From positions 62,001 to 126,000 of the forward strand of contig NZ_JAANPA010000001.1 in NCBI RefSeq assembly GCF_011320075.1: a DNA stretch of 64,000 nucleotides. Reading direction: 5' to 3'. The DNA comes from Sphingosinicella sp. YJ22 (GTDB lineage Bacteria; Pseudomonadota; Alphaproteobacteria; Sphingomonadales; Sphingomonadaceae). The translations under genes and the position numbers were made by a program. Below, piece by piece: positions 1 to 64,000 of this stretch; position 1 is the stretch's first letter; every line of letters starts with the position of its first letter. The notes under the pieces are model-generated. The model ran no database searches and had not been told where the DNA came from. It saw only the letters and a list, made by a program, of their open reading frames with translations.

Positions 1-95
1 GGATGCGCGACATCGATGCCCGCATGCAGGCGATCGAGACCCATGTGACCAGCTCGAACGTGATGCTGGCCAAGGAAATTGACGAGCTGCGCTGA
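1..95 (+). CDS. pspC: PspC-like envelope stress protein, C-terminal end only (partial)
   Basis: Only the last 30 codons lie in the window, ending at a TGA at 93-95. The tail reads AIETHVTSSN followed by a charged segment ending in ELR. This resembles the end of PspC, the inner-membrane sensor of the phage-shock response, whose E. coli version carries a Glu-x-Tyr-Val-Thr-Ser motif near its C-terminus. An in-frame ATG at position 3 is probably internal to a longer gene. The next gene follows after 29 bases on the same strand, so the two may form one operon. The match rests on a short motif and the body of the protein is not visible, so this is a moderate call. Confidence 0.55.
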   Translation, partial: MRDIDARMQAIETHVTSSNVMLAKEIDELR

Positions 96-124
96 CGCCG
101 CGGTAGAAGCAGGGAGGCAGGACG

Positions 125-349
125 ATGGTCGAGAGCATGGCGCCGGCGGTCTTCATGGCGGGGTTCGGGTTCGCCGCGGTCGCAGCGACTTTGATGGTGA
201 CGTTGCGGATGTGGCAGGGCTGGCTCGACCTCAAGCGCGCCGAGCTCGACCGCCGCGCGCCGCCCCAGGGCGAGGAGCGCGTCGAGATCGCCGAGCTCCG
301 CGCCCGGGTGAAGCAGCTTGAGGCCATCGCCGCCTGCGTCGATCTCTAA
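125..349 (+). CDS. small single-pass membrane protein, unknown
   Basis: The 74-residue product has a hydrophobic segment at about residues 6-27, probably one transmembrane helix. A charged, heptad-like region at about residues 36-68 could form a short coiled coil. The start ATG is preceded by a good ribosome site (AGGGAGG, 7-8 bases upstream). The gene follows the PspC-like end closely on the same strand. Its build of one helix plus a cytoplasmic coiled coil is like PspB, but I see no diagnostic PspB motif, so a role in envelope stress is inference from position only. Confidence 0.6.
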   Translation: MVESMAPAVFMAGFGFAAVAATLMVTLRMWQGWLDLKRAELDRRAPPQGEERVEIAELRARVKQLEAIAACVDL

Positions 350-355
350 CGAACT

Positions 356-466
356 CCCCTCCCGCTCGCGGGAGGGGCCGGGGGTGGGGAGGCCGGTGAA
401 CAGTCACAGCCCCCGGTGAAGCTTCCAGGTCACCCCATCCCCAACCCCTCCCGCACGCGGGAGGGG
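356..466. repeat. inverted pair of hairpin repeats between convergent genes
   Basis: Two hairpins of the form CCCCTCCCG-loop-CGGGAGGGG lie at 356-377 and 445-466. Inside each, a G-rich stretch (GGGGGTGGGG on the left, the complement of CCCCATCCCC on the right) faces the other, so the unit is repeated in inverted orientation around about 60 bases. The pair fills the gap between two convergent genes. The loops differ while the stems are kept. It looks like a REP-type dispersed element. Confidence 0.65.
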
Positions 467-470
467 TTTT
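445..470 (+). terminator. probable rho-independent terminator
   Basis: A 9-bp GC-rich stem (445-453 with 458-466) with a four-base loop is followed directly by TTTT at 467-470. It lies downstream of the small membrane protein gene and is also the right half of the inverted hairpin pair, so the repeat may have been adopted as a terminator for plus-strand transcription. Confidence 0.5.
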
Positions 471-471
471 C

Positions 472-3382
<2,911 letters not shown>

Positions 3383-3389
3383 CCGCAAC

Positions 3390-4742
3390 ATGGCGCGCTA
3401 CGAATTCAGGCTGCCCGACATTGGCGAGGGCATTGCCGAGGCCGAGATCGTCGCCTGGCACGTCGCGATCGGCGACGAGGTCAAGGAAGACCAGCAGCTT
3501 GCCGACATGATGACCGACAAGGCGACAGTGGAGCTAGAGAGCCCCGTCTCCGGCCGCGTCGTCGAGCTAGCCGGCGAGGTCGGCGACCAGATCCCGATCG
3601 GCTCGACCCTGGTCGTGCTCGAGACCGCCGAGGGCGTCGCCGCGGCCGAGGCCCCGGCGGAAGAGATGCCGATGGGCGACGGCGCGACCGAGATCTCGCC
3701 GGAGCTGGCCGAGGCCGTGCCGAGTGCGGATGTCGAGCCGGAAGACCGCCGCACCACCGGCGAGCGCCGCACGGGCGCCGACGAACGCCGCGAGGAGGAT
3801 CGTGGTCAGGAAGACCGCCGCCAGGGCGAATGGCGCGCCGAGCCGCCCGCCAAGGCCGAGCCGAAAGCCGCTGAGGCCAAGGCGCCCGGGAAGGTTCAGG
3901 CCTCCCCCGCGGTGCGTGCCCGCGCCCGCGATCTCGGAATCGACCTTTCGCAGGTTCAGTTCTCCGGCGACCGCATCCGCCACGCCGATCTCGACGCCTA
4001 CCTCATGTACAATGGCGGCGGAGTCCGCTCGGGCGGCGCGCGCCGCCCGGCCAAGGATGAGGACGTCAAGGTCGTCGGCCTGCGCCGTCGCATCGCCGAG
4101 AACATGCAGGAGGCCAAGCGCCGCATCCCGCACTTCACTTATGTCGAGGAAGTGAACGTCACCGCGCTGGAGCAGACCCGCGCGATGATGAACCAGGACC
4201 GCGGCTCCAACCCGAAGCTCACCATGCTGCCCTTCCTGATCACCGCGATGTGTCGGACCCTTCCGGACTTCCCGATGATCAACGCCCGCTACGACGACGA
4301 CGCCAACGTCATCCATCGCTCCGGCGCCGTCCATATGGGCATGGCGACCCAGACCGACAGCGGCCTCTCGGTTGCAGTGATCCGCAACGCGGAAGGCCGC
4401 GACGTCTGGGGCCTCGCCGCAGAGATCGTGCGTCTGGCTGAAGCCACCCGCACCGGCAAGGCGACGCGCGAGGAATTGTCCGGCTCGACCATCACCATCT
4501 CGAGCCTCGGCCCGATGGGCGGCGTGGTCTCGACCCCGGTGATCAACCGGCCTGAGGTCGCGATCATCGCGGTCAACAAGGTCAAGGAGACTCCGATCGT
4601 CGAATCCGGCCAGATCAAGGTCGCCAAGATGATGAACCTGTCGATCAGCTGCGACCACCGCGTCGTCGACGGCTGGGACGCGGCGAGCTTCATGCAGGAG
4701 CTGAAGAAGATTCTGGAAGCGCCGCTTCGACTGTTGGCCTAG
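3390..4742 (+). CDS. bkdB: dihydrolipoamide acyltransferase E2 of the branched-chain complex
   Basis: This 450-residue E2 core transfers the acyl group from lipoyl-lysine to CoA. It has one N-terminal lipoyl domain (residues 1-80, lipoyl Lys44 in MTDKATVE). A peripheral-subunit-binding domain follows at about residues 170-206, and a C-terminal catalytic domain carries the HRVVDG motif at residues 423-428. ATG 3390 starts at the conserved lipoyl domain and lies 15 bases after GGAGG. The linker is odd: instead of the usual Ala/Pro-rich hinge, residues 119-152 are dominated by Arg, Glu, Asp and Gln before the Ala/Pro/Lys stretch resumes. It is the last gene of the bkd operon. The substrate class is inferred from the match to branched-chain rather than pyruvate complexes. 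Confidence 0.92.
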   Translation: MARYEFRLPDIGEGIAEAEIVAWHVAIGDEVKEDQQLADMMTDKATVELESPVSGRVVELAGEVGDQIPIGSTLVVLETAEGVAAAEAPAEEMPMGDGATEISPELAEAVPSADVEPEDRRTTGERRTGADERREEDRGQEDRRQGEWRAEPPAKAEPKAAEAKAPGKVQASPAVRARARDLGIDLSQVQFSGDRIRHADLDAYLMYNGGGVRSGGARRPAKDEDVKVVGLRRRIAENMQEAKRRIPHFTYVEEVNVTALEQTRAMMNQDRGSNPKLTMLPFLITAMCRTLPDFPMINARYDDDANVIHRSGAVHMGMATQTDSGLSVAVIRNAEGRDVWGLAAEIVRLAEATRTGKATREELSGSTITISSLGPMGGVVSTPVINRPEVAIIAVNKVKETPIVESGQIKVAKMMNLSISCDHRVVDGWDAASFMQELKKILEAPLRLLA

Positions 4743-4746
4743 GCTG

Positions 4747-4765
4747 CTCCTCCGAAAAGGAGGAG
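4747..4765 (+). promoter_or_regulatory. hairpin that can mask the ribosome site of the next gene
   Basis: CTCCTCC at 4747-4753 pairs perfectly with GGAGGAG at 4759-4765 around a GAAAA loop. The right arm is the Shine-Dalgarno sequence of the ATG at 4772, so folding would hide the ribosome site. A similar arrangement precedes the gene at 17757. It could be translation control or a thermosensor-like element, but it has not been shown to act. Confidence 0.4.
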
Positions 4766-4771
4766 GGGGTC

Positions 4772-5149
4772 ATGCGCAAGACGGTCCTGGCGCTTGTCGC
4801 CGCGAGCTTCGCCGGCGTCGCCGCCGCTCAGCCGCCGCGCGAGCTTCCGAGCGACGACGGCTATGGCAGCGAGCTTCCCGAAGGCGCCGCCAATCTCGAC
4901 TTCATCCTGGTCAACCGCACCGGCGAGACGATCACCGCGGTCAGCATCAGGCCTTCGGGCGAGGACTCGCCGTGGAGCGCCGACATCCTCGTCCAGCGCG
5001 TGGTGCCGTCGGGCGAGCGCGCCGCCGTCTCCTACACCCGCGACATCGAGCTGTGCCGCTGGGACGTCCGGGCCACCTACGCCAACGGCGACCGCCGCAC
5101 CTGGCCGTTGATCAACCTCTGCCGAACGGTGCGGGTCGAACTGAGATAG
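4772..5149 (+). CDS. exported protein of unknown function
   Basis: The 125-residue product starts with a clear Sec signal peptide, probably cleaved after GVAAAQ near residue 21. The mature part has the pattern FILVNRTG, then SPWSADIL, CRWDV and INLC. It looks like a small beta-rich secreted domain with two conserved cysteines that may pair. I have seen this pattern in unnamed proteobacterial exported proteins but know no function for it. The start ATG follows a very strong GGAGGAGGGGG site that can be folded into a hairpin. It lies 29 bases after bkdB and may be read from the same transcript. Confidence 0.7.
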   Translation: MRKTVLALVAASFAGVAAAQPPRELPSDDGYGSELPEGAANLDFILVNRTGETITAVSIRPSGEDSPWSADILVQRVVPSGERAAVSYTRDIELCRWDVRATYANGDRRTWPLINLCRTVRVELR

Positions 5150-5151
5150 TG

Positions 5152-5210
5152 CCTCCCCAAGCGCATGCGCTTGGGGAGGGGGACCATCCGCAAAGCGGAT
5201 GGTGGAGGGG
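5152..5210 (+). repeat. double-hairpin repeat, copy 1
   Basis: Hairpin A is a perfect 28-bp palindrome at 5152-5179, with outer arms CCTCCCC and GGGGAGG. Hairpin B is at 5183-5203 (ACCATCCGC, AAA, GCGGATGGT). GGAGGGG follows at its right end. The outer sequences are shared with the copies at 5581, 24235 and 24311, whereas the inner stem and loop bases differ. Confidence 0.8.
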
Positions 5211-5213
5211 TAG

Positions 5214-5567
5214 TTAGCCCGAACACGCCTCCACGATTCCGGCGATCGCCTCTGCCGGATCCGAAAGCACCGCTGCTGCAGGCACGCGCATGGTCCGAAG
5301 CCCGAGCTGCGCTACCTGCCAGTCGCGCCGCTCATCCCGCGTCGCGCGCTCGCCGCGATCATGCGCCTCGCCGTCCACCTCGATGACCAGCTTGGCGGCG
5401 GGACAGTAGAAATCGGCGATGAAGCCCAGGATCGGGTGCTGGCGCCGGAATTTGTAGCCGCCGGGTCGCTTCCGCAACTCCTCCCAGAGCAGGCCTTCCG
5501 GCAGGCTCATGGTCCGGCGCAGCTCACGGGCTTTGATGATCGTCGGATTACCGGTCCTTTTCATCAT
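5214..5567 (-). CDS. DUF559 (VSR-like endonuclease fold) protein
   Basis: The 117-residue product is a DUF559 protein, a family related to the very-short-patch-repair endonuclease fold. The family features visible are LWEELRKRPGGYKFRRQHP at about residues 27-46, the acidic core FIADFYCPAAKLVIEVDGEAHD at about 49-70 and RDERRDWQ near residue 77. The last region, GLRTMRVPAAAV near residue 89, matches the end of the fold. The Asp/Glu of the core would be the metal ligands if it is a nuclease. The gene stands alone between inverted double-hairpin repeats and points toward copy 1. Its start ATG lies only 13 bases from copy 2. A role in spreading or processing the repeats is a guess from position; a host DNA-repair role is the alternative. 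Confidence 0.8.
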   Translation of the reverse strand: MMKRTGNPTIIKARELRRTMSLPEGLLWEELRKRPGGYKFRRQHPILGFIADFYCPAAKLVIEVDGEAHDRGERATRDERRDWQVAQLGLRTMRVPAAAVLSDPAEAIAGIVEACSG

Positions 5568-5580
5568 CTTCCTCCCTTTT

Positions 5581-5635
5581 ACCCCTCCACCATCCTGCGG
5601 ATGGTCCCCCTCCCCATGCCGTCGGCATGGGGAGG
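5581..5635 (-). repeat. double-hairpin repeat, copy 2 (inverted)
   Basis: On the plus strand hairpin B comes first (5589-5605, ACCATCC and GGATGGT around TGC) and hairpin A second (5609-5635, arms CCTCCCCATGCC and GGCATGGGGAGG around GTC). Order and orientation are the reverse of copy 1, so hairpin A is on the outside of both copies. Confidence 0.8.
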
Positions 5636-5640
5636 AACTT

Positions 5641-6729
5641 CTAGAGCAACCGCAGCTGAGGCCCCTGGGGCGGCTCGAACAGGTCGGTGCGCAGGGGGCG
5701 CTTGTCCTTGGGAAAGCCGTGCTTCTTCGCGGCGATCTCGAAGCGGGTTCGGAGAAGCTCGGCCCAGGCGCCCTGGCCGCGCATTCGGCTGAACCAGTTG
5801 GGATCGTTGTCCTTGCCGCCGCGCATCGCCTGGATCGTCGCCATCACCTTGCGGGCGCGGTCGGGATAATGTTCGTCGAGCCAGGCGCGGAACAGCGGCG
5901 CGACTTCATGCGGCAGGCGCACCGGCAGGTAGAAAACCCCGCTCGCTCCGGCCTCGGCGGCGGCCTCGACGATGGCCTCGAGCTCATGGTCGGTGACCTG
6001 CGGCACCACCGGAGCGATCGCGACGGTGCACGGCACGCCCGCGTCGACCAGCTTGCGGACCGCCGCCAGCCGCTTGCGCGCCGCGGGGGCGCGGGGTTCC
6101 AGAGTCCGCGAGATGTCCGGACTCAGCGAGGTCACCGACAGCGCCACGTTCGCCATGCGCTGCTTCGCCATGGCTGAGATGATGTCGACGTCGCGAAGCA
6201 CCCGGTCCGACTTGGTGGTGATGGTGAAGGCGTGGCGAGTCTCTGCAAGCACTTCGAGCACCGACCGCGTGATCCGCCACTTGCCTTCGATCGGCTGATA
6301 GGGATCGGTGTTGGTTCCGAGCGCCATCGGCCGGCACACATAGCCGGGCTTGCCGAGCTCGTTGCGCAGAAGCGCCGCGGCGTTGGGCTTGGCGTAGAGC
6401 TTCGTCTCGAAATCGAGCCCCGGCGACAAATCGTGGAAGGCGTGGGTCGGCCGCGCGAAGCAATAGATGCAGCCATGCTCGCAGCCGCGATACGGGTTGA
6501 TCGAGCGGTCGAAGCCGATGTCGGGCGACTGGTTGCGTGCAATGATGGTGCGCGGGTGCTCGACCGTCACCGTCGTGCGCAGCGGCGGCGGCCCGCCGTC
6601 CAGCTCCTCGCGCGCGTCGAGCCAGTCGCCGTCGGCCTCGCGCGCGTTGAGGTTGAACCGCGTCGGCGTCCGGTTCTCCGGTGCGCCGCGGCCGGCGCGC
6701 AAGTCGGGGCGGGGGACATGGGCGGACAT
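5641..6729 (-). CDS. PA0069-family radical SAM protein (SplB-like)
   Basis: The 362-residue product is a radical S-adenosylmethionine protein with the cluster-binding motif GCEHGCIYC near residue 85, of the CxxxCxxC type. The surrounding text NPYRGCEHGC and GTNTDPYQPIE is typical of the PA0069 family, which is related to spore photoproduct lyase. The substrate is unknown. ATG 6729 begins a sequence rich in Pro and Arg; a much longer open frame continues upstream, but that part lies opposite the M28 peptidase gene and is not coding. No strong ribosome site is visible. It ends 5 bases from the repeat at 5581-5635. Confidence 0.85.
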   Translation of the reverse strand: MSAHVPRPDLRAGRGAPENRTPTRFNLNAREADGDWLDAREELDGGPPPLRTTVTVEHPRTIIARNQSPDIGFDRSINPYRGCEHGCIYCFARPTHAFHDLSPGLDFETKLYAKPNAAALLRNELGKPGYVCRPMALGTNTDPYQPIEGKWRITRSVLEVLAETRHAFTITTKSDRVLRDVDIISAMAKQRMANVALSVTSLSPDISRTLEPRAPAARKRLAAVRKLVDAGVPCTVAIAPVVPQVTDHELEAIVEAAAEAGASGVFYLPVRLPHEVAPLFRAWLDEHYPDRARKVMATIQAMRGGKDNDPNWFSRMRGQGAWAELLRTRFEIAAKKHGFPKDKRPLRTDLFEPPQGPQLRLL

Positions 6730-6837
6730 GCGGCCAGTGTACGATCGGAACAGAAGAAGAACAAGCGTTGAGATGTTGCCCCTCGGCGGTGTCGCTGCCA
6801 TGGGCAGGCGCGGGTGGGTGTGAGGAGTTTTTGTCCG

Positions 6838-8412
6838 ATGCGTTGCGCCTGGTTGCTTCCCCTCGCTCTCGCCGCCTGCGCGCCCACGGTGGCGCCGGTC
6901 CCAGCTCCGGCCCCGAGTGTCGCCGATCGCGCCGTGCGCTGGCACGGTCAGGTCTCGGTGCTGGCGAGCGATGCGATGGAGGGCCGCGCCGCCGGCACGC
7001 CCGGCCATGAGCGCGCCGCCGCCTATGTCGCCGACGAGATGCAGCGCCTCGGCCTCGGGCCTGCCGGCACCCAGGGCTATCTCCAGCCGATCGCCTTCAC
7101 CGAGCAGCGCACCGATTATGCCGCCTCGAGCCTGAGCCTGTCGGGCGCGCCGGTCACTCTGCCCGCCACCGCGATCGTCAGCCCGCGCTACGAGCTGCCG
7201 GCCAGCCTGGACGCGCCGCTCGTGTTCATCGGCTACGGCCTGCACATGCCGTCGGCCGGCCATGACGACCTCGCCGGGGTCGACCTCGCCGGCAAGATCG
7301 CGGTGTTCGTCAGCGGCGGCCCGGCCGAAGTCTCGGGCACGCTTAAGGCCCATGCCCGTGCCCAGCGTAACAGGTGGCTCGCCCAGCGGGGCGCGGTCGG
7401 CGCAATCTCGCTGACCACGCCGGGCCAGACCGAATCGCCGTGGGAGTCGGCGGTGCGCAACGCGACTCAGCCCGGCATGCTGTTCGCCGACTCGGGCATT
7501 CGCGACGAGCCGGCCTTCGCTGCGCTGAGCTGGAGCCCGGCCGAGGCCGAGCGGCTGTTCGCGGGCGCCCCGCGCACCTTCGCCCAGGTCGCGGCCGATG
7601 CCGACGCGTCGCGGCCGTTGCGCAGCTTCCCGATGGCGACTCGGCTCAGCGGCCGCCTCGCCGCGACCAGCCGCGCCGTCGCCTCGCCCAACGTCGTCGC
7701 GCGGCTTCCCGGCAGCGACCCGGCCCTGGCCGGCGAGCATGTCGTGATGACCGCCCACCTCGACGGCCTCGGAGTCGGCAATCCCGTCAACGGGGACAGG
7801 ATCTACAGTGGCGCGCTCGACAATGCGGCGGGCGTCGCCGCCCTTATCGACATCGCCGCCGAGCTGCGGCGGCAACGGCCCAGGCGTTCGATCCTGTTCG
7901 TGTTCGTCACCGCGGAGGAGCGGGGCCTGCTCGGCTCGCGCTATTTCGCACGGCGTCCGACCGTTGCGCGCGACTCCATCGTCGCCAACCTCAACTACGA
8001 CATGGCGCTGCCGCTGTTCCCGCTGCGCAGCGTGACGGTGCTCGGCGCCGAGGAAAGCAGCATCGGCGACGATGCCCGCGCGGTCGGCGAGACGATGGGC
8101 CTGCCGCTCGCGCCGGACCCGTTCCCGAACCGCAACTCGTTCATCCGCTCGGACCAGTACGGCTTCATCGAGCAGGGCATCCCGGCGGTCGCCTTCAAGT
8201 TCGGCTTCGCCGCCGGCACGCCCGAGGCGGAGCTGGAGCGCGCCTTCCGCGCCGTCCGCTACCACGCGCCGTCGGACGACATGTCGTCGCCGATCTTCCG
8301 CGACGACGAGATCCGCCTCCACGACTTCATCGCCGCGCTGGCGATGCGCGTCGCCAATGCGCCCGATCGGCCGCGCTGGAACCAGGGCAGCCCGTTCGGA
8401 TCGGCGCGCTAG
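6838..8412 (+). CDS. M28-family zinc metallopeptidase, lipoprotein
   Basis: This 524-residue M28 aminopeptidase-like enzyme begins with a lipoprotein signal (LALAAC), so it should act on peptides at the membrane in the periplasm. A PA-type insert domain covers about residues 110-220. The two-zinc site is complete: His307 in TAHLDG, Asp328 in GALDNAAG, Glu360/Glu361 in TAEERGLLGS, Asp388 in NLNYDM and His476 in RYHAPSDD. ATG 6838 was chosen because the signal peptide starts there and GAGGAG lies about 11 bases upstream; an in-frame GTG/ATG further up adds eight residues. It is divergent from the radical SAM gene. Confidence 0.9.
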   Translation: MRCAWLLPLALAACAPTVAPVPAPAPSVADRAVRWHGQVSVLASDAMEGRAAGTPGHERAAAYVADEMQRLGLGPAGTQGYLQPIAFTEQRTDYAASSLSLSGAPVTLPATAIVSPRYELPASLDAPLVFIGYGLHMPSAGHDDLAGVDLAGKIAVFVSGGPAEVSGTLKAHARAQRNRWLAQRGAVGAISLTTPGQTESPWESAVRNATQPGMLFADSGIRDEPAFAALSWSPAEAERLFAGAPRTFAQVAADADASRPLRSFPMATRLSGRLAATSRAVASPNVVARLPGSDPALAGEHVVMTAHLDGLGVGNPVNGDRIYSGALDNAAGVAALIDIAAELRRQRPRRSILFVFVTAEERGLLGSRYFARRPTVARDSIVANLNYDMALPLFPLRSVTVLGAEESSIGDDARAVGETMGLPLAPDPFPNRNSFIRSDQYGFIEQGIPAVAFKFGFAAGTPEAELERAFRAVRYHAPSDDMSSPIFRDDEIRLHDFIAALAMRVANAPDRPRWNQGSPFGSAR

Positions 8413-8487
8413 CCGAAGCTCCCGATTGGAGAAATCGGTCGCCTCGGGGGTTCCCTCAGCTTGATCGGCTGCGTGGAGGCTTCGGCC

Positions 8488-8949
8488 ATGAAGGGTTATG
8501 CGGTGTGCCTGGTCGTCGCGTTGGCGGCGTGCTCCGATCCTGGCGCGGCCAATGACGGCGGCAACGACGTGGCCAACGGATCGGTCGACGCCAATGGCGC
8601 CGAGCCGGCGGCGACCGCGGACAGCGAGGTCCCGTCCGAGGGGCGGCCGGACGGTGAAGCGCCGGCCGACAAGAACGGCACGAGCCGCAACGACAGCGCC
8701 GCGACCAACGCCTCGGCGCCCGCTGCGCCGAGGCCGCGCGCGCCGGACCGGTCCGGCGACCAGTGCCGCGCGAGCGACTATCAATATCTCGTCGGCCGTC
8801 ACCGCTCGACCATCCCGCCCAAGCCGGCCGGCGAGACGTGGCGGGTCACCTGCACGACCTGCCCGGTGACGATGGACTATAGCGAGCGGCGCCTGAACAT
8901 CTTCTTCAACGAGCAGACCGAGATCGTCGAGCAGGTCCGCTGCGGCTGA
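8488..8949 (+). CDS. peptidase inhibitor I78-type lipoprotein
   Basis: The 153-residue product has a lipoprotein signal ending LAAC near residue 14. A long low-complexity linker rich in Ala, Asp, Asn and Gly (about residues 16-85) leads to a C-terminal domain with the I78 inhibitor pattern: the segment beginning YLVGRH, then TCPVTMDYSERRLNIFF and VRCG at the end. Four cysteines are in the C-terminal domain. I78 proteins resemble potato inhibitor I and may restrain serine proteases. It follows the M28 peptidase on the same strand after 75 bases, and a shared role in cell-envelope proteolysis is inference. Confidence 0.72.
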   Translation: MKGYAVCLVVALAACSDPGAANDGGNDVANGSVDANGAEPAATADSEVPSEGRPDGEAPADKNGTSRNDSAATNASAPAAPRPRAPDRSGDQCRASDYQYLVGRHRSTIPPKPAGETWRVTCTTCPVTMDYSERRLNIFFNEQTEIVEQVRCG

Positions 8950-8958
8950 CGGGGAGGC

Positions 8959-10722
8959 TCAGTCGCTCCCTTCGGCGATTCGGGCCGAGGGGTTGAGGCG
9001 GACCGCTTCCGGACCCGGCGTGCCGGGGAAGCGCGGCCACAGGCCCTGTGCGAGCGCGCGGCGGCTGGACGACTGGTCGGCCGGCCGCTCCTCGTACATC
9101 CAATAGTTGCGAAGCACGATCGGCACGTAGCCGCGGGTTTCCCAATAGGGCACCGTCTCGATGTAGAGCAGGGGATCGCCGTCGCCGCGGCCTTCCGCGG
9201 TCCACCGCGCGATCGGCGCCGGGCCGGCATTGTAGGCGGCGATGACTCGCGGCAACAGAGCGTCGGTGCCGCCCTGATCGCGCAGATATTGCATATAGGC
9301 CTGGCCGAAGGCGACGTTGGTCGCCGGGTCGTTGAGGCGATTGGGGTCGGCATTGGCGCGTCCCCAGCGCACGAGGTCGCCGGCGGTCCCGGGGCGTACC
9401 TGCATCAGCCCGCGCGCTCCGGCGCTGCTCACCGCATTGGCGCGGAAGCCCGATTCCTGGAGCGCGTGGGCGTAGGCGAGCGCCTGGTCGACGCGCCAGC
9501 CGCCGCGCGGCGCGATGTCGGGCGCGGGATAGCGGTCGTGGCGGCCGAGCCGCACGCCGCTCGGCAGATTGTGCGCCAGGTACATCTGCGTTCCGGTGAG
9601 GTTGAGCCGTGCCGCGAGATGGGTCAGCGCCTCATGCTCGCGCGGATCGCCGATCCGTGCCTGGTGGCGAAGGAAGGTGTCGGCGAACTCGGCCTGGCCG
9701 ATCTCGGCGAGGGCGACGGCAGCGCGGACGTTGGGCCGCCCGGCGATCGACGCCCATTCGGACGCGGTCAGCACCTCGGCTTCGCCGCCTGGCAGCCGGC
9801 GCAGGCCGAGCGCGCTCTCCGCGAGCAGGCCGTAGAAGGTCTCCTCCTGACCGGCGGCGGCGCGCAGCTGCGGCTGGACCCGCTCGGGATGGCCGCAGCG
9901 CAACGCCGCGCGCGACGCCCAATAATGGCCCGCGGCGGTCATCTCGGGATCGCCGGTGCGGCGGGCGACGGTCTGGAAGCTCTGCTCGGCGCCGCAATCG
10001 CCGAGCCGCCACGCGGCGAGCCCGGCGACCCATTCGGCGTGGACCGCCCAGTCGCCGACGCCGCGCGCCGCCTGCCGGGCGAGGCGCAGCGCCTCGCGGT
10101 CCTGGCGGACGAGGTAATAGGACCAGGCGATGCGCTGCTCGAACTCGGTTCGGCTCTCGATCGACAGCTCGCCGCCGCTCGCCAGCAGGATGGCCTCGGC
10201 GGCGGCCGGCTGGTCGTCGACGATCAAGGGCTGGATCAGCGGCTCGAGCTCGCGCGCCACGGGGTCGCCGCTGGTGGTGCGCGGGCGCTGGCGGCGCGGC
10301 TGGCCGCGCTGGCCGATCAGGCGCTGAGTCGGCGCAACATAAGGCGGCTGGACGGCGCCGCGCAGCTGGGCGAGGCGGGCGAGGTCGGCGGCCTGCGGCA
10401 GCTCGGGGCCGCGGCGCAGCAGCGCGAGCAAGGGTTCCAGTTCGACCCGCGGCGAGCCGGGCGCGGTGTAGAGGATGGCGCGCGCGGCATTGTGCAGCGG
10501 CCCTTCCGGCAGCGCGTCGAGCCGACCGAGCGCGCCGGCCCAATTCTGCGCGGCGAGATCGGCGAACAGCGCGGCATAGGCGTCGCGCTGGGCGGGCGTC
10601 AGCTGCGGCGGCACCGCCGCGGAGCGGGCGCGCCGGGCTTGGCTGACGGTGTCGAGGTCGTCGGCCAGCGCCGGGGCGGACAGCGCGGCCAGAGCGACGG
10701 CGAGAGCGAGCTTGCGGATCAT
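8959..10722 (-). CDS. lytic transglycosylase, Slt70-like
   Basis: The 587-residue product has a signal peptide (cleavage after APALA near residue 21), a long helical superhelix region, and a C-terminal lysozyme-like GH23 domain. The catalytic Glu423 sits in ALQESGF, followed by SSAGARGLMQV and later VIAAYNAGP, the standard SLT motifs. It cleaves peptidoglycan in the periplasm to give anhydromuropeptides. The ATG overlaps the stop of the upstream UDG-like gene by four bases (ATGA on the minus strand), so they are translationally coupled. It is convergent with the I78-type gene, with 9 bases between stops. Confidence 0.9.
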   Translation of the reverse strand: MIRKLALAVALAALSAPALADDLDTVSQARRARSAAVPPQLTPAQRDAYAALFADLAAQNWAGALGRLDALPEGPLHNAARAILYTAPGSPRVELEPLLALLRRGPELPQAADLARLAQLRGAVQPPYVAPTQRLIGQRGQPRRQRPRTTSGDPVARELEPLIQPLIVDDQPAAAEAILLASGGELSIESRTEFEQRIAWSYYLVRQDREALRLARQAARGVGDWAVHAEWVAGLAAWRLGDCGAEQSFQTVARRTGDPEMTAAGHYWASRAALRCGHPERVQPQLRAAAGQEETFYGLLAESALGLRRLPGGEAEVLTASEWASIAGRPNVRAAVALAEIGQAEFADTFLRHQARIGDPREHEALTHLAARLNLTGTQMYLAHNLPSGVRLGRHDRYPAPDIAPRGGWRVDQALAYAHALQESGFRANAVSSAGARGLMQVRPGTAGDLVRWGRANADPNRLNDPATNVAFGQAYMQYLRDQGGTDALLPRVIAAYNAGPAPIARWTAEGRGDGDPLLYIETVPYWETRGYVPIVLRNYWMYEERPADQSSSRRALAQGLWPRFPGTPGPEAVRLNPSARIAEGSD

Positions 10723-11474
10723 GCGAGCGTCTCCTGCAGCAGCTGGAGGTCTGCCCAGGCAAGGGCCTTGGCGGCCGGCTGACCGAGCAGGTAATCGGGC
10801 GGCAGCGTGACGATGGCGGCGACCTCGCCGGCCGGTGTCGCGATTCGGTGGACCGTGCCGCGCGCCTGGGCGGCGCCGATCCCGAGCAGCGCCTTGGAGC
10901 AGGCGTCGCCGAGCAGTAGCACCGCCTTGGGCGCGACGAGGCCGAGATGATGGCGCGCGATCTCGCCGCAGCGCGTCGCGCCGGCCTGGTCGAGGCGTCC
11001 GCCGGCCGGCCGAAGGCAGGACAGTCCGGCGATGTAGCTGGTGTCGCGGCTCCGCCCGATCGCCGCGAGCATGCGGTCGAACAGGCGACCGACGTCGCCC
11101 GACAGCATCGTCCCCGCCGCGCAATCCTCCACCGACGGCATCGCGGCCATGATCATCAGGCCGGACGCCGGGTCGCCGGACGGACAGACCCGCGGCGCAT
11201 GCGGCGCCGCATAAGGCAGGGCGTCGCTCGCCTTCAGCCAATCGTGGAACAGCGGCAGCTGGTCGGGCAGCGGCTCGCGCACAGGTTCCGCTCGTCCCGA
11301 ACGACCCCGAGGCGCGCCAGCCCCGGATTCCGCGGCGTCAGTCGGCGCCGGCGCCGGTGCCGGCTTCAGCCAGTCGCGCGGCTCCTCCTGCACGGCGCAG
11401 TCGACGCCCGCGTCGCGCCACCAGCCGAGCAGGCTCTCCGCCTCCCCAAGAAAATCATTCCCGCCCCGATCCAT
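10719..11474 (-). CDS. uracil-DNA glycosylase-like protein with degenerate active-site motifs
   Basis: The 251-residue product has a variable Pro/Ala-rich N-terminal half and a C-terminal half with the layout of family 4/5 uracil-DNA glycosylases. It keeps GDVGRLFDRML, YIAGLSCLRP and APKAVLLLGDACSKALLG. However, the motif usually GEAPG reads AAMPS, so the acidic residue is gone, and the usual HPxxLL reads PPDYLL, so the His is gone. The iron-sulfur cysteines are not clearly in place. It may bind DNA without cleaving or be a diverged subfamily. The ATG is at 11474. It is translationally coupled to the transglycosylase gene. Confidence 0.6.
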   Translation of the reverse strand: MDRGGNDFLGEAESLLGWWRDAGVDCAVQEEPRDWLKPAPAPAPTDAAESGAGAPRGRSGRAEPVREPLPDQLPLFHDWLKASDALPYAAPHAPRVCPSGDPASGLMIMAAMPSVEDCAAGTMLSGDVGRLFDRMLAAIGRSRDTSYIAGLSCLRPAGGRLDQAGATRCGEIARHHLGLVAPKAVLLLGDACSKALLGIGAAQARGTVHRIATPAGEVAAIVTLPPDYLLGQPAAKALAWADLQLLQETLA

Positions 11475-11585
11475 TGCGCCATAGGGCCTATCGGCGCGGC
11501 GCTGGTCAACCGTGGACCACTTGCTTATTGCCGCCGCGTCGCGACTTTGCGACCACATGAGTCAGTCACGCGACGAGGAGAGGCA

Positions 11586-13238
11586 ATGAGCGAACGCGAG
11601 TCCATGCAGTACGACGTCGTCATCGTCGGCGCGGGACCTGCCGGCCTTTCCGCCGCGATCCGCCTCAAGCAGCTCGCCATCGAGGCCGGGCGCGAGCTGT
11701 CCGTCTGCATCCTCGAGAAGGGGTCCGAGGTCGGCGCCCACATCCTGTCCGGCGCGGTCATCGATCCCAAGGCGCTCGACGAGCTCATTCCGGACTGGAA
11801 GGAGCAGGACTGCCCGCTCGGCGCCGTGCCGGTGACGCGCAACGAGCATTGGGTGCTGTCGAAGACCAAGAAAAGGTCGATGCCGCACCTGATGACTCCG
11901 TCCTGGATGCACAACAAGGGCACCTACACCGGCAGCCTCGGCAATCTCTGCCGCTGGCTCGCGGGCAAGGCCGAGGAGCTCGGGGTCGAGATCTTCCCGG
12001 GCTTCCCCGCCGCCGAAGTGCTGTTCAACGACGACGGCAGCGTGAAGGGCGTCGCCACGGGCGACATGGGCGTTGCCCGCGACGGCACCCACAAGCCCGA
12101 CTACCAGCCCGGAATGGAGCTTCACGGCCGCTACACCTTCTTCGCGGAGGGCGCGCGCGGCCACCTCACCAAGGAGGTGAAGCGGATCTTCGAGCTGGAA
12201 AAGGACAGCCAGCCGCAGATCTACGGCCTCGGCATCAAGGAACTGTGGGACATCGCTCCGGCCAAGCACAAGCCGGGCCACGTCATCCACACCCAGGGCT
12301 GGCCGCTCACCGACGACAGCTGGGGCGGCGGCTTCCTCTACCACCAGGACAACAATCAGGTCGCGCTCGGCTTCGTCGTCGCTCTGTCCTACTGCAACCC
12401 GTACCTGTCGCCGTTCGAAGAATTCCAGCGCTGGAAGCAGCATCCCTCGATCCGCGCGATCCTGGAGGGCGGCAAGCGCGTTTCCTACGGCGCCCGCGCG
12501 ATCAACGAGGGCGGCTACCAGTCCATCCCCAAGCTCGCTTTCCCCGGCGGCGCCCTGATCGGCTGCTCGGCCGGCTTCGTGAACGTGCCGCGCATCAAGG
12601 GCACCCACACCGCGATGAAGAGCGGAATGCTCGCCGCCGAGGCCGCCTTCGAGGCGATCGCCGCTGACCGCAGCAACGACGCGCTCGAGGATTACGATAC
12701 CGCGCTCCACGCCTCCTGGGTGGCGAAGGAGCTGAAGATGGTGCGCAACGTCGAGCCGATGGTCGCCAGGTTCGGCGGCACGCTCGGCACTCTGCTCGCC
12801 GGAATCGACATGTGGATGCGCACGCTTCACATCGGCCTGCCGTTCACGATGAAGCACCATCCGGACAACACGATGCTGCTCCGCAAGGACCAGGCCAAGC
12901 CGATCGACTATCCCAAGCCCGACGGCGTGATTAGCTTCGACCGCCTCTCCTCGGTGTTCCTGTCGAACACCAATCACGAGGAGGACCAGCCGATCCACCT
13001 GACCCTGAAGGACGCGGCGGTCCCGACCGCGGTCAACCTTCCCGACTATGCCGGCCCCGAGGCGCGCTACTGCCCGGCGGGCGTCTACGAATTCGTCGAG
13101 GAAGGCGGCGCTCCGCGCCTGCAGATCAACGCGCAGAATTGCGTCCACTGCAAGACCTGCGACATCAAGGACCCGACCCAGAACATCAACTGGGTCACCC
13201 CCGAAGGCGGTGGAGGCCCCAATTACCCGAACATGTAG
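11586..13238 (+). CDS. electron-transfer flavoprotein-ubiquinone oxidoreductase
   Basis: The 550-residue product passes electrons from ETF, fed by acyl-CoA and amino-acid dehydrogenases, to the quinone pool at the inner membrane. It has an N-terminal FAD Rossmann motif (VIVGAGPAGLSAA, residues 11-23). The mid region contains LGIKELWDI and GGFLYHQ. A C-terminal 4Fe-4S site carries Cys496, Cys519, Cys522 and Cys525. Length fits the family. A GAGGAGAGG site precedes the ATG. ETF genes are not in the window. Functionally it links to the bkd operon, whose acyl-CoA products are oxidised through ETF, although the two loci are 7 kb apart. Confidence 0.95.
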   Translation: MSERESMQYDVVIVGAGPAGLSAAIRLKQLAIEAGRELSVCILEKGSEVGAHILSGAVIDPKALDELIPDWKEQDCPLGAVPVTRNEHWVLSKTKKRSMPHLMTPSWMHNKGTYTGSLGNLCRWLAGKAEELGVEIFPGFPAAEVLFNDDGSVKGVATGDMGVARDGTHKPDYQPGMELHGRYTFFAEGARGHLTKEVKRIFELEKDSQPQIYGLGIKELWDIAPAKHKPGHVIHTQGWPLTDDSWGGGFLYHQDNNQVALGFVVALSYCNPYLSPFEEFQRWKQHPSIRAILEGGKRVSYGARAINEGGYQSIPKLAFPGGALIGCSAGFVNVPRIKGTHTAMKSGMLAAEAAFEAIAADRSNDALEDYDTALHASWVAKELKMVRNVEPMVARFGGTLGTLLAGIDMWMRTLHIGLPFTMKHHPDNTMLLRKDQAKPIDYPKPDGVISFDRLSSVFLSNTNHEEDQPIHLTLKDAAVPTAVNLPDYAGPEARYCPAGVYEFVEEGGAPRLQINAQNCVHCKTCDIKDPTQNINWVTPEGGGGPNYPNM

Positions 13239-14850
13239 CCTGCTCGCCGGCATCGCCCTGATCGCCTGGGCCAGTCCCGCGGCCGCCGACCCGGCGACCT
13301 ATATCCAGGCGCGGGTCGCCGCCGACCAGGGCGCGGCGGACCGCGCCGGCCGCAGCTTCCGTTCGCTGCTCGCGGAGAACCCGGCCAGCCAGCTCGTCGC
13401 GCGCCGCGCGCTCGACCATGGCCTGTCCGCAGGCGACTGGCCGCTGGCGCTCGACGCGGCGCGCCGGCTCGAGGCCCAGAATGCGCTGCCCGCGCTACGT
13501 CGCCCGCTGCTCCTCGCCGAGGCGCTCAAGCGCCGCGACTGGGCGGCCGCCGAGCGCCAGGCCGCGCGGATCGAGCAGGACCGGCTGTTCGAGTCGCTCG
13601 CGCCGATCATTCGCGCCTGGATCGCGTTCGGCTCGCGCCGAGGCGATCCCATCGCCTTGCTCGCGCCGCTCGGCAGCGGCGCTGGCGCCGGCTATGCGGT
13701 GGAGCATCGCGCGCTGATCGAGCTGGCGCAGGGCAGGGGCTCGCCCGAAATCTTCGCTGCATTGGATCCCGGCGCGGGCCTTCGCCTCCAGCGCCTGCGC
13801 ATCGCCGCCGCGGCGGAGTTCGCCGCGCGCCGCCAGCGCGACCAGGCGCTGGGCCTCGTCGCCGGCGACCAGCCCGCCTTTGCCGCCGCGCGCCGGCTGA
13901 TCGAAGCAGGCCGTCCGATCCCGGGCCGCATCGACACCGCCGCCGACGGCGTCTCCGAATTGTTCGCCCGCGTCGCGATCGACTTCAACCAGCAGGAGCT
14001 GGACAGCGAGGCGGTGATGCTCGCCCAGGTCGCGCGCTACCTCGCCCCCGACAACAGCGAGGCGACCTTCCTCGCCGCCGAGGTCATGGGCGAGGCGCGC
14101 GCCGCAGAAGCCGTGCGCCTGCTCGCCCAGGTCCCGGCCGACGACCCCTTCGCCGATGCCGCGGCGTCGCTTCGCCTGCGCCTGCTCGCGTCCAGCGGCC
14201 AGCGCGCGACGGCGATGACCGAGGTCCGCCAGCGCATCGCCCGCGGCTCGCGCGACCCGACCGACCATGTCCAGCTCGGCGACCTGCTCGTCGACGCGCG
14301 CAACTTCGACGAGGCTGCGGCGGCTTATGCCCGCGCCCACGAGCTGTGGCGGGCGGGCTCCTATCCGGCGATCCCCGAATGGACCTTGCTCGTCGCGCGC
14401 GGCGGCGCCCTGGAGCAGGGCGGCCGCTGGCCCGAGGCGCGCGCGGCGCTTCGCGAGGCCTACCGCCTCGCCCCCGCCGAGCCGGTCGTCCTCAACTATC
14501 TAGGCTATGCCCAGATCGACCGCGGCGAGTCTCCGGAGGAATCCGAACGCATGATCCGCGAGGCGCTTCGCCTCGCGCCGGACAGTGCCGCGATCACCGA
14601 TTCCCTCGGCTGGGCGCTCTACAAGACCGGCCGAGTCGACGAGGCCATTCCCCTCTTGGAGCGGGCCGCTCGCGGCGAGCCGGGCGACGTCGAGATCAAC
14701 GAGCATCTCGGCGACGCCTATTACGCCGCCGGCCGCCGCTTCGAGGCCCGCTTCGCCTGGACCGCCGCGCTCGTCTATGCCGAAGGCGACGCTGCCGAGC
14801 GCCTGCGCGCCAAGATCGAGCGAGGGCCCCCGCGCCTCGTCCAGCGCTGA
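13210..14850 (+). CDS. exported tetratricopeptide-repeat protein
   Basis: The 546-residue product has an N-terminal signal peptide ending ASPAAA, a helical body, and clear TPR units in the C-terminal third (for example FDEAAAAYARAHEL, LNYLGYAQIDRG, ALYKTGRVDEAIPLLERAA). It probably acts as a periplasmic or outer-membrane scaffold. No ATG fits. The GTG at 13210 gives a proper signal peptide and overlaps the end of the ETF-QO gene by 29 bases, with GAAGG just before it. It ends one base into the ispE start (TGATG), so it forms one transcription unit with ispE and probably with ETF-QO. Confidence 0.75.
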   Translation: MEAPITRTCSLLAGIALIAWASPAAADPATYIQARVAADQGAADRAGRSFRSLLAENPASQLVARRALDHGLSAGDWPLALDAARRLEAQNALPALRRPLLLAEALKRRDWAAAERQAARIEQDRLFESLAPIIRAWIAFGSRRGDPIALLAPLGSGAGAGYAVEHRALIELAQGRGSPEIFAALDPGAGLRLQRLRIAAAAEFAARRQRDQALGLVAGDQPAFAAARRLIEAGRPIPGRIDTAADGVSELFARVAIDFNQQELDSEAVMLAQVARYLAPDNSEATFLAAEVMGEARAAEAVRLLAQVPADDPFADAAASLRLRLLASSGQRATAMTEVRQRIARGSRDPTDHVQLGDLLVDARNFDEAAAAYARAHELWRAGSYPAIPEWTLLVARGGALEQGGRWPEARAALREAYRLAPAEPVVLNYLGYAQIDRGESPEESERMIREALRLAPDSAAITDSLGWALYKTGRVDEAIPLLERAARGEPGDVEINEHLGDAYYAAGRRFEARFAWTAALVYAEGDAAERLRAKIERGPPRLVQR

Positions 14851-15764
14851 TGCGCGAAACTGCGTTCGCCAAAATCAACCTCGCGCTTCATGTGCGAGGG
14901 CGCGAGCCGGATGGCTACCACCGCTTGGAGACCGTCTTCGCCTTCGCGGAGGAGGGCGACGAGCTGGAGGTCGCCGAATCGGAGCGCGCCGGAGAACTCG
15001 AACTGGTCGTGACCGGCCCCTTCGCCAAAGCCCTCTTTACAGCGGGGGGAGGGTCGGGTGAGGGGGCTCGAACTGCGAGGCTAACCACCGACATCGATCC
15101 CCCTCATCCCAGCCGTCTCCCCGCCGGAGAGAGAGGGCTTTCGGATAACCTCGTCATTCGCGCCGCCGAGGCGCTCCGGGAGCATTACGGCGTCACGAAA
15201 GGCGCCCGTCTCACGCTCGACAAGCGGCTCCCCGTCGCCGCCGGTATTGGCGGTGGCTCAGCCGATGCGGCCGCGGCTCTGCGCCTTCTCACCCCCTTCT
15301 GGAACCTTCCGAACGAACCCGAAGTGCTCCACGCCATCGCCCGCACCCTCGGCGCCGACGTGCCCGCCTGCCTCGCCAGCCGCACCGTGCGCGGCGAGGG
15401 CAGGGGCGACGACCTCGTTCCCGTCGACGGCAGCGCGCTTGCCGGAACGCCGGTCCTGCTGGTCAATCCGGGCGTTCCCGTCCCGACCGGTCCGGTGTTC
15501 AAGGCGTGGGCCGGCGTCGACCGCGGCCCGCTCGACGCGGACCTGATCGGCCGCAACGACCTCGAAACGCCGGCCCGCACCATCGCCCCGGTGATCGGCG
15601 ACGTGCTCGAAGCGCTCGCCGGCGCTCGTTTCGCACAGATGTCCGGCTCCGGCGCCACCTGCTTCGCCCTCTACGACAGCGAAGCCGAGCGGGACGAGGC
15701 TCAGGCGCGCATCTGCGCTGCCCACCCGAACTGGTGGACGCTGGCGAGCCGCCTCAGACGTTGA
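14850..15764 (+). CDS. ispE: 4-diphosphocytidyl-2-C-methyl-D-erythritol kinase
   Basis: This GHMP kinase of the MEP isoprenoid pathway phosphorylates CDP-methylerythritol. Family motifs are AKINLALHV (residues 7-15), PVAAGIGGGSADAAA, and MSGSGATCFALY near the C-terminus. The product has 304 residues, slightly long for the family. The surplus is an insert at residues 63-96 between FAKAL and LSDNLVIRAAEAL, encoded by a palindromic repeat at 15031-15137 that keeps the frame. The insert lies in a loop of the N-terminal domain, so activity may be kept. The start overlaps the TPR gene stop by one base. The 3' end overlaps ychF on the other strand by 11 bases. Confidence 0.92.
   Translation: MRETAFAKINLALHVRGREPDGYHRLETVFAFAEEGDELEVAESERAGELELVVTGPFAKALFTAGGGSGEGARTARLTTDIDPPHPSRLPAGERGLSDNLVIRAAEALREHYGVTKGARLTLDKRLPVAAGIGGGSADAAAALRLLTPFWNLPNEPEVLHAIARTLGADVPACLASRTVRGEGRGDDLVPVDGSALAGTPVLLVNPGVPVPTGPVFKAWAGVDRGPLDADLIGRNDLETPARTIAPVIGDVLEALAGARFAQMSGSGATCFALYDSEAERDEAQARICAAHPNWWTLASRLRR
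15031..15137. repeat. palindromic repeat inserted in frame in ispE
   Basis: The left arm at 15031-15066 starts CCCTCTTTACAGCGGGGGG and ends GGGTGAGGGGG. It is the imperfect reverse complement of the right arm at 15099-15137, which starts CCCCCTCATCCC and ends GAGAGGG. The arms flank about 32 unpaired bases. The whole unit is read as part of IspE (residues about 62-96) without a stop. It differs from the repeat families at glyS and 5152. Confidence 0.75.
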
Positions 15765-16854
15765 AGCGGAACAGCAGGACGTCGCCGTCCTGGACGACAT
15801 ATTCCTTGCCCTCGGCGCGCATCTTGCCGGCTTCCTTGGCGCCCGCTTCGCCGCCGCAGGCGATGTAATCGTCGTAGGCGATCGTCTCGGCACGGATGAA
15901 GCCGCGCTCGAAATCGGTGTGGATCACGCCCGCCGCCTGAGGCGCCTTCGATCCCTTCTCGACGGTCCAGGCGCGCGCTTCCTTCGGCCCGGCGGTGAAG
16001 AAGGTGATGAGGTGGAGGAGGTCGTAGCCGGCGCGGATGATCTGGCTGAGCCCGGTCTCGGTGAGGCCGAGGTCGCCGAGGAACTCGGCACGGTCCTCAG
16101 CCGGCATGGTGGCGATCTCGGCCTCGATGGCCGCCGAGATGATCACCGCGCGCGCATCCTCCGCCTTGGCCTTCTCGAACACCCGCGCGCTGTGGGCGTT
16201 GCCGGTCGCCGCGTCGCCCTCGTCGACGTTGCACACGTAGAGGACCGGCTTGGAGGTCAGCAGCTGCGCCCGCTCCAGCGCCAATTTCTCCTCGGCGTCC
16301 TTGGGCACGGTGAGCCGCGCGGGCTTGGAGTCGCGCAGCAGTTCGAGCGCCTGGCCGAGAACGCTCGCCTGGACCTTGGCTTCCTTGTCGCCCTGCTGCG
16401 CCTTCTTCACCAGGTTGGGCACGCGCTTCTCGAGGCTCTCGAGGTCGGCGAGCATCAGCTCGGTCTCGACCGTCTCGGCGTCGGCGACCGGATCGACCCG
16501 GTTCTCGACATGGGTGACGTCGCCGCCCTCGAAGCAGCGCAGCACGTGGACGATCGCGTCGACCTCGCGGATGTTGCCGAGGAACTGGTTGCCGAGCCCT
16601 TCGCCCTTGGACGCGCCGCGCACCAGGCCGGCGATGTCGACGAATTCGAGCTGGGTCTCGATCTCGCTGGCCGACTTGGCGACCTCGGCGAGTCTGTCGA
16701 GGCGCGGATCGGGCACCGCGACCCGGCCGACATTCGGCTCGATCGTGCAGAAGGGATAGTTCGCCGCCTGCGCTGCTGCCGTCTCGGTTAGCGCGTTGAA
16801 CAGGGTGGACTTGCCGACATTCGGCAGGCCGACGATACCGCAGCGGAAACCCAT
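15754..16854 (-). CDS. ychF: redox-regulated ATPase YchF (Obg-family P-loop protein)
   Basis: The 366-residue product has the G1 motif GLPNVGKST (residues 9-17), DIAGLVRGASKGEGLGNQFL as switch II, and NVDE in place of NKxD. That change explains the ATP rather than GTP preference known for YchF. The C-terminal TGS domain covers about residues 280-366 (TFFTAGPKEARAWTV, GFIRAETIAYDDYI). YchF binds the ribosome and responds to oxidative stress in other bacteria. AGGAG stands 5 bases before the ATG. It is convergent with ispE, which it overlaps by 11 bases, and divergent from the GST gene. Confidence 0.96.
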   Translation of the reverse strand: MGFRCGIVGLPNVGKSTLFNALTETAAAQAANYPFCTIEPNVGRVAVPDPRLDRLAEVAKSASEIETQLEFVDIAGLVRGASKGEGLGNQFLGNIREVDAIVHVLRCFEGGDVTHVENRVDPVADAETVETELMLADLESLEKRVPNLVKKAQQGDKEAKVQASVLGQALELLRDSKPARLTVPKDAEEKLALERAQLLTSKPVLYVCNVDEGDAATGNAHSARVFEKAKAEDARAVIISAAIEAEIATMPAEDRAEFLGDLGLTETGLSQIIRAGYDLLHLITFFTAGPKEARAWTVEKGSKAPQAAGVIHTDFERGFIRAETIAYDDYIACGGEAGAKEAGKMRAEGKEYVVQDGDVLLFRFNV

Positions 16855-17009
16855 TGTTGCTCCTGGAAATCTTGCCTCGATTTAGAGCGAGGCTCTTGGA
16901 TGGGCGCCACTAACGCCCGCAACGCCGGATTGCCAGTCTCGCAACTTCAAAGCGGCACCGGGCGCCCCCAGATGCGTTTCACTGCGCAACCGAAACGAAG
17001 GGCTTTCCG

Positions 17010-17717
17010 ATGGCCGATCTTTCCGCTTTCCCGATCACCCGCCGCTGGCCGGCGCAGCATCCCGACCGGCTGCAGCTCTACGCCGCGCCCACGCCCAACG
17101 GCGTCAAGGCGTCGATCATGCTCGAGGAGACCGGCATCCCCTATGAGCCCCATTATGTGAACATCATGGAGAATGAGACCTGGAACGACGAGTTCCTGTC
17201 GCTCAATCCCAACGGCAAGATCCCCGCGATCCTCGATCCCGACGGCCCCGGCGGCGAGCCCTTCGCTCTGTGGGAATCGGGCGCGATCCTTCTCTATCTC
17301 GCCGAGAAGAGCGGCAAGCTTCTGCCGAGCGACCCCGCCCGGCGCTACGAGGCGATCCAGTGGGTGATGTGGCAGATGGGCGGCCTCGGCCCGATGTTCG
17401 GCCAGCTCGGATTCTTCCACAAATTCGCCGGCCGCGACTATGAGGACAAGCGGCCGCGCGACCGCTACGCCAAGGAAAGCCACCGGCTGATCCGCGTCCT
17501 CGAGACGCGCCTCGCCGACCGACAGTGGCTGGTCGGCGACGATTTCTCGATCGCCGACATCGCGTCGCTCGGCTGGGTGAGGAACCTGATCGGCTTCTAC
17601 GATGCCGGCGAGCTGGTCGCCTATGACGAGCTGGTCAACGTCCCCCGCTGGCTCGAACAGGGCCTCACCCGCCCCGCGGTCCAGCGCGGCCTCACCATCC
17701 CCGCCAAGCCCGACTGA
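17010..17717 (+). CDS. glutathione S-transferase, Nu class (YfcG/YghU-like)
   Basis: The 235-residue product has an N-terminal thioredoxin-like domain with APTPNGVKASIMLEE (residues 25-39) and SLNPNGKIPAI. The helical domain contains WESGAILLYLAEKSGKLLP and WQMGGLGPMFGQ. This TPNG pattern is characteristic of Nu-class enzymes such as E. coli YfcG, which act as glutathione-disulfide-bond reductases or peroxidases rather than classical transferases. GAAGGG stands 7 bases before the ATG. Confidence 0.9.
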   Translation: MADLSAFPITRRWPAQHPDRLQLYAAPTPNGVKASIMLEETGIPYEPHYVNIMENETWNDEFLSLNPNGKIPAILDPDGPGGEPFALWESGAILLYLAEKSGKLLPSDPARRYEAIQWVMWQMGGLGPMFGQLGFFHKFAGRDYEDKRPRDRYAKESHRLIRVLETRLADRQWLVGDDFSIADIASLGWVRNLIGFYDAGELVAYDELVNVPRWLEQGLTRPAVQRGLTIPAKPD

Positions 17718-17724
17718 TGATATT

Positions 17725-17753
17725 CTCCTCCCCGGCTTTCGAGTCGGGAGGGG
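17725..17753 (+). promoter_or_regulatory. hairpin that can mask the haloperoxidase ribosome site
   Basis: CTCCTCCCCGGCT at 17725-17737 pairs, with one bulge and one wobble, with AGTCGGGAGGGG at 17742-17753 around a TTCG loop. The right arm contains the GGGAGGGG ribosome site for the ATG at 17757. It mirrors the hairpin at 4747-4765; both precede exported proteins. Confidence 0.4.
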
Positions 17754-17756
17754 ATC

Positions 17757-19034
17757 ATGAAGCGGCTTCTGACGGCGGCCTGCGCGGTCGCGGCTCTTGG
17801 CGTGGCTCAGCCGGCCTCGGCGGACACGGTGTGCGAGTGCATCGATTTCGCCCAGCGCCTCGCGACCGCAAGCCCCGCCGCAGGCGGCGCGGGCAGTGGC
17901 CTGACCCCGGCGCCGACCAACCCCGAACTCTCGCGCGCCCAGACCCGCGTCGCCCTCGCCATGTTCGAGGCGCTCAACGCCATCGACCGGCGCTACCGTT
18001 CCTACCTCAATTTCCCGCAGGGCGACGCCAGCGCATCCCAGGACGCAGCCGCGGTCACGGCCGCCTATCACGTCCTCGTCCATTTCTACCCAGCCCAGCG
18101 CGCGGCGCTCGACGAGAATTATGCGATCGCAATGGAGACGGTGACCGATCCCGCCCGGCGCGAGGCGGGCCGGCTGATCGGCGAAGCGGCGGCGCGCGCC
18201 GCGATCAGCGCCGGCGGCATCGACCCGGCCGTCGCCCAGACGCCCTATCGCCCGCGGACCGCGCCCGGCGAATGGGTCGCGACCCAGCTCCCCATCTTCC
18301 AGCCCTACACAATCGCCTTCCGGCCCTGGATCCTGCCGCGCGCCGATTCGGTGCGACCCGGTCCGCCGCCGGCGCTGACCAGCGAGCGCTGGGCCCGCGA
18401 TTATGACGAGGTCCGCCGGCTCGGCGGCCGCGAGAGCGCCGCCCGAACTCCGCACCAGACCCTGATGGCGCGCTACCGCATCACTCCGGACATGATGCCG
18501 TCGCTTCGCTACGCCGCCGACGCCTCGGACCGCGCCCCGGTCGAGAATGCCCGCATGTTCGCCCTGATGGGGATGGTCCTCGACGACACCTCGATGGCGA
18601 CCGGCGAGGCCAAGCTTCACTACAATTTCTGGCGCCCGGTCACCGCGATCCGCAACGGCGAGGCGGACGGCAATCCCGCCACTCACCCGGATCCCGCCTG
18701 GGAGCCGCTCATCGCCACGCCCAACCATCCCGAATATCCCTGCGCCCACTGCAGCACCGCCGGCGCCGTCGCCGAGTTCATGACCGCCGAGGTCGGCGCG
18801 CGCCCAGCCTACGGAGTCCGGGTCAGCTCGCGCTCCATCCCCAGCGCCGCCGTCCAGGTCCTGCCGAGCTGGGATGACTGGGTGCGCGAGGTGAACTTGT
18901 CGCGTACCCTCGGCGGCGTCCACTATCGCTTCTCGAACGAGGCCGGCGAGGAGATCGGCCGCCGCGTTGCACGGATGGCCCTTCAGAACGTCATGCAGCC
19001 ACTCCCAGCAGCGCAGAGACGCCGCGCGCGCTAG
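17757..19034 (+). CDS. vanadium-dependent haloperoxidase-like exported phosphatase/peroxidase
   Basis: The 425-residue product has a signal peptide (cleavage after QPASA near residue 22) and the vanadate/phosphate-binding motifs of the haloperoxidase-PAP2 superfamily. These are KLHYNFWRPVTAIR (Lys and Arg), HPEYPCAHCSTAGA (His) and SRTLGGVHYRFSNEAG (Arg and the catalytic His). It could use vanadate to oxidise halides or act as an acid phosphatase; sequence alone does not decide. It starts 39 bases after the GST gene on the same strand. Its end overlaps the MFS gene on the opposite strand by four bases. Confidence 0.85.
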   Translation: MKRLLTAACAVAALGVAQPASADTVCECIDFAQRLATASPAAGGAGSGLTPAPTNPELSRAQTRVALAMFEALNAIDRRYRSYLNFPQGDASASQDAAAVTAAYHVLVHFYPAQRAALDENYAIAMETVTDPARREAGRLIGEAAARAAISAGGIDPAVAQTPYRPRTAPGEWVATQLPIFQPYTIAFRPWILPRADSVRPGPPPALTSERWARDYDEVRRLGGRESAARTPHQTLMARYRITPDMMPSLRYAADASDRAPVENARMFALMGMVLDDTSMATGEAKLHYNFWRPVTAIRNGEADGNPATHPDPAWEPLIATPNHPEYPCAHCSTAGAVAEFMTAEVGARPAYGVRVSSRSIPSAAVQVLPSWDDWVREVNLSRTLGGVHYRFSNEAGEEIGRRVARMALQNVMQPLPAAQRRRAR

Positions 19035-20455
19035 GTCTCGATCTCGCGCGGGCGAAGCAGCAGTAAAGCCGCCAGCGCGCTGACCACGGCCGCCCCAACC
19101 ATCACCCAGGCCGCCATGGCGAAGGCCTCGGCCAGCCCCTCGCCGCGCGCCGCAAGCACCGATCCGAGCAAGGCGGTGGCGATCAGGCCGCCGGTTCGCG
19201 CAATGGCGCTGTTGAAGCCGTTGGCGGTGCCGACATGCGACTCGTCGACCGACGCCATCACCGCCGTCGTCAGCGGCGCGACCGCGCCCGCCATTCCGAT
19301 CGCCATCAGGAACAGGCCCGGCGCGACCCCGGTCCAGTAGGACGGGTCGGAACCGGCGCGGCTCAGCAGCGCGAAGCCGACCGCGACGACGACCGGCCCG
19401 ATGGTCAGCGGGAGGCGCGGCCCGATCCGCGCCGCAAGCCCGCCCATGAAGCGCGAGCCCAGGCCCAGCACGATCGGCAAAGGCAGCAGCGCCGCCCCCG
19501 CCTCGACCGGCGCGTATCCGTGAAGCTCGATCAGCAGATAGGGCAGAACCACGAACAGCGCCCCGAGCGCGGCATAGAGGAAGAAGGTGAGGATGCTGAG
19601 CCCGACGAAGCTCGCCGTTCCGAACATCGCGAGCGGCATGATCGCACGATCGCGGCGGCGCTTTTCGATCACGAGGAACAGCATCAGCGCGGCCGCGCCC
19701 CCGACCGTCGCGATCCAGCCTTGCGTGGCGGCCCCGTCGGCCTCGCCGGACAGGATGGTGAGACCCCAGGTGATCGCCCCGAGCCCGACAGTGGCTGCCG
19801 CCACGCCGGCCCAGTCTAGCGGCGCCTCGTTGTCGCTGCTGCTCTCGGTCACGTGCCGCCAGCCGAGCCACAAGGCGCCGAGGGAGAGCGGCAGGTTGAT
19901 CAGGAAGATCGCCCGCCAGCCGACCGTCTCGACCAGCCAGCCGCCGAGCAGCGGCCCGACCGCGCCTGCGATCGCGCCCGCCGCGGCCCAGGTTCCGATC
20001 GCCTGGCCGCGCTTCTCGCCCTCGAACGCCGCTCCGAGCAAGGCGAGGCTGTTGGGCAGGAGCATGGCCGCGGCGATCCCCTGGCAAGCCCGACCGGCGA
20101 GCAGCAACGGCAGCGACGGCGCCAGGAAGCACAGGATCGAAGCGGTCCCGAACAGCGCCACGCCGACCAGGAACATCCGTCGCCGCCCGTAGCGGTCGCC
20201 GAGCGCCCCGCCGAGCAGGAGCAGCGCGGACAGCGGCAGCAGATAGGCGTTGACGATCCACTGAAGGCCCGACGCACCCCCGCCGAGATCGGCGCCGATC
20301 GCCGGCAGCGCGACGTTGACCACCGAGCCGTCGACGAAGGCCAGGCTGGATGCGAGGATCGACGCGGCCAGGGTCAACCGCGGGCTGGGGCAGGGACGGC
20401 TTCGGACGGTGGCGGCGCGGGCGCTGTCGCAGGGAGCCGGGATCGCCGCCGACAT
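19031..20455 (-). CDS. MFS drug-efflux transporter, DHA2 (14-helix) type
   Basis: The 474-residue product has about 14 hydrophobic segments, with DGSVVNVALPAIGADL in helix 1, GGALGDRYGRRR between helices 2 and 3, and GPLLGGWLVE in helix 5, as in EmrB/QacA-type exporters. It should export drugs or toxic organics using the proton gradient. I start it at ATG 20455; the open frame continues upstream but that region is the oxygenase gene. It lies 4 bases after the oxygenase stop, so the two are one transcript. Confidence 0.88.
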   Translation of the reverse strand: MSAAIPAPCDSARAATVRSRPCPSPRLTLAASILASSLAFVDGSVVNVALPAIGADLGGGASGLQWIVNAYLLPLSALLLLGGALGDRYGRRRMFLVGVALFGTASILCFLAPSLPLLLAGRACQGIAAAMLLPNSLALLGAAFEGEKRGQAIGTWAAAGAIAGAVGPLLGGWLVETVGWRAIFLINLPLSLGALWLGWRHVTESSSDNEAPLDWAGVAAATVGLGAITWGLTILSGEADGAATQGWIATVGGAAALMLFLVIEKRRRDRAIMPLAMFGTASFVGLSILTFFLYAALGALFVVLPYLLIELHGYAPVEAGAALLPLPIVLGLGSRFMGGLAARIGPRLPLTIGPVVVAVGFALLSRAGSDPSYWTGVAPGLFLMAIGMAGAVAPLTTAVMASVDESHVGTANGFNSAIARTGGLIATALLGSVLAARGEGLAEAFAMAAWVMVGAAVVSALAALLLLRPREIET

Positions 20456-20459
20456 CGCG

Positions 20460-21143
20460 TCAGAGCCTGTAGTTGAAGCTGATGCTGATCCGCTCGCCCC
20501 CAGAGCGTTTAGCGCCGTTGCCGGGGACGACTTCGTGGCGAAGCCAGCTTTCCCACAGGAACACGGTGCCGGGCTTGGGCTCGGCATAGACGAATGTCTT
20601 CAAATCCTCCGGCGCGTCGTCCCGCCGGGTCGGCGCCGCCATCATCATCGGCAGCCGCGGGTCCTCCAGCTTGAGCGCTCCGGCGCCCGGCGGCACCGTC
20701 ACATAAACGGTGCCGGAAACGACGCTGTGCGGGTGGAGATGGCCGCTATGCCCGCCGCCGCTCTTGAGGACGTTGACCCACAGGCTGTCGAGTTTCGGCC
20801 GTCGCCCGCCCAGGTCGAAGGCGCATTCCTCCGCGAACGCCGCGACATGGCGGTTCAGCGCCTTGGCGAGATCGGCGAAATTGGGGTCGCGCAGGGGCAA
20901 ATCGTCGAGCGAGGCGTAGGAGGTGTAGCCGCGATAGCCATGCTCGCGGCTCCACCGCCGCCCCGCCTGGTCGTCCTCGGCCAGCGCACGGCAGGACTGC
21001 TCCAGCCCAGCGAGCAGGCCGGGCGAGGCGAGGTCGCCTTCATAGAAACGGGTGGCGAAGAGGGAGCGGAGCGGCACAGGCGGCTGATAGAGATGTCGGG
21101 CGCTGGATTCCAGCCGGGACGATTGACCGCGTGCGCCACTCAT
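20460..21143 (-). CDS. 2OG-Fe(II) oxygenase family protein
   Basis: The 227-residue product fits the putative 2-oxoglutarate/iron(II) oxygenase family. The iron ligands appear as the HLHPH segment near residue 142 in SGGGHSGHLHPHS and a distal His in WLRHEV near residue 203. An Arg in ERISISFN would bind 2-oxoglutarate. ATG 21143 starts a plausible N-terminus; a longer open frame upstream runs against the gene at 21198. The substrate is unknown. It is directly upstream of the MFS exporter with a 4-base gap, so it may modify a compound that the exporter handles (inference). Confidence 0.8.
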   Translation of the reverse strand: MSGARGQSSRLESSARHLYQPPVPLRSLFATRFYEGDLASPGLLAGLEQSCRALAEDDQAGRRWSREHGYRGYTSYASLDDLPLRDPNFADLAKALNRHVAAFAEECAFDLGGRRPKLDSLWVNVLKSGGGHSGHLHPHSVVSGTVYVTVPPGAGALKLEDPRLPMMMAAPTRRDDAPEDLKTFVYAEPKPGTVFLWESWLRHEVVPGNGAKRSGGERISISFNYRL

Positions 21144-21197
21144 ACCTAAACTGCCGGCCTTGGCAGGCGCCGATGCGCCGCTTGGAGGAGAGCAGCC

Positions 21198-21827
21198 ATG
21201 TCGATCCTCGCCGCGCTCATTCTTGCGCTCGTTCAACCCGGTCCGCCGGCCGCAGCCGAAATCCCGGTCGACGTCGGCCGTTTCGATGCTTCGGAATTCC
21301 CCGAGCCGATCCGGCTCGAACGGCGGATGCCGGAAGCGGTCATGGTCGGCAGGGTCGAGGAGATGCTCTCGGACGGCCGCTGCACCCTCGCCGGCGCGAA
21401 CGACCGCCGCTTCAACATCGTCGTGCCCTTTGCGCTCCTGATGAATGCGGACGGGACGACGGAGACGGTCGTCGTCCACGAAGCGGGATGCGAGGCGCTC
21501 GAGACCTTCGTCGGCCAGATCGTGCTCGCCCAGATTCGCCGCGGCGATTTCCGGCCGCAGCATCGCGAGGGCGAGCGCTGGTATGTCAGCGAGCTCGGCT
21601 TCGCGATGGGAAACCGGGCCGAGGCGGTCGCGATCGCCGCCGACAATCCCGATCGGCCGATCTGCCGGCGCGAGGAGCTGGCCCTCGGCTCGCGCGTGCG
21701 CACCCAGCGCGTCTGCAAGACGGCCGCCGAATGGGTCATCTTCGACGCCGACCGCGAGCAGCTTCGCCGCGATATCCAGAATTCGGGCCGTTGCGGCAAT
21801 AGCAGCTGCGGGTACGAGGACAATTGA
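21198..21827 (+). CDS. exported protein of unknown function
   Basis: The 209-residue product has a short signal peptide (to about residue 20), then a charged mature region with seven or more cysteines. The C-terminal part (CRREELALGSRVRTQRVCKT, then AEWVIFDADREQLRRDI) resembles a segment seen at the end of several unnamed sphingomonad proteins. No catalytic motif is visible. GGAGGAGAGCAGCC precedes the ATG. It is divergent from the oxygenase gene. The next gene starts 4 bases after its stop. Confidence 0.65.
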   Translation: MSILAALILALVQPGPPAAAEIPVDVGRFDASEFPEPIRLERRMPEAVMVGRVEEMLSDGRCTLAGANDRRFNIVVPFALLMNADGTTETVVVHEAGCEALETFVGQIVLAQIRRGDFRPQHREGERWYVSELGFAMGNRAEAVAIAADNPDRPICRREELALGSRVRTQRVCKTAAEWVIFDADREQLRRDIQNSGRCGNSSCGYEDN

Positions 21828-21831
21828 GTTG

Positions 21832-22581
21832 ATGGCCCCGGCCGCTCTGGCGGCTCTGCTCCTGCAGGGAGCGCAGCCCGCGTCGCCGGCTGCATCGGAG
21901 CCGGCGCCCGACCCCTCCGAGGTCACCGTGGTCGAGAGCGGGTCGGAGGAGCACGAAGAGGTTCCGATCAGCTCGCGAATCGGGCGGCGGATCGACGATT
22001 TCGCGGCGGATCCGTTGGCCGCGATGTACCTTCGCGAATGGGCGAACTGCATCGTCCGGATCCACCGGCCGCGCGCGCTCGCCCTGCTGGCGACGCCGCT
22101 CAATTCGCCGGAGCAGTCCGAGATCATCGACCAGCTGACCGGCCGCCGTTTCACCCGGCGAACGGTTTGCGCCCGCTTTCGCAGCATGCGGGTGGAGAAT
22201 CTCGTCCTGCGCGGGGCGATCGCCGAATCCCTCGGGCGCTGGGAAGGGGAGCGGGGGCGGAGCGCCGGGCAATTGCCCCCCGTACTGCCGCCCGTGCCGC
22301 AATCCGCAGGCGTGCAGGCCCAGCTCGCGCTGATGGGGCGCTGTGTGATGGAGCGCGATCCGGACGGAGTGGAAAGGGTGATGGCGACCCGGCCCGGCAC
22401 CGGATCGTCGGCACGGACCCTGTCGCAGCTTTCCGGGCCGATCGCGGTCTGCCTGCCGGCGGGGCTGCGGGTGCGGGACGTTCATCCCCTGGCGCTGCGC
22501 GGCGCGCTCGGCGAGCCTTACTATCTGCGCAGGCGCATCGGCAGCGCTTCCGCCTCGGCGGCGGACGTCCCACCTTCATGA
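21832..22581 (+). CDS. protein of unknown function, probably exported
   Basis: The 249-residue product has a short hydrophobic N-terminus (residues 2-12) and an acidic segment. A helical body with WANCIVRIHRPRAL and LTGRRFTRRTVCARF follows. Four cysteines are spaced through the body. I do not recognise the family. It starts 4 bases after the preceding unknown gene, so both are probably co-expressed. GAGGAC lies upstream of the ATG. Confidence 0.6.
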   Translation: MAPAALAALLLQGAQPASPAASEPAPDPSEVTVVESGSEEHEEVPISSRIGRRIDDFAADPLAAMYLREWANCIVRIHRPRALALLATPLNSPEQSEIIDQLTGRRFTRRTVCARFRSMRVENLVLRGAIAESLGRWEGERGRSAGQLPPVLPPVPQSAGVQAQLALMGRCVMERDPDGVERVMATRPGTGSSARTLSQLSGPIAVCLPAGLRVRDVHPLALRGALGEPYYLRRRIGSASASAADVPPS

Positions 22582-22643
22582 GCTCGCGCCGTCTCGAGGG
22601 TCCCGGCGGCGGCCTTCCAGCGGCGTGGCGTCTTTTGCGGCGC

Positions 22644-23213
22644 TCAGTCCTGCAGGCGCAGGGCGACTTCGCTCATGAAGCGCGCATCGTCGCCCTTGGC
22701 GAGCCAGTCGGCTTCCGCGGCGATCGCGGCGAGCATGTCGCTGAGGTCGTCGGTCTCCGTCTTGGCGTAGTTGCCGAGAACATGGCCGGTGACCCGGTCC
22801 TTGTGGCCGGGATGGCCGATGCCGATGCGCACCCGGCGGAAATCGCTGCCGATATGGGAGTCGAGCGAGCGCAGGCCGTTATGGCCGGCGGTGCCGCCGC
22901 CGGTCTTCACCTTGACCTTGAACGGAGCGAGGTCGAGCTCGTCATGGAAGGCGGTGACGTCGGCCGGCTCGCGCTTGAAGAAGTCCATCGCCGCGCGAAC
23001 CGCACGGCCGCTGTCGTTCATGAAGGTCGCGGGCTTCAGCAGCAGGATTCGCGCCCCGCCGATCCGGCCCTGCTGAGCCCAGCCGTGGAACGCCTTCTTG
23101 GGCGGCTCGAAATTGTGGATGCTGGCGATGGCGTCGAGAGCCATGAAGCCGACATTGTGCCGGTGCATCGCATATTGCGCGCCCGGATTACCGAGGCCGA
23201 CCCAGATCTGCAC
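22644..23213 (-). CDS. pth: peptidyl-tRNA hydrolase
   Basis: Pth recycles peptidyl-tRNA dropped from ribosomes. Family motifs are VGLGNPGAQYAMHRHNVGF with the catalytic His, LLLKPATFMNDSG, FHDELDL and GGGTAGHNGLRS. The GTG at 23213 gives 189 residues, the normal length, starting right at the conserved IWVGLGNPG. An in-frame ATG at 23321 would add 36 residues not known in the family and has no clear ribosome site, but neither has the GTG. It lies downstream of rplY, a common pairing, with a palindromic repeat in the gap. Confidence 0.9.
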   Translation of the reverse strand: MQIWVGLGNPGAQYAMHRHNVGFMALDAIASIHNFEPPKKAFHGWAQQGRIGGARILLLKPATFMNDSGRAVRAAMDFFKREPADVTAFHDELDLAPFKVKVKTGGGTAGHNGLRSLDSHIGSDFRRVRIGIGHPGHKDRVTGHVLGNYAKTETDDLSDMLAAIAAEADWLAKGDDARFMSEVALRLQD

Positions 23214-23328
23214 CGCGTCAAATCCAGTGAAATCGCCCGCCTCGCCGGTCTGCCCGAGAAGCTCGATCGGCCTGGGCAGGAACAGGGAGGTGAGCCAGGA
23301 GAAGGGGGATTTGTTCGCCATTGGCGAG

Positions 23329-23404
23329 CGTCATTGCGGGGAAGGAGACGGCGAAGCAATCCACCTTGGTGAGATGGATTGCTTCGCTCATGCTCGCAAT
23401 GACG
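23329..23404. repeat. inverted repeat between rplY and pth
   Basis: CGTCATTGCG at 23329-23338 pairs with CGCAATGACG at 23395-23404. GCGAAGCAATCCA at 23351-23363 pairs with TGGATTGCTTCGC at 23375-23387. The two nested stems are perfect. The unit sits in the transcribed gap between the two minus-strand genes and is a different family from the other repeats here. Confidence 0.75.
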
Positions 23405-23417
23405 AAAGGGGAGGGCC

Positions 23418-24119
23418 TTAGCCCTCGCTGGCCTCGCCGCCTTCGGCCTGACCTTCGGTCTCGCCGGCAGCTTCGCCTTCGCCTTCGGCTTCGCCCTCGG
23501 CGCCTTCCTCGGCCGCTTCGCCGCCGCCGGTGGCAGCAGCTTCGCCCTTGAGGCTCGACGGCGCGACCAGGGTGGCGACGGTGAAGTCGCGGTCCTCGAT
23601 CGCCGACTTGGCGCCCTTGGGCAGGGTCACGGCGGAGATGTGGATGGAGTCGCCGACGTCATAGCCCGACAGGTCGATGACGACGTCCTCCGGAATCTCG
23701 GCCGCATCGACGACCAGGTCGAGGTCATGACGGACGACGTTGAGCACGCCGCCCTTCTTGAGACCCGGGGACTGCTCTTCGTTGACGAAGCGCACCGGCA
23801 CCGCGACCGTGACGGTGGCGTGCTCGGAGATGCGCAGGAAGTCGACATGCAGCGGCCGGTCGGTGACCGGATGGAACTGGACGTCCTTGGGAAGAGTGCG
23901 GGTGGCCTTGCCGCCAACGTCGATCATCACGACCTGGTTCATGAAGTGGCCGGTGCGCAGCTGCTTGACCAGCACCTTCTCCTCGAGGTGGATGCTCGTC
24001 GGCTCCTCGTTGTTGCCGTAGATGACGGCGGGGACGCGGCCTTCGCGGCGCAGGTGACGGGAGGCTCCCTTGCCAGCCCGATCGCGCGCCTCGGCCGACA
24101 GCGTAAGCTGCTCGCTCAT
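23418..24119 (-). CDS. rplY: ribosomal protein L25, Ctc-type
   Basis: The 233-residue product has the L25 5S-rRNA-binding domain at residues 1-95 ([20 protein letters not shown]), the Ctc-type beta domain to about residue 190 ([16 protein letters not shown]), and an acidic low-complexity tail of Glu, Gly and Ala over the last 35 residues. ATG 24119 is preceded by GGAG at 8 bases; the frame is open further upstream but without homology. It is probably transcribed together with pth. Confidence 0.94.
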
Positions 24120-24234
24120 ATGCATGTCTCCAAGATCTTGGGTTTCATCATTCTCCCGCACACGCCTCCAGGGATGACCATGTGCAGGGAAGGGCGCGCC
24201 TATAAGGGAGAGGCGTGCGGAGAGCAAGAAAGTT

Positions 24235-24291
24235 CCTCCCCGCCGCGCAGCGGTGGGGAGGGGGACCATCCGCTTAGTGGATGGTGGAGGG
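24235..24291 (+). repeat. double-hairpin repeat, copy 3
   Basis: Hairpin A is at 24235-24261 (arms CCTCCCCGCCGC and GCGGTGGGGAGG around GCA) and hairpin B at 24264-24284, ending in GGAGGGG. Same outer sequences and order as copy 1 at 5152; one mismatch in each stem is of the type tolerated as G-U in RNA. Confidence 0.8.
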
Positions 24292-24310
24292 GTATTCGGG
24301 TGAGGGTTAC

Positions 24311-24370
24311 CCCTCCACCATCGCCTCGCGGCGACGGTCCCCCTCCCCGTGAGCGCCGCTCACGGGGAGG
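24311..24370 (-). repeat. double-hairpin repeat, copy 4 (inverted)
   Basis: Hairpin B is at 24317-24338 and hairpin A at 24342-24370 (arms CCTCCCCGTGAG and CTCACGGGGAGG). It faces copy 3 across about 20 bases, in the same arrangement as copies 1 and 2 but without a gene between them. The pair lies between rplY and the TraB/GumN gene. Confidence 0.8.
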
Positions 24371-24379
24371 AACCAAGTG

Positions 24380-25339
24380 TTACCGGTTCGGCGTCTGGTT
24401 CGGCACCCGCTCGGTGCGGATGTCGCGGCGGGCGAGGAAGGACTGGACGCTGTCCGATCCGCTGAGGTGGCCGGCGCCGACCGCCATGAACACCACGCCC
24501 GGCCGGTCCATGCGCTCGTCGATCCACTCGGCCCAGGCCTCGTTGCGCGCGCCGAGCAGGGCGCGGCGAAGGTCGGCATTGCCGCTCAGGCCTTCGTTCA
24601 TCATCCGGTCGAGGCCGGCCTCGTCGCCGGTCCGCCACACCGCGGTCATCCGCGGCAGCACCTGCTGCATCTCGTCCATGTCGTCGAGCGTCTCGCGGAG
24701 CATGGCGAGCTGCGCCTCGTCCGACAGGCCGTCGAACATCTGGATCTGGCCCTCGATCGTCTCGACCGCGCCGATCGTCATGTTGCGCCCGGCGGCGGCG
24801 CGCTTGAGCACCGCTTCGGCGCCATGCTCGCCGGTCATGCCGAGCCGCTGCGCCATCACCGAGGCCAGGGTCATGTTGACGAACCAGGGCTCGAAATTGT
24901 CGAACGCGCCGGCCGGAGCGCCGACCGAGGCGAGCGCCGCGTTGAGCGCCCGATACTGGTCCGGGCTGAGGCGGTCGGACAATTTGCGGCCCTGCGGATC
25001 GACCGCATAGCGGGTGACCAGCGGCATCATCGCCTGCTGGATCTCGGCCGGATTGTCGGGGAGGACGATCTCCATGACCAGCTCGTTGGAGCGGTCGAAC
25101 GCCTCGCGGACCTCGTCGTTGAACCAGTCGATGCAGCCGTCGAGCAGGTGAAAGGTGCCGAACAGGTAGATGGTGGTGTCGTCGTCGCGCGCCACCCACA
25201 TCGCCGGGTCGCCGTCATGGCGCTGGGCGCAGGTCGGCGCGGCGGGCGCGGCGGCGGCGGGGCCCTGCGGCTGGGCCTGGGCCTGGGCCGTGGTGGCGAG
25301 AGTGGTCGCGGCGAGCAGGCCGATCAGGAACTTCTTCAT
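24380..25339 (-). CDS. TraB/GumN-family protein, exported (first of two)
   Basis: The 319-residue product has a signal peptide (cleavage after TTAQA near residue 21). TraB/GumN-family hallmarks are IYLFGTFHLLDG near residue 57, a conserved ETIEGQIQMF segment near residue 185, and GAGHLSGSDSVQSFLARR near the end. The family is related to Tiki-type metalloproteases, but the bacterial function is not settled. GGAGA stands 6 bases before the ATG. A homologous gene lies 1.2 kb away at 26522-27460. Confidence 0.85.
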   Translation of the reverse strand: MKKFLIGLLAATTLATTAQAQAQPQGPAAAAPAAPTCAQRHDGDPAMWVARDDDTTIYLFGTFHLLDGCIDWFNDEVREAFDRSNELVMEIVLPDNPAEIQQAMMPLVTRYAVDPQGRKLSDRLSPDQYRALNAALASVGAPAGAFDNFEPWFVNMTLASVMAQRLGMTGEHGAEAVLKRAAAGRNMTIGAVETIEGQIQMFDGLSDEAQLAMLRETLDDMDEMQQVLPRMTAVWRTGDEAGLDRMMNEGLSGNADLRRALLGARNEAWAEWIDERMDRPGVVFMAVGAGHLSGSDSVQSFLARRDIRTERVPNQTPNR

Positions 25340-25386
25340 CACATTTCTCCAGATATATTCGGTGGTTACAGCAAGCCTTGGCCGGC

Positions 25387-26061
25387 TCAACGATATTTCT
25401 TCCAGATCCAGATCACACCGACGGTCAGGACCGTGGCGAAGTAGATGGCGATGCCGTTCGGTTCGGGCGCGAAGCCACCGCGCCAGGCGAACCACCACAA
25501 GGGCGCGCCGATCATGAAGACGTAGATTCCCCACAGCGCGCCGGTCTTGTAGGCGTCCGCCTCCTGCTCATCGACCGCGCTGCGGTGCCAGTAGATCGAC
25601 AGGGCCGGCACCACCACGCCCAGCACCAGCATCATCAGCAGGGCCACGCCGGTGGGGAGGGGCGCGCTCGAAAGGACGCTGCCCGGGGTGATCTCCTGGC
25701 CCGACGCCAGCACCGCCAGCACCATCAGCACGCCCATCGCCCCGCCCAGCGCGCCCGACCCGATCAGGATGTTGCGGTTGAGCCGCTCCTTCCTGGTCAG
25801 CGGCTCCTCGCCGGTCGGACGCCGAACGTCGCGAAGGATCAGCCAGACGCATCCGGCGAGAAGCAGCGCATCCGCGGCGAGGAAGGCGACCGTGAACAGA
25901 TCGATGGCGGCGCCGCGCTCGGCCCGGGCCGCGAGGAACCCGCCGGCGACGCCGACGAGGAAGACCGCCACCAGGCTCAGCCCGACGATCCGCAGCCAGC
26001 GCCAGAAGCGCGCCGCAACGACAGTCTCCTCGCGCTCAGCCATTGCCAGTCTCGCCGTCAT
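25387..26061 (-). CDS. multi-pass membrane protein in an operon with an XRE regulator
   Basis: The 224-residue product has about six hydrophobic helices (for example residues 24-46, 57-76, 97-118, 134-155, 173-190 and 202-219) and no catalytic motif. ATG 26061 is preceded by GAGGAG at 7 bases and overlaps the end of the XRE gene by 26 bases; ATG 26043 is the alternative. Small membrane proteins next to short XRE regulators are common in bacteria and often of unknown role. I do not recognise a named family. Confidence 0.7.
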   Translation of the reverse strand: MTARLAMAEREETVVAARFWRWLRIVGLSLVAVFLVGVAGGFLAARAERGAAIDLFTVAFLAADALLLAGCVWLILRDVRRPTGEEPLTRKERLNRNILIGSGALGGAMGVLMVLAVLASGQEITPGSVLSSAPLPTGVALLMMLVLGVVVPALSIYWHRSAVDEQEADAYKTGALWGIYVFMIGAPLWWFAWRGGFAPEPNGIAIYFATVLTVGVIWIWKKYR

Positions 26062-26257
26062 CGAAAATCTCCTCGATCCTCATCCCGAACAGCCGGCCGA
26101 TCTTGAAGGCGAGCGGCAGCGACGGGTCGTATTTGCCTGTTTCGATTGCATTCACTGCCTGTCGCGACACGTCGAGACGGCCGGCCAGCTCGGCCTGGCT
26201 CCAGTCCCGCTCGGCGCGCAGCACCTTCAGCCGGTTCTTCATGTCCGCGATGTCCAT
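26036..26257 (-). CDS. XRE-family helix-turn-helix regulator (single domain)
   Basis: The 73-residue product is almost all HTH: MKNRLKVLRAERDWSQAELA, then RLDVSRQAVNAIETGKYDPS with the recognition helix, and LAFKIGRLFGMRIEEIF. This short form with the IEEIFDD tail is common beside small membrane proteins. ATG 26257 has GGGCGAG upstream; ATG 26242, at the conserved MKNRL, is possible. The end overlaps the membrane protein gene. It probably binds the repeated palindromes at 26390-26463 and represses its own operon (inference). Confidence 0.87.
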   Translation of the reverse strand: MDIADMKNRLKVLRAERDWSQAELAGRLDVSRQAVNAIETGKYDPSLPLAFKIGRLFGMRIEEIFDDGETGNG

Positions 26258-26273
26258 GTCCGCTCGCCCCGCA

Positions 26274-26363
26274 TCAGGTGAGCAGGGCAACCGCGGAGGC
26301 GACCAGCGCCATCGCGCCGAGCAGCTCCGCTTCGTCGCCGTTCAACCATCTCGGCCTCGCCAT
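26274..26363 (-). CDS. candidate 29-residue membrane peptide
   Basis: A short frame from ATG 26363 to TGA at 26276-26274 encodes 29 residues: a basic and polar start (MARPRWLNGDE) followed by a hydrophobic helix of about 15 residues (LLGAMALVASAVALL). AGGA lies 9 bases before the ATG. It stands 16 bases upstream of the XRE gene and downstream of the putative promoter, as the first gene of that operon. Its size and build would fit a small membrane peptide, but the call rests only on position, ribosome site and composition. Confidence 0.45.
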   Translation of the reverse strand: MARPRWLNGDEAELLGAMALVASAVALLT

Positions 26364-26389
26364 TGGTCCGATTCCTGGTCTTCTTCACC

Positions 26390-26463
26390 TGACACAATGT
26401 CAAGCGACCATGACTAAATGTCACGTGTGGATTACCATGTCAAGCGACCATGACAAAAAGTCG
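26390..26463 (-). promoter_or_regulatory. promoter-operator region of the XRE operon
   Basis: TGACACAATGTCA at 26390-26402 and TGACTAAATGTCA at 26411-26423 share the form TGACnnAATGTCA and are 21 bp apart, two helical turns. A third, weaker copy starts at 26451. The 18-base sequence ATGTCAAGCGACCATGAC occurs twice, 40 bp apart. On the minus strand a TTGACA (-35) lies 17 bases before CATTTA (weak -10), so the sites cover the promoter. This is the usual layout of an autorepressed XRE operon. Confidence 0.6.
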
Positions 26464-26521
26464 CCAGAAGCTGACGCCGCGTCCCTCAAGTCGCTGGAAT
26501 TATTGAAGCGGGCGCCGCCGA

Positions 26522-27460
26522 TCAGTCGATCCGCCGCGCCATGATTCCGCGCTCGGCGAGCATGCGCTGCACCGAATCGGGGCCGGCGAGGTGGCCGGCG
26601 CCGACCGCGAACAGCACCGTCCCGGGCCGCGCCATCCGCCGCTCTAGCCACTGAGTCCAGTTGCGGTTGCGGCGGGTCAGAAGCGGTTCGTAGATTTCCG
26701 CCGGCATCGTCCGCATCTCGGCGGCGATCGCGTCGACATTGCCGCTCACCCAGTCCGCGTCGCTGCTCGGGCCGGGCGAGTCGGCGGGCGGCGAGTCGTT
26801 GCCGGTCACCGTCGCCTCGAGGAAGCGGCGCTGCACGTCGAGCGGCATGGTGCTGAACACGCGGATCTGCTCCTCGATCGTCTCGACTCCGTAGATCGGC
26901 CGCCGCGACTTGCGGAAGATCCGCCCGAGCACTTCCTCGGCGCCGCTCAGCGCCACCGGCGCGCCGCTAGCTTCCTCGCCGAAGGCCTGGGTCATCTGGA
27001 AGCCGGTGAGCATGAACGCGACCGCCCAGATGTGCATCTCGTCATAGGCCTCGACCGGCAGCCCGGTCGACGCCAGCGCCGCCTCGAGCGCCGGCCGCGC
27101 CTCGGGCGACACCCGCGACAGGATCGGCACGGTCTTGCCCATCATCATCGGCGCGAACATCCGGTCCTCGGAGAACATTTCCGCGCTGGAGGCGTCGGGC
27201 GTCTCCATGACCAGCTCGTCGGCCTCGGCGATGACCTCGTCGAGCCGCGCCGAGCGCCAGTCGAGGCTGGCCGGGAAGACGTGGATCGTCCCGAACAGGT
27301 AGATCTTGGTGTCCTCGTCCTCGATCAGCCAGATTGCCGGCCGCGGTGCCGGCGCGCCGGCCGGCGCGGTCTCGGCCAGCGCGTCCGCGGGCTGCCAGCA
27401 TCCGAGCAGGGCTGCGGCGAGCAGCGCGCACCGTTTCAGCAAGGCCCGCACATCCGCCAC
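26522..27460 (-). CDS. TraB/GumN-family protein, exported (second of two)
   Basis: The 312-residue product shares the family hallmarks with the gene at 24380: KIYLFGTIHVFP near residue 53, VETIEEQIRVFSTM near residue 192, and VGAGHLAGPDSVQRML near the end. GTG 27460 has GGGAG at 7 bases and gives a clean signal peptide (ALLAAALLGC); ATG 27490 is possible. Conservation between the two copies is clearest at these motifs and weak elsewhere, so they are old paralogues. It is divergent from glyQ. Confidence 0.82.
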   Translation of the reverse strand: MADVRALLKRCALLAAALLGCWQPADALAETAPAGAPAPRPAIWLIEDEDTKIYLFGTIHVFPASLDWRSARLDEVIAEADELVMETPDASSAEMFSEDRMFAPMMMGKTVPILSRVSPEARPALEAALASTGLPVEAYDEMHIWAVAFMLTGFQMTQAFGEEASGAPVALSGAEEVLGRIFRKSRRPIYGVETIEEQIRVFSTMPLDVQRRFLEATVTGNDSPPADSPGPSSDADWVSGNVDAIAAEMRTMPAEIYEPLLTRRNRNWTQWLERRMARPGTVLFAVGAGHLAGPDSVQRMLAERGIMARRID

Positions 27461-27531
27461 GCATCCGCTCCCGCCGCTTCCTTGACCCATAGTGCACCAT
27501 CCGCCAAAGGCTCGCGACACCTTTTGTCTCT

Positions 27532-27552
27532 CTCAGCTTATCGAAGGGCGCC
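27532..27552 (+). repeat. degenerate half of the glyQS repeat family
   Basis: CTCAGCTTATCGAAGGGCGCC resembles one arm of the repeats at 28458 and 29708 (consensus CTGAGCnnAGTCGAAGGGCGC). No matching second arm is seen. The AAGGG in this segment serves as the ribosome site for the glyQ TTG start. Confidence 0.4.
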
Positions 27553-27555
27553 GCC

Positions 27556-28431
27556 TTGGCTTCCGCTCCCACTTCGCTCAGCTTCCAGCAGCTGATCCTG
27601 ACGCTCCACCACTATTGGAGCGACCGCGGCTGCCTCATCCTGCAGCCCTATGACATGGAGATGGGGGCGGGGACCTTTCACACCGCGACCACGCTCCGCG
27701 CGCTCGGCCCCGATCCGTGGAACGCCGCCTTCGTCCAGCCCTGCCGCCGCCCGACCGACGGCCGCTATGGCGAGAACCCCAACCGGCTCCAGCATTATTA
27801 CCAATATCAGGTCATCCTGAAGCCGAGCCCGCCCGACCTCCAGGACCTCTACCTCGGCAGCCTCGCCGCCATCGGAATCGATTTCGAGAAGCACGACATC
27901 CGCTTCGTCGAGGACGATTGGGAAAGCCCGACGCTCGGCGCCTGGGGCCTCGGCTGGGAAGTGTGGTGCGACGGCATGGAGGTGACCCAGTTCACCTATT
28001 TCCAGCAGATGGGCGGCTTCGACTGCAAGCCTGTCGCCGGCGAGCTCACCTACGGGCTCGAGCGCCTCGCCATGTACGTCCAGAACAAGGACAGCCTGTT
28101 CGACCTCGACTTCAACGGCCGGGGCGTGACCTATGGCGACGTCTTCCTCGAGAATGAGCGGCAGATGTCGAAGTGGAATTTCGAGGTCGCCGACACCGAG
28201 ACCTTGTTCGACCTGTTCCGAAAGGCCGCGGCCGAGTGCGAGAACTGCCTCGCCAACGATCTCCCGATCCCCGCTTATGAGCAGGCGATCAAGGCGAGCC
28301 ACACCTTCAACCTCCTCCAGGCCCGCGGCGTGATCAGCGTCGCCGAACGCCAGGCCTATATCGGCCGGGTCCGCGACCTCGCCAAAGGCGCCTGCGCCGC
28401 CTGGATGCAAAAGAACGGGTGGGCGGCGTGA
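27556..28431 (+). CDS. glyQ: glycyl-tRNA synthetase alpha subunit
   Basis: The 291-residue alpha subunit forms the aminoacylation active site of the bacterial alpha2beta2 enzyme. Family motifs are [21 protein letters not shown] (class II core), [20 protein letters not shown] and [10 protein letters not shown]. The start is a TTG at 27556, as no ATG or GTG fits; AAGGG stands 7 bases before it. glyS follows after 145 bases occupied mainly by a palindromic repeat. Confidence 0.96.
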
Positions 28432-28457
28432 GGGAAAATTCAGTGCAAAACGCCAAC

Positions 28458-28559
28458 CTCTCCGCTCGTCCTGAGCGAAGTCGAAGGGCGCCCGCACCGA
28501 CCTTCGTGCAAGCGCCCTTCGACTACGGCCTACGGCCTCCGCTCAGGACGAGCGGAGAG
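28458..28559. repeat. palindromic repeat between glyQ and glyS
   Basis: CTCTCCGCTCGTCCTGAGCG at 28458-28477 is the exact complement of 28540-28559, and TCGAAGGGCGC at 28481-28491 of 28512-28522. The same family is inserted inside glyS at 29708-29799. Transcripts of glyQS would carry this hairpin between the two genes. Confidence 0.85.
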
Positions 28560-28576
28560 TTTGAGGGAGCGCGCGC

Positions 28577-30787
28577 GTGAGTGACTTCCTCCTCGAAATC
28601 CTCTCGGAGGAAATCCCCGCGCGGATGCAGGCCAAGGCGCGCGCCGACCTCGCCCGCCTGTTCGAAGCCGAGCTCAACACCGCCGGCCTCTCGGCGCAGG
28701 GGATCGAGACCTACGTCACCCCGCGCCGCCTCGTCCTCATCGCCCGCGGCCTGCCGCAGGAAACCGCCGCGACCAGCGAGGAGCTGAAGGGCCCGCGCAC
28801 CTCCGCCCCGCCGCAGGCGCTCGAAGGCTTCCTGCGCAAGACCGGCCTCAGCCAGGACCAGCTCAGCGAGCGCGACGGCATCTGGTTCGCCAATCTCGAA
28901 AAGCCCGGCCGAGCCACCGTCGAAGTGCTCGCCGAGGCGATCCCCGCCATCGTCCGCGCCTTCCCCTGGCCCAAGTCGATGCGCTGGGGCGCCGCCTCGC
29001 TCGCCACCGAGAGCCTGCGCTGGGTCCGCCCCTTGCAGGGCATCGTCGCCATGCTCGACGAGAAGGTCGTCGATTTCGAGATCGGCGACGTCCGCTCCGG
29101 CGCCGCCACGATCGGTCACCGCTTCCGCCACCCCGGCCCGATCACCCTCGGCGGCGCCTCCGACTATCTCGAGAAATTGAAGGCCTGCCACGTCATCGTC
29201 GACCAGGACGAGCGCGCCCGCATCATCCGCGACGGCGCCGCCGCGGCCGCCTCCGCCGCCGGCCTGACTTTGGTCGAGGACGAAGGCCTGGTGCTCGAAA
29301 ATGCCGGCCTCACCGAATGGCCGGTGCCGCTGCTCGGCCAGTTCGACCCGAGCTTCCTCCAGGTCCCGCGCGAGGTGATCCAGCTCACCATGCGCACCAA
29401 CCAGAAGTACTTCGCGGCGACGGACGGGCAGGGCGCGCTCGCCCCCGCCTTCATCTGCGTCGCCAACATCGACGCGGCCGACGGCGGCCAGGCGATCGTC
29501 CACGGCAACCAGAAGGTGCTCGCCGCGCGCCTGTCGGACGCCAAATTCTTCTGGGAGCACGATCTCGCCGTGCCGCTGGGGCAGCAGGCGGAGAAGCTGT
29601 CGCAGATCGTCTTCCACGAAAAGCTCGGCACCGTTGCCGACAAGGTCGACCGAGTCGCCAAGCTCGCCCGCTGGCTGGTCGAAGAAGGCATCGTCGGTAC
29701 CGACGCAAACCTCACCGCTCGTCCCGAGCGTAGTCGAGGGGCGCCTGCACCGGCCTTAGAACCGCGCCCCTCGACTACGCTCGGGACGAGCGAGGTTGGG
29801 CAGTTGGCCGACCTCGCCGAACGCGCCGCCCGCCTCGCCAAGGCCGACCTCGTCACCCAGATGGTCGGCGAGTTCCCCGAGCTTCAGGGCCTCATCGGCG
29901 GCTACATCGCCGCCGCCCAGGACGAAGACCCCCAAGTCGCCGAAGCCATCCGCGACCACTACAAGCCGGTCGGGCAGGGGGACGAAGTGCCCACCGCGCC
30001 GGTGACAGTGGCGGTGAGCCTGGCGGACAAGTTCGATACGTTGGTGTCATTCTTCTACGCCGACATGCCGCCGACCGGCTCGAAGGATCCGTTCGCGTTG
30101 CGACGGGCGGCGTTGGGTGTGCTCGAACTTCTTACGCACAACAGTTTGAGGCTGAGCCTGTGGGAAGGGATAACGCACGGTCTTAAGGGCATGACTGATC
30201 TGCGCGTTTTCCCGGAGATGCCAGACCAGGCATTCGAGGCGCACAGCAAAGCCATGCAGGCGACGTTTAAATCGTTGCCCGACTTCTTCGCTGACCGCCT
30301 GAAGGTCCAGCAGCGCGAGGCAGGCGTCCGCCACGACCTGATCGACGCGGTCTTCGCGCTCGGCGGCGAGGACGATCTCGTCCGCCTGCTCGCCCGCGTC
30401 CGCGCGCTTCAGTCCTTCGTCGAGACGCCCGACGGCACCGACCTCCTCGCCGGCTACAAGCGCGCCGCCAACATCCTCAAGAAAGAGAATTGGACGGCGG
30501 AACAGGACGAGAACAAAACGCTTTCCTACACGCCCGAAAATGCGGAAGATGTATTGATCGCCGCTCTCGATTCGGCGGAACCGGAGGCGGCGGCCGCGGT
30601 TGAGCGCGAGGATTTCGAGGGGGCCATGCGCGCCCTCGCCACGCTCCGCCGTCCCGTGGACGCGTTTTTCAACGAGGTGACCGTGAACGACCCGGATCCC
30701 GCGAAACGCGAAGCACGCCTCGACCTGCTCGCCCGGATGCGCGCCGCGGTCCACCGAGTCGCCGATTTCTCGCGGATCGAGGGGTGA
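28577..30787 (+). CDS. glyS: glycyl-tRNA synthetase beta subunit
   Basis: The 736-residue beta subunit binds tRNA-Gly. Visible family segments are LLEILSEEIPARM at the start, MRTNQKYFA near residue 275, SDAKFFWEHDL near residue 320, and the HD-like DLVTQMVGEFPELQG near residue 423. The start is GTG 28577 with GAGGGAG upstream. Residues about 378-408 are encoded by a palindromic repeat (29708-29799) read in frame. It lies between EEGIV and ADLAERAA, so it lengthens a surface linker. Codon choice and base content shift in about 30000-30300 relative to the flanks. Confidence 0.95.
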   Translation: MSDFLLEILSEEIPARMQAKARADLARLFEAELNTAGLSAQGIETYVTPRRLVLIARGLPQETAATSEELKGPRTSAPPQALEGFLRKTGLSQDQLSERDGIWFANLEKPGRATVEVLAEAIPAIVRAFPWPKSMRWGAASLATESLRWVRPLQGIVAMLDEKVVDFEIGDVRSGAATIGHRFRHPGPITLGGASDYLEKLKACHVIVDQDERARIIRDGAAAAASAAGLTLVEDEGLVLENAGLTEWPVPLLGQFDPSFLQVPREVIQLTMRTNQKYFAATDGQGALAPAFICVANIDAADGGQAIVHGNQKVLAARLSDAKFFWEHDLAVPLGQQAEKLSQIVFHEKLGTVADKVDRVAKLARWLVEEGIVGTDANLTARPERSRGAPAPALEPRPSTTLGTSEVGQLADLAERAARLAKADLVTQMVGEFPELQGLIGGYIAAAQDEDPQVAEAIRDHYKPVGQGDEVPTAPVTVAVSLADKFDTLVSFFYADMPPTGSKDPFALRRAALGVLELLTHNSLRLSLWEGITHGLKGMTDLRVFPEMPDQAFEAHSKAMQATFKSLPDFFADRLKVQQREAGVRHDLIDAVFALGGEDDLVRLLARVRALQSFVETPDGTDLLAGYKRAANILKKENWTAEQDENKTLSYTPENAEDVLIAALDSAEPEAAAAVEREDFEGAMRALATLRRPVDAFFNEVTVNDPDPAKREARLDLLARMRAAVHRVADFSRIEG
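29708..29799. repeat. palindromic repeat inserted in frame in glyS
   Basis: A perfect 28-bp stem pairs 29717-29744 with 29764-29791 around a 19-base loop, and AACCTC/GAGGTT extends it with three unpaired bases. The family is that of 28458-28559 but with compensating base changes (for example GAGCG-TAG-TCGAGGGG). It is translated as about 31 residues without a stop (PERSRGAPAP and PSTTLGTSE are parts of it). Confidence 0.85.
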
Positions 30788-30857
30788 ATCGAGTGGGAAG
30801 CCCCCCGCGATTCCATGTGACTTTCGTGACAGTCGTGACTTTTGAAGGGGTCCCGAA

Positions 30858-33536
30858 TTGAACGGCGAACCTGAAGCCCGCACCGTCTATCGCTTCGGGG
30901 GCGGCGTTTCGGACGGCGGCGCGGGTGACCGCAATCTCCTCGGCGGCAAGGGTGCCAATCTCGCCGAGATGGCGTCGATCGGCCTTCCGGTCCCGCCCGG
31001 CTTCACCATCTCGACCGAGATGTGCGCGCGCTATTACGAGGAAGGCGAGAGCTTCCCCGACAGCCTGCGCGCGGAAGTCGCGAACGGCATCGCCCACATC
31101 GAGGGCATCACCGGCCGAAGCTTCGGCGACGCCTCCAATCCCTTGCTCGTCTCGGTCCGTTCCGGCGCCCGGGTGTCGATGCCGGGCATGATGGACACCG
31201 TCCTCAATCTCGGCCTCAACGACGCGACCGTCGAGGGCCTCGCCGCCGGCTCGGGCGACCCGCGCTTCGCCTGGGACAGCTACCGCCGCTTCATCCAGAT
31301 GTATTCCGACGTCGTCCTCGGCCTCGATCACGGTTCCTTCGAGGAAGCGCTCGAGATCGCCAAGGAGGACAAGGGCGTCCACCTCGACACCGATCTCGAG
31401 GCCGCCGACTGGCAGCGTCTCGTCGCCCGCTACAAGGAACTGGTCGAGGAGGAATGGGGCCGCCCGTTCCCGCAGGACGTCCATGAGCAATTGTGGGGCG
31501 CGGTCGGCGCGGTGTTCGGCTCGTGGCAGTCGGAGCGCGCCAAGGTCTATCGCCGACTCCATTCGATCCCCGCCGACTGGGGCACCGCCGTCAACGTCCA
31601 GGCGATGGTATTCGGCAATATGGGCGACAGCTCGGCCACCGGGGTCGCCTTCACCCGCGATCCCTCGACCGGCGAGCGCGCTTATTACGGCGAATATCTG
31701 ATCAACGCCCAGGGCGAGGACGTCGTCGCCGGAATCCGCACTCCGCAATATCTGACCAGGGCCGCCCGCGAACGCGCAGGCGCCAAGGCGCCGTCGATGG
31801 AAGAGACCCTGCCCGAGGTCTACGGCCAGCTCGCCGCCGTCTTCGACCGGCTCGAAGCCCATTACCGCGACATGCAGGACATCGAGTTCACGGTGGAGCG
31901 CGGCCATCTGTGGATGCTCCAGACTCGCTCGGGCAAGCGCACCGCCAAGGCCGCGCTCAAGATCGCCGTCGACATGGCCCGCGAAGGCGTCATCTCTGAG
32001 GAGGAAGCCGTCCTCCGCGTCGATCCGTCCGCGCTCGACCAGCTTCTCCACCCGACCCTCGATCCCGGCGCCGAGCGCAACGTGATCGCCAAGGGCCTGC
32101 CCGCGTCTCCGGGCGCCGCCTGCGGCAAGGCGGTGTTCGACTCCGACACCGCCGAGCAGCGCGCCGCCGGTGGCGAGGCGATCATCCTCGTGCGCATCGA
32201 GACCTCGCCCGAGGACATCCACGGCATGCACGCCGCCAAGGGTATCCTCACCGCCCGCGGCGGCATGACCAGCCACGCCGCCGTGGTCGCGCGCGGCATG
32301 GGCCGGCCGTGCGTCTCCGGCGCCGGCGCGATCGCAATCGACTACAAGAACAAGCTGATGCGCGTCGGCGGAATCGAGATCCGGGAAGGCGACGTCATCA
32401 CCCTCGACGGCACCACCGGCGAGGTCATGCTCGGTCAGGTGCCGACCATCCAGCCCGAGCTCAGCGGCGATTTCGGCACGCTGATGGAATGGGCCGACGC
32501 CGGCCGCCGCCTCATGGTCCGCACCAATGCCGAGACCCCGGCCGACTGCCGCGCCGCGCGCGAGTTCGGCGCGGAAGGCATCGGCCTGTGCCGAACCGAG
32601 CATATGTTCTTCGATCCCGAGCGGATCACCAACGTCCGCCAGATGATCCTGGCCTACGACGAAGCCGGCCGCCGCGCCGCGCTCGACAAGCTCCTCCCCG
32701 AGCAGCGCAGCGACTTCGCCGAGATCTTCCGGATCATGACCGGGCTCCCCGTGACGATCCGCCTGCTCGACCCGCCGCTCCACGAATTCCTTCCCCATGA
32801 GGAAGAGGAGTTCGCCGAGGTCGCCCGCGCCTCGTCGGTCGATGTCGAGACCCTTCGCCGCCGCGCCGGCGAGCTTGCCGAGGCCAATCCGATGCTTGGC
32901 CACCGCGGCTGCCGCCTCGGCATCACCTATCCCGAAATCTACGAGATGCAGGCCCGCGCCATCTTCGAGGCCGCGGTCGAGGTGGCTCGGGAAGGAGCGC
33001 CGCCGCTCCCCGAAGTGATGGTGCCGCTGGTCGGCACGCGGCCTGAATTGTCGATCATTCGCAACCTCATCGAGCGCACCGCTGATACGGTGTTCGAGGA
33101 ACAGGGGATGCGCGTCGACTATATGATCGGCACGATGATCGAGCTTCCCCGCGCCGCGCTCCAGGCCGGAGCGATCGCCGAGGACGCCGAATTCTTCAGC
33201 TTCGGCACCAACGATCTGACCCAAACCACGCTTGGGGTCAGTCGCGACGACGCCGGTCGCTTTCTCACCCACTATGTCGAGAAGGGCCTCTATGCCCGCG
33301 ACCCGTTCGTCAGCATCGACGTCGAGGGCGTCGGCGAGCTGATCCGCATCGCCGCCGAGCGTGGCCGGGCCACCCGCTCAAATCTTAAGCTCGGCATCTG
33401 CGGCGAACATGGCGGCGACCCGGCCTCCATCGCCTTCTGCGAGGAAGCCGGGCTCGATTATGTCAGCGCGTCGCCCTACCGCGTGCCCATCGCCCGCCTC
33501 GCGGCGGCTCAGGCGGCGTTGAGGGCGAAAGACTAG
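30858..33536 (+). CDS. ppdK: pyruvate, phosphate dikinase
   Basis: The 892-residue enzyme interconverts pyruvate, ATP and phosphate with phosphoenolpyruvate, AMP and pyrophosphate, supporting gluconeogenesis. It has an N-terminal ATP-grasp domain (GGKGANLAEMASIGLPVPPG, then SVRSGARVSMPGMMDT). The central phospho-His domain reads GGMTSHAAVVARGMGRPCV, and the C-terminal PEP-binding barrel ends with GTNDLTQTT and GICGEHGGDP, with the catalytic Cys. The TTG at 30858 is the start, with AAGGGG 7 bases before it. It follows glyS after 70 bases. It overlaps the next minus-strand gene by four bases at the stops. Confidence 0.96.
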   Translation: MNGEPEARTVYRFGGGVSDGGAGDRNLLGGKGANLAEMASIGLPVPPGFTISTEMCARYYEEGESFPDSLRAEVANGIAHIEGITGRSFGDASNPLLVSVRSGARVSMPGMMDTVLNLGLNDATVEGLAAGSGDPRFAWDSYRRFIQMYSDVVLGLDHGSFEEALEIAKEDKGVHLDTDLEAADWQRLVARYKELVEEEWGRPFPQDVHEQLWGAVGAVFGSWQSERAKVYRRLHSIPADWGTAVNVQAMVFGNMGDSSATGVAFTRDPSTGERAYYGEYLINAQGEDVVAGIRTPQYLTRAARERAGAKAPSMEETLPEVYGQLAAVFDRLEAHYRDMQDIEFTVERGHLWMLQTRSGKRTAKAALKIAVDMAREGVISEEEAVLRVDPSALDQLLHPTLDPGAERNVIAKGLPASPGAACGKAVFDSDTAEQRAAGGEAIILVRIETSPEDIHGMHAAKGILTARGGMTSHAAVVARGMGRPCVSGAGAIAIDYKNKLMRVGGIEIREGDVITLDGTTGEVMLGQVPTIQPELSGDFGTLMEWADAGRRLMVRTNAETPADCRAAREFGAEGIGLCRTEHMFFDPERITNVRQMILAYDEAGRRAALDKLLPEQRSDFAEIFRIMTGLPVTIRLLDPPLHEFLPHEEEEFAEVARASSVDVETLRRRAGELAEANPMLGHRGCRLGITYPEIYEMQARAIFEAAVEVAREGAPPLPEVMVPLVGTRPELSIIRNLIERTADTVFEEQGMRVDYMIGTMIELPRAALQAGAIAEDAEFFSFGTNDLTQTTLGVSRDDAGRFLTHYVEKGLYARDPFVSIDVEGVGELIRIAAERGRATRSNLKLGICGEHGGDPASIAFCEEAGLDYVSASPYRVPIARLAAAQAALRAKD

Positions 33537-33775
33537 GCGGGGCGCCGCTCGTCGCGGGTCGCGGCGGTCGAGCCGGGGAGGGCGTGCGCCTCCTTCAACT
33601 CCTTGCGAAGCTTGACGTTTTCGCGCTCGAGCTCGGTCGCGCGCTTGTTCTCCTCGCGGTAGCGCAGCTTGTGCTTGCGCCCGCCGCCGGCGGCCAGCGC
33701 CATGCCGAGCAGCAATGCGAACAGCATCGCCAGCCCGATCACCAGCCATTCGTTGGGCGTGAAGGTGAACCCCAT
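33533..33775 (-). CDS. small single-pass membrane protein with coiled coil, unknown
   Basis: The 80-residue product has one helix (residues 11-31) followed by a highly charged region with heptad spacing (REENKRATELERENVKLRKE, residues 41-60) that should form a coiled coil in the cytoplasm. ATG 33775 is 6 bases after GGAGGAG. It is downstream of tadC on the same strand but separated by 69 bases, and I cannot link it to the pilus. The family is unknown to me. Confidence 0.65.
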   Translation of the reverse strand: MGFTFTPNEWLVIGLAMLFALLLGMALAAGGGRKHKLRYREENKRATELERENVKLRKELKEAHALPGSTAATRDERRPA

Positions 33776-33844
33776 CTGCAACTCCTCCGGTCTGCCTTTT
33801 GAAGGCTCAATCGGAGGAGCGCCGACTTTGTTCCGCAGCCGTGA

Positions 33845-34843
33845 CTATTTGGTGAGCATCGAGTCGGAGATCGAACAGGCGGCCGGCCCGAGGATCACGA
33901 TGAACAGCGTCGGCAGGATGAACAGGATCAGCGGCACGGTCATGATCGCGGGCAGGCGCGCGGCTTTCTCCTCCGCGCGCATCATGCGCTCGTTGCGGAA
34001 CTCGGCCGACAGCACGCGCAGCGCCGAGGCCAGCGGAGTGCCGTATTTCTCGGTCTGGACCATGGTCGTGACGACGCCGCGGATCGCGTCGAGGTCGATG
34101 CGCTGCGCGAGATTCTCGAACGCCATTCGGCGGTCGGTGAGGAAGCCCAGCTCGATCGAGGTCAGAGCGAACTCGTCGCCGAGCTCGGGATAGGCCTTGC
34201 CCAGCTCGCGGGCGACCCGGCCGAACGAGGCGTCGACGGTGAGGCCGGCCTCGGCGCAGATGACCAGCAGGTCGAGCGCGTCGGGAAGACCCTTGCGGAT
34301 CGCATGGCTGCGCTTCTGGATACGGTTCTTCAGCCACAGGTCGGGCGCCTTGTAGGCGAGGATCAGAGTGCCTGCGACGATCCCGTAGCGCCTGAGCGGG
34401 GTCCAGTCGGACAGCCAGCCGAAGCCGTAGACCGCGGTGATGATGCCGATTCCGAACACCACCGGAAGCACCAGCCGGGCGAAGATGACGACGAACGCAT
34501 AGTCCTTGGAACGGACGCCGGCCTGCATCAGCTTCTGCTGCGCCTTCAGCACCTGGTCGGTCTGAAGCACCTTCAGCGACGACAGGATGCCGCGGACCTT
34601 GTCCGCCATCTCGTTCTGGTTGGTGATGCTCTTGCGGCGCTTGTTGGTCGACGCGACGATGCCGGCCTTCAATTGCTCGCGGCGCTCGTTGAGCGCCTTC
34701 ACTCGCTTGGCCATCGGGTCGCGCACCGTCGTCACCGCGTAGATCGCGACGAGCACGGCGAAGGTCGCGACCGCCGACAGCAAGGTCGCGACCAGGATCA
34801 GGTCGATGCCGAGGAGGGTGGGGCCGGCGGTGGGCGTGGTCAT
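33845..34843 (-). CDS. tadC: Tad pilus inner-membrane protein TadC
   Basis: The 332-residue product has a T2SSF domain in its C-terminal half (GLPDALDLLVICAEAGLTVDASF, then GFLTDRRMAFENLAQR), with N-terminal and C-terminal transmembrane helices. With TadB it forms the inner-membrane platform of the Flp/Tad pilus. It is the last gene of the minus-strand tad operon. No strong ribosome site stands near the ATG; it starts 16 bases after tadB. Confidence 0.92.
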   Translation of the reverse strand: MTTPTAGPTLLGIDLILVATLLSAVATFAVLVAIYAVTTVRDPMAKRVKALNERREQLKAGIVASTNKRRKSITNQNEMADKVRGILSSLKVLQTDQVLKAQQKLMQAGVRSKDYAFVVIFARLVLPVVFGIGIITAVYGFGWLSDWTPLRRYGIVAGTLILAYKAPDLWLKNRIQKRSHAIRKGLPDALDLLVICAEAGLTVDASFGRVARELGKAYPELGDEFALTSIELGFLTDRRMAFENLAQRIDLDAIRGVVTTMVQTEKYGTPLASALRVLSAEFRNERMMRAEEKAARLPAIMTVPLILFILPTLFIVILGPAACSISDSMLTK

Positions 34844-34859
34844 TGGTCGCGCGGCTCCA

Positions 34860-35840
34860 TCAGATCTCGAAATTGACCATTCTGGCCATGATGAACACGC
34901 CGATGCCCATCCACACGAGGCCGCCGAGGCCGGCCATGATCAGCCGCTCGTCGACGAAGAAGTTCGCGAGGTAGCCGGCGTTCATATAGTAGATGAGGCC
35001 GAACACGATGAACGGCAGCGAGCCGACGATCCACGCCGAAGCCTTGGCTTCCGACGACATCGCCTTGATCTTGAGCTTCATCTGGGCGCGCTTGCGGAGC
35101 ACGTCGGCGAGGTTGCCGAGCGTCTCGGCGAGGTTGCCGCCGGTCTCGCGCTGGATGGCGAGGCTGATCACGAAGAACTGGAACTCCGGCGTCTTGAGGC
35201 GGTCGGCGGTGTCCTGGAGGGCGGCCTCCATGGTCTTGCCGATGCGCATCTTGTCGGCGACTTCCTTGAACTCGAGGCCGACCGGCCCCTGGATCTCCTG
35301 GCCGACGACGGCGACCGTCTCGGAGATCGGCAGGCCCGAGCGAAGGCCGCGGACCATCAGCTCGATCGCGTCGGGGAAGCGCTGGGTGAACTGGGTGCCG
35401 CGCTTCTTGACGAGCTTGCCGACGATGAAGTGGGGGAGGCCGGCGCCGAGCAGCAGGCCGACGAACAAAGCGAGCAGCGCCGGAGCGCCGCGGAAGAACA
35501 AGGCTGCGAACGTCACCACGGCCAAACCGGCGGACGCACCGACATATTGCGGGAGGGTCCAGCCCTTGCCGGTCTGCTCGAGCCGCTTGCGCAGCAGCTC
35601 CGGATTGGGGATGAGCGAGGAGGCGAGACCTTCGGCGCGGGTGGACTGCGACCGGTTGGCCATGATCTTCTTGAGCTGCGCCTGGGTCGCGACGTCGGAC
35701 GAGCGGCTGTGCCGCTCGCGCACGCTCTCCAGCCGCCGGCCCTGCGACTTGGTCGCCGACGGCCCGGAGAACAGGCTGGCCAGGACCAGCAGCAGCCCGA
35801 TCGCGCCGCCACCGATCATCAGCATGGTCGTATCCGGCAT
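34860..35840 (-). CDS. tadB: Tad pilus inner-membrane protein TadB
   Basis: The 326-residue product has an N-terminal helix, two central helices (near residues 90-125), and a T2SSF domain (FPDAIELMVRGLRSGLPISE, then QRETGGNLAETLGNLADVLR). ATG 35840 has GGGAG at 5 bases; a GTG 12 bases up is less likely. Upstream, only 66 bases separate it from cpaE. In related clusters the motor ATPase gene cpaF stands in this gap; here it is missing. Confidence 0.92.
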   Translation of the reverse strand: MPDTTMLMIGGGAIGLLLVLASLFSGPSATKSQGRRLESVRERHSRSSDVATQAQLKKIMANRSQSTRAEGLASSLIPNPELLRKRLEQTGKGWTLPQYVGASAGLAVVTFAALFFRGAPALLALFVGLLLGAGLPHFIVGKLVKKRGTQFTQRFPDAIELMVRGLRSGLPISETVAVVGQEIQGPVGLEFKEVADKMRIGKTMEAALQDTADRLKTPEFQFFVISLAIQRETGGNLAETLGNLADVLRKRAQMKLKIKAMSSEAKASAWIVGSLPFIVFGLIYYMNAGYLANFFVDERLIMAGLGGLVWMGIGVFIMARMVNFEI

Positions 35841-35906
35841 CTCAACTCCCACGCGTGCGCCTGGCGCCCGCTTGCAAACGGCTTGGGCGCATCACGCCCG
35901 TTTGGC

Positions 35907-37202
35907 TCACGACTTGGCCAGAGCGACCTTCTGCGTGTCTTTCTTGGCGAGCGACTGAAGGCCGAACTTGCCGAGCTTGCCGAGCAGCGAGGTCGGCTGG
36001 CTTTCCGCCGCCTCACCGCCTTCGTCCTCGGCCTGCTCGAGCGTGAGCTTGAGCAGCTGGTTCATCGCCTGGGCGAGGCGCGAGCTCTTCGCGATCTTGA
36101 CCATCGGCTGACCGAGCTTGGCGGCCTGCGCGGCCGGCTTCGGATCGTAAGGCAGGACCACGTCGACCTTGCGCTCGATCGACAGCTCGAAATCCTTGCG
36201 ACTGACTTCCTGGACGTTCGACACGATCCGGTTGGCGGCGACGATCACCCGGGCCTGCGGCGCGTTCGCCTTGAGCCACGACAGAATGCGGATCGTGTCG
36301 CGGGTGGCGGCGAGGGTGAACTCGACGACCAGCACGACGACCTGCACGTCGGTGAGCAGGTGCGGGAACTGCACCATGACGTTGCGCGGGAAGTCGATCA
36401 CCGTGCCTTCGAAGGCGTGGCGGATCTCTTCCTGAAGCTGAAAATAGGCCGACCCGTCGGTGAGCATCGGCTGGTTGATCGGCGCCTCGGCCGACAGCAC
36501 GCACAGCCGGTCGTTGGCGCGGACCATGGCGCGTTCGATGAACAGGCCGTCGATGCGGCCCGGATTCTCGATCGCGTCGGTGAGGCCGCGGCCAGGCTCG
36601 AGGTCGAGGCTGAGCGCGCCGGTGCCGAAATGGACGTCGAGGTCGAGCAAAGCCGTCGAGCGGCTCGCCTTGTCGCCCATCAGCCAGGCGAGCGAGGTCG
36701 CGATGGTCGACGCGCCGACACCGCCGCGGGCGCCGACGACGGCGGCCATGACGTTTGGCTTGTCGGTCGCGACGTCTGCCGTGCGCGGACCGGAAATGGT
36801 CATCTGGGCATTGGCGAAGGCGTCGCGCAGATGGTCCGGCGTGAACGGCTTGAGGAGATACTCCTGGATGCCGCTGGCGATGAGGTCGCGGTAGAGGCGG
36901 ACGTCGTTGACCTGGCCGGCGGCGATCACCACCGTGCCCGGCTCGCACACCTCGGCAAGGGCGTTGATGTCGTTGAGCGGATCGCCCGATTCCGACATGT
37001 CGACGAACAGGATGGTCGGGCTCGCCGAGACCGAGAGGGTCTGGATGGCGTTGCGGAGGCCACCCTTGTTGACCTTTTCGGGCGACCAGCCGTGCTCGAC
37101 CGCGATCGGGCGCAGCTGCTCGGCCGTTTCGTCGTCGCAGACGAAGGCGGCGAAGGGGTCGCGAAGCGCCGCTGCGCGGCTACCGGAGAAAGGCGCGTTC
37201 AT
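35907..37202 (-). CDS. cpaE: Tad pilus localisation ATPase CpaE (TadZ)
   Basis: The 431-residue product has an N-terminal receiver-like domain without the full phosphorylation site (about residues 15-125). A ParA/MinD-type ATPase domain follows, with the deviant Walker A GARGGVGAST near residue 140 and LLDLDVHFG as Walker A'. It positions the Tad machine, often at the cell pole. ATG 37202 has GGGAGGAAG at 8 bases and follows the cpaD stop directly. The C-terminus has an extra Glu/Gly/Ser-rich tail. Confidence 0.92.
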   Translation of the reverse strand: MNAPFSGSRAAALRDPFAAFVCDDETAEQLRPIAVEHGWSPEKVNKGGLRNAIQTLSVSASPTILFVDMSESGDPLNDINALAEVCEPGTVVIAAGQVNDVRLYRDLIASGIQEYLLKPFTPDHLRDAFANAQMTISGPRTADVATDKPNVMAAVVGARGGVGASTIATSLAWLMGDKASRSTALLDLDVHFGTGALSLDLEPGRGLTDAIENPGRIDGLFIERAMVRANDRLCVLSAEAPINQPMLTDGSAYFQLQEEIRHAFEGTVIDFPRNVMVQFPHLLTDVQVVVLVVEFTLAATRDTIRILSWLKANAPQARVIVAANRIVSNVQEVSRKDFELSIERKVDVVLPYDPKPAAQAAKLGQPMVKIAKSSRLAQAMNQLLKLTLEQAEDEGGEAAESQPTSLLGKLGKFGLQSLAKKDTQKVALAKS

Positions 37203-37203
37203 C

Positions 37204-37875
37204 TTAGTTGCTTCCTCCCGAAGAAGAGCTGGTCGACGTCGCCGGCAGCGGCTGGGTGCCGGTCGGCTGACGCTCGCGATAGACGCGGACCGCGCGGGCG
37301 GCGGTGCTGCCGCTGCCGTCCACACTTCCCTGACGGCCGCGGACGAGGTCGTTGGGGTCGGCGACCATCGCGGCGAGGTTCGAGTTCACCGCGCAGCCGT
37401 AATTGGCCGAGGTGTTGGTCGACGGCGCGAGGCTCGGATCGTTCCAGTTCGGGCAGTTCGGCACCGACGCCGTGGCGCGGCTGGCGATCACCCGGACGGT
37501 ACCAGGCGCGACATTGCCGTTGGTGATCGGCGCGCCCGGCTGCATCAGCATGCCATATTCGCCGAGAACGCGACCGACGTCGGCGCGGGCGCCGGGCGAC
37601 GGATAGTCACGCGGCTCCTCGACGAAGATCTGGTCGCCGTAGCGAAGCTCGATGCCCTCGAACCAGCCGATTAGGCGCGAGCGCTCGGAGGCGGACAGGC
37701 CGTCCCCGGACGCGTCGAGGTCGAGCACGAAATTGGTGTGCTGAACGACCGGCTGATGGACTGAGTAAAGGCTCGGATTGTTGGCTGCGGTCAGCGGCCC
37801 GCGCGAGTTGCTCGTGCAGGCGCCGAGGCCGAGGGCGAGGACGCCGATGGCGGTGAGGCTGGTCAGACGGCGCAT
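37204..37875 (-). CDS. cpaD: Tad pilus lipoprotein CpaD
   Basis: The 223-residue product has a lipoprotein signal ending LGLGACTS and the CpaD/TadD-like pattern: FVLDLDASGDGLSASERSRL near residue 50, then VPNCPNWNDPS and NYGCAVNSNLAAMVADPNDLV near residues 135-165. It is anchored at the outer membrane and helps the CpaC secretin. ATG 37875 has AGAGGA at 6 bases. The C-terminus is Ser-rich low complexity. Confidence 0.9.
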   Translation of the reverse strand: MRRLTSLTAIGVLALGLGACTSNSRGPLTAANNPSLYSVHQPVVQHTNFVLDLDASGDGLSASERSRLIGWFEGIELRYGDQIFVEEPRDYPSPGARADVGRVLGEYGMLMQPGAPITNGNVAPGTVRVIASRATASVPNCPNWNDPSLAPSTNTSANYGCAVNSNLAAMVADPNDLVRGRQGSVDGSGSTAARAVRVYRERQPTGTQPLPATSTSSSSGGSN

Positions 37876-37892
37876 CGTCAATCCTCTCATGA

Positions 37893-39458
37893 TCAGAAGT
37901 CGAAGCCCGGCCGAGCGCCGCTGTCGGCGCGGGCGGGGGCTGAGTTGGCGGCGGTCTGGACCGGTGCGGAAGCGGCAGCCGGCGCGGGCAGCGGCGCGGC
38001 CTGGCCGGTCACGATTCCGGGGCGGACGGTCTGCGCCGGGCCTGCGGCCGGCATCGGACGAGCCTCGCCGCTGCGGCCGGCATGGCCCTGGCCGAGGAGC
38101 ACGTTCTCGACGTCGCCCGACGAGCGGTAGCCGTCGGTCGGCAGAGCGATCCGGTTCGCAGAGACCGGCTGGACCAGGTAGGGCGTGACGACGATCACAA
38201 GTTCCGTCTCGGCGCGGCGGAAGCCGTTCGAGCGGAACAGGGCGCCGATGATCGGCAGGCTGCCGAGGAACGGCGTCCGGTTGATCGTGCTGTTGCTGAC
38301 GTTGCGCAGCAGGCCGCTGATCATCATGCTCTGGCCCGAGCCGAGCTCGACGGTCGTCTCGGTGCGGCGGGTGGTCAGTGCCGGCACCTGGAAGCCGTTG
38401 ATGCGGACCGAGCCTTCGTTGGAAAGCTCAGACACTTCAGGACGAACGCGCATCGAGATGCGGCCGTTGTCGAGGACGATCGGCGAGAAGGCGAGGCCGA
38501 CGCCATATTGCTTATATTCGACGGTGACCGCGCCGAGCGACTGCGAGATCGGGATCGGGAACTCGCCGCCGGCGAGGAAGCTGGCGGTCTCGCCCGACAG
38601 CGCCGTCAGGGTCGGCTCGGCGAGGATGTTCACGAGGCCGTTCGACTCATTGAGGTCGAGCGAGCCCATCAGGTCGACGCCGAAAAGGCGGCCGGCCGCG
38701 CCGAGCAAGGTCCCGGCGGCAGCCGGAAACGCGAAATTGGTGCCGACCTGCGCCGGATTGCCGGTCACCGGGTTGATGAGCGTGTCGCTGACGATCGGCT
38801 CGATCGTACCCTGGGCGCCGCGGCCGATGCCGAACAGGAAGCCGCCGCTCTGGTCGCGGCTGGTGATGTTGGCGTTGATGTCGCGGACGAGCGAGCGGCT
38901 GACCTCGGCGATGCGGACCTGCAGCATGACCTGCTGCGGGGTCGCGGTGCGCAGGCGGCTGAGCACCTGGGTGCCTTCGCCGACGAACGCCTGGACGAGG
39001 CGCTGGGCCTCCTCGGCGTCTTCCGGCGCGGAGACGGTGCCGGTGAGCAGCACCATGCCGCTCATCGGGGTCGCGCGAATCTCCGCCTCGGGCATGGCGA
39101 GATCGAGCATCTCGTCGACCGAGGCGAGGTTCTGGCCGACCCGCACCGAGGCCGAGTAGATCACCCGGCCGCTGCGGTCGGTGGCATAGACGGTGGTCTG
39201 GCCGGCGGCCTTGCCGAAGATATAGATCGAGGTGTTGGAGCGGACCTGGACGTCGGCGACAGCGTCGTTGGCGACGAACAGGTCGGCCATGACGCCGTTG
39301 AGTTGGACCAGGCGGCCGGCGCCGACCGACAGGGTCACGTCCTCGGCCGGGGCCACGGTCGGCTGCGCGGCGACCTGCGTCGCCGGGGCGGCGAGGGTCA
39401 CCGCCAGGGCGGCGGCAACCGACAGGCCGAGGCGGCGCGAAACTTTCACTTTCAGCAT
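37893..39458 (-). CDS. cpaC: Tad pilus secretin CpaC (RcpA)
   Basis: The 521-residue product has a signal peptide, an N-terminal pilus/BON-like domain (residues 40-165) and a C-terminal secretin domain. Secretin segments are NILAEPTLTALSGETASFLAGGEFPIP, VRPEVSEL and FLGSLPIIGALFRSN. It forms the outer-membrane pore for the pilus. A Pro/Ala-rich tail of about 70 residues follows the secretin domain. cpaB ends one base upstream. Confidence 0.94.
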   Translation of the reverse strand: MLKVKVSRRLGLSVAAALAVTLAAPATQVAAQPTVAPAEDVTLSVGAGRLVQLNGVMADLFVANDAVADVQVRSNTSIYIFGKAAGQTTVYATDRSGRVIYSASVRVGQNLASVDEMLDLAMPEAEIRATPMSGMVLLTGTVSAPEDAEEAQRLVQAFVGEGTQVLSRLRTATPQQVMLQVRIAEVSRSLVRDINANITSRDQSGGFLFGIGRGAQGTIEPIVSDTLINPVTGNPAQVGTNFAFPAAAGTLLGAAGRLFGVDLMGSLDLNESNGLVNILAEPTLTALSGETASFLAGGEFPIPISQSLGAVTVEYKQYGVGLAFSPIVLDNGRISMRVRPEVSELSNEGSVRINGFQVPALTTRRTETTVELGSGQSMMISGLLRNVSNSTINRTPFLGSLPIIGALFRSNGFRRAETELVIVVTPYLVQPVSANRIALPTDGYRSSGDVENVLLGQGHAGRSGEARPMPAAGPAQTVRPGIVTGQAAPLPAPAAASAPVQTAANSAPARADSGARPGFDF

Positions 39459-39459
39459 C

Positions 39460-40488
39460 TTAGCGGCCTCCGACCGGAACCAGGGTCACGTTGTTACCGC
39501 GCGCGACACGGACGGTCGGGCCGATCGGCACGGAAGGATCAGACTGCGGCCCGCGCGACGGCTGGTAGACCGTCGCCGGCGCCGTGGGGCGCGGCGCCGG
39601 GCGCGTCGGCGCGGTGCGGCGCTGGAAGCGCGAGACGTCGGCGCCGACCGTGAAGGTCGAATGGACGTCCACCGGCTGGCCGGCGATGGCGATCAGCATG
39701 CGACGCTCGGCATTGGGATCGCCATTCTCGGGGACCTGCACCTCGCCGGAGGCGATGGCGCGCTCCAGCTCGGCGCCGTTGTCGGCGAGGCTCCGCAGCG
39801 ACAGCGACAGTTGCCCGATCGTCTGGGCGACCGCGATCTTCTCGGCGATGCGCGGCGTGGCCTCGAGGGTCACGGTGGCGATCGGAGCGGCGACCTGGTT
39901 GCCCTGCTCGTCGCGGGCGTTGATGCGCTGGTCGGTGGCGAGCACGCGGATGTTGCGGATGATCGTCTCGGACACGCGCAGCGGATTCTGGCTGCCGTCC
40001 TCGGGACGGACTTCGTGGGTCAGGACGAGGTCGACGCGGTCGCCCGGGAAGACGAAGCCGGCGACGCCGCTGGTGGCGGACACGCCCACGGTGATGGCGC
40101 GCATGCCCGGTCCGAGCGCGGCGGCGAGGAAGCCGCGGTCGCCCGGACGAACGACGCTGTCTTGGGTGAGCGGCTGGCCGGCCGTGATCTCGGTGCGCAC
40201 GACGGTGCCGATCAGGTCCTGCGGGTTGGCGGAACCCTGGCCGCGGATGAAATAGGCCGGCTGGACGAGACCTTCCGGCCACATCTGATAGCGCAGCGCC
40301 TCGGCATCGATGATGGTGCCGACCGGAAGCGTCTTGGTCGCGACCAGGACTTCAGGGCCGCGGGGCGCCTGCACCTGGGCCGAAGCCTCGGGCGCGGAAG
40401 CGCCGATGAACATGTTCCTCGCGAGGAGGGCTGTGACAGCGGCGATGGCAAGCGCCCCTACCAGCAAAATGATCTTGCGAACGTCCAC
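39460..40488 (-). CDS. cpaB: Tad pilus assembly protein CpaB (RcpC)
   Basis: The 342-residue product has one N-terminal membrane helix (residues 5-26) and a SAF domain (VLVATKTLPVGTIIDAEALR near residue 48). An RcpC-like periplasmic domain follows (FVFPGDRVDLVLTHEV). The start is GTG 40488 with GGGGAGG at 8 bases. The C-terminus is Pro/Arg-rich and probably disordered. It follows cpaA after 43 bases. Confidence 0.92.
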   Translation of the reverse strand: MDVRKIILLVGALAIAAVTALLARNMFIGASAPEASAQVQAPRGPEVLVATKTLPVGTIIDAEALRYQMWPEGLVQPAYFIRGQGSANPQDLIGTVVRTEITAGQPLTQDSVVRPGDRGFLAAALGPGMRAITVGVSATSGVAGFVFPGDRVDLVLTHEVRPEDGSQNPLRVSETIIRNIRVLATDQRINARDEQGNQVAAPIATVTLEATPRIAEKIAVAQTIGQLSLSLRSLADNGAELERAIASGEVQVPENGDPNAERRMLIAIAGQPVDVHSTFTVGADVSRFQRRTAPTRPAPRPTAPATVYQPSRGPQSDPSVPIGPTVRVARGNNVTLVPVGGR

Positions 40489-40531
40489 GCGAAAGGCCTC
40501 CCCAAGGGCAGCTCGAAACCAGCGCTACCAA

Positions 40532-41002
40532 TCACCCAAAGTGGTTAAGGAACCGTTGGCCAATCAGCCAAATTCCAGCGAATGCGATGGCAACACCATA
40601 AGGAACCTCGACCGCGCCGCTGAGCTTGCGGATGCGGTGCGAGGCGACGGTGGCGAGCGTCAGGACGCCGCCGGCGAAAGACATGATGACGACGAGGAGC
40701 AGAACCGCGCCGGGCGGCAGCCACAGGACCAGGGCGGTCAGCAGCTTGACGTCGCCGCCGCCCATCCAGCCCATCGCGAACGCACCGGCGAACAGGCCGA
40801 AGACCAACAGGGCGACGCCGAGCTGGATCGCCATATCGGGCCAGATCGCCAGCCCGGTGTTCCACCAGAAGGCCGGAGCGAGCAGGGCCACCGGGATCAC
40901 GATCCAGTGCGGAATCTCGCGTTTCCTGAGGTCGCACACCGCCGCCGCGACCAGCAAGGCCGCGAGCGCCGCGAGCAAAATCCAGGAAATCCCCTCCGTC
41001 AT
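40532..41002 (-). CDS. cpaA: Tad prepilin peptidase CpaA (TadV)
   Basis: The 156-residue type IV prepilin peptidase is the short Tad form. It has about five to six helices and the two catalytic aspartates, in VCDLRKREIP (near residue 24) and in GGGDVKLL (near residue 83). It should cleave the Flp pilin and pseudopilins. It is the first gene of the operon, divergent from the hydrolase at 41053 with only 50 bases between. No pilin gene precedes it, unlike in most tad loci, and no strong ribosome site is visible. Confidence 0.92.
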   Translation of the reverse strand: MTEGISWILLAALAALLVAAAVCDLRKREIPHWIVIPVALLAPAFWWNTGLAIWPDMAIQLGVALLVFGLFAGAFAMGWMGGGDVKLLTALVLWLPPGAVLLLVVIMSFAGGVLTLATVASHRIRKLSGAVEVPYGVAIAFAGIWLIGQRFLNHFG

Positions 41003-41052
41003 GGAAAAGAGTCACTAGACGCTGTTGCTTAGGAAACCGTAACCGGACGGGG

Positions 41053-41988
41053 ATGGGAACCACGGTGATGGATCGGCGCGCTTATCCGGCCGGTCTCAAG
41101 CAATGGAATTGGCGGGCGCCGGACGGCTGGCTCCACCGGCGGGTGGACTGGCCGCAGCCGCACGGCGTCGCGCCGCGCGGAAGCCTGCTGTTCGCCGCCG
41201 GCCGCGGGGACTTCGTCGAGAAATATCTCGAGGCGCTGGGCGATTGGCACGCGCGCGGCTGGTCGGTGTCGTCGTTCGACTGGCGCGGGCAGGGGCGCTC
41301 CAAGGGCAGCAATGCCGCCGGCCATTTCGACAGCTTCGATGTCCTCGTCGAGGATCTTGGCCACCTGATCGACGACTGGACGGCCTCGACTCCCGCGCCC
41401 CATGTCGTGGTCGCCCACTCGATGGGGGGGCACATGCTGCTTCGCCTGCTCATCGCACGGCGGCCGCAGATCGAGGCCGCGGTGCTGGTCGCCCCGATGA
41501 TCGTCGTGAATAGCGGCGCATTTCCGGAATGGGCGGCGGCGGGGCTTGCCGCCGCGGCGACGATGACGGGCTTCGGGCGCTGGCCGATCTGGGGCGTGCA
41601 GCTCTCACGCGCGCCCGCGGGATCGGTAAGGCAGCGGATCCTCACCGGCTGCGCCGACCGTTACGAGGACGAGCTCTATTGGTGGGACCGCGAGCCCGAC
41701 GCGTCGCCGGCGCCGCCGAGCTTCGGCTGGCTCAATGCCGCCTACCATTCGGCGCGGGCCTTCACCGCCGAGGCGCTGGCCAAGGTCGACCTGCCGGTGC
41801 TGGTGCTCGGCGCCGACCAGGACCAGCTGGTCAGCCCGGCGGCGATCCGCCGGGTCGCGGGACTGCTGCCGAACGGCGAGCTCGCCATGTTCGACGATTG
41901 CGCCCACGAGATCCTGCGCGAGCGCGACCATGTCCGCGCCGAGGCGCTCGCCCGCATCGACGCCTTCCTCGACGCGCGAGTGCGATGA
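41053..41988 (+). CDS. alpha/beta hydrolase, lysophospholipase/monoacylglycerol-lipase type
   Basis: The 311-residue product has the nucleophile elbow VVAHSMGGH (Ser near residue 123), an acid in LVLGADQDQLVS near residue 258, and a His in DDCAHEILRE near residue 287. The pattern matches the Hydrolase_4 family that hydrolyses monoacylglycerols or lysophospholipids. No signal peptide is visible. ATG 41053 is chosen; ATG 41068 is possible. Its stop overlaps the next start as ATGA. Confidence 0.85.
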   Translation: MGTTVMDRRAYPAGLKQWNWRAPDGWLHRRVDWPQPHGVAPRGSLLFAAGRGDFVEKYLEALGDWHARGWSVSSFDWRGQGRSKGSNAAGHFDSFDVLVEDLGHLIDDWTASTPAPHVVVAHSMGGHMLLRLLIARRPQIEAAVLVAPMIVVNSGAFPEWAAAGLAAAATMTGFGRWPIWGVQLSRAPAGSVRQRILTGCADRYEDELYWWDREPDASPAPPSFGWLNAAYHSARAFTAEALAKVDLPVLVLGADQDQLVSPAAIRRVAGLLPNGELAMFDDCAHEILRERDHVRAEALARIDAFLDARVR

Positions 41989-43103
41989 GCACGGCCTTCG
42001 ACGTCGCCATCGTCGGCGCCGGCATGGCGGGCGCGAGCCTCGCCGCCGAGGTCGCGCCGCATGCGCGCGTGCTGCTGCTCGAGGCGGAGGACCATCCTGG
42101 CTATCATTCGACCGGGCGATCGGCCGCTTTCTGGTCGGAGACTTATGGCGGCCCCGGTATCCAGCCGCTCACCACCGCGTCGCGCGAATTCCTCGCCAAT
42201 CCGCCGGAGCATGTCTCCGACCGCTCGTTCCTCAGCCATCGTGGCTGCCTCCACATCGCCGACGCCTCGGGCGAGGTGGCGCTCGACCGCCTGCTCGCCG
42301 ATTTCGACGGGTCCGACGTCGTGCTCGAGCCGCGCGACCGAGCCGAGCTGGAGGCGGCGCTGCCGCAGGTCCGGCCGGGCTGGGACCGCGGAGTCTACGA
42401 GCCGAGCTGCGCCGACATCGACGTCGCCGGCCTCCATGCCGCCTATCTGCGCGTGGCGCGAAGGGCCGGCGCCGAGCTGGTCACCGACGCTCGGGTCGAG
42501 CGGGCGGAGCGGGCAGCGGGGCAGTGGCGCCTCGAGACCCGCGCCGGCACCTTCGCCGCGGCCGTGCTGGTCGACGCGGCCGGCGCCTGGGCCGACGAGG
42601 TCGCCGCGCTGGCCGGCGAGCGGCCGCTCGGGATCCAGCCCTATCGCCGCACCCTGCTGCAAGTGGAGGTGGATCCGCCCGCGCCGGGGGACCTGCCGTT
42701 GGTCGTCGATGCGGCGGAGCGCTTCTACTTCAAGCCCGAGGCGGGCGGGCGGCTGTGGCTCAGCCCGCATGACGAGACCGCCTGCGATCCGTGCGACTGC
42801 GCGCCCGAGGAGCTGGACGTGGCCCGCGCGATCGCCGGCCTCGAGCTCGCCACCGACTGGCGGGTGGTGCGCGTCGAGCGGCGCTGGGCGGGGCTGCGCA
42901 GCTTCGCTCCCGACCGCCTGCCGGTCTACGGCTTCTCCGACAGCGGCCGAGGCTTCTTCTGGTGCGCCGGCCAGGGCGGCTTCGGAATCCAGACCGCGCC
43001 CGCCGCCGCGCGGCTCGCGGCCGGCCTCTTGCTCGGCCGCGCCGACATGTCGGCGCCGGATATCGAGCCGAGCCGATATCGTCCCGACCGGTTCGCGTCC
43101 TGA
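41985..43103 (+). CDS. FAD-dependent D-amino-acid dehydrogenase-like protein
   Basis: The 372-residue DAO-family flavoprotein has the FAD motif VAIVGAGMAGASLAAE (residues 7-22) and PGYHSTGRSAAFWSETYG. The latter, together with RLWLSPHDETACDPCD later, resembles D-arginine dehydrogenase (DauA) type enzymes. It likely oxidises a D-amino acid to the 2-oxo acid, passing electrons to quinone or another carrier; the exact substrate is uncertain. It overlaps the hydrolase gene by four bases and is followed by the TVP38 gene after one base. Confidence 0.82.
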   Translation: MSTAFDVAIVGAGMAGASLAAEVAPHARVLLLEAEDHPGYHSTGRSAAFWSETYGGPGIQPLTTASREFLANPPEHVSDRSFLSHRGCLHIADASGEVALDRLLADFDGSDVVLEPRDRAELEAALPQVRPGWDRGVYEPSCADIDVAGLHAAYLRVARRAGAELVTDARVERAERAAGQWRLETRAGTFAAAVLVDAAGAWADEVAALAGERPLGIQPYRRTLLQVEVDPPAPGDLPLVVDAAERFYFKPEAGGRLWLSPHDETACDPCDCAPEELDVARAIAGLELATDWRVVRVERRWAGLRSFAPDRLPVYGFSDSGRGFFWCAGQGGFGIQTAPAAARLAAGLLLGRADMSAPDIEPSRYRPDRFAS

Positions 43104-43104
43104 C

Positions 43105-43806
43105 ATGAACAAGCGATCGATCGGCGCTGCCTTTTTCCTGCTGCTTATCGCGGCCACGTTCGCCGTCACCTTCGCGACGCCCGCCGAGACCCTGCTGACG
43201 GTTGAAGGGCTGCAGCGGGCCTGCGCCGATCTCAACGCGGCGGTCCAGGAAAGGTGGGCGCTATGGGCGGCCTTGTTCTTCATCACCTGCGTGGTGGCGA
43301 CCAGTGTGTCCTTCCCAATAGGCCCGGTGATCGGCATCTCGGCGGGCGCCCTGTTCGGCTTCTGGCCGGGACTGCTGCTGGCGTGGGGCGGAGCGGCGGT
43401 CGGCTCGACGATGGCCTTTCTCGGATCCCGCCACTTCTTCCGAGAGGTGGTGGAAGCGAAGCTCGGCCCGCGCTTCGAACGCATCGAGCGCGCGTTCGAG
43501 GAGCAGGGCGCGGTCTATCTGCTGACCCTGCGCCTCAACCCGTTCGTTCCTTACTGGCTGGTCAACCTGTCAATGGGGCTGACCCACATGCGGCTGTCCA
43601 CCTACGTCCCGCTGACGATGATCGGCCTGATGCCGGCATTCGTCATCTACGCCCATGCCGGGACTCAGCTTGCGACCCTCCAGTCGCTGTCGAGCATCAT
43701 GTCGCCGGCGGTGATCGCGGCGCTCCTGCTACTCAGCTTCTTTCCGATCCTGGCGAAGCTGTACCGGGACCGGCGGGTGGAACGGATGCGCCGCCAAGCC
43801 GGCTGA
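43105..43806 (+). CDS. TVP38/TMEM64-family (DedA-superfamily) membrane protein
   Basis: The 233-residue product has about six helices and the SNARE-associated/VTT domain pattern: FPIGPVIGISAGALFGFWPG, then RLNPFVPYWLVNLSMGLT and TMIGLMPAFVIYAHAGTQL. Family members are linked to lipid movement and membrane homeostasis. It is the third gene of a tight plus-strand operon. Its stop abuts that of rnhA on the other strand. Confidence 0.85.
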   Translation: MNKRSIGAAFFLLLIAATFAVTFATPAETLLTVEGLQRACADLNAAVQERWALWAALFFITCVVATSVSFPIGPVIGISAGALFGFWPGLLLAWGGAAVGSTMAFLGSRHFFREVVEAKLGPRFERIERAFEEQGAVYLLTLRLNPFVPYWLVNLSMGLTHMRLSTYVPLTMIGLMPAFVIYAHAGTQLATLQSLSSIMSPAVIAALLLLSFFPILAKLYRDRRVERMRRQAG

Positions 43807-44247
43807 TCAGCGGCCCCGGAACTGCTCGGCGGCGGCGCAGGCGAGCTCGTCGGCGCGCTCATTCTCCGGGTGGCCGGCATGGCCCTTCACCCATTCCCAG
43901 CTGATCTTGTGCGGCGCCGCGGCGGCGAGCAGCTCGCGCCACAGATCCTCGTTCTTGACCGGCTTCCTGCCGGCCGTCCGCCAGCCGTTGCGCTGCCAGC
44001 CATGGACCCACTTGGTGATTCCGTCGCGGACATAGATGCTGTCGGTGCTGAGCACCACCTCGCAGGGGCGGGTGAGCGCCTCGAGCGCGCGGACCGCGGC
44101 GGTCAGCTCCATGCGGTTGTTGGTGGTCAGCGCCTCGCCGCCGGACAATTCCTTCTCGTGCGGGCCGAAGCGGATCACGGCGCCCCAGCCGCCCGGGCCG
44201 GGATTGCCCTTGCACGCGCCGTCCGTGAAGATCTCGACCTTCGACAA
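43807..44247 (-). CDS. rnhA: ribonuclease HI
   Basis: The 146-residue enzyme degrades RNA in RNA-DNA hybrids. All four catalytic acids are present: Asp in TDGACKGN, Glu in NRMELTA, Asp in STDSIYV, and Asp in ERADELA. The HGWQRNGW basic loop is also present. The start is the TTG at 44247; an in-frame stop lies 12 bases upstream and no ATG fits. It follows ispH after 9 bases and is probably in one transcript with it. Confidence 0.95.
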
Positions 44248-44256
44248 GGGGATGGA

Positions 44257-45204
44257 TCAGGCGGCCAGGCCGGCGGGAAGCTTGAACACCATGCGCTCGG
44301 TGACGCCTTCGGTCTGCTCCTCAGTCACGTCAAAATGCTCGGCGAGACGGTCGACCATCTCGCGCACCAGAAGCTCGGGCGCCGACGCGCCGGCGGTGAG
44401 GCCGAGCGTGCGCACGCCCTCTAGCCAGCCGAAATCGAGGTCGGCGGCGCGCGCCACGAGCCGCGCGCGCGCCCCGGAGCGCTCGGCGACCTCGACGAGG
44501 CGCAGCGAGTTGGAGCTGTTGCCGGCGCCGATCACGATCACCGCGTCGCATTGTCCGGCGATCGCCTTGACCGCCGCCTGGCGGTTGGACGTCGCGTAGC
44601 AGATGTCCTCGCTGCGCGGCGCCTGGATCAGCGGAAAGCGGCGCTTGAGAACGCCGAGGATCTCGGCGGTGTCGTCGACCGACAAAGTGGTCTGGGTGAG
44701 GAAGGCGAGCCGCTCGGGATCGGCGGGCGCCACTGCCTCGGCATCCGCGGCGGTCTCGATCAGGGTCATGCTGCCCTGCGGGACCTGGCCGAACGACCCG
44801 ATCACCTCGGGGTGGCCGGCATGGCCGACGAACAGGATGTGCTTGCCCTGCTCGACGAGCCGCTCGGCCTGGCGGTGGACCTTGGAGACGAGGGGGCAGG
44901 TCGCGTCGACATAGGTGAGGCCGCGCTCCTCCGCCTTGGCCGGCACCGCCTTGGGCACGCCATGGGCGGAGAACACCACCGGCACGTCGTCCGGAACCTC
45001 GTCCAGCTCGGTGACGAACACCGCGCCCTTCGCCTTCAGGCTGTCGACGACGAACTTGTTGTGGACGATCTCGTGGCGGACATAGACCGGCGCTCCCCAC
45101 CGTTCGAGAGCGAGCTCGACGATTCGGATGGCGCGGTCGACGCCGGCGCAGAATCCGCGAGGCGCGGCGATGAGCAGGTGGAGAGGGGGCTTCGTGTCGG
45201 TCAT
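44257..45204 (-). CDS. ispH: 4-hydroxy-3-methylbut-2-enyl diphosphate reductase
   Basis: The 315-residue iron-sulfur enzyme makes IPP and DMAPP in the last step of the MEP pathway. The three cluster cysteines are in [22 protein letters not shown] and [10 protein letters not shown]. The conserved VRHEIVHN and IGAGNSSNS are also present. ATG 45204 gives the usual length; an upstream TTG would add 13 residues. ispE of the same pathway is at 14850, 30 kb away. Confidence 0.95.
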
Positions 45205-45329
45205 TGGCTGGGCTGATATGGGCCCTATTCGATTGCTTGCCACCTTGCCAGCCGCTTCCTATGGTCCGCCGGCCCGTTCGGCCCCCGCCGACGTCATGCC
45301 CGCTTGCACTGCCTGAGGAAGTTTCACCT

Positions 45330-45968
45330 GTGTCCAGATTGCTAATCGCCGCCACGGCCGTTCTTCCCCTCGTCCTGACCGGCTGCGCGAGGAGCGGCGA
45401 CATCTTCGAAGGCGGAATCCTCACCACCTATTCGCCCTGTCCGCCGGCCGCCATTCCGGCGCCCGCCGGCGACATCACCCTGTTCAATCCCGCCGACAGC
45501 CGCGACTCCACCGCGATCGACGTGGTCGCGACCATTTCCAACGTGCGCGCCTCCTGCAACGCGCAGGGCGATCGCCTGGTGACCAACGCCAGCTTCGAGG
45601 TGTTCGCCCAGCGGCGCGACAATCGCGGCGCCCGCGACGTCGTCCTGCCCTATTTCGCCACGGTGGTGCAGGGCGGCCAGAATGTCGTCGCCAAGCGCAC
45701 CGGCAACGTTCTGCTCCGCTTCGCCGATGGCCAGTACCGCGCCAGCGCCGCGGCGACCGCTCAGTCGTCGGTGTCGGCCGCGGCCGCGACCCTGCCGGCG
45801 AACATCCAGCAGCAGATCACCCGCCGCCGCCGCGCCGGCGATCCGAACGCCGCGCTCGACCCGATGTCGGACCCAGCCGTGCGCGCCGCCGTCGAGCAGG
45901 CGCGCTACGAGCTGCTCGTCGGCTTCGAGCTGACCGCCGACCAGCTACGCTACAACGCCACGCGCTAG
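45330..45968 (+). CDS. lipoprotein of unknown function
   Basis: The 212-residue product has a lipoprotein signal ending LVLTGC. The mature part has SPCPPAAIPAPAGDITLFNP and a beta-rich region (VATISNVRASC, NASFEVFAQRR). A helical end follows with TLPANIQQQITRRRRAGDPNAALDPMSDPAVRAAV. I do not recognise a named family. GTG 45330 has GAGGAAG at 8 bases and begins the signal peptide; the frame is open upstream but overlaps ispH. It precedes the glycine riboswitch. Confidence 0.68.
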   Translation: MSRLLIAATAVLPLVLTGCARSGDIFEGGILTTYSPCPPAAIPAPAGDITLFNPADSRDSTAIDVVATISNVRASCNAQGDRLVTNASFEVFAQRRDNRGARDVVLPYFATVVQGGQNVVAKRTGNVLLRFADGQYRASAAATAQSSVSAAAATLPANIQQQITRRRRAGDPNAALDPMSDPAVRAAVEQARYELLVGFELTADQLRYNATR

Positions 45969-46033
45969 GCGTTGACAGGGCCGGCGGCTGCGCCCAGAGC
46001 AGCCGCGTCCTCGGCGGCCTGGCCGCTGCTGGA

Positions 46034-46231
46034 CGCGCGGGAGAGACCCGCTGTCGCCTTTCGGGGCTATGGCGGGCGCCGAAGGAGCAACCGCCCCGGA
46101 ATCTCTCAGGCAAAGGGACCGCGCGGACAGTCGGGACGCTCTGGAAAGCGCTCGCGAAAGCGGGCCACCGAAGGGGTAACCCGCCGTCGCCAAGGCGAAG
46201 GCGGGGAAAGCTCTCAGGTCCCGGTGACAGA
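46034..46231 (+). ncRNA. tandem glycine riboswitch
   Basis: Two glycine aptamers stand in series upstream of gcvT. Aptamer 1 (about 46034-46126) has GGGAGAGAC at the start and GAATCTCTCAGGCAAAGGGACC in two parts at its end. Aptamer 2 (about 46137-46231) has CTCTGGAAAGCGC at the start, GCCACCGAAGGGG in the middle and AAGCTCTCAGGTCCCGGTGAC near the end. These are the conserved cores of the gcvT-type riboswitch. The 72 bases after aptamer 2 contain competing GGCC/CCGG and AGGCA/TGCCT stems before the ribosome site (CGGAG), so control is probably at folding over the start region. Binding of glycine should switch on the cleavage system. Confidence 0.93.
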
Positions 46232-46303
46232 GGGGGTATCGAACCGGCCGCGACTGTCCTAGGCAGCCGGCCCGATGCCTGAAGCCGTCACGGAGATCCT
46301 GGT

Positions 46304-47416
46304 GTGAGCGAAACCGACCTCAAGCTTCCCCTCGACGCATGGCACCGCGCCCAGGGCGCGCGCATGGTCTCCTTCGCCCGCTACGAGATGCCCATCCAAT
46401 ATGAGGGCATCATCGCCGAGCATCGCTGGACGCGCGAATCGGCCGGTCTGTTCGACGTCAGCCACATGGGCCAGCTGGTCATCGCCGGCCGCGACGCCGA
46501 ATGGGGCCTCGAGGCCCTGCTCCCCGCCGACCTCGCCATCCTCAAGGACGGCCGCCTGCGCTACTCGCTGCTGCTGCGCGAGGATGCCGGGATCATCGAC
46601 GATCTGATGGTCACGCGGCGCGGCGACCATTTCTACATGGTGGTCAACGGCGCCACCAAGCATGGCGACATCGATCATATGCGCACGACTCTGCCCAGCG
46701 GGGTGGTGCTCGACCATATGACCCAGCAGGCGCTGCTCGCGCTCCAAGGACCGAAAGCCGTGGACGTCATGGCGCGGGTCGCGCCGGGCGCCGAGGAACT
46801 GACCTTCATGACCGGCGGCGGCTTCGACATTGGCGGCGTGCGCGCCTGGATCAGCCGCTCGGGCTATACCGGCGAGGACGGCTTCGAGATATCCGTCGAG
46901 GCCCGCAACGTCGGGGATGTCGCCGCACTCCTCGTCGCGCAGCCCGAAGTGAAGCCGATCGGCCTCGGCGCGCGCGATTCGCTGCGGCTCGAGGCCGGGC
47001 TCCCGCTTTATGGCCACGATCTCGACGAGACGACGACTCCGGTCGAGGCCGACCTTACCTTCGCCCTGTCCAAGCGCCGGCGCGAAAGCGGCGGATTTCC
47101 CGGCGTCCAGCGTATCCTCACCGAGCTCGACAAGGGTCCGATCCGCAAGCGCGTCGGCCTGTTCGTCGAGGGGCGCCAGCCGGTCCGCGAAGGCGCGCTC
47201 GTCGTCGACGCGGAAGGCTCCGAGGTCGGCAAGGTGACGAGCGGCGGCTTCTCGCCGACGCTCGAGCGGCCGATCGCCATGGCCTATGTCCCCGCCGCCG
47301 CCGCCGTTCCGGGCACGGAAATCCTGGTCGAGCAGCGCGGCAAGATCTTCAAGGCCGAAGTGGCTCAGATGCCCTTCGTCCCCCATCGCTACCATCGCAA
47401 GGGAGCCTCGGCATGA
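46304..47416 (+). CDS. gcvT: glycine cleavage system T protein (aminomethyltransferase)
   Basis: The 370-residue T protein moves the one-carbon unit from the H-protein arm to tetrahydrofolate and releases ammonia. Motifs include [10 protein letters not shown], the folate-binding region with [27 protein letters not shown] and [19 protein letters not shown]. The start is GTG 46304 with GGAG at 8 bases. It is first in the riboswitch-led gcv operon and overlaps gcvH by four bases. Confidence 0.95.
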
Positions 47417-47784
47417 GCGTCTATTTCACCAAGGATCATGAGTGGGTGCGCGTCGACGGCGACACCGGCACCGTCGGAATCACCGATTATGCCCAGGGCC
47501 AGCTCGGCGACATCGTCTTCGTCGAAGTGCCCGAGGCGGGCCGCCAGGTCGACAAGGGCGGCGACTCCGCGGTGGTCGAGTCGGTGAAGGCCGCGTCGGA
47601 CATCTACGCGCCGGTCGGCGGTGAAGTGATCGAGGGCAATGCCGCGCTCGCCGACGAGCCGAGCCTGGTCAACACCGACCCCGAGGGCGAGGGCTGGTTC
47701 TTCAAGATGCGCATCGCCGATCCGTCCGAGCTCGACGGCCTGATGGACGCGGACGCCTACCGCGCCTTCCTCGCCGACCAGTAA
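47413..47784 (+). CDS. gcvH: glycine cleavage system H protein
   Basis: The 123-residue lipoyl carrier shuttles the aminomethyl group between P, T and L proteins. It has [24 protein letters not shown] and the lipoylated Lys in [19 protein letters not shown]. The ATG overlaps the gcvT stop (ATGA). A methyltransferase gene follows after 27 bases. Confidence 0.96.
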
Positions 47785-47811
47785 GCCAAGGGCGCCGCGG
47801 GAGCCGAACCG

Positions 47812-48603
47812 ATGGTCAACGCCGCATCACGCTGGTCCGCCGCCGACTACGCGCAGAATGCCGGTTTCGTGCCGGCGCTGGGCGCCGCGGCCTTGGCCCT
47901 GCTCGATCCCAAGCCGGGCGAGTTCGTGATCGACATTGGCTGCGGGGACGGGGTGCTCACCGAGCGGATCGCCCGAGCCGGCGCGAAGGCAATCGGCCTC
48001 GACGCCTCCGCCGACATGGTCGAGGCGGCGCGGGCGAGGGGCATCGACGCCTTCGTCGCCGATTGCCAGACGCTCGACCTCGACCGTCAGGTCGAACGGT
48101 TCGGCCAGTTCGACGCGGCCTTCTCCAACGCGGCGCTGCACTGGATGCTCGATCCTTCGGCGGTGGCGCGCGGCGTGTTCAACCTGCTCCGCGCCGGCGG
48201 GCGCTTCGTCGGCGAGATGGGCGGGGAGGGCAATCTCGCCATCCTGCGCCGCGGCCTTCGCGACGAGCTCGCCGGGCGCGGCTATTCGCTGCCGGCGGAA
48301 GACCCGCAATGGTATGCGAGCCCCGCGGACTTCGAGGCGATCTATCGCGCCGCGGGCTTCACCGGAATCCAGACCGATCTGGTCGCCAGGTCGACACCGC
48401 TCCCCGCTGGCATCCGCGGCTGGATCAAGACCTTCCGCTCGGGCCTGCTCGACGTTGTCGGCGTCCCCGAGGACCAGCGCGAGGCGATCGCCGCCGCCGT
48501 CGAGCACCGCTTGGCGCCGGAGCTGCGCCAGCCGGACGGCAGCCTCCACGCCGACTATGTCCGCCTCCGCTTCAGGATGCACAAACCCCAAGCAGCGAGC
48601 TGA
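47812..48603 (+). CDS. class I SAM-dependent methyltransferase inside the gcv operon
   Basis: The 263-residue product has the SAM-binding motif VIDIGCGDGVLTERIA near residue 39, an acidic end of strand 2 in GLDASADM, and FDAAFSNAALHWM (motif post-I). This pattern resembles trans-aconitate 2-methyltransferase-like enzymes. Substrate unknown. It sits between gcvH and gcvPA in the same direction with short gaps (27 and 6 bases), so it should be induced by glycine together with the cleavage system, which feeds one-carbon units toward SAM (inference). Confidence 0.8.
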   Translation: MVNAASRWSAADYAQNAGFVPALGAAALALLDPKPGEFVIDIGCGDGVLTERIARAGAKAIGLDASADMVEAARARGIDAFVADCQTLDLDRQVERFGQFDAAFSNAALHWMLDPSAVARGVFNLLRAGGRFVGEMGGEGNLAILRRGLRDELAGRGYSLPAEDPQWYASPADFEAIYRAAGFTGIQTDLVARSTPLPAGIRGWIKTFRSGLLDVVGVPEDQREAIAAAVEHRLAPELRQPDGSLHADYVRLRFRMHKPQAAS

Positions 48604-48609
48604 ACCCGC

Positions 48610-49968
48610 ATGCGTTATCTTCCCCTCTCACAGACCGACCGCGAGCAGATGCTCGGCGTCATCGGCGCCGGGTCGGTCGACGATCTATTCGTCGACGTGC
48701 CCGCAGCGGCGCGGCTCGACGGCGCGATCGCCGATCTGCCGAACCACGCCTCCGAGCTGTCGGTCGAGCGCCAGCTCGGCGCGATGGCGCGCAAGAACCT
48801 GGTCGCGGGCGAGGTGCCCTTCTTCCTCGGCGCGGGCGCCTACCGTCACCATGTCCCGGCAAGCGTCGATCACATCATCCAGCGCGGCGAGTTCCTGACC
48901 AGCTACACGCCCTACCAGCCGGAGATCGCCCAGGGCACGCTCCAGGTCCTGTTCGAGTTTCAGACCCAGGTCGCGCGCCTGTTCGGCTGCGACGTCGCCA
49001 ACGCGTCGATGTATGACGGCTCGACCGCCTGCTGGGAGGCGATCACCATGGCGCGGCGCGTGACCAAGCGCGCCAAGGCGATCCTGTCGGGCGGGCTCCA
49101 TCCGCACTATGTCTCGGTCGCGAACACGATGGCGAAGTTCACCGGCGACGTGCTCGACACGCGCGTGCCGGAGCTGAGTGCCGAGACTGACACGCAGAAC
49201 CTGATCGAGGCGATCGACGACGATACGTCCTGCGTCGTCGTCCAATATCCCGACATCCTCGGCCGCATCGACGACCTCAGCGCGCTCGCCGAGGCGTGCC
49301 ACGCCAGGAAGGCGCTGCTGGTCGCCGTCGTCACCGAGCCGGTTGCGCTCGGCGCGATCCGCTCGCCGGGCGAGATGGGCGCCGACATCGTCGTCGGCGA
49401 GGGCCAGTCGATCGGCGTCGGCCTTCAGTTCGGCGGGCCCTATGTCGGCTTGTTCGCCTGCTCGGAGAAGCTGGTCCGCCAGATGCCGGGCCGCCTCACC
49501 GGCCAGACGGTTGACGCGGAAGGCAAGCGCGGCTTCGTTCTCACCCTGTCGACCCGCGAGCAGCATATCCGCCGCGAGAAGGCGACGTCGAACATCTGCA
49601 CCAGCTCGGTGCTGTGTGCGCTCGCCTGGACCGCGCACATGACGTTGCTCGGAGAGAAGGGCCTTCGCCAGCTTGCCGCGCTCAACCACGCCAAGGCGGT
49701 CGCCGCGGCCGAGCGGCTCGCCAAGGTGCCCGGCGTAAGCGTCATCAACGACAGCTTCTTCAACGAATTCACCCTTCGCCTGCCCAAGGAAGCGCGCCCC
49801 GCCGTGCGCGCGATGGCCGAAAGGGGCGTGCTTGGCGGGGTGTCGCTCGGCCGGCTCTATCCGGACGCCGCCGGGCTTCAGAACGGACTGGTTGTGGCGG
49901 TGACCGAGACGGTGACCGACGAGGATGTTGAAGCGCTCAGCGTAGCGCTCGAGGAGGTGCTGGCGTGA
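48610..49968 (+). CDS. gcvPA: glycine dehydrogenase (decarboxylating) subunit 1
   Basis: The 452-residue subunit is the N-terminal half of the P protein in its split form. It has [27 protein letters not shown], the [12 protein letters not shown] segment and the SICT-like [15 protein letters not shown]. It pairs with GcvPB to decarboxylate glycine with PLP. The stop overlaps the gcvPB start (GTGA). Confidence 0.95.
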
Positions 49969-51530
49969 CCATCAACCAGAGCGGCTGGCGCCCGACTGCG
50001 CCCGAGGCCGGCGAGACCAAGGCGAGCACCTTTACCGGCAACCGCGCGCTGATGCTCGAAGAGGCGTTGCTGTTCGAGATCGGCGACACCGACACGACCG
50101 GCGTCGATTTCGCCGCGATTCCCGCGGGCGCCTCGCGCCTCGGCGGTCTCGACCGCAACCGGACGATCGGTCTTGCGGGCCTGTCCGAGCCGGAGGCGGT
50201 GCGTCACTACACGCGCCTCAGCCGGCAGAATTACGCGATCGACCTCGGCCTGTTCCCGCTCGGCTCGTGCACGATGAAGCACAATCCGAGGCTCAACGAG
50301 AAAGTCGCGCGGATGTCGGGCTTCGCCGACATCCACCCGCTCCAGCCGCTCGACACGGTGCAGGGCGCGCTCGAGCTCATCCACGTGCTCGGCAAGTGGC
50401 TGGTCAAGCTGACCGGCATGCATTCGGTGGCGATGAGCCCCAAGGCCGGCGCCCATGGCGAGCTGTGCGGCCTGCTCGCGATCCGCTCGGCGCTGGAAGC
50501 GCGCGGCGACAAGCGCGAGGTCATCCTCGTTCCGGAAAGCGCCCACGGCACCAATCCTGCGACGGCGGCATTCGCCGGCTACCGGGTCGAGGACATCCCG
50601 GCGACGAGCCGCGGCCGCGTCGACCTCGAGGCGCTGAAGACGCGGCTCGGGCCGGACGTCGCCGGCGTGATGATCACCAACCCTAACACCTGCGGCCTGT
50701 TCGAGCCGGACATGATCGCGATCAGCGAGGCGGTCCATGAAGCCGGCGGCTTCGTCTACTGCGACGGCGCCAATTTCAACGCGATCGTCGGCCGGGTCCG
50801 TCCGGGCGACCTCGGCATCGACGCGATGCACATCAACCTCCACAAGACCTTCTCCACCCCGCACGGCGGCGGCGGCCCGGGCTCCGGACCGGTGGTCTTC
50901 TCGGAGGCGCTGACCCCGTTCGCTCCGCTGCCTTTCGTCGAGAAGCAGGGGGACCATTATGCCCTGGTCGAGGAGGAGACGGCCGAGGAGCATCATGGCC
51001 GCAGCTTCGGCCGAATGGTCGCCTTCCACGGCCAGATGGGGATGTTCACGCGGGCGCTGAGCTACATCCTCAGCCACGGCGCAGATGGACTTCGCCAAGT
51101 TGCCGAGGACGCGGTGCTCAACGCCAACTACATCCTCAGGAGCCTCGACGGCGTGCTCGACGCGCCGTTCGGCGGCAGCGGCCCGTGCATGCACGAGGCG
51201 CTGTTCAGCGACAAAGGCTTCGGCGAGGGCCTGACCACGCTCGATCTGGCGAAAGCGCTGATCGACGAGGGCTTCCACCCGATGACCATGTACTTCCCGC
51301 TGGTCGTCCACGGCGCGATGCTGGTGGAACCGACCGAGACCGAGTCCAAGGCGGCACTCGACCAGTTCATCGGCGCCCTGCGCTCGGTGGCCGAGCGGGC
51401 CAAGGCCGGCGACCAGAGCCTCAAGGCGGCGCCGATCCACGCGCCGCGCCGCCGTCTCGACGAGACGTTGGCGGCGCGCAAGCCGGTGCTGGTGTGGAAG
51501 GATCCGGAGCCGGCCCAAGCGGCGGAGTGA
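49965..51530 (+). CDS. gcvPB: glycine dehydrogenase (decarboxylating) subunit 2
   Basis: The 521-residue subunit carries the PLP site: the lysine in [16 protein letters not shown], with [12 protein letters not shown] and [13 protein letters not shown] upstream. [13 protein letters not shown] near residue 93 is also conserved. GTG 49965 overlaps the gcvPA stop. The DUF938 gene overlaps its own stop by one base. The split PA/PB arrangement is seen in many alphaproteobacteria and Gram-positives. Confidence 0.95.
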
Positions 51531-52168
51531 TGGCGGAACCGCCGCAGCCTTTCGTGTTCGAGCCCGGCGCGGGCCCGCAGCGGCGCGTGGCGCCACATGT
51601 GGCGCGCAACGCCGTGCCGATAACCGAGGTGCTGCGCGGCGTGCTTCCGCCGGCCGGGCTGGTGCTTGAGGTGGCGAGCGGAACGGGAGAGCACGCGCTC
51701 CACTTCGCCCGCGCCTTTCCGGCGCTGACCTTCCAGCCGACCGATCCCGATCCGCTGGCGCTGTCGTCGATCGCGGCGTGGCGCAGCGAGGCTCCGGACA
51801 ATCTGCTGCCGCCGCTGATGCTGGACGCGGCCGGCGAGGACTGGCCGCTCGACCGCGCCGATGCGCTGCTGTGCATCAACATGGTCCATATCAGCCCGTG
51901 GGCGGCGACTTTGGGCCTGCTGCAGGGCGCGTCGCGTGTCCTGTCGGCCGGAGCGCCTCTGGTCCTCTACGGCGCCTACCGCCGCACCGGCGTCCCGACC
52001 GCGCCGAGCAACGAGGCGTTCGACGAGTCCCTCAGGGCCCGCAATCCCGAATGGGGCCTGCGCCTGCTCGAGGATGTCGTGGCGGAAGCGGGGGCCGTCG
52101 GCTTCTCACTTGAGAGCGTCGTCGACATGCCGGCCAACAACGTCACCGTCATTCTCCGGCGCGGCTGA
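51530..52168 (+). CDS. DUF938 methyltransferase-like protein
   Basis: The 212-residue product shows the DUF938 pattern: an N-terminal HVARNAVPITEVL, then VLEVASGTGEHALHFA (SAM-binding loop) and INMVHISPWAATLGLL. The family fold is SAM-dependent methyltransferase, with no settled substrate. The ATG overlaps the gcvPB stop (TGATG), so it is the last gene of the gcv transcript. Its final 63 bases overlap the PAP2-like gene on the other strand. Confidence 0.85.
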   Translation: MAEPPQPFVFEPGAGPQRRVAPHVARNAVPITEVLRGVLPPAGLVLEVASGTGEHALHFARAFPALTFQPTDPDPLALSSIAAWRSEAPDNLLPPLMLDAAGEDWPLDRADALLCINMVHISPWAATLGLLQGASRVLSAGAPLVLYGAYRRTGVPTAPSNEAFDESLRARNPEWGLRLLEDVVAEAGAVGFSLESVVDMPANNVTVILRRG

Positions 52169-52774
52169 TCGGCGCACCGGCCGCGGCGTTCCGTCGCCGA
52201 GGTCCGCGCCGGCCAGCCAGAGCAGAAGGAGCGGCCAGAAGAGCCCGAGCGCCCAGCCGCCGATCACGTCGCTCGGCCAGGCGAGGCCGTTGACGAGCTC
52301 AAGCGCCCCGACGGCGAGCGCGAGCGACACGGCGAGGCCCGCCCAGATCGGCCGCCACGGCCGGTGCCGGGTGAGCAGGAAGGCGAGCCCGAGCCAGGTC
52401 GCGGCGGCGCTGGCCACCGCGCTATTGGGGAACAGCGAGGTCTGCGTCTGCGCCATCCGTTCGGCCGGCAGCGGGCGGAGCGACGCGGTCAGGCTGCCTA
52501 GATATTCGGCCAGCACCAGCGCGCCGGTGGTGATCGCGATCAGGAGCAGGGCGCCCCGCCATTGCCGCCGCACGGCGAGGAAGGCGGCGCCTGCTCCGCC
52601 CATCGCCGCGAGGACGAGGGGGCCGGTCACCTGCTCGGCGATCGCCCCGGCCGCGGCGAGGTCCGGACGGTCCTCGGCGTGGAGCAGCACGAACAGGCCC
52701 CGGTCGAACTCGGTGCCGCCGAACAGCAGCATGACCAAGAAGGAAAGCAGCAGCCCGGCAAGGACGATGGGCAC
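52106..52774 (-). CDS. PAP2-like membrane protein with degenerate active site
   Basis: The 222-residue product has five to six helices and the general layout of PAP2 lipid phosphatases. The key residues are changed: the usual PSGH appears as PNSAVAS, and the usual SRxxxxxHxxxD appears as LELVNGLAWPSD, so both histidines are missing. It may bind lipid without hydrolysing it. GTG 52774 is chosen because it starts the first helix, 7 bases after the upstream stop. The C-terminal 63 bases overlap the DUF938 gene, a long convergent overlap. Confidence 0.6.
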   Translation of the reverse strand: MPIVLAGLLLSFLVMLLFGGTEFDRGLFVLLHAEDRPDLAAAGAIAEQVTGPLVLAAMGGAGAAFLAVRRQWRGALLLIAITTGALVLAEYLGSLTASLRPLPAERMAQTQTSLFPNSAVASAAATWLGLAFLLTRHRPWRPIWAGLAVSLALAVGALELVNGLAWPSDVIGGWALGLFWPLLLLWLAGADLGDGTPRPVRRSAAPENDGDVVGRHVDDALK

Positions 52775-52781
52775 CGCGGGC

Positions 52782-53639
52782 TCAGTTGCCGATCCGCGCG
52801 GCCTGCCAGCCCTCGCCGGCCATGGCCGCGCCGTCGACCCTGCCGACGAAGCGTCGCGATCCGCCGCCGAGGTCGGCCGCAAAGGCGATCTGCGGCCCGC
52901 GTAGCTGCACGTCGCGTAGCGGCGTCGAGCGGCCGTTCGCCTCGATCGTGCCGGACACCTGCTGGAATTGCTGGCGCAGCGTCAGCCTGGCCTCGCCCTC
53001 GCCGGTGCGCAGCTGCCAGCGTCCCTCGACCCGGGCCGGGACGATCCACAGGAAGATGTTGCTGTTCTGGACGTTGCGGCGCGCGTCCGGCTGCCAGTCG
53101 CCCATGTCGAACGTGTTGCTGACCACCCGCGCGCCCGGCCGCATCTCGCCGAGAATGCGCGGCCGAAGCTGCATGTTGATTTCGGGCAGCAGGTAGAGCG
53201 TCAGCACCGTCGCGTCGCCGAGCGGAGTCACGAACAGGTCCTGCTGGCGGAACGTCACTCGGTCGCCGACTCCGGCGCGCAGCGCGTTGGCGGTCGATTC
53301 GCGGATCCGCGCCGGGTCGAGATCGACTCCGAGGCCGCGGGCGCCCTTGTCGCGCGCCGCGATGATCGGGATTCGGCCGTCGCCGGAGCCGAGGTCGACG
53401 ACGACGTCATCGGCAGTGGTGCCGGCAAGGTCGAGCATCGCGCGGACGATGTCATATTCGGTCGAGACGAACGGCACATCGAGGTCGGGCCGCTGCCCGG
53501 CGAGCGTCGCCGGGTCATATTCGGGCACCGCCTGCGGCTCGGGCGGGCGGCTGCGCTGGTAGATCCAGTAACCGGCCAGGCCGAGCAGCGCGACCAGCGC
53601 GCCGGTCAGTACGGCCCGCATGAAGGAACGTTTGAACAT
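52782..53639 (-). CDS. membrane-anchored class I methyltransferase-like protein
   Basis: The 285-residue product starts with one transmembrane helix (residues 8-28), then a methyltransferase domain with VVVDLGSGDGRIPIIAA near residue 76, LGVDLDPARI and VLTLYLLPEIN. A C-terminal beta-rich region follows (about residues 205-285). The catalytic face would lie outside the cytoplasm if the helix is a signal anchor, which would be odd for a SAM enzyme; an inward orientation is more likely. The ATG at 53639 lacks a close ribosome site. It is upstream of the PAP2-like gene by 7 bases. Confidence 0.72.
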   Translation of the reverse strand: MFKRSFMRAVLTGALVALLGLAGYWIYQRSRPPEPQAVPEYDPATLAGQRPDLDVPFVSTEYDIVRAMLDLAGTTADDVVVDLGSGDGRIPIIAARDKGARGLGVDLDPARIRESTANALRAGVGDRVTFRQQDLFVTPLGDATVLTLYLLPEINMQLRPRILGEMRPGARVVSNTFDMGDWQPDARRNVQNSNIFLWIVPARVEGRWQLRTGEGEARLTLRQQFQQVSGTIEANGRSTPLRDVQLRGPQIAFAADLGGGSRRFVGRVDGAAMAGEGWQAARIGN

Positions 53640-53750
53640 GATAAGGCTGACTCTCCCTCGCCCGCTCGGCCTGCGCTGAACTCTTAGCAGCCGTTGCGGC
53701 TCCGAAAAGCCCGGCTTGTCGGCCCGTGATTTTGCGGGGATGAAGGACGG

Positions 53751-54212
53751 ATGACTCCGCTCCATCCCAGTCAGGTCACCCTGCTGCGCATCCGCTTCGC
53801 GATCGCGGGCGCGGTCCTGGCCGCTCTCCTCCTGGTCGGCGAGCTGGTTGCGGCGGAGGCCAACCCGCTGCCGTTCGGTACGGCGCTGGGCGCCGGCTTG
53901 GTGCTGATCCTGATCGGCGTGTGGCGCATGCCGATGCGGCGCTATGCCGCCTGGGGCTATCGCATGGAGGAGGACGAGCTCGCCGTCCGACACGGCCTCC
54001 TCGTCCGCGCGCTGTCGCTCGTGCCGTTCGGCCGGGTCCAGCATATCGATCTTGCGCAGGGGCCGCTGGAGCGCGCCCTCGGCCTCGCCACTCTGGTGCT
54101 CAACACCGCCGGCACGCGCGGCGCGGCGGTCCGCCTGCCGGGCCTCGCCCAGGCCGATGCCGAGCGAATCCGCGACCATATCCGCGGCAAGATCCGCCAA
54201 GACCTGCTGTGA
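53751..54212 (+). CDS. bacterial PH-domain membrane protein, YdbS-like
   Basis: The 153-residue product has two helices (residues 12-34 and 41-60) and one bPH2 domain (RMEEDELAVRHGLLVRALSLVPFGRVQHIDLAQGP in two parts, residues 70-105). It is of the YdbS type. It overlaps the next bPH2 gene by four bases (GTGA); such pairs are usual and probably form one membrane complex. AAGGA stands close to the ATG. Confidence 0.85.
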   Translation: MTPLHPSQVTLLRIRFAIAGAVLAALLLVGELVAAEANPLPFGTALGAGLVLILIGVWRMPMRRYAAWGYRMEEDELAVRHGLLVRALSLVPFGRVQHIDLAQGPLERALGLATLVLNTAGTRGAAVRLPGLAQADAERIRDHIRGKIRQDLL

Positions 54213-55738
54213 GCGAACGGCAGCGGCTGCACCCGGCCGCGATGATCGGCGGCAGCCTCAAGGCGCTTCCGGGCGCGGCGGCGGGCCTGTTCGGAATCAT
54301 GACCGCGACGCGCGAAGGCGGAGCGCTGGCGGCCGCCGGCGTCTTCGGCGCGATCGGCGTGGGCCTCCTGATCATGGCGGCGATCGCGGTGCTGAGCTGG
54401 CGCCGCTTCACCTATGAACTGCTGCCGGGCGAGATCATCATCGAGCAGGGTCTGCTCAGCCGCCAGCGCCGGGTCATTCCGTTCGACCGGGTCCAGGACG
54501 TGGCGATCGAGCGGCCGCTGCTCGCGCGGCTGATCGGAACCGCCCGGGTGCGGATCGAGACGGGCGGCTCGGCGGCGGACGAAGGCAAGCTCGACATGGT
54601 GTCGCTCGGCGAGGCGCAGCGCCTGCGCGACACCATCCGCGGCCGGGAGGAGCGGCGACCGGCCGGCGGTCGGCCAACGGAGGCACCGGCGGAGGAGGTC
54701 ATCTTCGAGATGGCGGTGCCGCGGATCCTGCTGTTCGGGCTGCTCAACTTCTCGCTGCTGTTCATCGCGGTCGCCCTGGGCGCTCTGCAATATCTCGACG
54801 ATGTCGGGCTGGTCGACATGGAATCCTGGGCCGATGAGGCCGGTTTCAGCGACGAGCAAGCCGTCGAGGCGGCCGCCGCCGCCGGGGAAATCGGCTTTGC
54901 CGGCGTGGCGCTCCTCCTCGCCCTGGTCGTGCTCCTCGGTTTCGTGACCGGCGTGGCGCGGACCTTGGCGCGCGACTTCGGCTTTCGCCTCACCGCGGGG
55001 GTGGCTGGCCTGCGCCGCCGGCGCGGGCTGTTCACCTTGTCGGAAGTGCTGATCCCCGCGCGGCGCACCCAGGCGGCTCGGCTCGACCGGCGCTGGCTGA
55101 GCGGATGGCTCGGTTTCTCCAGCCTGTCGTTCCAGACGCTCGGCGCCGACCGGAAGGACGGCGGGGTCCAGGTCGCCGCGCCCTTCGCCCGCGCCGAGGA
55201 GATCGGCCGAGTCCTCGACCGGCTCGGCTTTCCCCGGCCGCCCGAGCGTCCGCCGCAGCGCACGCCGCGCCGCGCCTTGCTCCGCCGCTGCGGGCCGTGG
55301 CTCGCCGCCGCGCCGCTGCTCGCGCTGCTCGGTTTGATCCGCCTTGAGCTGACCGCCGTCGCGGCGGTGCCGGTGCTGATCGCGCTGGGGCAGGCGCTGG
55401 CGTGGCGGAGAGCGCGCTACGGCCTGATGGACGCGGCGCTCGTCGTTCGCTCCGGCCTCATCCGCCGCCGCATCTGGGTCATTCCCTACGACAAGCTGCA
55501 GACGGCGGCGGTGACCCGCGGACCGATCCAGCGTCTGCTCGGCCTTGCCACCGTGGCCATCGACACGGCGGGCGCGCCGGCGCTGGGCGCGCCGGAAATA
55601 CCCGACCTGTTCGGCGAGGATGCCGAGACGCTCGCCCGGACCCTGCTCGACCGTTTCTACCCGGCGCGCGCCGCGAGGAAGGCCGCGGTGATTCAGGAGT
55701 CGCCCGAAGCCCTCGAGGGGATTAACCTGGCGACATGA
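54209..55738 (+). CDS. bacterial PH-domain membrane protein, YdbT-like
   Basis: The 509-residue product has three bPH2 units (near residues 65-145, 255-330 and 415-490), each with the IPFDRVQ, IPARRTQAARL or IPYDKLQ core, and about six helices between them. The YdbS/YdbT pair is widespread and of unclear role in the membrane. GTG 54209 overlaps the preceding stop. The end overlaps the gspC start by four bases, tying this pair to the secretion operon. Confidence 0.85.
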   Translation: MSERQRLHPAAMIGGSLKALPGAAAGLFGIMTATREGGALAAAGVFGAIGVGLLIMAAIAVLSWRRFTYELLPGEIIIEQGLLSRQRRVIPFDRVQDVAIERPLLARLIGTARVRIETGGSAADEGKLDMVSLGEAQRLRDTIRGREERRPAGGRPTEAPAEEVIFEMAVPRILLFGLLNFSLLFIAVALGALQYLDDVGLVDMESWADEAGFSDEQAVEAAAAAGEIGFAGVALLLALVVLLGFVTGVARTLARDFGFRLTAGVAGLRRRRGLFTLSEVLIPARRTQAARLDRRWLSGWLGFSSLSFQTLGADRKDGGVQVAAPFARAEEIGRVLDRLGFPRPPERPPQRTPRRALLRRCGPWLAAAPLLALLGLIRLELTAVAAVPVLIALGQALAWRRARYGLMDAALVVRSGLIRRRIWVIPYDKLQTAAVTRGPIQRLLGLATVAIDTAGAPALGAPEIPDLFGEDAETLARTLLDRFYPARAARKAAVIQESPEALEGINLAT

Positions 55739-56529
55739 TGCCACGGGCGGCATTGCAGCTTCAGCCGCGCGAAAAGCGGGTGGTGATCGCCGGCGCAGTC
55801 GCCGCAACCCTGCTCCTTGCCTATCTGTTGTGGCCTTCGGGCTCCGGGGGCAGTGCCGTCGAGCTGGTTCCCGCCGATCAGCGTCCCGCTCCGGCGGTTG
55901 CCGCTCCCCAGCCCATCCCGGTCGTGCAGGCGCCGCCGCCCGCCGCCGCGCCCGCGGCTCCGGGCGGACTTGCCGACGGACTGATCCTGCATGGCGTGAT
56001 GGCCGGCGGCGCGGTGATCGGCTTTCCCGACGGCAGCCAGCGTTACGTGGCGATTGGCCGCGAGGTCATGCCCGGCCTGCGCCTCGAGGGGGTGCGATTG
56101 CGCGAGGCGATCCTGGCCGCCGGCTCGGTGAACTACCGGCTCGGTTTCGGCGGACCGGCCGTGCCGCTGACGCCCTCGCCGGGGGCAGGGGCGGTCGTCG
56201 TCGGGGTCCCGTCGCCGCAACCGGCGGTCCAGGTGGCCGCGCCGCCGCCACCCAATGCGCAGCGCGCGGAGCTGGGCCGCTATCTCCAGGCGCTTTCGCC
56301 GCGGCAGGTGAACGGGCAGGTTTCCGGCTACAGCTGGCGCCCCGGCGTCGCCCTACCGGCGCTCGAGCAGGCGGGACTGCGGCCGGGCGACACCATCCTT
56401 TCCGTCAACGGTGCGGCGATGACCCAGAGTCATGTCGAGCAGCTCGCGCGCCTGGCTGCCGGGACCAGCCTTCAGCTCGACGTCGACCGCGCCGGCCAGC
56501 GCCTGCGGTTCGTCGTCCAGGGCCGGTAA
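55735..56529 (+). CDS. gspC: type II secretion system protein GspC
   Basis: The 264-residue product has an N-terminal membrane helix (residues 17-33), a Pro/Ala-rich linker and the HR domain (GLILHGVMAGGAVI, then VAIGREVMPGLRLEGV). A C-terminal PDZ-like domain follows (LEQAGLRPGDTILSVNGAAM). It bridges the secretin and the inner-membrane platform. The next gene is gspH, not gspD, so the core genes D, E, F and G are absent here. It overlaps gspH by one base. Confidence 0.88.
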   Translation: MMPRAALQLQPREKRVVIAGAVAATLLLAYLLWPSGSGGSAVELVPADQRPAPAVAAPQPIPVVQAPPPAAAPAAPGGLADGLILHGVMAGGAVIGFPDGSQRYVAIGREVMPGLRLEGVRLREAILAAGSVNYRLGFGGPAVPLTPSPGAGAVVVGVPSPQPAVQVAAPPPPNAQRAELGRYLQALSPRQVNGQVSGYSWRPGVALPALEQAGLRPGDTILSVNGAAMTQSHVEQLARLAAGTSLQLDVDRAGQRLRFVVQGR

Positions 56530-56984
56530 TGCGGCGGACACAAAAGTCGGCCAGGGACCGGCGGATGAGCGCCGGCTTCACCCTGGTCGAGATGATGGTC
56601 GTCCTCGTCATCGTCGGACTGGTCGCAGCGGCGGCCGTGCTGGCGATGCCGGAGCCGGGCGGCGGCTTGCGGGTCGAGGCTGAGACCTTCGCGGCGCGCG
56701 CCAAGGCGGCACAGGAAACCGCGCTGATCGAGTCGCGCGCGACCTCGCTCCAGGTCAGTCCCGGCGGCTATGCGATCGCGCGCAGCCGCGGCGGCGCGTG
56801 GCAGGAGGTCGGCCGCTTCGCCTGGCAGGACGGAACCGCGCCCGATCTCGGCGCTGCCGGGCAGGCGCGCACGGTGTTCGACTCGACGGGGTCGGCGGAC
56901 CCGCTGGAAGTGACCCTGCGTCGCGGGGAGCGGCGGGTGCGGATCGAGATTGGCGGTGATGGCGAGATCAAGATCCAGCGCTGA
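56529..56984 (+). CDS. gspH: type II secretion minor pseudopilin GspH
   Basis: The 151-residue pseudopilin has the prepilin cleavage site SAG/FTLVEMMVVLVIVGL (residues 14-28) and a GspH-like body with QETALIESRATSLQV and VTLRRGERRVRIEIGGDG. The start overlaps the gspC stop (TAATG). It is followed directly by a cloverleaf-like palindrome and then gspI. Confidence 0.87.
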   Translation: MRRTQKSARDRRMSAGFTLVEMMVVLVIVGLVAAAAVLAMPEPGGGLRVEAETFAARAKAAQETALIESRATSLQVSPGGYAIARSRGGAWQEVGRFAWQDGTAPDLGAAGQARTVFDSTGSADPLEVTLRRGERRVRIEIGGDGEIKIQR

Positions 56985-57069
56985 ATTCGCTCGGCATGAG
57001 CTGGCCCGCCATGCCCCCGGCATGGCTGCGAGCCGCGGGGCGGCTCGCACCAGCTCAGTGCCGGCGAAT
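56985..57069. repeat. cloverleaf-like palindrome at the start of gspI
   Basis: The outer arms 56985-57004 and 57050-57069 pair at 18 of 20 positions. Inside are two perfect hairpins: 57008-57015 with 57019-57026 (GCCATGCC, CCC, GGCATGGC) and 57028-57036 with 57040-57048 (GCGAGCCGC, GGG, GCGGCTCGC). The unit begins right after the gspH stop and ends two codons before the conserved FTLIEM of GspI, so it contains the likely start codon. Confidence 0.8.
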
Positions 57070-57414
57070 GGATTCACCCTGATCGAGATGCTGGTGGCGC
57101 TCGCCATCTTCAGCCTCGCCGCGCTTGCCCTGCTTCGGCTCGGCGGGGCGACCGCGGCGAACAGCGCGCGCCTGACCGAGCAAGCGCTTGCGCAGACCGT
57201 TGCCCGCAATCTCGCGGTCGAGGCGATGACCGATCCCGTGCCGCCGGGGTTCGGGACCGAGAGCGGCATGGTCGACAACGCCGGCCGCCAATGGCGCTGG
57301 GTGCGGCTCACCGAGCGCTCGCCCGAGGCGCGGATCCAGCTGATCACCATCCGGGTCACCGGCGCGTCAGGAGTCGGGCAGGCGACCATGACCCTGTTCA
57401 GGCCGGCGGGATGA
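57022..57414 (+). CDS. gspI: type II secretion minor pseudopilin GspI
   Basis: The 130-residue pseudopilin has the cleavage site NG/FTLIEMLVALAIFSLAAL and GspI-like NLAVEAMTDP. The ATG at 57022 gives a 17-residue leader; ATG 56959 would give a 38-residue leader that overlaps the gspH end. The 57022 start lies inside the palindrome at 56985-57069. The chosen start is uncertain, but the mature protein is clear. It overlaps gspJ by four bases. Confidence 0.82.
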   Translation: MAASRGAARTSSVPANGFTLIEMLVALAIFSLAALALLRLGGATAANSARLTEQALAQTVARNLAVEAMTDPVPPGFGTESGMVDNAGRQWRWVRLTERSPEARIQLITIRVTGASGVGQATMTLFRPAG

Positions 57415-58013
57415 CCGCGCGCCCGCCCCGCACCGCCGGCTTCACCTTGGTCGAGATGCTGATCGCGCTGGCGATCTTCGGAATGATCACGGCCGGAAGC
57501 GTCGCCTTGCTGTCCTTCTCGGTGCGCGCGCAGGACATGGCCGACCGCCAGCTCGCCAGCCTCGGCGCCATCCGCCGCGCCGGCACCCTGCTCGGCGCCG
57601 ACTTCGCGCAGGCGGTGCCGCGCCCCTGGCGCGACGAGAATGGCCAGCCGCAACGCAGCTTCTATGGCACCGGGGGGCAGGAGACCCGGCTCTTCGTGCT
57701 GGTCCGCGGCGGCTGGGACAATCCCGACGCGCTGGCGCGCTCGTCGTTGCAGCGGGTCGAGTATCGGCTTCAGGCCGGCCGGATCTACCGGATCGGCTTC
57801 GCCCATGTCGACGGCGGCGGCGCGGCGTCGGTGGCGTCGCTGATCGACGAGGTGCAGGGCGTCGCGCTGCGCTACCGCGACCGCGAAGGCGCGTGGCAGG
57901 AGAGCTGGGACCGGCCCGATCCGCGCGAGCTGCCGGTCGCGGTGGAGATGATCGTCACCTCGGCGCGGTTCGGCGCGGTCCGGCAGCTCTTCCTCGTCGG
58001 AAGCGGTCCATGA
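57411..58013 (+). CDS. gspJ: type II secretion minor pseudopilin GspJ
   Basis: The 200-residue product has the prepilin motif AG/FTLVEMLIALAIFGM (residues 9-24) and the GspJ body with AGTLLGADFAQAVPRPWRD and LQRVEYRLQAGRIYR. The start overlaps the gspI stop (ATGA), and its own stop overlaps the gspK start in the same way. Confidence 0.9.
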   Translation: MTARPPRTAGFTLVEMLIALAIFGMITAGSVALLSFSVRAQDMADRQLASLGAIRRAGTLLGADFAQAVPRPWRDENGQPQRSFYGTGGQETRLFVLVRGGWDNPDALARSSLQRVEYRLQAGRIYRIGFAHVDGGGAASVASLIDEVQGVALRYRDREGAWQESWDRPDPRELPVAVEMIVTSARFGAVRQLFLVGSGP

Positions 58014-59026
58014 GGCGGCCGATCCCGCAGCGCGAGCGCGGCGCCGCACTGCTCGCGGTGCTGATCCTGGTCGCGATCACCGGGGCGATCGCCGCGGCGT
58101 CGCTCGAGAAGCTGCGGCTGTCGCGCATGGTCGCGGCCAACGTCGTGGCGCTCGACCAGGCGCGCCACTCGGCGATCGGCGCCGAGCAGCTCGGAATGCT
58201 CATCGTCAACGACCTCGTCGTTCAGGACCGGACGAAGACCACGCTCGCCGGCGACTGGAACGGCGGCGTCCGCCGGGTGCCGATGCCGGGCGGAGGCGCG
58301 GTCGAGGCGCGGCTGCGCGACGGCGGCAATTGCTTCAACGTCAACAGCGTCGTGCAAGGCGAGCCGGACAATCTCGTCCGCCGCGGCTCCGGCGTCGACC
58401 AGTTCGTCGCACTGATGATGCTGCGCGGCGTTCCCGAGCCGGACGCCCGCCGAATCGCCGAGGCGGCTGCGGACTGGGCCGACACCGACACGATCGCCGG
58501 GCCCGGCGGCGCCGAGGATTCCGCTTATGCGTCCGGGCCGCAGCCGTTCCGGACGGCCAATACATTGTTCGCAGACGTCAGCGAGCTGCGCGTGCTGCCC
58601 GCTATGCGGCCCGAGCATTTCGCCCGGGTCCGCCCCTGGCTGTGCGCGCTCCCGGTCGCGGAGCTGTCGCCGATCAACGTCAACACGCTCCTGCCCGGAC
58701 AGGCGCTGCTGCTGTCGGCGCTGGTGCAGGGACGGCTGAGCGAGGAGGCCGCGCGCCGCGTTCTGGCGATGCGCCCGGCGGCGGGCTGGAACAACGCCGT
58801 CGAATTCTGGCGCACCGGCATGCTGCGCGGCCTGCCGATCCCGCTCGACGTTCAGCAGCAGCCGCAGGTGCGCACCGACTGGTTCGTCATCGACGTGCGA
58901 AGCAATCTCGGCGAGAGCGAGTTCTTCGAGACGGCGCTGGTCGACGCCCGCTTCCAGCCGGTGCGGCTGGCGCAGCGGCGCTGGGCGCGGGAAGGGGACG
59001 AGATGATGACGAGAGGCGCGAATTGA
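58010..59026 (+). CDS. gspK: type II secretion minor pseudopilin GspK
   Basis: The 338-residue product has a basic N-terminus and helix with G/AALLAVLILVAITGA. It carries the long GspK globular domain (DGGNCFNVNSVV, ADWADTDT, SPINVNTLLPGQALLLSAL). GspH-I-J-K form the pseudopilus tip. No gspL or gspM follows; instead the phosphotransferase gene overlaps its stop (TTGA). Confidence 0.9.
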   Translation: MRRPIPQRERGAALLAVLILVAITGAIAAASLEKLRLSRMVAANVVALDQARHSAIGAEQLGMLIVNDLVVQDRTKTTLAGDWNGGVRRVPMPGGGAVEARLRDGGNCFNVNSVVQGEPDNLVRRGSGVDQFVALMMLRGVPEPDARRIAEAAADWADTDTIAGPGGAEDSAYASGPQPFRTANTLFADVSELRVLPAMRPEHFARVRPWLCALPVAELSPINVNTLLPGQALLLSALVQGRLSEEAARRVLAMRPAAGWNNAVEFWRTGMLRGLPIPLDVQQQPQVRTDWFVIDVRSNLGESEFFETALVDARFQPVRLAQRRWAREGDEMMTRGAN

Positions 59027-60045
59027 CGGCCGATTTCGACCTCGAGCCGCTTCGGTCCTGGCTGGAACGAGAGGTCGCGGGCTTCTCTGGCCCGTTCACC
59101 GTCGAGAAGTTCGCGGGCGGCCAGTCCAACCCGACCTATCGCATCGATGCCGCGAGCGGCGCCTATGTGCTGCGCCGCAAGCCGTTCGGGCCGATCCTGC
59201 CGTCGGCCCATGCCGTCGAGCGCGAACATCGCCTGATCGCCGCGCTCCACCCGACCGGCTTCCCGGTGCCGCGCCCTTATGCCCTGTGCGAGGACGCGGA
59301 GGTCATCGGCGCGCCCTTCTATGTGATGGACATGGTCGAGGGCCGCACCTTCTGGAACGGGGCGCTGCCCGAGCTCGCGCCCGGCGAGCGGCGGCCCGTC
59401 TATGAGGAGATGATCCGCACGCTCGCCCGCCTCCACATGATCGAGCCTGGCGCGGTGGGCCTCGACGACTATGGCGCGGCCGGCAATTATTTCGAGCGCC
59501 AGGTGAGGCGCTGGACGAAGCAATATCGCGCCGCCGAGACCGAGCGGATCGAGGAGGCCGAGTGGCTGATCGAGTTCCTCGGCCGCACCGTGCCGGAGCA
59601 GAGCCGGGTCTCGATCATCCACGGCGACTATCGCATCGACAACCTCATCTACGCGCCGGACGCACCGCGGGTGAGGGCGGTGCTCGACTGGGAGTTGTCG
59701 ACGCTCGGCGATCCGCTCGCCGACTTCACCTATCTTGCCATGCAATGGGAAATGCCGGCCGAAGCCGGCAGCGCGGGCCTCAAGGGGGTCGATTGCGTCG
59801 AGGCGGGCATCCCGACCCTCGACGAGGCGGTGCAGCTCTACTGCGCCGAGACCGGCCGCGACGGCGTGCCCGACATGGACTGGTATTTCGCCTACAACCT
59901 GTTCCGCCTGCTCGGTATCGTCCAGGGCATCAAGAAGCGCTGGATCGAAGGCAATGCGTCGAGCGCCAAGGCTGCGGAGATGGCCGCCCGCGTGCCGATG
60001 TTGGCCCGGGCGTCATGGCATTTCGCGCAGAGGGCAGGGGCCTGA
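59023..60045 (+). CDS. phosphotransferase-family protein (APH/ACAD10-like kinase fold)
   Basis: The 340-residue product has the kinase-like APH fold: GGQSNPTYRIDAASGAYVLRRKP in two parts near residue 25, the catalytic loop IHGDYRIDNLIY near residue 200, and LDWELSTLGDPLADFTYL near residue 222. It resembles the ACAD10 N-terminal-like phosphotransferases found near acyl-CoA dehydrogenase genes, not aminoglycoside resistance enzymes. The start is TTG 59023 with GAGAGG 6 bases upstream, overlapping the gspK stop by four bases. Confidence 0.85.
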   Translation: MTADFDLEPLRSWLEREVAGFSGPFTVEKFAGGQSNPTYRIDAASGAYVLRRKPFGPILPSAHAVEREHRLIAALHPTGFPVPRPYALCEDAEVIGAPFYVMDMVEGRTFWNGALPELAPGERRPVYEEMIRTLARLHMIEPGAVGLDDYGAAGNYFERQVRRWTKQYRAAETERIEEAEWLIEFLGRTVPEQSRVSIIHGDYRIDNLIYAPDAPRVRAVLDWELSTLGDPLADFTYLAMQWEMPAEAGSAGLKGVDCVEAGIPTLDEAVQLYCAETGRDGVPDMDWYFAYNLFRLLGIVQGIKKRWIEGNASSAKAAEMAARVPMLARASWHFAQRAGA

Positions 60046-60202
60046 AGGCCTGAATTTCGCGAAGGTGGTGACCCCTAGGGGAGAGGGAGGTGCGCCCTTC
60101 GTGGCTCGAATCGCGGTGCTCGGGCAACACAAAGTGCGAGGCGGCAAATCCCAGGCTGGGGGGTTTTCGTGGGTAACCAGCTATGAGGGCCATCGCATCT
60201 AA
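60046..60202. other. non-coding stretch next to the hemN remnant
   Basis: I see no gene, repeat or terminator here. It continues on from the point where the hemN remnant stops matching the family and may be what is left after loss of most of hemN. No HemN motif can be read in any frame of this stretch. Confidence 0.4.
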
Positions 60203-60374
60203 AGGACATAGACGGAGAGGGCGGTCGCCGGGTCCGCCTGTGCAACCAGCCCCGATAGGCCGCTTCGCCGACCGCTGCGCTGAATCGAGGGGCGGCGGGA
60301 TAGCTGGTGTAGCGCGGCACGGCGCCGCCGCCATAGCGGGCGCGGCAATCCGGGCTGATGGCTTGCATGGACAT
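60203..60374 (-). pseudogene. hemN: 5' remnant of hemN (oxygen-independent coproporphyrinogen III oxidase)
   Basis: On the minus strand from ATG 60374 (or 60368) the frame reads a HemN N-terminus: RYGGGAVPRYTSYPAAPRFS, then VGEAAYRGWL. After that a missing base shifts the frame. In the next frame the family sequence continues as AQADPATALSVYV, then stops at TAG, where HemN would continue into its HVPFC iron-sulfur motif. Only about 55 of some 450 codons remain. Intact HemN makes protoporphyrinogen without oxygen and is typically under Fnr control. An Fnr-type gene lies 1.2 kb away. Confidence 0.75.
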
Positions 60375-60484
60375 GACCCGACTGGCTAACCTGCCCGCCG
60401 GCAGTCCGGTCGATTTCAGATCAAAGGACAGGCGAACCAAGCGCCAGTCGGCTCGCGACCCGCATTGGCCAAAGGTTCGTTTTG

Positions 60485-61498
60485 ATGAGTAAGGGTGGCG
60501 TGGGCGCACACTCGGCACTGATCGACAGCTTCGGCCGGAGGATCAGCTATGTGCGGATCTCGGTCACTGACCGCTGCGACCTTCGCTGTCGCTACTGCAT
60601 GGCCGAGCACATGCAATTCCTCCCCAAGCGCCACATCCTGACGCTCGAGGAAGTCGCCCAGCTCGCCGACATCTTCATCGCCCGCGGGGTCAGGCGAATC
60701 CGGCTGACCGGAGGCGAGCCGCTGGTTCGTCGCGGCGTCCTCGATCTCGTCGGCTGGATCGGAAAGCGGATCGGCGACGGCCTCGACGAGCTCACCCTCA
60801 CCACCAACGGCACCCAGCTCCAGCGATTCGCCGATGCGCTCCACGCGGCCGGCGTTCGGCGGGTTAATGTCAGCCTCGACAGCCGCCGGCCCGAGCGCTT
60901 CGCTCACATCACCCGCGGCGGCGACGTCGGGCAGGTCCTGCGCGGGATCGCGGCCGCCCGCGCCGCGGGCCTCGCCGTCAAGATCAACATGGTGGCGCTC
61001 GCCGGCCTCAACGAGGACGAGATCGAGGCGATGCTGCTGTGGTGCGCCGGCGAAGGCCTCGACCTCACCCTCATCGAGACGATGCCCCTAGGCACGGTCG
61101 AGGAGGACCGCACCAGCCATTACCTGCCGCTCGACCGGGTCAAGCGGCGCCTGGAGGAACGCTTCACGCTAACTGCGTCGCTCGCGCGGACCGGCGGACC
61201 GGCGCGCTATTATGACGTGGGCGGCCTCGGTGCCCGGCTCGGGCTGATCACGCCGCTCACCCGCAATTTCTGCGACGGCTGCAACCGCATTCGGGTGGCG
61301 GCGACGGGGACTGTCTATGGCTGTCTCGGTCATGACCAGAAGGTCGAGCTCAGACACGCGCTGCGCGAGGGCGGCGCGGAGGCCGTGACAAACCTTCTCG
61401 ACCGGCTCCTCGCCGGCAAGCCGCGGCGCCATGACTTCCGAATCGCCGCCGGTGCCGCCCCAGTCGTGGCCCGCCACATGAGCGTCACCGGCGGTTGA
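60485..61498 (+). CDS. moaA: GTP 3',8-cyclase MoaA
   Basis: The 337-residue radical SAM enzyme starts molybdenum cofactor synthesis. It has the N-terminal cluster motif CDLRCRYC near residue 32, RLTGGEPLVRRG, and the C-terminal cluster motif FCDGCNRIRVAATGTVYGCLG. The usual GG at the C-terminus is present. AAAGG stands 9 bases before the ATG. moeA of the same pathway is at 63087 on the other strand. Confidence 0.95.
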   Translation: MSKGGVGAHSALIDSFGRRISYVRISVTDRCDLRCRYCMAEHMQFLPKRHILTLEEVAQLADIFIARGVRRIRLTGGEPLVRRGVLDLVGWIGKRIGDGLDELTLTTNGTQLQRFADALHAAGVRRVNVSLDSRRPERFAHITRGGDVGQVLRGIAAARAAGLAVKINMVALAGLNEDEIEAMLLWCAGEGLDLTLIETMPLGTVEEDRTSHYLPLDRVKRRLEERFTLTASLARTGGPARYYDVGGLGARLGLITPLTRNFCDGCNRIRVAATGTVYGCLGHDQKVELRHALREGGAEAVTNLLDRLLAGKPRRHDFRIAAGAAPVVARHMSVTGG

Positions 61499-61585
61499 CG
61501 GCACCGCGCGGCCGGCCCGGCTTGAAGGCCGGGCGCAATCGGCTATTTCCGCGTTGAGCCAAATCATCCCTCCGCGTCGCCCGAG

Positions 61586-62332
61586 GTGACCTTGCCCTAC
61601 AGTCCGACCGGAGCATTGACGACCTTGCCGGCGGGGCATCCGTGCGAGGACTGCCCGGTCCGGCCGATCACCATTTGCCGCAGCCTCGAGGCGAGGACGC
61701 TCGCCGACATGCGCAGGATGGGCAATATGCAGCGGCTCCAGCCCGATCAGCCCGTCCTCCACGAAGGCGACCCGGCGAAGCGGGTGTTCATGCTGACGCT
61801 CGGCGCTCTCAAGATCTACACTCTGCTCGGCGACGGCCGCCGCCAGGTGACCGGCTTCATGTTCCCCGGCGACTTTCTCGGGATCACCCGGGACGAGGAA
61901 TATGCCTTTACGATCGAGGCGCTTCGGCCGTCCGAACTGTGGTGGTTCTCGCGCGAAGCGTTCGACCGCTTCGTCGAAGCCAATCCGAGTGTCGAGCGCG
62001 AGCTCTACAAGATGGCGGCGCACGAGCTGGCCGCGGCCCAGCAGCAGATGGTGCTGCTCGGGCGCAAGACCGCCGCCGAGCGGGTGGCGAGCTTCTTCCT
62101 CAACCTGCTCCAGCGCGGCGAGCGGGTGAGTGGCCGCACCGAAACCCGCTTCAACCTGCCGATGAGCCGGCTGGACATGGCCGACTATCTTGGCCTCACC
62201 AAGGAGACGGTGAGCCGGATGCTTGCCGAGCTTCGCGACCGCCGGCTGATCCGGCTCGAGACGCAAAGCCGAGTCGAGGTGCTGGACCGCGCCGGCCTGG
62301 CGGACATGGCCGAGGGCCATCGCGCCGCCTAG
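61586..62332 (+). CDS. Crp/Fnr-family regulator, FnrL-like but lacking the fourth cysteine
   Basis: The 248-residue product has an N-terminal cysteine cluster (Cys20, Cys23, Cys31 in CEDCPVRPITIC) like oxygen-sensing Fnr proteins, a cyclic-nucleotide-binding-like barrel and a C-terminal HTH. The recognition helix KETVSRML carries the E-SR pattern that reads TTGAT half-sites. The position that normally holds the fourth cluster ligand reads SELWWF, and there are no other cysteines in the protein. The GTG at 61586 is the start; the ribosome site is weak. It is 8 bases upstream of the TauE gene. Confidence 0.85.
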   Translation: MTLPYSPTGALTTLPAGHPCEDCPVRPITICRSLEARTLADMRRMGNMQRLQPDQPVLHEGDPAKRVFMLTLGALKIYTLLGDGRRQVTGFMFPGDFLGITRDEEYAFTIEALRPSELWWFSREAFDRFVEANPSVERELYKMAAHELAAAQQQMVLLGRKTAAERVASFFLNLLQRGERVSGRTETRFNLPMSRLDMADYLGLTKETVSRMLAELRDRRLIRLETQSRVEVLDRAGLADMAEGHRAA

Positions 62333-62340
62333 GGGGCATC

Positions 62341-63081
62341 ATGGACGTGACCAGTGTCGTGGCGGTCGCGCTGATGATGGCCATCGCTGCCGCGCTCTAT
62401 TCCTCGGTCGGCCATGGCGGGGCGTCGGCCTATCTGGCGATCATGACTTTGTTCTCGGTCGCGCCCGAGACGATGCGCCCGACCGCGCTTGCCCTCAATC
62501 TGGTCGTCGCGGGGCTGGCCGCTTTCAGCTTCGCCCGCGGCGGGCAGACGAACTTTCGTCTCCTCGCCGCTTTCGCCGTCCCCGCCGTCCCCGCTGCCTT
62601 CGTCGGCGGGCTCGTCCAGCTGCCGCCCGATCTTTACCGGCCGCTCGTCGGAATCGTCCTGATCGCCGCCGCGGCGCGGCTGTTCTGGCAACCGGAGCGG
62701 CTCGCAGCGCGCGCGACCAGGCGGCCGTCGCTCGCGGTCACCCTCCCGGCGGGGGCGGCGCTCGGCCTGCTCGCCGGCCTCACCGGCACAGGCGGGGGCA
62801 TCTTCCTCAGCCCGCTCATCATCCTGTTTGGCTGGGAAGAGCCGCGCAGGACGTCGGGCGTCGCCGCCGCGTTCATCGTCCTCAACTCAGCCGCCGGTCT
62901 CGCGGGCAATGTCGCCGGCGTCCAGGCGCTGCCGCCGGAGCTGCCGATCTTCGTCGCCGCGGTGGCCGCCGGCGCCCTGCTTGGAATCTGGGGCGGCGTG
63001 GCGCGGCTGCCGCGCGAACGGCTGCTCCAGGCGCTCGGTCTCGTGCTCGTCGTCGCCGGATTGAAGCTTCTGCTGACCTGA
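62341..63081 (+). CDS. sulfite exporter TauE/SafE-family permease
   Basis: The 246-residue product has about eight helices and the family repeat pattern SSVGHGGASAYLAIMTLFSV and GLTGTGGGIFLSPLIILF, each with a glycine-rich loop. Substrates of the family are sulfite or small sulfonates and organic anions; the true one is unknown here. GGGGG lies just before the ATG. It probably shares a transcript with the Fnr-type gene. Confidence 0.86.
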   Translation: MDVTSVVAVALMMAIAAALYSSVGHGGASAYLAIMTLFSVAPETMRPTALALNLVVAGLAAFSFARGGQTNFRLLAAFAVPAVPAAFVGGLVQLPPDLYRPLVGIVLIAAAARLFWQPERLAARATRRPSLAVTLPAGAALGLLAGLTGTGGGIFLSPLIILFGWEEPRRTSGVAAAFIVLNSAAGLAGNVAGVQALPPELPIFVAAVAAGALLGIWGGVARLPRERLLQALGLVLVVAGLKLLLT

Positions 63082-63086
63082 GCGAG

Positions 63087-64000
63087 TCAGAAGTCGAGGA
63101 CGTCGACGAACGTCCCGGCCGCGACGGCAGCGGGGCCGGGCGGCAGCCGGACCAGCCTATCGCAATCGGCCAGCGTCTTCTGCGCGCTCGAATCCTGGTT
63201 CGAAAGCACCCGCACCGTCTCGCCTTCGATCCTCCCACGAGCGAAGGTCTCGCGGTCGCCGGTCGGCGACAGGCCATCGGCAAGCCGGGCGCTGCGCCAG
63301 CACAGCGCGGAACGCGGGTCGCGGCCGGCCAGTCCGGCGACGAGCGGCGCGAGGAACAGGCGCGCCGTGACCATCGCGGACGTGGGATTGCCGGGGAGGC
63401 CGAGCACGAGCCGGCCGCGCGCCCGGCCGAGCCACACCGGCTTGCCCGGCTTGATCGCGACCTTCGAGAAGACCAGTTCCAGCCCCTGCTCGGCGAACAT
63501 CGGCTTGGCGAAGTCCTTCTCGCCGACGGAGGCGCCGCCGGTCACCACCACGACGTCCGCGTCGCGAAGCGCCAGCGCCGCCGCCTGCGCCATCTCCTCG
63601 AGCCGGTCGGCAAGTGTCACGCGGCCAATGAAGTCAGCCCCCCACGTCTCCGCCAGAGCGGCGACGCCGACCGAGAGGCTTTCGGGGATGGCCTGTGGCT
63701 GCGCGCGGGCGGTGCCCGGCTCGGCGAGCTCGTCGCCGGTGCTCAGCACCATCACCTTCGGCCGGCGAGTCACCGACAGCCGGCCGAGATCGGCAGCCGC
63801 CGCCGCCACCAGCTGGCGCGGCCCGAGCAACGTCCCGCTGTCCAGCAGGACGTCGCCGACGCGGAAGTCGGATCCGGCGGCGCGGATGTGGCGGGCGGGC
63901 GACAGCGGCGCCTCGACCACCGCCGTTCCGCCCTCGCGGCGCACCACTTCCTGGACGATCACCCGGTCCGCGCCGGGCGGGACCGGAGCACCGGTGAAGA
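63087..64000 (-). CDS. moeA: molybdopterin molybdenumtransferase MoeA (partial)
   Basis: The gene runs off the right edge; the visible 304 codons are the C-terminal part. It begins within the FTGAPVPPGAD segment. The mid domain motif is VLSTGDELAEPG, then DVVVVTGGASVGEKDF and GLPGNPTSAM, and the C-terminal beta domain follows. MoeA inserts molybdate into adenylylated molybdopterin. It is convergent with the TauE gene, with 5 bases between stops. No moaB/mogA is seen. Confidence 0.94.
   Translation of the reverse strand, partial: FTGAPVPPGADRVIVQEVVRREGGTAVVEAPLSPARHIRAAGSDFRVGDVLLDSGTLLGPRQLVAAAAADLGRLSVTRRPKVMVLSTGDELAEPGTARAQPQAIPESLSVGVAALAETWGADFIGRVTLADRLEEMAQAAALALRDADVVVVTGGASVGEKDFAKPMFAEQGLELVFSKVAIKPGKPVWLGRARGRLVLGLPGNPTSAMVTARLFLAPLVAGLAGRDPRSALCWRSARLADGLSPTGDRETFARGRIEGETVRVLSNQDSSAQKTLADCDRLVRLPPGPAAVAAGTFVDVLDF

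Follow-up and report, generated by a model that had tools for sequence, protein, structure and literature searches.

Introduction

Repeats of the REP type occur widely in bacteria, and the only enzymes that we know to be associated with their dissemination are the RAYT tyrosine transposases. Homing endonuclease genes are selfish genes that include a Vsr-related EDxHD type, of which I-Bth0305I is an example. REPs, RAYTs and REPINs are described in three papers (PMC3733652, PMC8266576, PMC8049555), and a match between enzyme and repeat is reported there for TnpA-REP (PMC8266576). The RIME elements of Rhizobium are intergenic palindromic repeats of unknown function (PMC2573895). A DUF559 protein of Caulobacter, VsrA, is linked in PMC12907096 to the SOS or DNA damage response and to a cytosine methyltransferase. 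Searches of the open-access literature on REP, RAYT, REPIN and RIME brought up no link to DUF559 among the papers listed, and none that joined Vsr with extragenic palindromes. The open-access literature, a scope that leaves out most subscription journals and bioRxiv, also yielded no earlier description of the DUF559 units presented here; one may exist.

Results

The window is a stretch of 64,000 nucleotides from the genome of Sphingosinicella sp. YJ22 (G000; 2.97 Mb, 82 contigs). It contains the following features:

5152..5179, no strand: hairpin A of the left end, outermost (sequence; folds as a hairpin)
5183..5203, no strand: hairpin B of the left end (sequence; folds)
5204..5212, no strand: inner arm of the left end, GGAGGGGTA (sequence)
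5214..5567, minus strand: gene for a DUF559 (PF04480) Vsr-like PD-(D/E)xK nuclease of 117 amino acids (Pfam 2.7e-24; relative of PDB 3hrl, 8e-13)
5580..5588, no strand: inner arm of the right end, inverted, TACCCCTCC (sequence)
5589..5605, no strand: hairpin B of the right end (sequence; folds)
5609..5635, no strand: hairpin A of the right end, outermost (sequence; folds)
24235..24370, no strand: cargo-free (empty, REPIN-like) unit with both ends face to face and a 17-nt inner spacer (sequence, fold, pattern match)

Each end of the unit at 5152-5635 is composed of the outer hairpin A, the inner hairpin B and a short arm, and the two ends mirror each other. Both ends fold into two hairpins, with DNA z-scores of -8.6 and -5.7. 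The convergent neighbouring genes have their stops at 5149 (+) and 5641 (-), and the unit therefore fills the intergenic gap. Sequence and folding thus confirm the original observation of a DUF559 gene that lies between inverted double hairpins, with hairpin A outermost, and occupies the gap between convergent genes. The same repeats had been noticed face to face without cargo at 24235-24370. They are present there, as is evident from the sequence and from the pattern match with an inner spacer, and this unit folds with a z-score of -8.2. Its designation as an empty version of the first unit holds in the sense of a cargo-free unit, but not in the sense of a site shown to have lost its gene.

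The protein encoded at 5214-5567 matches the Pfam family DUF559 with 85.6 bits against a cut-off of 20.6, and its relative 3hrl is a solved structure of an "endonuclease-like protein". An alignment of 31 close sequences shows no variation at E24, D52, E63, D65, G66 and H69 (window numbering), a set that includes the putative catalytic residues. Among 18 diverse DUF559 sequences, E24, E63, D65, G66 and H69 are invariant and D52 is nearly so. The Pfam score above the cut-off and the conserved acidic and histidine residues place the protein among the DUF559, Vsr-like PD-(D/E)xK nucleases. The dN/dS ratio ranged from 0.13 to 0.32 in the 22 pairs with a value (30 of 68 pairs were printed, of which 8 were saturated), and synonymous sites are near saturation in this comparison. 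The DUF559 genes look as if they are maintained as functioning nucleases. The likeliest role of the protein would be that of a dedicated nuclease acting on the ends of its own unit.

At least 18 cargo-free face-to-face units, including the one at 24235-24370, are present in the genome of the window. The exact motif CCCCTCCACCATC occurs four times in the window, only within the two units listed above, and 13 times in the whole genome, compared with no occurrence of the reversed control. The motif GGGGAGGGGGACC is present in 64 copies, compared with two for its reversed control. This latter motif was found in 30 genomes, nine of which were listed with a total of 150 motif places. Facing pairs were counted for 141 of these places, situated in seven of the nine genomes; the nine omitted places stand alone on their contigs, and the other 21 genomes lie outside the count. 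There are 41 facing pairs less than 3 kb apart, 35 of them with a distance of 69-109 bp and six with a distance of 405-447 bp. All six gene-sized pairs enclose a DUF559 gene and the other 35 are empty; a third kind of facing pair below 3 kb was not found among the 41 pairs of the seven genomes. The facing motif pairs thus occur in two discrete states, empty or gene-sized with DUF559. At a separate locus (L093, 12207-14032), two empty type-A units surround a single ordinary gene of 1.6 kb, possibly a captured cargo.

The genome of the window carries six DUF559 genes, and reading of their flanks showed all six to be bracketed by inverted repeats. These repeats are of three kinds: four genes are bracketed by the kind seen in the window and two by other kinds. 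For larger samples, the 250 nt before a gene were scored for an inverted match with the 250 nt after it, and a gene was regarded as flanked at a score of at least 18. The family sample consisted of 35 DUF559 loci and 80 stretches of at most 20 kb, with weak, fragmentary and last-listed matches left out. In this sample 83 of the 117 testable DUF559 domains are flanked by inverted repeats. The corresponding figures are 5 of 1039 for control genes of the same stretches and 2 of 8539 for random segments of 315 bp. Among loci close to the type of the window in named genomes, 61 of the 77 testable ones (of 80) reached a score of 18, compared with none of 127 control genes. The 16 low-scoring loci include some with repeats on both sides and diverged loops and others with repeats on one side only. 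The enrichment of DUF559 genes between inverted copies, suggested originally as a check, is strongly borne out.

The DUF559 domains divide into two groups. A DUF559 clade of 21 members (support 99) contains no flanked locus, one of the 21 having masked bases upstream, and the remaining domains are flanked in 83 of 96 cases, which leaves 13 of 96 without a strong inverted match. This clade is probably a vertically inherited, non-mobile form of DUF559. Its members, which make up most of L103-L128, have an N-terminal extension and occur once per genome among the loci examined.

Flanked DUF559 genes were also found outside the family sample. An additional set of 53 entries was chosen for the best score in the phylum sample or for high copy number; two genes are represented twice and one broken gene accounts for two entries. 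In this set 34 entries reached a score of 18 and 19 remained below. All eight DUF559 genes examined in one genome (G082) are flanked, by several kinds of repeats. In a plasmid collection, 18 loci were examined out of 36 matching records; 11 of them, including three from Deinococcus and one from the cyanobacterium Pseudanabaena, reached 18, and 7 were below. The Deinococcus ends have the hairpin inside and the arm outside, so their order differs from that of the unit in the window. The Pseudanabaena locus (L352) has the DUF559 domain and the inverted flanks within one long annotated reading frame. At two further cyanobacterial loci (L353 and L354), the gene next to DUF559 is BREX pglX or encodes DUF1156, which may indicate a defence context. 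In Sinorhizobium (L188 and L191), a DUF559 gene stands between inverted units, some 114-130 nt long, which we take to resemble RIME elements; in S. meliloti Ak57 these RIME-like units measure about 114 nt.

In a tree of 118 DUF559 domains, the repeat kinds track the clades across genera. The tree distance was compared with the similarity of the repeats for 76 of the 118 loci, those with ends scoring 16-60 within 130 nt of the domain, the others being dropped. Over these 76 flanked loci from 37 genomes the Spearman correlation was -0.52, calculated on matched repeat segments only, and none of 999 shuffles of paralogues within genomes was as extreme. With pairs that have a homologous flanking gene dropped, the correlation was -0.49, again with none of 999 shuffles as extreme. 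Extension of the ends by 45 nt inward gave -0.60, a value that possibly includes coding DNA. Among the 139 closest DUF559 pairs, the two members have a flanking gene in common in 56 cases and none in common in 83.

The type-A DUF559 clade has 36 members (support 99). At least three type-A motifs are present in 17 of the 25 genomes with a DUF559 gene of this clade, compared with 7 of the 34 genomes without it (Fisher p 4e-4). One of the seven exceptions carries 108 copies. The exceptions count against a strict dependence of type-A motifs on the clade, and they indicate that the repeats can persist, and perhaps spread, without the cognate DUF559. A second kind of repeat had few copies across 59 genomes and no clean link to a clade when judged by eye.

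Whole units have dispersed to different sites. In one genome (G045) three DUF559 units are present at distant places. Two of them, situated in unrelated contexts, have 97.9% identity over 516 bp; between the third and the first, the identity is 91.6% over 510 bp. The second and third units share about 170 nt more downstream and may therefore lie in another repeat. A clean empty site for two of these sites was not found in five genomes of the genus: the left flank of the first site is not common to the relatives, and at the second two relatives have about 1.1 kb of other sequence. In a genome of another genus (G253), two units 5.7 kb apart are 86% alike over 589 bp, and one of the two adjoins a DNA ligase gene, where it fills a junction of about 0.6 kb. 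Among the best 30 of the 143 genomes with a match to this junction, DUF559 is present in G253 and G612. In 11 loci the genes are separated by 5-16 nt, and the remaining 17, one of them from the second nearest relative (G645, 1.4 kb), show other spacings and no DUF559. The approximately 100-nt ends of the unit beside the DNA ligase gene (L136/L252) match nearly letter for letter, so this unit is probably recent.

Several units interrupt gene clusters. S. parapaucimobilis has DUF559 units that split the pnt and suf operons, and one Deinococcus has a unit between paaD and paaZ. Two Deinococcus records carry a unit at different junctions of an hpa cluster; the junction that holds it in NW-56 is closed in D. 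proteolyticus. At the pntAA/pntAB junction (L192-L221, L190), DUF559 was found in one of 28 testable best relatives, two of the 30 being clipped, and, by coordinates, in six or more others (G016, G026, G028, G033, G050 and G187). The presence of DUF559 there in several genomes marks the junction as a favoured or an old site. Several DUF559 loci at this junction have repeats on one side only. As a separate observation, 12 of the 28 testable relatives hold 337-852 bp without DUF559 between these two transhydrogenase genes, for which others have a distance of 17-94 bp; the junction looks like an insertion hot spot.

No target-site duplication beyond chance was detected at 81 flanked loci, where the longest shared word had a mean length of 3.52 compared with 3.43 after shuffling. 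An 8-bp direct repeat around a G253 unit was set aside for this reason. The site on an Azospirillum plasmid is occupied in all seven Azospirillum records found, which offered no empty site, and the S. meliloti site, most of which is covered by one record, offered none either.

The protein of the right neighbour of the unit in the window was found in 26 of 26 genomes of the genus, the window's own included. Within 1.5 kb on either side of it, neither the left neighbour and its preceding gene nor the DUF559 of the window had a match in the other loci of the genus, three of which are clipped. The 3′ end of this right-hand gene was testable in 24 loci of the genus, with three clipped. Two of the 24 have an empty motif pair (93 bp apart in G318 and 73 bp in G316), one (G320) has a single exact end, and 21 have no exact motif; in the window the pair is 430 bp apart. 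Since the far neighbour was not found, the loci are not fully orthologous, and each of the two empty units may have arrived independently or be the product of a loss. Loss and separate arrival fit the empty units at 2 of 24 loci equally well. Three states, occupied, empty and absent, are therefore seen next to the same gene, but not at one orthologous site. For the originally suggested comparison of occupied and empty sites in relatives, another genus offers a precise contrast of an occupied with a nearly closed junction, at the locus of G253.

The Pfam profile of the RAYT family, Y1_Tnp (PF01797), had no match in the genome of the window. RAYT-driven repeats were accordingly rejected for this genome, and a RAYT is not likely to be the present mover there. 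PF01797 matches were found in 12 of 59 family genomes; two repeat-rich genomes, G042 and G012, had no match to a Y1 transposase. The suggestion that DUF559 may play a part similar to that of a RAYT gains indirect support from the correspondence of clade and repeat and from the lack of a Y1 match in the window's genome; that DUF559 itself does the moving is an inference.

Discussion

The association of DUF559 with inverted repeats and the dispersal of the units are well supported. The unit at 5152-5635 is probably a mobile element of about 0.48 kb that resembles a REPtron and uses a Vsr-like nuclease as its enzyme, the empty units being its non-autonomous copies. Like a REPtron, it has a gene flanked by inverted palindromic repeats that are scattered in the genome. 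It also shares with the REPtron and the REPIN the many cargo-free paired units, the several repeat families per genome and the match between enzyme and repeat. Unlike the HUH Y1 transposase of a REPtron, its enzyme is a PD-(D/E)xK Vsr-like nuclease. In the ends of DUF559 units that were inspected by eye, neither a GTAG nor a CGTC tag was noticed. Homing endonuclease genes may be similar, as small selfish nuclease genes of a related fold, and the DUF559 units may likewise spread by cut and copy. They differ from homing endonucleases in occupying many unrelated sites and in having hairpin ends of their own. A conserved target site was not noticed; in 83 of the 139 closest DUF559 pairs the members have no flanking gene in common, yet the pnt junction is reused in several genomes. 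With MITEs and insertion sequences the DUF559 units have in common the short length, the inverted ends and the existence of shorter non-autonomous forms, but they have neither a DDE transposase nor a detectable target-site duplication.

We propose that the DUF559 protein would recognise its cognate hairpin ends, either as single-stranded hairpins or as cruciforms, and would cut at or near them. Host replication or repair would then copy the unit to a new place, and the target would not be duplicated. Such an element would be the counterpart of the RAYT/REP system run by an unrelated nuclease. We know of no strand-joining chemistry of a PD-(D/E)xK nuclease by itself, and this counts against DUF559 as the mover.

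The DUF559 protein could instead be a housekeeping partner, retained next to its cognate repeats, whose hairpins and mismatches it would nick or repair in gene conversion or cruciform processing, with the repeats spreading by other means. The purifying selection on DUF559, the repeats found without a cognate DUF559 in 7 of 34 genomes, and the links of Caulobacter VsrA with a cytosine methyltransferase and with the response to DNA damage (PMC12907096) agree with such a role. We nevertheless consider it unlikely, given that gene-bearing units disperse as near-identical blocks, split operons and fill an otherwise nearly closed junction, and that all eight examined DUF559 genes of G082 are flanked, by several repeat kinds. 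It is less likely still that the repeats move by an unrelated host or transposase route with DUF559 as a frequent cargo. The ordinary gene bracketed by type-A units at L093 and the 5 of 1039 control genes between inverted repeats would be explained in this way, but the gene-sized facing pairs examined hold DUF559 in six of six cases, a correspondence of clade and repeat is not expected of random cargo, and the genomes G000, G042 and G012 have no Y1 transposase match.

A regulatory function without mobility, in which the repeats around DUF559 would act as bidirectional terminators or as hairpins that stabilise mRNA, is suggested by the position of a hairpin-forming unit between convergent genes at 5152-5635. 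This explanation is highly improbable in view of the near-identical dispersed copies with unrelated flanks, the occupied as opposed to nearly closed sites, the insertions inside operons and the rarity of similar flanks at other genes (5 of 1039).

Returning to the mobile element, the recurring pairing in many bacteria, in which branches of the enzyme tend to keep their own type of repeat, suggests an overlooked tiny mobile element. There is about an even chance that these units form a separate class, in which hairpin ends are spread by the lone Vsr-family PD-(D/E)xK nuclease to which they belong, instead of by a DDE, HUH, serine or tyrosine enzyme. This class would be the source of many unexplained families of palindromic repeats in Pseudomonadota, would reach Deinococcota and cyanobacteria, and could have many cognate pairs per genome. 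The finding is also relevant to the interpretation of DUF559 proteins as nucleases of mismatch repair (PMC12907096). If the proposal is true, the repeat families of genomes that lack RAYTs would find their explanation in a second and unrelated family of enzymes with cognate repeats, and an independent case of co-evolution of gene and repeat would be at hand. DUF559, a family of unknown function so far, would then gain a testable role.
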